17,618 nt of DNA from a bacterium (GTDB lineage Bacteria > SZUA-182 > DTGQ01): assembly GCA_023512255.1 (NCBI GenBank), contig JAILZY010000073.1, positions 1 through 17,618 of the forward strand, in the 5' to 3' direction. Under the pieces are notes generated by a model. The model had not been told where the DNA came from. It ran no database searches and saw only the letters and a program-made list of their open reading frames with translations. The position numbers were made by a program, and so were the translations under genes. Position 1 is the first letter of the stretch; the number at the start of each line of letters is the position of its first letter. This document shows positions 1 to 17,618 of the stretch, in pieces.

Positions 1-2
1 AA

Positions 3-1361
3 CTTTCTTCTCTCTTTATTTTCTCTCCTCCCCTTTATATTTTCAACATTATTTTTTCAACATGGGGAACATCTGGAGAATGGGTTTATCACTTGACCCG
101 ATCAACCGCTATAGCAATCTCGGTGCTCTTTTTGCTCAAAATAGCCAAAGAGATTAAGATGAGCAATGCGGCTGGCCTTTTAGCCATCTTTTTTTACCTA
201 ACCAGAAGTTGTTTATTTACAATTCATTTCTGGATATCTTCGATGCCAGATGTTTTGGCTATTCTCAGCATGGCCGCAAGCTTCTATTGGTATTTGAAGT
301 GGTCTGCCAACAGTAAGCAGTATGCTTACCTAGTAGGGTCATTTCTGGCCTACGGGGCAGCTCTTGCCTCAAAGCAAACCGCCCTTATGTTCCCTGTGGT
401 CATCTTTCTGGTGCACTTTTTTGTTTTGGATTATGGTAACAAAGATGCTAACAGATGGCTGAAAGCCTCAATAGCTACTTTTCCCTTTGGATTATTAGCA
501 ATTGTGGTTTTTATCTGGGGAATCTATCTACGTCAGGGAACAGTGCCATATGAAATTTCGCTTCAGCCTTTGGATATGGTTGTGAAACTACTTTCATACA
601 TTTTTTGGATTTGGATCGGATACCAATTTCCTCACTGGGAGCTTGGGAACAAAATCATCATTCCGGCTTTGGGAGCAGGAGTAGTGCTTGGGCTAATATT
701 TTTGTATCGCTATATTCCATTTTCCATTTCTGAACGCAGGTATATTAAATTCTTTATCGGAGCATCCTTTGCTTTCCTGCTGCAAGTGCTTATGTTACCT
801 GGACGTTTTCAGCAATATTATCTTGCGCCCGCTCTTTTCTGGTTCAGTCTGGCCATGGGCCTTGCTCTTGAGGTCTTACTCTTGCAGTGTGCGGCCCCGG
901 CCATTCGCCGCCGGTTTATCGTCGCCGTGCTCATTGTGATAAGTATTATCTCTATATCTGAAATTCAATTGAAAGCTGCTGATATAATCCTGCCTGGAGG
1001 ATATCCCGATGGCTATTCCTACCAGAGATTTTCTATAGTCCGAAAAACTATAGAGCATAACCTCTCCAAGATAAATACTCCTGTCCGAACAGTGGTTCTG
1101 GTAAATTTTCCCTATCGATGGGCATGGTGGTCAGGATTGATCAGGGTTCATTTCCCATCTGTGCAAGAAATTCTTTTCATGAGATATACTCCACCAGGTA
1201 GGGGCATTTTATTTCAAGGAGAAAAGCAAATTGAGTGGCCTGCCTCCCAAAAAATTCTCTTGGCTAGTCCTAATCCACTGATTTTCCTAGGATATATAAA
1301 TGATCGAGAAATACCTATCCTAAATTTTCGTGCCTCTTCGCCTACAAAAAGCAAAGACTAA
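3..1361 (+). CDS. GT-C/GT39-like membrane glycosyltransferase, 5'-truncated
   Basis: This is a polytopic inner-membrane protein with roughly ten or eleven hydrophobic segments and a soluble tail of about 90 residues. It resembles GT-C fold (GT39/ArnT/PMT-like) transferases, which move a sugar from a polyprenyl-phosphate donor to an acceptor on the periplasmic face. The frame is open from base 3 with no stop. The translated upstream residues (PPLYIFNIIFSTWGTSGEW) continue the membrane-protein pattern, so the gene begins before the window. The TTG at 93 is only the first in-window start-like codon. Family-like features are the PPLY segment, the MPDVLAILSM helix and the SKQTALMFP segment after a loop. 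The first luminal loop, where the catalytic Asp usually lies, is outside the window, so catalysis cannot be checked. It converges on the coiled-coil gene at 1470. The class is likely; the sugar and acceptor are unknown. Confidence 0.65.
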   Translation, partial: LSSLFIFSPPLYIFNIIFSTWGTSGEWVYHLTRSTAIAISVLFLLKIAKEIKMSNAAGLLAIFFYLTRSCLFTIHFWISSMPDVLAILSMAASFYWYLKWSANSKQYAYLVGSFLAYGAALASKQTALMFPVVIFLVHFFVLDYGNKDANRWLKASIATFPFGLLAIVVFIWGIYLRQGTVPYEISLQPLDMVVKLLSYIFWIWIGYQFPHWELGNKIIIPALGAGVVLGLIFLYRYIPFSISERRYIKFFIGASFAFLLQVLMLPGRFQQYYLAPALFWFSLAMGLALEVLLLQCAAPAIRRRFIVAVLIVISIISISEIQLKAADIILPGGYPDGYSYQRFSIVRKTIEHNLSKINTPVRTVVLVNFPYRWAWWSGLIRVHFPSVQEILFMRYTPPGRGILFQGEKQIEWPASQKILLASPNPLIFLGYINDREIPILNFRASSPTKSKD

Positions 1362-1389
1362 TATAACTACGATCAAGTCAAAAATTTTG

Positions 1390-1419
1390 AGCAGGGTTAG
1401 TTTAAGCAGGGTTAGATTG
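1390..1419. repeat. 15-bp tandem duplication
   Basis: Two adjacent 15-bp units (1390-1404 and 1405-1419) share AGCAGGGTTAG and differ only in the last bases. They lie in the short spacer between the convergent glycosyltransferase and coiled-coil genes. No terminator hairpin is evident in this spacer. Confidence 0.7.
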
Positions 1420-1469
1420 AAAGAGAAATTTTTCGCATATACAGATAGAGACCTTAGAATAGTAAACCA

Positions 1470-1871
1470 CTAATGATTTTTCTGGCTAGATATCTGCTTG
1501 CTCAAGTCAAGAAGCATTTGAACCACAGTATCGAATCTTTGGTTTAGCCGGTCAATCCTCTGGTTTACCTGCCCAATTTGAGAATCGATTCTTTGATTTA
1601 CCTGCCCAATCTGAGAGTCAAGCTTTTGGCTCAGTTGCCCAATCTGAGAGTCAAACTTTTGGCTCAGCTGGTCAATCCTCTGATTTACCTGACTCCCTAA
1701 ATTATCAATTCGAGTAGCAAGATTATCTACTCTCTGGCCTATTATATCTATCCTCTGGTTTAGATGTCTTAAATCTTCTGACTGCCGATCCTTGAGAACA
1801 TCAATAGCAGTGTAAATATCCTCAAAGGTTACTCTTTTTGTTGCCTTCGCTATTGTGCTTAAATCTGCCAT
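1470..1871 (-). CDS. Small coiled-coil protein with 11-residue repeats
   Basis: A 133-residue protein with no signal peptide and no membrane segment. From about residue 37 to 115 it is nearly all a Gln/Asp/Arg/Ile-rich amphipathic helix. Three consecutive units, QLSQKFDSQIG, QLSQKLDSQIG and QVNQRIDSQIG, have exact 11-residue (33-bp) periodicity and are followed by QVNQRIDRLNQRFD. The hendecad spacing suggests a right-handed or weakly twisted, probably oligomeric coiled coil. The N-terminal 30 residues (MADLSTIAKATKRVTFEDIY) and the C-terminal tail are not repetitive. The ATG at 1871 is preceded by an AGGAAG ribosome site at a normal distance. Such short coiled-coil proteins are widespread and uncharacterised, with structural, scaffold or anti-sigma/adaptor roles all possible. 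The 33-bp DNA repeat implies that the length can change by recombination. No function is claimed. Confidence 0.75.
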   Translation of the reverse strand: MADLSTIAKATKRVTFEDIYTAIDVLKDRQSEDLRHLNQRIDIIGQRVDNLATRIDNLGSQVNQRIDQLSQKFDSQIGQLSQKLDSQIGQVNQRIDSQIGQVNQRIDRLNQRFDTVVQMLLDLSKQISSQKNH

Positions 1872-2229
1872 ATTTTATCTTCCTATTTTTCCGTTTGCTT
1901 ATCTTTTTATCTTATGCTTATCTTTTTATCTTAGCGCTGGCCTTGAAAAAATTTTTCAAACACTTAATCGGTCTTGCAACTTTTTAGCCATTGCCTTACC
2001 TTCTAAGTGGTTAATAACTCTTCGAGATTCTAAATGTCAAGTCCAAAATTTGACATTGTGATTTTTTTCTGACAGATTTAGTATTTTCCCGCTTAACCAA
2101 GCGATCGCCAATTCATCAAGAGGCAAAGCCGCCTAAAAAGTATACCATAAGTTACGATATTTTATGCCATTAACCATTGAAGACATGATATTTTACGAAT
2201 GAATCTTAGGCCTTATTGACTGGATAATA
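1872..2229. other. Spacer upstream of coiled-coil gene
   Basis: An A+T-rich spacer between divergent genes. It holds a 19-bp tandem duplication at 1897-1933 and the ribosome site of the coiled-coil gene. It also has one GCGATCGC octamer near 2099 and two similar GATATTTTA-containing stretches near 2155 and 2188. The short plus-strand open frame at 1855-2061 does not look like a protein. I see no further gene here. Confidence 0.5.
1897..1933. repeat. 19-bp tandem duplication
   Basis: GCTTATCTTTTTATCTTA is present twice in succession (1897-1915 and 1916-1933), with a single T as junction. It lies 26 bases upstream of the coiled-coil start codon, so it falls in that gene's leader or promoter region. 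Confidence 0.85.
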
Positions 2230-2247
2230 TTGGCATAGGAATTGCTT
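2230..2247 (+). promoter_or_regulatory. Sigma-54 (-24/-12) promoter
   Basis: TTGGCATAGGAATTGCTT carries the -24 element TGGCA and the -12 element TTGC with the canonical distance between GG and GC (TGGCATA, 4 bases, TTGC). It points at the gene starting at 2315, about 70 bases downstream, which leaves a leader of about 55 bases. Transcription from such promoters needs RpoN and an activator ATPase. I cannot identify an upstream activator site with confidence. Confidence 0.6.
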
Positions 2248-2314
2248 TAATTGCTTTATAATTTGCTGTAAATTTTTTCAAGAAAGCTTTCTCTTTAAGT
2301 AAGGAAGGTCCCCT

Positions 2315-2908
2315 ATGGACAAGATGAATAAAAGAAACCTCAGGATGCTGTTTAGTATTATCGCTACCCTGTCAACTCTTTTCTTATCAGTTTTAACCAT
2401 CCATGCCCAGTATCCTCCCCCATATTATACCCCCTACTATTTCCCCCCTGCGGCCCCCTATTACACTCCGCTACCGAACTACCTGCCCTGGTATTATTCG
2501 CCCTCAATCTTTCAGGCTTATAGGTCTCAAAGTTATTATCCTTACCATCTTTCTTGGCTGAATTCTCTTCCCCGGTTGAATACCCTTTATATGTCGCTTC
2601 CGCCGATGGGATTTCCTGCCGCTGGGCTAATACCTTATCTTTCTTTGTCTAGGGGTGCTCGGCAGCTAACTACCACCTCATTGCCGAGCACAACCACAGC
2701 CGCTTCTGCTTTGACCGATACCGCTCTTTCGGTACTGATAGCCTCTTTGCTGATCAATACAGGGAATCCACAGGTGCAGGCTGTTCTTAATCTGATCGCC
2801 AGCGATCCAAGCTTGCTGAATGATCTTGCCTTCCTGAATTCTCTGATCAATACGGGCAATCCGCAGGTAGCTTACGTCTTAGCCCTGCTTGCAAGCGGTG
2901 TAATTTAA
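2315..2908 (+). CDS. Exported Pro/Tyr-rich protein, unknown function
   Basis: A 197-residue protein that I do not recognise. Residues 1-31 form a Sec signal peptide: basic MDKMNKRNLR, then a hydrophobic core, with likely cleavage after HA before QYPPP. Mature residues 32-65 are extremely rich in Pro and Tyr (QYPPPYYTPYYFPPAAPYY). Residues 66-115 are Leu/Pro/Ser-rich and 116-135 are Thr/Ser/Ala-rich. The C-terminal third holds two near-identical 17-residue segments, INTGNPQVQAVLNLIAS (147-163) and INTGNPQVAYVLALLAS (178-194), which may be short helical repeats. The ATG at 2315 has AAGGAAGG six bases upstream. The gene sits alone behind a sigma-54 promoter, implying regulated expression. The Tyr/Pro composition would suit a surface, matrix or envelope-associated protein, but that is inference. 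It shares a general style (signal peptide plus low-complexity Pro/Leu/Ala region) with the N-terminus of the cyclotransferase at 3918. Confidence 0.75.
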   Translation: MDKMNKRNLRMLFSIIATLSTLFLSVLTIHAQYPPPYYTPYYFPPAAPYYTPLPNYLPWYYSPSIFQAYRSQSYYPYHLSWLNSLPRLNTLYMSLPPMGFPAAGLIPYLSLSRGARQLTTTSLPSTTTAASALTDTALSVLIASLLINTGNPQVQAVLNLIASDPSLLNDLAFLNSLINTGNPQVAYVLALLASGVI

Positions 2909-2916
2909 AGCGGGGC

Positions 2917-2951
2917 AAAAAAACAGCCAGCCCCTTAATATGAGGCTGGCT
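2917..2951 (-). terminator. Rho-independent terminator of the LysM gene
   Basis: The inverted repeat AGCCAGCC (2925-2932) and GGCTGGCT (2944-2951) reads on the minus strand as a GC-rich stem followed by one G and seven T (2923-2917). It is 31 bases past the LysM stop codon. On the plus strand the hairpin follows the 2908 stop but lacks a T run, so it works best for the minus strand. Confidence 0.85.
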
Positions 2952-2981
2952 AGTATATGCCTTCTCTAGGAGGCTTGCCTT

Positions 2982-3614
2982 TTATGGGATGCGAAATTTC
3001 TGACCAGGGTATATCAAGTCTGGATTATCAATCTGCTCTTTGTTAGCTTCGTAGATCTTCGGCCATTCAGAGGGATTGCCATAAAATTCCAAAGCAATCT
3101 TGCTGAGAGTATCGCCGGGTTTGACCTCATAGACGCGCTCGGCCACTTTGACAGCCTCGGCTTTTAAGGCAGAAGCGATCAAGTCTAATGTCCGGGCTTC
3201 CTCATCGCTCACCTTTTTGCCCAAGCCAAGAAATCTTTCACTCGCGGCTTGAGCAATTTTACGGCCAAGGGTCAGGAGAAAATCGCGAAACTCATCCGCT
3301 TCCTGTCTGCTAGTTTTGGCGCTCAGAATATGGCCGATTTGCTCTAGTTGCTGCAATGCTGACTCTCGTCCAACAGCGCCAGTGGGGGGAGCCGCCTCTG
3401 CACCTTTCTCCGACGGTGCCTTCTCTCGGCTTCTTGCCAGCACTTCTTGAACAATCGGATTGCCGCTCTGATAGCCTTCGAGGAATGTACGCATTGCTCT
3501 GGCCTCAGCCCCGGTTACCTCATCTGCACCACCAGTGAGCAGGGAGTATATCAGATGAGGTGAATTAATCAATAACTGCCACTCACGCGGTTCAAAATCT
3601 GACCTGGTTGCCAT
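2982..3614 (-). CDS. LysM-domain protein
   Basis: A 210-residue protein without a signal peptide. Its last 48 residues are a clear LysM domain, with YEVKPGDTLSKIALEFYG, then NPSEWPKIYEANKE and IYPGQKFRIP, close to the LysM of YgaU/Kbp-type proteins. LysM normally binds peptidoglycan or chitin glycans; in YgaU-like proteins it sits on a cytoplasmic K+-responsive protein. Residues 1-60 (DFEPREWQLLINSPHLI, GGADEVTGAEARAMRTFLEG) and 85-155 look like helical TerB-like repeats, with a FLGLGKKVSDEEARTLDLIA segment. A charged, Ala/Pro-rich linker near 65-80 joins them. The ATG at 3614 is chosen because AAGGAAGG lies nine bases upstream; the ATG at 3638 has no ribosome site and overlaps that signal. 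The gene is monocistronic with its own terminator. The TerB-like reading is tentative and the LysM is firm. Confidence 0.85.
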   Translation of the reverse strand: MATRSDFEPREWQLLINSPHLIYSLLTGGADEVTGAEARAMRTFLEGYQSGNPIVQEVLARSREKAPSEKGAEAAPPTGAVGRESALQQLEQIGHILSAKTSRQEADEFRDFLLTLGRKIAQAASERFLGLGKKVSDEEARTLDLIASALKAEAVKVAERVYEVKPGDTLSKIALEFYGNPSEWPKIYEANKEQIDNPDLIYPGQKFRIP

Positions 3615-3661
3615 GATAAAATTCCTTCCTTCATGCAAAATAGTTTCGGCTCAACTAGCCC

Positions 3662-3720
3662 GGTTACCTGATGTAACCATCGGAATTATAGATATGTTAT
3701 TACTACCTGCTAGCAATAAC
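3662..3720. repeat. Two hairpins between divergent genes
   Basis: GGTTAC (3662-3667) pairs with GTAACC (3673-3678) around CTGAT. GTTATT at 3696-3701 pairs with AATAAC at 3715-3720, with inner CTA/TAG pairing. Between them lies TATAAT on the minus strand (3690-3685), a possible -10 for the LysM gene without a convincing -35. They could be operators or leader hairpins. The rest of the 3615-3917 spacer holds the palindromic element at 3732-3808 and nothing else I recognise. Confidence 0.5.
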
Positions 3721-3731
3721 TTCCCAGAGGA

Positions 3732-3808
3732 GGGGAAAACCCTTTTGAGGGGAAAACCCTTTTGAAAAAGGGTTTTCCCCTTATCACCCCTTTCCTAAAA
3801 CTTTAATA
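3732..3808. repeat. Palindromic repeat element, half copy
   Basis: A 17-bp unit, GGGGAAAACCCTTTTGA, occurs twice in tandem (3732-3748 and 3749-3765). The second becomes the left side of a perfect palindrome at 3749-3780, with 15-bp arms and a GA loop. The tail CCTTTCCTAAAACTTTAATA ends at 3808. The palindrome and tail match the left half of the larger element at 5055-5180. It lies about 110 bases upstream of the cyclotransferase start. Confidence 0.85.
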
Positions 3809-3917
3809 ACAATTCTATTTTAGGCATTAAAAATGCACTCTTCACTCTTAGCACATAAGCCATGAACATCAATTGCTATTTATCATCACTTAGCGTGCTA
3901 TAGGGGGGAATCACTAT

Positions 3918-5054
3918 ATGCCAAAAATTGTTACTGTCTGCTCAGGCACAGCCTCTGCTCTCATCCTGTTTGTCTTCGCAGCTCTTATGGTTACTACGGC
4001 AGGAGGTGCCCAGTCTCAGAATTATCTCACTCGCCGAAATGCTAGTAGCGGTGTTTTAAGCTTTCTGTCAGCTTCGCCCAGCAGCAGCTTACCTTTAGCC
4101 GATTTTCCCTCTCTCTTGTACTGGAGCCCGCCTGCCAGAATCTTTCCCTTGACCAACTTGACCAATTTGGAAAGTTTGGCAGCCAACCCCCTCTTTGGGC
4201 TATTTCCTTTCTCCCCAGGGGGCGTCGGGGCAGCCGCTTTTCCCCGGACCGCCGCTGTCCAGCTCTATGCACTTCCTGCCAGCACTCGTGCCGCCGCTGG
4301 TCTGATAAGCTGGCCAAGGGCTGAGGTGGTGCTTTCGGCGGCTTCGCCAGTTGTTCCGATCAATTACACCTACACGGTAGTCAATGTCTTTCCCCATGAT
4401 CGCACCGCCTTTACCCAGGGGCTGGTTTATAATGGCGGCTTCCTCTACGAGGGGACCGGAATTGTGGGGCGGTCGCAGATAAGAAAAGTGGATCTAGTCA
4501 CTGGCACTGTCCTGCAGAGCAGGGATCTTCCTCCCCCCTACTTTGGTGAGGGCATAACCATCTATGCAGGCAAAATCATTCAATTGACCTGGCTTCATAA
4601 TATCGGCTTTGTCTATGACAAGCTCACCTTTAACCTACTCCAAAGCTTTACTTATCCGACCGAGGGGTGGGGAATTACCCACAATGGAACCAACCTGATC
4701 ATGAGCGATGGCACCTCGACCCTGCATTTTCTCGATCCGGTAACCTTTGCCGAAGTCGGCTCAATTGATGTCTATGATCAGAATGGTCCGGTAACCAGAC
4801 TCAATGAGCTGGAATATATCAAGGGACTGATCTATGCCAATGTCTGGCTGACAGAGCGGATCGTCATGATTTCACCAACCACAGGCCAAGTTGTGGGCTC
4901 GATTGATCTGAGCGGTCTACTGAGCCCAGCAGATATAGTCTTTCCAATCGATGTGCTTAATGGGATTGCTTATGATGCCAAAAATGACCGGCTATTTGTA
5001 ACCGGAAAGCTTTGGCCTAAGCTATTTGAAATTGATTTGATTCCTGTTTCGTAG
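3918..5054 (+). CDS. Exported glutamine cyclotransferase (plant/bacterial-type QC)
   Basis: A 378-residue protein. The last 225 residues or so match the plant/bacterial-type glutaminyl-peptide cyclotransferase family (a five-bladed beta-propeller), which turns N-terminal Gln into pyroglutamate and releases ammonia. Family segments in order are FPHDRTAFTQGL, LYEGTG, YFGEGIT, LTWLHNIGFVYD, PTEGWGITHNG, RLNELEYIKGLIYANVW, VLNGIAYD and RLFVTGKLWPKLFEID. The N-terminus (SGTASALILFVFAALMVTTA, then GGAQSQ) is a Sec signal peptide, so the enzyme acts outside the cytoplasm. Residues 35 to 150 are a low-complexity Ser/Leu/Pro/Ala-rich extension that is not part of the usual enzyme. The start at 3918 has a G-rich ribosome site (TAGGGGGG) about ten bases upstream. 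It stands alone between two copies of a palindromic element and converges on the sensor kinase. Substrates are unknown; pyroglutamate would protect exported proteins from aminopeptidases. Confidence 0.88.
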   Translation: MPKIVTVCSGTASALILFVFAALMVTTAGGAQSQNYLTRRNASSGVLSFLSASPSSSLPLADFPSLLYWSPPARIFPLTNLTNLESLAANPLFGLFPFSPGGVGAAAFPRTAAVQLYALPASTRAAAGLISWPRAEVVLSAASPVVPINYTYTVVNVFPHDRTAFTQGLVYNGGFLYEGTGIVGRSQIRKVDLVTGTVLQSRDLPPPYFGEGITIYAGKIIQLTWLHNIGFVYDKLTFNLLQSFTYPTEGWGITHNGTNLIMSDGTSTLHFLDPVTFAEVGSIDVYDQNGPVTRLNELEYIKGLIYANVWLTERIVMISPTTGQVVGSIDLSGLLSPADIVFPIDVLNGIAYDAKNDRLFVTGKLWPKLFEIDLIPVS

Positions 5055-5180
5055 AAGGGGAAAACCCTTTTGAAAAAGGGTTTTCCCCTTTAAACCCTTT
5101 TCCTAAAACTTTAATATCTTAATATTAAAGTTTTAGGAGGATGGTTTGGAAGGAACCCTTTTTCAAAAGGGTTCCTTCCA
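5055..5180. repeat. Compound palindromic element (REP/BIME-like)
   Basis: Three perfect palindromes lie back to back: 5055-5090 (17-bp arms, GA loop), 5102-5137 (16-bp arms, CTTA loop) and 5147-5180 (16-bp arms, TC loop). The outer two are related (CCCTTTTGAAAAAGGG core) and face each other, so the whole element is also one large imperfect inverted repeat centred on 5119/5120. It begins directly after the cyclotransferase stop and ends 15 bases before the sensor-kinase stop. It could act as a transcript-end structure for both, but no T run follows any stem. Confidence 0.9.
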
Positions 5181-5195
5181 TTAACTTATAGCTTA

Positions 5196-8021
5196 TCATT
5201 TCTTGACCACTATGCGGTACAGGAGCTTGGCTAGATCCTCAATCTGGTATGGCTTGGCGATTGCCGCGCAAAACCCCCATTGCCGAAAATCAGCTATGAT
5301 AGCGTCATTCGAGTAGCCGCTTGAGGCGATCGCCTTAACTTCAGGATCGATCTTTTGCATCAACCCTATGGCCTGCTCACCTCCCATACCGCAGGGCACA
5401 GTCAGGTCCAGGATGACTGCATCAAAGGGATGTCCATCTTCCCTGGCTCGCTGATATAGAGCAACTGCCTCTTGACCATCTCTGGCTGTCTCCACCTGGT
5501 AGCCGAGAAACTCCAGCATATGCCTAACTGTGGTGCGGATGCTCTGCTCATCATCCATGAGCAGAATCCTCCCCTGACCGGTCGGAGGGCCTGCCAGAGC
5601 CTGCTCTGGTGCGGTTTCCAAGCTCTGCTCGGCAGATGCTGGAAGATAGATGGAAAATTTCGTTCCAACCCCAAGCTTTGACCTGACCCTGATGTATCCG
5701 CCATGTTTTTTGATAATCGAATAGCTGGTAGCCAGCCCCAGGCCAGATCCTCCATCCTTGGTAGTGAAGTAGGGATCGAATATACTTTGCAGGTGCTCGG
5801 CAGGGATGCCAACCCCCTCATCTTCAATGGTTATTTTAAGGTATCTGCCTGGCTCAAGGGGCAGATCTTCTCCTGATCCTGCTCTAAGAGTTATGTTTTC
5901 AGCAAACACCTTAATTTTGCCCCCTTCAGGCATGGCCTGTTTGGCATTGATAATCAGGTTATTAATCACTTGGCTTATTTGTCCGACATCGACTTCAGCC
6001 AGCCATAGGTCTTCGGCCAGGGAAAATTCAGCCCCCACCCTAGAGCCCCGCAGAGCAAAAGTGGCCGTCTCCTTCAGAAGCTCTCCAATCGAAGCGATCT
6101 TTTTGATCGGCGCACCGCCCCTGGCAAAGGTAAGCAACTGCTGAATCAAATCCCTGGCCCGCAGGGATGATTTTTCTGTCTCACTCAGCAATCTGAAGGC
6201 TCTGCTCTCAGGCGGGGTGTGCATTTTGGCCAGGGAGAGATTGCCAAGGACCGCGGTCAGGATATTATTAAAGTCATGGGCTATGCCTCCGGCTAAAACT
6301 CCAATTGATTCAAGCTTATCTGCCCGCTGCTGCTCCTCCTCCAGCCTCTTTCGCTCAGTAATATCCCGGATGACAGCCACTATAGCCGGCCTGCCTTGAT
6401 ACTGAATAAGACCAGCCGACATCTCGGCATCTTTACTCGTGCCATCCTTGCACTTAATTTTTATTTCTAAGAAAGAGGGAAGATCATGGCCAGCTGAGCG
6501 CAAAGAAACTGATTGCTCGGCCAGCATGTCCTGTTGCTCAAGGGGGACAATGTCCGCAAAAGGCCGCCCCAGGATCTCTTCTGCCCTATAGCCGCTAATT
6601 TCGGCTGCAACCCGATTGCTGAACCGAAAAACCCCATCCTGAATAATCAGCACCCAGTCCCTGGCTTGCTCGACCACGGTTGCATACTTTAATTCTGACT
6701 CCCGCAATCTTTCCTCTGCCTGGCGGCGCTCTTCGATCTCCTGCCGAAGCCTCTCATTGGCTGCGGAAAGCTCGCCGATTTGCTCTCTCACCAACTCTTC
6801 AAGGTGATTTCGGTATAAGTGCAGCTCCTCCTCGATTTTTTTGCGCTCGGTAATGTCGGAGAAGGTTACGACTGCGGCCACAATCTCTCCAGCCCGATCG
6901 CGAATCGGAGCTGAGCTGATGCTTATCACTCCCTGACTGCCATCACCGCGGCAGATAAGAACCTCCTCATTTATAACTACTTCGCCACTCAGTATAGAGC
7001 GGGCCAGCGGCCATTCCTCTCCGCTGTAGGGCCGGCCGTTTTGGTGGAACCCACTCCATTGACCATACTGCTCGATATTCTCAGACCAAAGGAATGGGTG
7101 CCGAAAGATTTTCTCGACCTGCTTATTGCCAAGAAGCATCTTTCCCCCTGGAACCTCGGCAATGATGACCCCAGCAGGCATCTGCTGAATGACGGCCTCA
7201 AGTAGCTTAAAAAGCCGCTCATGCTCATCGTCGGCCAGCTTCTGTCTGCTGATGTCGGTTAGAATCTCAACCGCGCCGATGAATCGACCTGTTTCATCCA
7301 TGACCGGATCAAGACTCACCCGAAACCATCGCTCTCCTATCTGCCAGTTAAAAGACTCTCTCTGGCCACTCTCCCGCAGATGGGCAAAGCAGCTCCCCTC
7401 AGTATAAAGCCGCTCGCAGCCGATCAGCTCACCACACCTTTGGCCGATGATCTCGCTGGCCGGCTTGGACAGAAATCTCATCATGCTCTGGTTACACTTA
7501 ACGATTCTCCCCCCCTCATCCAGCAGGCAAACACCGTCGCTGATGGTATCAAAGGTAGCCTGCCACTTTCTGGCTGCGGATATTACTTTGCTTTCCGCCT
7601 GGTACATCCGAAGAAGAGCCTTGATACTGGCAATCAATACCGGCGGATCTATCGGCTGGGTCAGGTAGGCATCCGCTCCGCTTTCCAGCCCCACTACTTG
7701 AGACTGGCTATCCACGTAGATTCCTGAAATGTGGAGAACAGGGATCATCGCCGTGGCCGGATCAGACTTAATTATCCTACAGACTTCGAGCCCGCTGATA
7801 TCAGGAAGGTGAACGTCGAGCAGGACAAGATCAGGCTGAGCCTCCTTGAGCATCTTGAGAGCCTGCTTGCCTGATGCTGCCTCCTGGACCGCAAATCCAG
7901 CCCTTTTCAGAACTTGACTAATAGCATAGCGATTAGTCTCATCGTCATCGACATTCAGGATGGTGAACTTACTCGAAGGCTGGTCAATAGATGAGCTGTC
8001 TGGTGAAGATAATTTTGACAT
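5196..8021 (-). CDS. Hybrid sensor histidine kinase (REC-PASx3-HisKA-HATPase-REC)
   Basis: A 941-residue protein with no membrane segment, so a cytoplasmic kinase. The N-terminal receiver spans residues 18-140, with acidic D25-D27, phosphoacceptor D69 in LVLLDVHLPD and S99, but Gln122 (YLTQP) where receivers usually have Lys. Three PAS regions follow at about 152-260, 268-392 and 443-558, each ending near a TDI/SDI/RDI(S/T)xR(Q/K) element. A coiled linker with ERRQAEERLRESE lies near 400-442. The kinase core has the H box GGIAHDFNN (H582), N box NNLIINAKQAM (N687-M697), G1 EDEGVGIP, F box IFDPYFTTK and G2 GSGLGLA (758-764). The C-terminal receiver (818-941) has D823/D824, phosphoacceptor D872, S900 and K923, so it is intact. 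Architecture predicts phosphorelay from H582 to D872, with the N-terminal receiver taking input from another kinase. No cognate DNA-binding regulator adjoins it. The signal is unknown. Confidence 0.93.
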   Translation of the reverse strand: MSKLSSPDSSSIDQPSSKFTILNVDDDETNRYAISQVLKRAGFAVQEAASGKQALKMLKEAQPDLVLLDVHLPDISGLEVCRIIKSDPATAMIPVLHISGIYVDSQSQVVGLESGADAYLTQPIDPPVLIASIKALLRMYQAESKVISAARKWQATFDTISDGVCLLDEGGRIVKCNQSMMRFLSKPASEIIGQRCGELIGCERLYTEGSCFAHLRESGQRESFNWQIGERWFRVSLDPVMDETGRFIGAVEILTDISRQKLADDEHERLFKLLEAVIQQMPAGVIIAEVPGGKMLLGNKQVEKIFRHPFLWSENIEQYGQWSGFHQNGRPYSGEEWPLARSILSGEVVINEEVLICRGDGSQGVISISSAPIRDRAGEIVAAVVTFSDITERKKIEEELHLYRNHLEELVREQIGELSAANERLRQEIEERRQAEERLRESELKYATVVEQARDWVLIIQDGVFRFSNRVAAEISGYRAEEILGRPFADIVPLEQQDMLAEQSVSLRSAGHDLPSFLEIKIKCKDGTSKDAEMSAGLIQYQGRPAIVAVIRDITERKRLEEEQQRADKLESIGVLAGGIAHDFNNILTAVLGNLSLAKMHTPPESRAFRLLSETEKSSLRARDLIQQLLTFARGGAPIKKIASIGELLKETATFALRGSRVGAEFSLAEDLWLAEVDVGQISQVINNLIINAKQAMPEGGKIKVFAENITLRAGSGEDLPLEPGRYLKITIEDEGVGIPAEHLQSIFDPYFTTKDGGSGLGLATSYSIIKKHGGYIRVRSKLGVGTKFSIYLPASAEQSLETAPEQALAGPPTGQGRILLMDDEQSIRTTVRHMLEFLGYQVETARDGQEAVALYQRAREDGHPFDAVILDLTVPCGMGGEQAIGLMQKIDPEVKAIASSGYSNDAIIADFRQWGFCAAIAKPYQIEDLAKLLYRIVVKK

Positions 8022-8078
8022 TTTATGTTACTTCTTCTTGGAGAGAAGAGAATAGTTATTTATTTGTTTATAAAGAGA

Positions 8079-8107
8079 AAAATATTATTAAATGCTCCGA
8101 TATTCAA
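8079..8107 (-). promoter_or_regulatory. Possible sigma-70 promoter of the sensor kinase
   Basis: On the minus strand TTGAAT (8107-8102) is followed, after 17 bases, by TATTTT (8084-8079). This is a four-of-six match at each box, about 60 bases upstream of the kinase start. A TTGACT slightly upstream offers an alternative -35 with worse spacing. The kinase start itself has only a weak AAGAAG ribosome site. Confidence 0.3.
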
Positions 8108-8119
8108 TTTAAGTCAATA

Positions 8120-8145
8120 TTACTATTCTCCATTATTATTCTCCG
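8120..8145. repeat. 13-bp tandem duplication
   Basis: TTACTATTCTCCA (8120-8132) is followed directly by TTATTATTCTCCG (8133-8145), with two differences. It lies in the 318-base divergent spacer between the sensor kinase and hypA. Apart from this repeat and the promoter and operator signals listed separately, I see nothing in that spacer. Confidence 0.6.
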
Positions 8146-8227
8146 CTGCTTTTGATTATACCCTATAAATTATAATTTCTCAATAACTTTCAGCAGCATA
8201 ACAGATATTTCCCATTTCCCACACCAG

Positions 8228-8242
8228 CTCTCAAGTTGGGAG
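8228..8242. promoter_or_regulatory. Possible operator palindrome before hypA promoter
   Basis: CTCTCAAGTTGGGAG is a near-perfect palindrome around a central G, with one mismatched pair per arm. It lies eight bases upstream of the -35 box of the hypA promoter, a usual place for an activator site. The binding protein cannot be named from the sequence. Confidence 0.35.
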
Positions 8243-8250
8243 TTTAGTCA

Positions 8251-8279
8251 TTGAAAGATTTAAGGCGATAAGCTATAAT
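8251..8279 (+). promoter_or_regulatory. Sigma-70 promoter of hypA-hypB-hypF-cysK
   Basis: TTGAAA (8251-8256), a 17-base spacer and a perfect TATAAT (8274-8279) form a strong housekeeping promoter. Transcription would start near 8286, giving a leader of about 55 bases before hypA. A constitutive-type promoter is notable for hydrogenase maturation genes, which are often under sigma-54 or redox control. Confidence 0.75.
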
Positions 8280-8339
8280 GAAAATTAACTTTCAGCCGCA
8301 GAAATAGTGCGGAGTGCGGGCAAAGGAGGCATTTTCCCA

Positions 8340-8681
8340 ATGCATGAGCTGTCATTGGTTCAGGAGCTGATTGCGCTTGTTGAGGAACAGGTGAAGGCTC
8401 ATCAGGTAAAAAAGGTCCACCGAATAGTGGTGAGAATAGGAAAGATGGCTGCTGTCGTTCCCTCTTCTCTAACTTTTTGTTTTGAAATCTTATCCCGCGG
8501 CAGTCAGCTTGAGGGGGCGATCCTTGAAATTGAAGAAATTCCAATAAGGTGTCGGTGCACCAGGTGTCAGGAGGAATTTGAGGTTGAATCTTTTATCTTT
8601 TTTTGTCCAAAATGCCAAGGGAGTGAGCTTAAGCAGCTCTCAGGCCGTGAGTGTTTGATTCACCATCTGGAGGTCGATTGA
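8340..8681 (+). CDS. hypA: Hydrogenase nickel metallochaperone HypA
   Basis: A 113-residue protein. HypA binds nickel and, with HypB, delivers it to the large subunit of [NiFe] hydrogenase in the cytoplasm. The N-terminus MHELSLVQEL is the family signature, with His2 as the nickel ligand in known HypA proteins. The zinc site is C73-x2-C76 and C89-x2-C92 (CTRC and CPKC); C71 is an extra cysteine beside it. Length is typical. The ATG at 8340 is chosen over the GTG at 8307 because it gives the required MHE N-terminus and has AAAGGAGG ten bases upstream. It is the first gene of the hypA-hypB-hypF-cysK run behind the promoter at 8251. Its stop is directly followed by the hypB start. Confidence 0.95.
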   Translation: MHELSLVQELIALVEEQVKAHQVKKVHRIVVRIGKMAAVVPSSLTFCFEILSRGSQLEGAILEIEEIPIRCRCTRCQEEFEVESFIFFCPKCQGSELKQLSGRECLIHHLEVD

Positions 8682-9356
8682 GTGGAACTCAAAGTATTAT
8701 CTAATATTCTGAAAGCCAATGAGGCTATTGCCGTTGAGAATCGGCAATTGTTTGCAAGAGAGAAAATTCTAGTTTTAAATGTCATTAGCTCTCCTGGCTC
8801 TGGTAAAACTTCGATTCTGGAAAGAACAATTGCTCATTTGCTCCCTGAGTGCCGGCTGGGGGTGATTGAGGGAGATATCCAGACCAGCAAAGATGCCGAG
8901 AGGATTCACGCCTTGGGGGTTCCGGTAGTGCAGATCAATACCCAGGGGGGATGCCACCTTGACGCCAATATGATCAAAATGGCCTTGCCTGATCTTCCCT
9001 TGAAGGAGCTCGAGTGCCTGATCATTGAAAATGTAGGTAATCTTGTCTGTCCGGCTGACTATCAGTTAGGGGAGGATATGAAGATCGTGGTCTTGAGTGT
9101 TACCGAAGGGGATGATAAACCGAGTAAGTATCCGGCCATATTTCATGAAAGTCAGGTGTTGATTATTAATAAAATGGATCTGTTGCCATTTACCGACTTT
9201 AATCTTGCTCGGGCCAAAGAGGCTGCCTTGCAGATCAATCCTCATCTTTTAATTTTCGAGCTCTCCTGCAAGAGTGGCCAGGGGGTTGATTCCTGGGCTA
9301 GCTGGCTGAAGTCAAAAATCAAGAGGCATCGTTTGGGCGGCAATATGGGGCAGTAA
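8682..9356 (+). CDS. hypB: Hydrogenase nickel incorporation GTPase HypB
   Basis: A 224-residue SIMIBI-class GTPase that works with HypA to load nickel into [NiFe] hydrogenase. The P-loop is SSPGSGKTS (36-44) and the switch I segment is EGDIQTSKDAERI. The metal-binding pair is C91-H92 in GGCHLDA, then ENVGNLVCPADYQLGE with C123, guanine-specificity NKMD (163-166) and SCKSGQG near the end. It lacks both an N-terminal His-rich nickel-storage stretch and the CxxCGC high-affinity site, so it is the minimal form. The start is GTG immediately after the hypA TGA, with no separate ribosome site, which implies translational coupling. HypF follows after about 60 bases. Confidence 0.95.
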   Translation: MELKVLSNILKANEAIAVENRQLFAREKILVLNVISSPGSGKTSILERTIAHLLPECRLGVIEGDIQTSKDAERIHALGVPVVQINTQGGCHLDANMIKMALPDLPLKELECLIIENVGNLVCPADYQLGEDMKIVVLSVTEGDDKPSKYPAIFHESQVLIINKMDLLPFTDFNLARAKEAALQINPHLLIFELSCKSGQGVDSWASWLKSKIKRHRLGGNMGQ

Positions 9357-9370
9357 TTTTTATGTTTTTT

Positions 9371-9418
9371 GGTTTTGCTTTTTGAGGTATATCTGATTTT
9401 GCTTTTTGAGGCATATCC
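9371..9418 (+). repeat. 24-bp tandem duplication carrying the hypF ribosome site
   Basis: Two 24-bp units (9371-9394 and 9395-9418) differ at three positions. Each contains TTTTGCTTTTTGAGG, so the GAGG ribosome site before hypF is present twice (9384-9387 and 9408-9411). The period is a multiple of three and keeps the open frame VLLFEVYLILLFEAYP upstream of the ATG at 9420. Confidence 0.85.
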
Positions 9419-9419
9419 C

Positions 9420-11900
9420 ATGAAAGAAAGACCGAATTCATCCTGTGCCTGTTTAGGAGAAGAGCACGGCGGCCAGAAGATCGCTACGCGTAAGCCTACA
9501 ACAGCCGAGGTTAACCAAGTGAAGGTAAGGGCCAGACTGCTGGTTAGAGGCGTGGTTCAGGGAGTAGGGTTTCGCCCCTTTGTGGACCGCTTTGCCCGGC
9601 AGCACCATTTGACTGGCTGGGTTTTGAATTCTTCAGCCGGCGTTGAGATTGAGATTGAAGGACAGGATGATGAGGTCGAAAGGTTTGTGCAGGGGTTTTG
9701 CCGACAGGCTCCTCCGAGAGCAATCATCACTGATTTTGACCTTTCTTACCATCCTCCGGCAGGATATACCCACTTTACCATTCGGGAAAGTGTTGCTCAA
9801 CCGCAGGAATTTACCCTGATTTCTCCAGACCTTGGCATTTGTCCCGACTGCCTTCGGGAGCTTCGGGACCCTGCTAACCGCCGCTACGGTTATCCCTTTA
9901 TCAACTGCACTAACTGCGGCCCCCGCTACACTATCATTCAGGATATTCCCTATGATCGGCCCAACACGACTATGAAAAAATTCACCATGTGCCCTGCCTG
10001 TGAGAAAGAGTATAACGATCCGCAGGATAGAAGATTTCATGCTCAGCCAAATGCCTGCTGGGATTGCGGCCCTAGAATCTGGCTAACTGATGCACAAGGG
10101 CAGGCTGCCGCAGCAGCCTGCTCCGACACGTGCGGCCGCCATAAGGTCATGGCTCAGGCCAGGGAGCTTTTGGCCCGCGGAAAGATTTTGGCCATCAAGG
10201 GGCTGGGTGGATTTCACCTTGCCTGCGATGCCCGCAATGAACAGGTAGTGCAGGCTCTGCGACAGAGAAAACACCGAGAGGGGAAACCCTTTGCTCTCAT
10301 GGTGGCCACAGTGGATGAGGTCAGGCTGTTTTGTCATGTTTCTGAGCCAGAGGAGCGTAGCCTAACCTCTGCTGCCGCTCCGATCGTTCTGCTCAGGAAG
10401 CGGGATGATGCGCTAGTTGCTCCCTCGGTTGCCCCAAGGAGTGAGTACTTTGGGGTCATGCTCCCCTATACTCCACTGCATCATCTGCTCTTATCAGATG
10501 GGCCTTGCCGTATTTTGGTTATGACCAGTGGCAATATCAGCCAGGAGCCGATCGTGATCTCCAATGAAGAAGCCCTAGTGCGGCTTGCAGGAATAGCTGA
10601 CTATTTTCTTTTCCATGACCGAGACATCTATACACGAGCTGATGATTCGATCGTGCACCTGGTGGAGGGAAAAGAGGCTATCCTTCGCCGCTCCCGTGGG
10701 TGGTGCCCTTTGCCGATTCGCCTTGCTGATGTTGCTGGTGGGGCCGCTAGCCTTGAGCAGACTCATCGAAAATATGCTAAGCTAGAGGTTTTGGCCTGTG
10801 GCGGTGAGCTCAAAAACAGCATTTGCCTGACCAGGGGAGAGGATGCCTTTGTCAGCCAGTATCTTGGAGATCTTGAAAACCTTGAAACCTTCCGTTTCTT
10901 TGAGCACACGGTCAACAAAATGAAGCTTATCCTGAAGGTTGATCCCAAGATCATTGCCTACGATCTGCATCCTGATTATCTGAGCACCAAGTATGCAAAA
11001 GAGGCCGATGGGTTCGATCTTCGCCTTCCGGTACAGCATCATCATGCTCATATAGCCAGTTGTATGGCAGAAAATGGCTTAGTGGGAAAGGTGATCGGCA
11101 TTGCTTGGGATGGCACCGGATACGGAGAGGATGGGTGTATCTGGGGCGGCGAATTTTTGGTGGCTGATTTTATCTCCTTTGAGCGAAAGGCCTTCTTTTC
11201 CTATCTTCCCCTGCCAGGAGGACAGATGGCTATCAGGGAGCCATACCGCATGGCCTTGAGTTACCTTTACCAGGCCTTTGGAGAAGGGCTTGAGGATCTA
11301 GATCTGCCTTTTTTGCACCGAATTGGGTTGGAAAAACAACGGGCAGTGATAGAAATTATGCAAAAGGGGATTAACTCTCCCCTGACCTCAAGTGCCGGAA
11401 GGCTCTTTGAAGCCTTGGCTAGCCTCCTTGGGGTAAGGGATAAAAATAGCTTTGAGGGCCAGGCAGCTATGGAGCTTCAGTATCTTGCCTCCTTCGCGGC
11501 CAAATGCAGCCGCAGGGCAAAGATCAACCCCTATCCCTACTCAATCAGAGAGGGAGAAGCAGTCGGGCAGATGAGGATTGAAGTGGCCCCGATGATCGAG
11601 CAGATCGTGCATGAGCTCATCAATCACGAAGGAGCGGATCAAATCGCCTTTCGGTTTCACCTGACTATGGCTGAGATTGCAGTTGAAATCTGTCGCCGGA
11701 TCAGGCAAGAGTCAGGCCTTGGGAGAGTTGCCTTGAGCGGAGGAGTTTTTCAAAACCGCCTGCTGACTTCACTCCTAGTAAAGAAACTCCTCGCCCAGGG
11801 GTTTGACTGCTATCAGCATCGGAAAGTTCCTCCCAATGACGGGGGAATCTGCCTGGGACAGGCAGCGGTTGCCAAATCGAAATCTCACCATTATGAGTAG
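9420..11900 (+). CDS. hypF: Carbamoyltransferase HypF
   Basis: An 826-residue protein. HypF uses carbamoyl phosphate and ATP to carbamoylate the C-terminal Cys of HypE, the first step in making the CN ligands of [NiFe] hydrogenase. Domains in order: acylphosphatase (about 35-120, with VRGVVQGVGFRPFV and GWVLNSSAGV); four CxxC pairs forming two zinc sites (C141/C144, C163/C166, C191/C194, C213/C216); a YrdC-like nucleotide domain (about 250-430, with KGLGGFHLACDA and RKHREGKPFAL); and a Kae1-like domain (about 455-820, with HHHAH at 540-544, GIAWDGTGYGEDG, LSGGVFQNRL and PPNDGGICLGQ). All key motifs are present. ATG 9420 has GAGG eight bases upstream. GTG 9519, also with GAGG at eight bases, would give the compact N-terminus usual in the family, so residues 1-33 may be untranslated. 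Confidence 0.95.
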   Translation: MKERPNSSCACLGEEHGGQKIATRKPTTAEVNQVKVRARLLVRGVVQGVGFRPFVDRFARQHHLTGWVLNSSAGVEIEIEGQDDEVERFVQGFCRQAPPRAIITDFDLSYHPPAGYTHFTIRESVAQPQEFTLISPDLGICPDCLRELRDPANRRYGYPFINCTNCGPRYTIIQDIPYDRPNTTMKKFTMCPACEKEYNDPQDRRFHAQPNACWDCGPRIWLTDAQGQAAAAACSDTCGRHKVMAQARELLARGKILAIKGLGGFHLACDARNEQVVQALRQRKHREGKPFALMVATVDEVRLFCHVSEPEERSLTSAAAPIVLLRKRDDALVAPSVAPRSEYFGVMLPYTPLHHLLLSDGPCRILVMTSGNISQEPIVISNEEALVRLAGIADYFLFHDRDIYTRADDSIVHLVEGKEAILRRSRGWCPLPIRLADVAGGAASLEQTHRKYAKLEVLACGGELKNSICLTRGEDAFVSQYLGDLENLETFRFFEHTVNKMKLILKVDPKIIAYDLHPDYLSTKYAKEADGFDLRLPVQHHHAHIASCMAENGLVGKVIGIAWDGTGYGEDGCIWGGEFLVADFISFERKAFFSYLPLPGGQMAIREPYRMALSYLYQAFGEGLEDLDLPFLHRIGLEKQRAVIEIMQKGINSPLTSSAGRLFEALASLLGVRDKNSFEGQAAMELQYLASFAAKCSRRAKINPYPYSIREGEAVGQMRIEVAPMIEQIVHELINHEGADQIAFRFHLTMAEIAVEICRRIRQESGLGRVALSGGVFQNRLLTSLLVKKLLAQGFDCYQHRKVPPNDGGICLGQAAVAKSKSHHYE

Positions 11901-11933
11901 GACCTTTATTTTTTTATTATAGGAAGCAAAAAA

Positions 11934-12833
11934 ATGAGCCAAAGTAAAAATATCTTAGAATGCATTGGATCAACACCCCTAATACAACTGCGGAAAATAA
12001 CCACTCACGCCATCTTTGCCAAGGCCGAGTTTCTAAATCCCGGAGGAAGCATCAAGGATAGGGTAGCCAAGTACCTGATTGAAGAGGCCGAGCGGGACGG
12101 AACGCTAAAAAAAGATTCGATCATCGTCGAGCCCTCATCTGGAAATACCGGCATCGGCATGGTTTTCGTGGGAGTACAGAAAGGGTATCGGGTGATCATC
12201 GTCATGCCTGAAAATATGAGTGAGGAGCGGAAAAAAATCATCAAGGCCTTTGGTGGAGAGCTTATTCTCACTCCGGCAGAAGAGAGTATCCAGGGAGCAG
12301 TGGACAGAGTCAGGGAGATGGCTAAAAATGATCCCAGAATCTATGTTCCCCAGCAGTTTGAAAATCCGAGGAATCCTGAAATTCACTACTTGACTACGGC
12401 CCAGGAGATCTGGAGCCAAAGCGGGGGGAAAGTAGCCTGTTTTGTTGCTGGCGTTGGCAGCGGCGGAACCCTAGGAGGTGTGGGCAGGTTTCTCAAGGAG
12501 CAGAATCCAAAGATTAAAATTATTGCTGTTGAGCCGAAAAATAGCTCTGCTCTCCTAGGGCAAGAGCCTGGTCTTCACCAGATTCAGGGAATAGGTGACG
12601 GATTTATCCCACCGGTGCTAGATGTATCTTTGATCGATGATGTGGTAACAGTCAGTGATGATGACGCCATCGACACTACCCGGCGGCTAGCCAGAGAGGA
12701 AGGACTTTTGGTCGGCACCTCATCAGGAGCCAATGTCTGGGCTTCGGATTTTGTCGGCCAGAGGATGAGCGGCCCGATCATCACCGTATTGCCTGACCGG
12801 GCGGAAAGATACTTCAGCACTAGTCTGATCTAG
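11934..12833 (+). CDS. cysK: Cysteine synthase, PLP-dependent (CysK type)
   Basis: A 299-residue fold-type II PLP enzyme making L-cysteine from O-acetylserine and sulfide in the cytoplasm. Motifs: GSTPLIQL at the start, NPGGSIKDRVA with the Schiff-base lysine (about K41), SSGNTG substrate loop, GVGSGGTLGG phosphate loop, QGIGDGFIPPVLD (CysK-like) and GLLVGTSSGAN. The length is slightly short but complete, ending in LPDRAERYFSTSLI. ATG 11934 has AGGAAG seven bases upstream. It follows hypF by 33 bases on the same strand, so it is probably co-transcribed with the hyp genes. That pairing is unusual and may simply be convenience. An O-phosphoserine- or cystathionine-linked variant cannot be fully excluded from sequence alone, but the CysK reading is well supported. 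Confidence 0.92.
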   Translation: MSQSKNILECIGSTPLIQLRKITTHAIFAKAEFLNPGGSIKDRVAKYLIEEAERDGTLKKDSIIVEPSSGNTGIGMVFVGVQKGYRVIIVMPENMSEERKKIIKAFGGELILTPAEESIQGAVDRVREMAKNDPRIYVPQQFENPRNPEIHYLTTAQEIWSQSGGKVACFVAGVGSGGTLGGVGRFLKEQNPKIKIIAVEPKNSSALLGQEPGLHQIQGIGDGFIPPVLDVSLIDDVVTVSDDDAIDTTRRLAREEGLLVGTSSGANVWASDFVGQRMSGPIITVLPDRAERYFSTSLI

Positions 12834-13117
12834 CTGTCGGAAAAACAAGTTTATAATAAGAAGTCTACACTTTTGCAGAACTCTCCCCATGCCTTGAACT
12901 TCTTGAAAATTATCTTTCATACCAAACCCACTAAAATCAAGGGTTCAGAGAAAAAGTGCAAAAGTATAGTAAGAAGTTATAAGTTATAATATTATAAGTT
13001 ATAATAAGAAGTTATAATAATATAATAATATAACGAGATGAGTCTTTACTATAGATAATGGACAAAATAGAAGGGACAAATGGCCTTGGACAAGGGAGAA
13101 TGTCTCGTTTTGATAAT
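12834..13117. other. Spacer after cysK with inverted repeat
   Basis: A non-coding spacer between convergent cysK and the 920-residue gene. CTACACTTTTGCA (12865-12877) and TGCAAAAGTATAG (12957-12969) are inverted repeats matching at 12 of 13 positions, 79 bases apart. AACGAGA (13032-13038) is mirrored by TCTCGTT (13103-13109). No T-rich terminator follows cysK and no open frame of note is present. Confidence 0.5.
12971..13033. repeat. A+T-rich tandem-like repeat
   Basis: AAGAAGTTATA occurs at 12971-12981 and again at 13006-13016, 35 bases apart. Between and after them lie repeats of AAGTTATAAT and ATAATAATATA. It is nearly pure A+T with occasional G, in the middle of the convergent spacer. 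Replication slippage is the likeliest origin. Confidence 0.65.
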
Positions 13118-13178
13118 AAAAAAACAGGGAATAAGGGAGAGGGGCAGGCAAAGGAGAATCTTGCCCCCCTCTTCCCTT
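13118..13178 (-). terminator. Likely terminator of the 920-residue protein gene
   Basis: AAGGGAGAGGGG plus GGCAA (13133-13151) pairs with TTGCCCCCCTCTTCCCTT (13161-13178) with small bulges. On the minus strand the stem is followed, after about eight bases, by seven T (13124-13118). The T run is further from the stem than usual, which lowers confidence. It begins 66 bases past the stop codon at 13245. Confidence 0.5.
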
Positions 13179-13223
13179 GATGACCTTTAACTTGATGACC
13201 TTAAATCATTTGATAACCTTAAA
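13176..13223. repeat. 15-bp tandem repeat, about three units
   Basis: CTTGATGACCTTTAA (13176-13190) is followed by CTTGATGACCTTAAAT (13191-13206), then a diverged third unit TTTGATAACCTTAAA (13209-13223). It lies between the stop codon of the 920-residue gene and its terminator hairpin. Confidence 0.8.
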
Positions 13224-13244
13224 ATAAAATCAATTACTTATCAC

Positions 13245-16007
13245 CTAGCGGGCCCCGATAGGGGCTGGTTTCTCTTCTCTTATACTCTTATATGGCCAAA
13301 ATGGCCCATTATAAAACCAAAGCGGGGAGTTGTGAAGATCGTGGAGATATGAATTAATCAAATCTTGAGATAACTCACCCCAATTCCGCCAGCCGGCTGT
13401 TATAGCACTTGGCCCTTGTTGGAAAAACATCGGCCACGGAGAGCTAACTGCTACAAAATCCTGCCCCTTAACTGGCTTTGAGCCGTATTCTGCTTTGAGA
13501 TTGCCGCTCAGGATAAGCGGGATTATTTTGCCTTTCTCTTCCCTGAGCTGCAATACCCTAATCACCTCCTGGGCATTAAAATCAATAATTAGATCCTTAT
13601 AGCCATCCCGGCCAAGATCTGGACAATCATAAGGTCCTCTTTTTTCTCCTGACGGCAGGGTAGCCAGATCTTGGTACTTTTGACGAATCGGAGCGACACT
13701 TGCCAAGATCCCCTCACGGCCTAGCTTTAGTGATCCGGGCTCTATGCTGGCAACATCGAATCCACGGCTGCCAAGGACCAAAACAGAAAGCGGCCTTATA
13801 TTCGTCATGTTAAGCTGATTTAAGCAAGAGCCAGGCTGGATATCAATAGCTAGCTCAACCGTAACCTTCTGTGTCTGGGTGACGGAGTGGCCATGGCCAT
13901 CGTCATAGGTCCAGGTTACTGTGTAGGTGCCAGGGATGTTGTAGGTGATAGGATCGGTGGTTGTAGCCGTGATTGTCCCTACACAGTTGTCGATCGCGGT
14001 TGGTGGAGTCAGGGTAGCGGCGCCTTTCCCAATAATTTCAGGCAGGGGATCAATGGTTGGGATTGGCGGCTGAGAGTCCTGGATAATAATCTGCTGGGTC
14101 TGGAATGGAGCGCTTCCACGATAGCCATAAGCCCAGGTTACGGTATAGGTTCCTGGTTCATGGTAAACCAGGGGGCTGGTGGTTGTAGCCGTTATTTTCT
14201 CCTCCGCACATCCTCCCCGGCTGGCTGTTGGCGGAGTTAGGGTAATTCCGCATTCAGCTTGCAGGGTAGGAAGGGGATCAACATCTGGGATAGGAGGTTT
14301 GGCTGTCAATTTGATCAGCTCCCATCCTCCGTGCGGCTTGTTGGAATCAGGCACCAGGTTAGACATAGTGGCTGTGCCTACATATAAGGCATCCTCTGTG
14401 GCCACCATGTTGCGGAAATTATTATTAGGATTACCGAGTCCGTTCAGGGATTCGGGCCGGGCCGGGCTATTTGAATCAATAAAGCGGAAAAGATCCCCAC
14501 CTGCGGGACTACTACTTACACTAATTCTGGCCTCCATGGTGCCGACAAAAAGCTGATCCTGAAAAACGGCCATTGACCAGGTATAATAATTCCCCGGATT
14601 GCCAAAGCCTGATGGGCCAAAGAGCGGTTTTACTCCACCCATGTTATTGGCCACCTCTTCCCAGGTGCCGCTATAGGTGCCAGGATTGGATAGGTTGGGC
14701 GTATATTTCCACAGCTTTTCCTCTCCATAGAGAAGGGTAATCTCTTGTGAGCGGGTGCCGAAATTCCGTCCACGGAAAAGACTGGTAAGTCGATTAGTTC
14801 CCTTCTCAGCCTGCTTATGTTTCTCAGGATCTTCAGGCTCACCGAAGATGGCAAAGTGAAGACTTTCAGCCACATGGGGCATATGCATGGTCCCCCAATA
14901 GAGGTAGCCTTTGAATGAGGCCAAAGCACCGCCTCCGTAAGTCGCGGCTATCAGTAGATCAGGCTCATAGTCATCCACCTGCCAGACCTTGGTCCAGGAA
15001 TTGGCATGGATGGCTCTCAGCCCTCCTGGCGGGATAGGTGGGCTCATATAGAGGCCGGCTAAGGCCAACGGCGGAAACATCATCTCCGGCCAGGTAGTTA
15101 CAAACAGCCTGCCCTCATGCTCGGCTAGCTCTACACCTTCGCTGTCCAGCTTGCCAACCTCCTCAAAGATAAAAGGGGTAATAAGGTTCCCAACCCAGCG
15201 CAGCACGCTCCCCCCACCAGAGGTATTGCGGACCGCAGTGTAGAGGACCCCATCTACCACCAGCCACTTTCTGATATCAGCATAAGTAGCCAGCGTGGTC
15301 GAGCCTAGATACTCTTTGGTATCAGATCGAAAAGCAAATAGATTTATTCCCGCGCTGCCTGTAGGCAGACAGGGACCAGCGAAAATGACTATTTTGCCAA
15401 GCGAGCCTGCTGAGCGAATTCCCATGGTGGTTTTGATCCGATCATCAACGGCCAGACATTCAGATGTTTTCTCGATCAGTTTGTTTTTGCTGGTATCGTA
15501 AACATAGATTTTGGGCGGTCTCCAATCACCTTGAGCTGGCAGTAGGGGTGGTGAATATTGAGACTCGCCATACTCACAAACATAGTTTGCACCCTCACGC
15601 GGGGTTAGATTAACGAAGCTGCTGCTAGCCATAGCCATACAGGTTACATTAGCCGAGCTTGCGAACCAGATGTCCCCTTCCTCTGATTTTGTCATCCCCC
15701 AGACATAGGTTTGATTCACCTTGGGGATGCCCTCAGGGCAAGGTGGCCCAGGAGAGGGTGGATTCCCAATGCCATGATAGCATTCATCAGGCTCGGCCTT
15801 GGCTAGTAATTTCCGATCCAGGATCGGACAAGGTTCCTGCATTTGAGTTGATTGAACGACGGCCATGTAAGTTTCATTTGCTGAAGAAGAGACCGCCTGA
15901 GACGAAGCGCAACAGATGGCCCCACCAGCACTGCTGATAAAGCCTATAAGAATAGCTCCAGCCGCGACAGCCTGCACCATGGTGAGAATCTCTCTCCCTG
16001 ATTTCAT
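13245..16007 (-). CDS. Exported beta-propeller / HYR-like / IDIxPG protein
   Basis: A 920-residue exported protein. Residues 1-30 are a Sec signal peptide (hydrophobic core VAAGAILIGFISSAGGA). Residues 98-570 carry propeller-like blades such as VFQDQLFVGTMEARI and ATEDALYVGTATMSN, preceded by GFGNPGNYYTWSM and GLGNPNNNFRNM, a pattern common in secreted beta-propeller repeats. Two HYR/Ig-like modules follow (about 574-646 and 649-719), with PPTAIDNCVGTITATTT and PGTYTVTWTYDDGHG. Residues 721-835 are an IDIxPG-type module (IDIQPGSCLNQLN, then CPDLGRDGYKDLIIDFN). The last 80 residues are Trp/Pro-rich and unrecognised. Around fourteen cysteines suggest disulfides outside the cytoplasm. The ATG at 16007 has GGAGGAG six bases upstream. 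The role is unknown; modules like these are usual in adhesins and extracellular binding proteins. No sorting signal or C-terminal anchor is evident. Confidence 0.82.
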   Translation of the reverse strand: MKSGREILTMVQAVAAGAILIGFISSAGGAICCASSQAVSSSANETYMAVVQSTQMQEPCPILDRKLLAKAEPDECYHGIGNPPSPGPPCPEGIPKVNQTYVWGMTKSEEGDIWFASSANVTCMAMASSSFVNLTPREGANYVCEYGESQYSPPLLPAQGDWRPPKIYVYDTSKNKLIEKTSECLAVDDRIKTTMGIRSAGSLGKIVIFAGPCLPTGSAGINLFAFRSDTKEYLGSTTLATYADIRKWLVVDGVLYTAVRNTSGGGSVLRWVGNLITPFIFEEVGKLDSEGVELAEHEGRLFVTTWPEMMFPPLALAGLYMSPPIPPGGLRAIHANSWTKVWQVDDYEPDLLIAATYGGGALASFKGYLYWGTMHMPHVAESLHFAIFGEPEDPEKHKQAEKGTNRLTSLFRGRNFGTRSQEITLLYGEEKLWKYTPNLSNPGTYSGTWEEVANNMGGVKPLFGPSGFGNPGNYYTWSMAVFQDQLFVGTMEARISVSSSPAGGDLFRFIDSNSPARPESLNGLGNPNNNFRNMVATEDALYVGTATMSNLVPDSNKPHGGWELIKLTAKPPIPDVDPLPTLQAECGITLTPPTASRGGCAEEKITATTTSPLVYHEPGTYTVTWAYGYRGSAPFQTQQIIIQDSQPPIPTIDPLPEIIGKGAATLTPPTAIDNCVGTITATTTDPITYNIPGTYTVTWTYDDGHGHSVTQTQKVTVELAIDIQPGSCLNQLNMTNIRPLSVLVLGSRGFDVASIEPGSLKLGREGILASVAPIRQKYQDLATLPSGEKRGPYDCPDLGRDGYKDLIIDFNAQEVIRVLQLREEKGKIIPLILSGNLKAEYGSKPVKGQDFVAVSSPWPMFFQQGPSAITAGWRNWGELSQDLINSYLHDLHNSPLWFYNGPFWPYKSIREEKPAPIGAR

Positions 16008-16052
16008 TTTGCTCTCCTCCCATATAAGTTAGACCGAAGGTTAAGGTTAATT

Positions 16053-16193
16053 GATAGACTCTTACTCAAAAGAGCTTCTTAGCAAGCTTTAACAGCCTAT
16101 CCCAACCCATATCATCCGGGGGCTAGGCATCTTGCCTCTCATCCTGGGTAGGCGATCTTGCCCCGCTATCCGGAAGTTTTGGGATGGTCTATC
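16053..16193 (-). other. Structured leader candidate upstream of the 920-residue protein
   Basis: Nested inverted repeats enclose 141 bases. The outer arms are GATAGAC (16053-16059) and GTCTATC (16187-16193), and the inner arms ATCCCAA (16099-16105) and TTGGGAT (16179-16185). Inside are two similar small hairpins, which on the minus strand read AGGCAAGATGCCT and GGCAAGATCGCC. Two further hairpins lie at 16059-16074 (CTCTT with AAGAG) and 16074-16087 (AGCTT with AAGCT). It ends about 45 bases upstream of the start codon at 16007. I do not recognise a known riboswitch family in it. It could equally be a DNA-level repeat. Confidence 0.45.
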
Positions 16194-16411
16194 TAATATA
16201 TCAGCTATATCAGCAAAATCAGCTAAGGCCGTATTATATCTCTTGGAGCACTTAGGCCGCACTCATCATGTTGCTAAATAAGTGTGGTGAAAATTCAGAC
16301 TCTCAGAAGTTAGGTGAGATACAGATCGGCTATTTTCCCTTAAGGCCATTACCCAAGAATAGGATCGAAAATAGCCTCTTGGTGAATAATTCTTATTGGT
16401 CAGGAATTTTT
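16194..16411. other. Spacer with inverted repeat GGCTATTTTC/GAAAATAGCC
   Basis: A non-coding stretch that should contain the promoter of the 920-residue gene. The perfect inverted repeat GGCTATTTTC (16328-16337) and GAAAATAGCC (16367-16376) has a 29-base interior containing CCTTAAGG. A minus-strand TATAAT lies near 16236 without a convincing -35. I see no open frame. Confidence 0.5.
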
Positions 16412-16463
16412 CAAAAAAAACAAAAAAGGCAGAAAAGCTAATCGATTAGCTTTTCTGCCTTTT
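16412..16463 (-). terminator. Strong terminator: 40-bp perfect palindrome plus T tract
   Basis: Bases 16424-16463 form a perfect palindrome with 20-bp arms centred on ATCGAT, the right arm containing TAGCTTTTCTGCC. On the minus strand it is followed by TTGTTTTTTTT (16422-16412), a classical intrinsic terminator. It lies 220 bases past the cytochrome stop codon and insulates the 920-residue gene. The plus strand has only TTTT inside the stem. Confidence 0.85.
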
Positions 16464-16472
16464 CGTAAAGAA

Positions 16473-16588
16473 CATATGGCTCGTCTAATTGTCATTTAAC
16501 AGTTCTAAAAAATCTCAAAAATTTTTTCACCTTCCCCTTTTTTCGATTTTAAAGATCCGATAACTTATTTTCATTAGACCGCCATATG
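16473..16588. repeat. Long-range inverted repeat, CATATGGC...GTCTAAT arms
   Basis: CATATGGCTCGTCTAAT (16473-16489) and ATTAGACCGCCATATG (16573-16588) are inverted copies with one gap and one mismatch, separated by 83 bases. A partial third copy, ATTAGACGC, lies at 16612-16620. The set sits in the 3' region between the cytochrome stop and its terminator. The enclosed sequence has only tiny open frames. Confidence 0.65.
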
Positions 16589-16683
16589 GAATTTTCCCTT
16601 TGTTCTAACTTATTAGACGCAAAAAGGAGGGAATCCTTACGCCTATCAAAATCAAAAAAGAGGATTAATCTTAAAAAAAGGGA

Positions 16684-17436
16684 TTATTTTATATTTTTCC
16701 CCTTGTAGACAACCCTCTGGCCATAATTTTCACCCTCATGGCAGGTATCGCAGGTAGCTTTAGTGGCCTTGCAATATTCCGTATGACATTCAACACATTT
16801 TACATCCTGGTGGTATTCGAGAAGTGGGGTTTCATCATCTGTCAGCCGGACATCAGGATGTTTTGGATGGCAGAGAGCACAATTTGAAGCCCCGATATCC
16901 TTATTCGTATGGCAGAGAAAACAGCTACTTTTCATGTCTGGAAGGAATTTTTGCTCACCATGGGCAATATCACGATGGCAAGGCATACACTGGTATCTTG
17001 TTCCGATTTCCCTCATCACCTTGATATGTTTGGCATGGTTTAAGGTAACCGTCCGGTCAGGGCGAGCAGCTCGGTCAAGGTCCTCAATGTGGTGACATTC
17101 CTCCCGAACACATACTACTGGCTGGGTAGCCTCAAGATGGTAGTTTCCGCTGATATGATAAACCAGCGAAAAAAGGCCGGCAACTTTAGCCTTAAGGAGT
17201 CCCACTAGCCCGGGTTGGGAGTGACATTTCATGCAATTGTGCATCTCAGGATTATCCGGGCCATGTTTGGATAATTTCCAGGTAGCACCAAGTTCCTTCA
17301 TTTCATGACAACTCAGACAAAACCATGAAGTACAGGTGAGCTCAATACCGGCGAACGCTATAACTCCAAATAATACTACACCTACCACTATTAGGATTAT
17401 TTTCTTGCCCGTGCTCATTTTTTTCTTTTCAGCCAC
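16684..17436 (-). CDS. Membrane-anchored NapC/NirT-like multiheme cytochrome c
   Basis: A 250-residue protein. One transmembrane anchor (about residues 12-33, KKIILIVVGVVLFGVIAFAG) is followed by a periplasmic domain with seven CXXCH sites: CLSCH (40), CMKCH (68), CMPCH (150), CFLCH (172), CALCH (186), CVECH (214) and CDTCH (229). One CVREECH at 109-115 fits the CX4CH heme motif known from tetraheme cytochrome c3. Eight hemes are therefore possible. The anchor plus CLSCHEM and CMKCH pattern is NapC/NirT-like, a family that passes electrons from menaquinol to periplasmic reductases. The extra hemes exceed the usual four. GTG at 17436 is chosen because AGGAGG lies nine bases upstream (17446-17451); the TTG at 17472 has no such site. 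Distal His residues (HGPDNPEMH, LNHAKH, YHQD) may be axial ligands. No reductase adjoins it in the window. Confidence 0.85.
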   Translation of the reverse strand: MAEKKKMSTGKKIILIVVGVVLFGVIAFAGIELTCTSWFCLSCHEMKELGATWKLSKHGPDNPEMHNCMKCHSQPGLVGLLKAKVAGLFSLVYHISGNYHLEATQPVVCVREECHHIEDLDRAARPDRTVTLNHAKHIKVMREIGTRYQCMPCHRDIAHGEQKFLPDMKSSCFLCHTNKDIGASNCALCHPKHPDVRLTDDETPLLEYHQDVKCVECHTEYCKATKATCDTCHEGENYGQRVVYKGKNIK

Positions 17437-17618
17437 AACCTTTACCCTCCTCTTATAAACTTTTTGGAACAACGGTTAGATTTACGGTTTGATTTTCTTC
17501 TTGTTGGTCCTGCTGGGAGATGAAAACAATAATTCGGATTACTCAGATGTTCCCCATATTTAAAATTAGGAGAAGTAGATAAGCTGCAGGGGAAGGGTAT
17601 TGAGGTAAAAGACAATAG
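17437..17618. other. Right edge, no gene assigned
   Basis: This stretch holds the AGGAGG ribosome site of the cytochrome gene. A minus-strand frame is open from the window edge to a TAA at 17444-17442 (58 codons), but its composition (many Ser, Asn, Arg and Pro) does not look like a conserved protein end. An upstream gene reaching into the window cannot be excluded. Confidence 0.4.

Follow-up and report, generated by a model that had tools for sequence, protein, structure and literature searches.

What occupies the gap between two convergent genes in the 17,618-nucleotide stretch analysed here (the window), where three back-to-back hairpins take up 126 bases, and is it peculiar to this place or one copy of something that moves? 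Similarity among copies begins and ends at positions 5055 and 5180, which bound the whole compact element, made of a unit A, a variable centre and an inverted unit B. Inverted-repeat search and folding delimit the two outer hairpins, hairpin 1 of unit A at 5055 to 5090 (perfect inverted 17-nt arms, 5055-5071/5074-5090) and hairpin 3 of unit B at 5147 to 5180 (perfect inverted 16-nt arms, 5147-5162/5165-5180). Hairpin 2, the central one (5101 to 5138), recognised as an inverted repeat and by comparison of copies, is a perfect palindrome, TCCTAAAACTTTAATAT-CTTA-ATATTAAAGTTTTAGGA, with 17-nt arms; its arms CCTAAAACTTT and AAAGTTTTAGG are conserved and enclose a hypervariable, self-complementary tip (5113 to 5126, AATATCTTAATATT in the window copy). 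The linker between hairpins 1 and 2 (5091 to 5100) consists of a few variable bases followed by CCCTTTT, with 28 different strings among 45 parsed copies, and that between hairpins 2 and 3 (5139 to 5146) belongs to a AGGAGGATGGTTTGG that is near-invariant in the alignment of copies. A perfect inverted match of 20 nt (AACCCTTTTGAAAAAGGGTT, 5063-5082/5154-5173) links hairpins 1 and 3, so the element is one inverted pair of units, and its terminal inverted repeats are also seen when the window copy is matched to itself on the minus strand (81% over 111 nt). Each unit comprises an outer hairpin with a AACCCTTTT/AAAAGGGTT core and a CC...CCTAAAACTTT tail, and the two stand inverted around a short AT-rich centre; this layout, conserved palindromic units in an inverted doublet whose spacer can pair, is the one expected of a REPIN. 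The arms and the inverted match bear out the first-pass annotation, which had described three palindromes in 126 bases with the right half inverted onto the left; its outer arm lengths of 17 and 16 nt stand, and its central one must be corrected from 16 to 17 nt.

Positions 5055 to 5180 fold at -78.2 kcal/mol, against -35.0 ± 4.0 for shuffled sequences (z = -10.8; none of 200 shuffles as good), and the opposite strand also folds far beyond its shuffles (z = -10.2). As single-stranded DNA the element adopts the three-hairpin form at -48.3 kcal/mol. Pairing unit A with unit B gives -30.8, compared with -33.1 for two separate hairpins, so that both folds are plausible. A search of the element against Rfam returned nothing at the gathering score, only weak miRNA-type matches, which are at the chance level expected from long hairpins.

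The window's own genome (G000; 3.83 Mb in 172 contigs) yielded at least 51 distinct full copies, with unrelated flanks where these were printed. A similarity search scored 40 near-full-length places including the window, drawn from 112 first-look candidates, the others being 89 to 96% identical to the window copy, and pattern searches found 50 central hairpins and 139 outer-hairpin cores. The element is thus a dispersed insertion element and not a local oddity, much as the first-pass annotation had supposed in likening the inverted unit pair to a REP doublet, BIME or MITE; an absence of other copies from the genome, which it had named as the result that would speak against dispersal, did not occur, with 51 distinct copies extracted. 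Five copies have a longer centre (TAATAACTNAACCTTTAATAACCC...) that is non-palindromic but common to them; small peptide genes considered in long-centre copies were dismissed, their frames not being conserved by eye. Two copies, L146 (C39:16.2 kb) and L151 (C45:0.2 kb), carry the same insert of about 88 nt (TCGCTCTTAT...ATAAGAGCGA) in the element centre, for which no Rfam family scored above threshold. Some 14 copies consist of a lone A unit that ends at CCTAAAACTTTTAATAAC or something very similar, and single B units are represented by at least two copies in this genome. The single A units L153, L157, L158, L161 and L172 lie directly after gene stop codons, and in L161 the stop codon of the gene appears inside the tail of the unit.

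Variation among copies is concentrated in the centre. The 42 short-centre copies have 34 different tips, 90% A+T, and their centres nevertheless pair, with a palindrome score of 0.86 vs 0.66 ± 0.02 in shuffles. At the bracketed position of the CC[T]AAAAC/GTTTT[A]GG pair, T-A was found 41 times, C-G 4, T-G 3 and C-A 2, that is, with compensatory changes, these tallies counting copies and not independent events. Paired changes extend to the loops, where hairpin 3 has TTTCAA in 31 cases and ATTGAAT in 10. A centre that is rewritten copy by copy, yet pairs, offers a natural record of hairpin change. Template switching between inverted repeats is reported to homogenise their arms and to invert the spacer (PMC8604942), and the same outcomes may apply to the centre and arms described here.

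In the window, a gene of the glutamine cyclotransferase family (3918 to 5054, plus strand; PF05096, E value of 2.4e-94) abuts the element with its stop codon (5052-5054), and a gene for a PAS/response-regulator hybrid histidine kinase (5196 to 8021, minus strand; assigned from its open reading frame and a domain search) has its stop codon (5196-5198) starting 16 bp from the other end, so the earlier remark that the element fills nearly all of the gap between convergent stops holds for this copy. Such a position would suit a sequence that is not mobile as such, a bidirectional terminator or a set of hairpins that stabilise mRNA, duplicated to other places and retained for its function, and single-unit copies lean the same way, the tail-side gene ending towards the unit in 10 of 13 by hand count. 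For compact copies the picture differs: gaps were divergent in 13 cases, co-directional in 24 and convergent in 7 (a simple ORF caller was used and gene calls are approximate), with no enrichment at gene 3' ends or convergent stops. Family placement is therefore intergenic, without preference for convergent stops, the position of the window copy between such stops is incidental, and the copies in divergent gaps count against a terminator, which would be of little use there. A terminator scan listed none within 5055 to 5180, although the scanner may miss terminators with a paired T run. Considering also a copy that replaces coding sequence in an endonuclease V gene (see below), we regard retention for such a function as very unlikely.

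Searches found no copies in a same-genus genome of a sister species (G001). The sites of four other copies were compared, three compact (C88:10234, C88:13069 and C77:8859) and one single-unit (C35:50.9 kb, after recA), and at all four the neighbouring genes are present in G001 but the element is missing. At C88:10234, both neighbour genes are adjacent in G001, separated by a short gap with no element. At C88:13069, the element sits in the 3' end of a gene named from its sequence (rather than by family search) as endonuclease V and supplies a new C terminus. Both proteins agree up to RQAHL, after which G000 continues with the element-encoded FCKGKTLLKKGFPLKPFS and a stop and G001 with LANRLRREFSPAHRLPGE and a stop; the G000 frame runs RQAHLF-CKGKTLLKKGFPLKPFS and a stop into the element. 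Here only the left flank is orthologous, as synteny with G001 is broken downstream. At C77:8859 and after recA, the hairpins are absent from G001, with intergenic alignments too poor for exact ends to be read. The simpler reading of these differences is insertion in G000, since loss of every copy in G001 would be less simple, and a copy-free sister genome makes insertion sites and timing testable. In the small sample of five compact copies compared with G001, three (C35:52456, C77:1794 and C88:13069) lie at synteny breakpoints, where neighbouring blocks map to different G001 contigs.

The ends are less regular than the interior. AAATC-type sequence marks the right end in only 11 of the 51 copies, no clear left target motif was seen among copies, and an extra outer arm is present on the left in 5 copies and on the right in 12; neither boundary is sharply fixed. 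The mean longest flank match was 4.38 vs 4.18 ± 0.14 in shuffled pairings, with no clearly enriched fixed offset, so that the fixed-length target-site duplication characteristic of MITEs was not detected. This speaks against the element being a MITE derived from a classical DDE insertion sequence, with long inverted ends and a transposase elsewhere in the genome, even if inverted ends and high copy number are what such a MITE would have and related elements in another genome (G007, see below) reach outward into longer AT-rich inverted ends. Open reading frames read by eye inside single-unit copies included no recognisable transposase. No parent transposase element was found near the copies read, in the part of the genome that was read and with the interior of G000's abundant IS-like repeat unassembled in the contigs seen. 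Derivation from that repeat was rejected, as its ends (CAGATGTTCCCCAT) are unrelated and do not match. On this evidence we hold a DDE-type MITE to be unlikely. The repeat itself gave 218 pattern matches and stands at most of the contig ends listed, including window positions 1-75 and 17544-17618; it looks like an IS whose roughly 100 copies fragmented the assembly. At L235, L251 and L258 it abuts or interrupts hairpins.

Lack of target duplication and the inverted-doublet architecture are equally what a true GTAG-class REP or REPIN, moved in trans by a RAYT (a Y1 HUH transposase), would display, and G000 does contain one Y1_Tnp domain. However, GTAG was found at only 2 of 50 outer-left feet and CGTC at none of the 50, and the GTAG tag matters for TnpA-REP activity (PMC8266576). 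That sole Y1 domain sits within a methylase ORF and has no hairpin units in its neighbourhood, such units were absent beside every Y1 gene locus examined, and a more distant genome (G040; assembly about 89% complete) carries this kind of element without a detectable Y1 domain. The REP/RAYT mobilisation suggested by the first-pass annotation, and the RAYT or Y1 gene with matching flanks that it proposed to look for, thus found no counterpart, and we consider this mode of movement quite improbable. The domain (L208; G000:C83:30598-30852, minus strand) is IS200-like and lies in frame inside a 581-codon ORF for an N6/N4 DNA methylase.

A unit-B pattern searched in 386 genomes matched 40 times in G000, 23 in G007 (same class as G000) and once in G040 (another lineage), with none in the other 383 genomes and none for reversed-pattern controls. 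Plasmid and phage collections gave short chance matches only, and two pattern scans of viral contigs gave no match. The three-hairpin plan is common to the three genomes, and for this shared plan common descent and convergence both stand. Among ten copies read from G007, the central loop points one way in about 6 and the other way in about 4. In some G007 copies (for example L189, L191 and L199) the two outer arms seem by eye to resemble each other while differing from those of other copies, as though every copy had been homogenised internally. It is conceivable, if doubtful, that the repeats of G000, G007 and G040 form a distinct class of mobile elements with hairpin ends, present across lineages, spreading as folded single-stranded DNA via a non-RAYT enzyme and having an invertible, template-switched centre.

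Taken together, we think it probable, though well short of certain, that the element is mobile, non-autonomous and intergenic, that it has REPIN-type architecture, and that a trans-acting factor moves it as folded single-stranded DNA. We count as established its dispersal in many copies, its absence at the same-genus sites tested, the lack of detectable target duplication and the conserved folding. In the proposed mechanism, a single DNA strand of the element would fold into the three hairpins and move in that form, the outer ones being recognised by a putative enzyme acting in trans; no mobilising gene was found by the Y1 domain search or among the ORFs examined beside copies. The centre, which need only pair, could drift, be re-copied and flip by template switching between the arms. 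Intergenic placement would reflect mostly the tolerance of selection, and a terminator effect at any copy would be a by-product.

Several known families invite comparison. Integron attC sites were set aside by reasoning only, no R boxes being seen by eye. With MITEs of DDE insertion sequences the element shares its non-autonomous nature, inverted ends and high copy number, but neither a target duplication nor a parent IS was found. RU-1 is the ERIC repeat, a single imperfect palindrome. The element resembles these enterobacterial intergenic repeat units of 127 bp in its nearly equal length and intergenic position (PMC2759123), and differs, by description, in its three perfect hairpins and hypervariable centre; RU-1 has been described as a small MITE-like mobile sequence that occurs within genes too (PMC2759123). 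Like GTAG- and CGTC-tagged REPs (PMC3733652), it is a short palindromic repeat in many copies, but it has neither tag, and its units are longer and paired; REPs of the CGTC class also occur without an associated transposase gene (PMC3733652). REPINs, known from Pseudomonas fluorescens and others, show the same inverted doublet of conserved units around a less conserved, variable spacer that pairs and undergoes compensatory changes, as well as intergenic scatter and single units (PMC3116915). Unlike them, the present element has end units that each form a perfect hairpin of 16-17 bp, lacks the GTAG tag and an adjacent RAYT, and has a spacer tip that is hypervariable in both sequence and length. 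As architecture, pairing spacer, lack of target duplication and single units fit REPINs and the tag and RAYT do not, we call the element REPIN-like: a population that is expanding in a lineage with neither the defining tag nor the defining transposase of REPINs, which implies either that another mobiliser exists or that the architecture arose independently.
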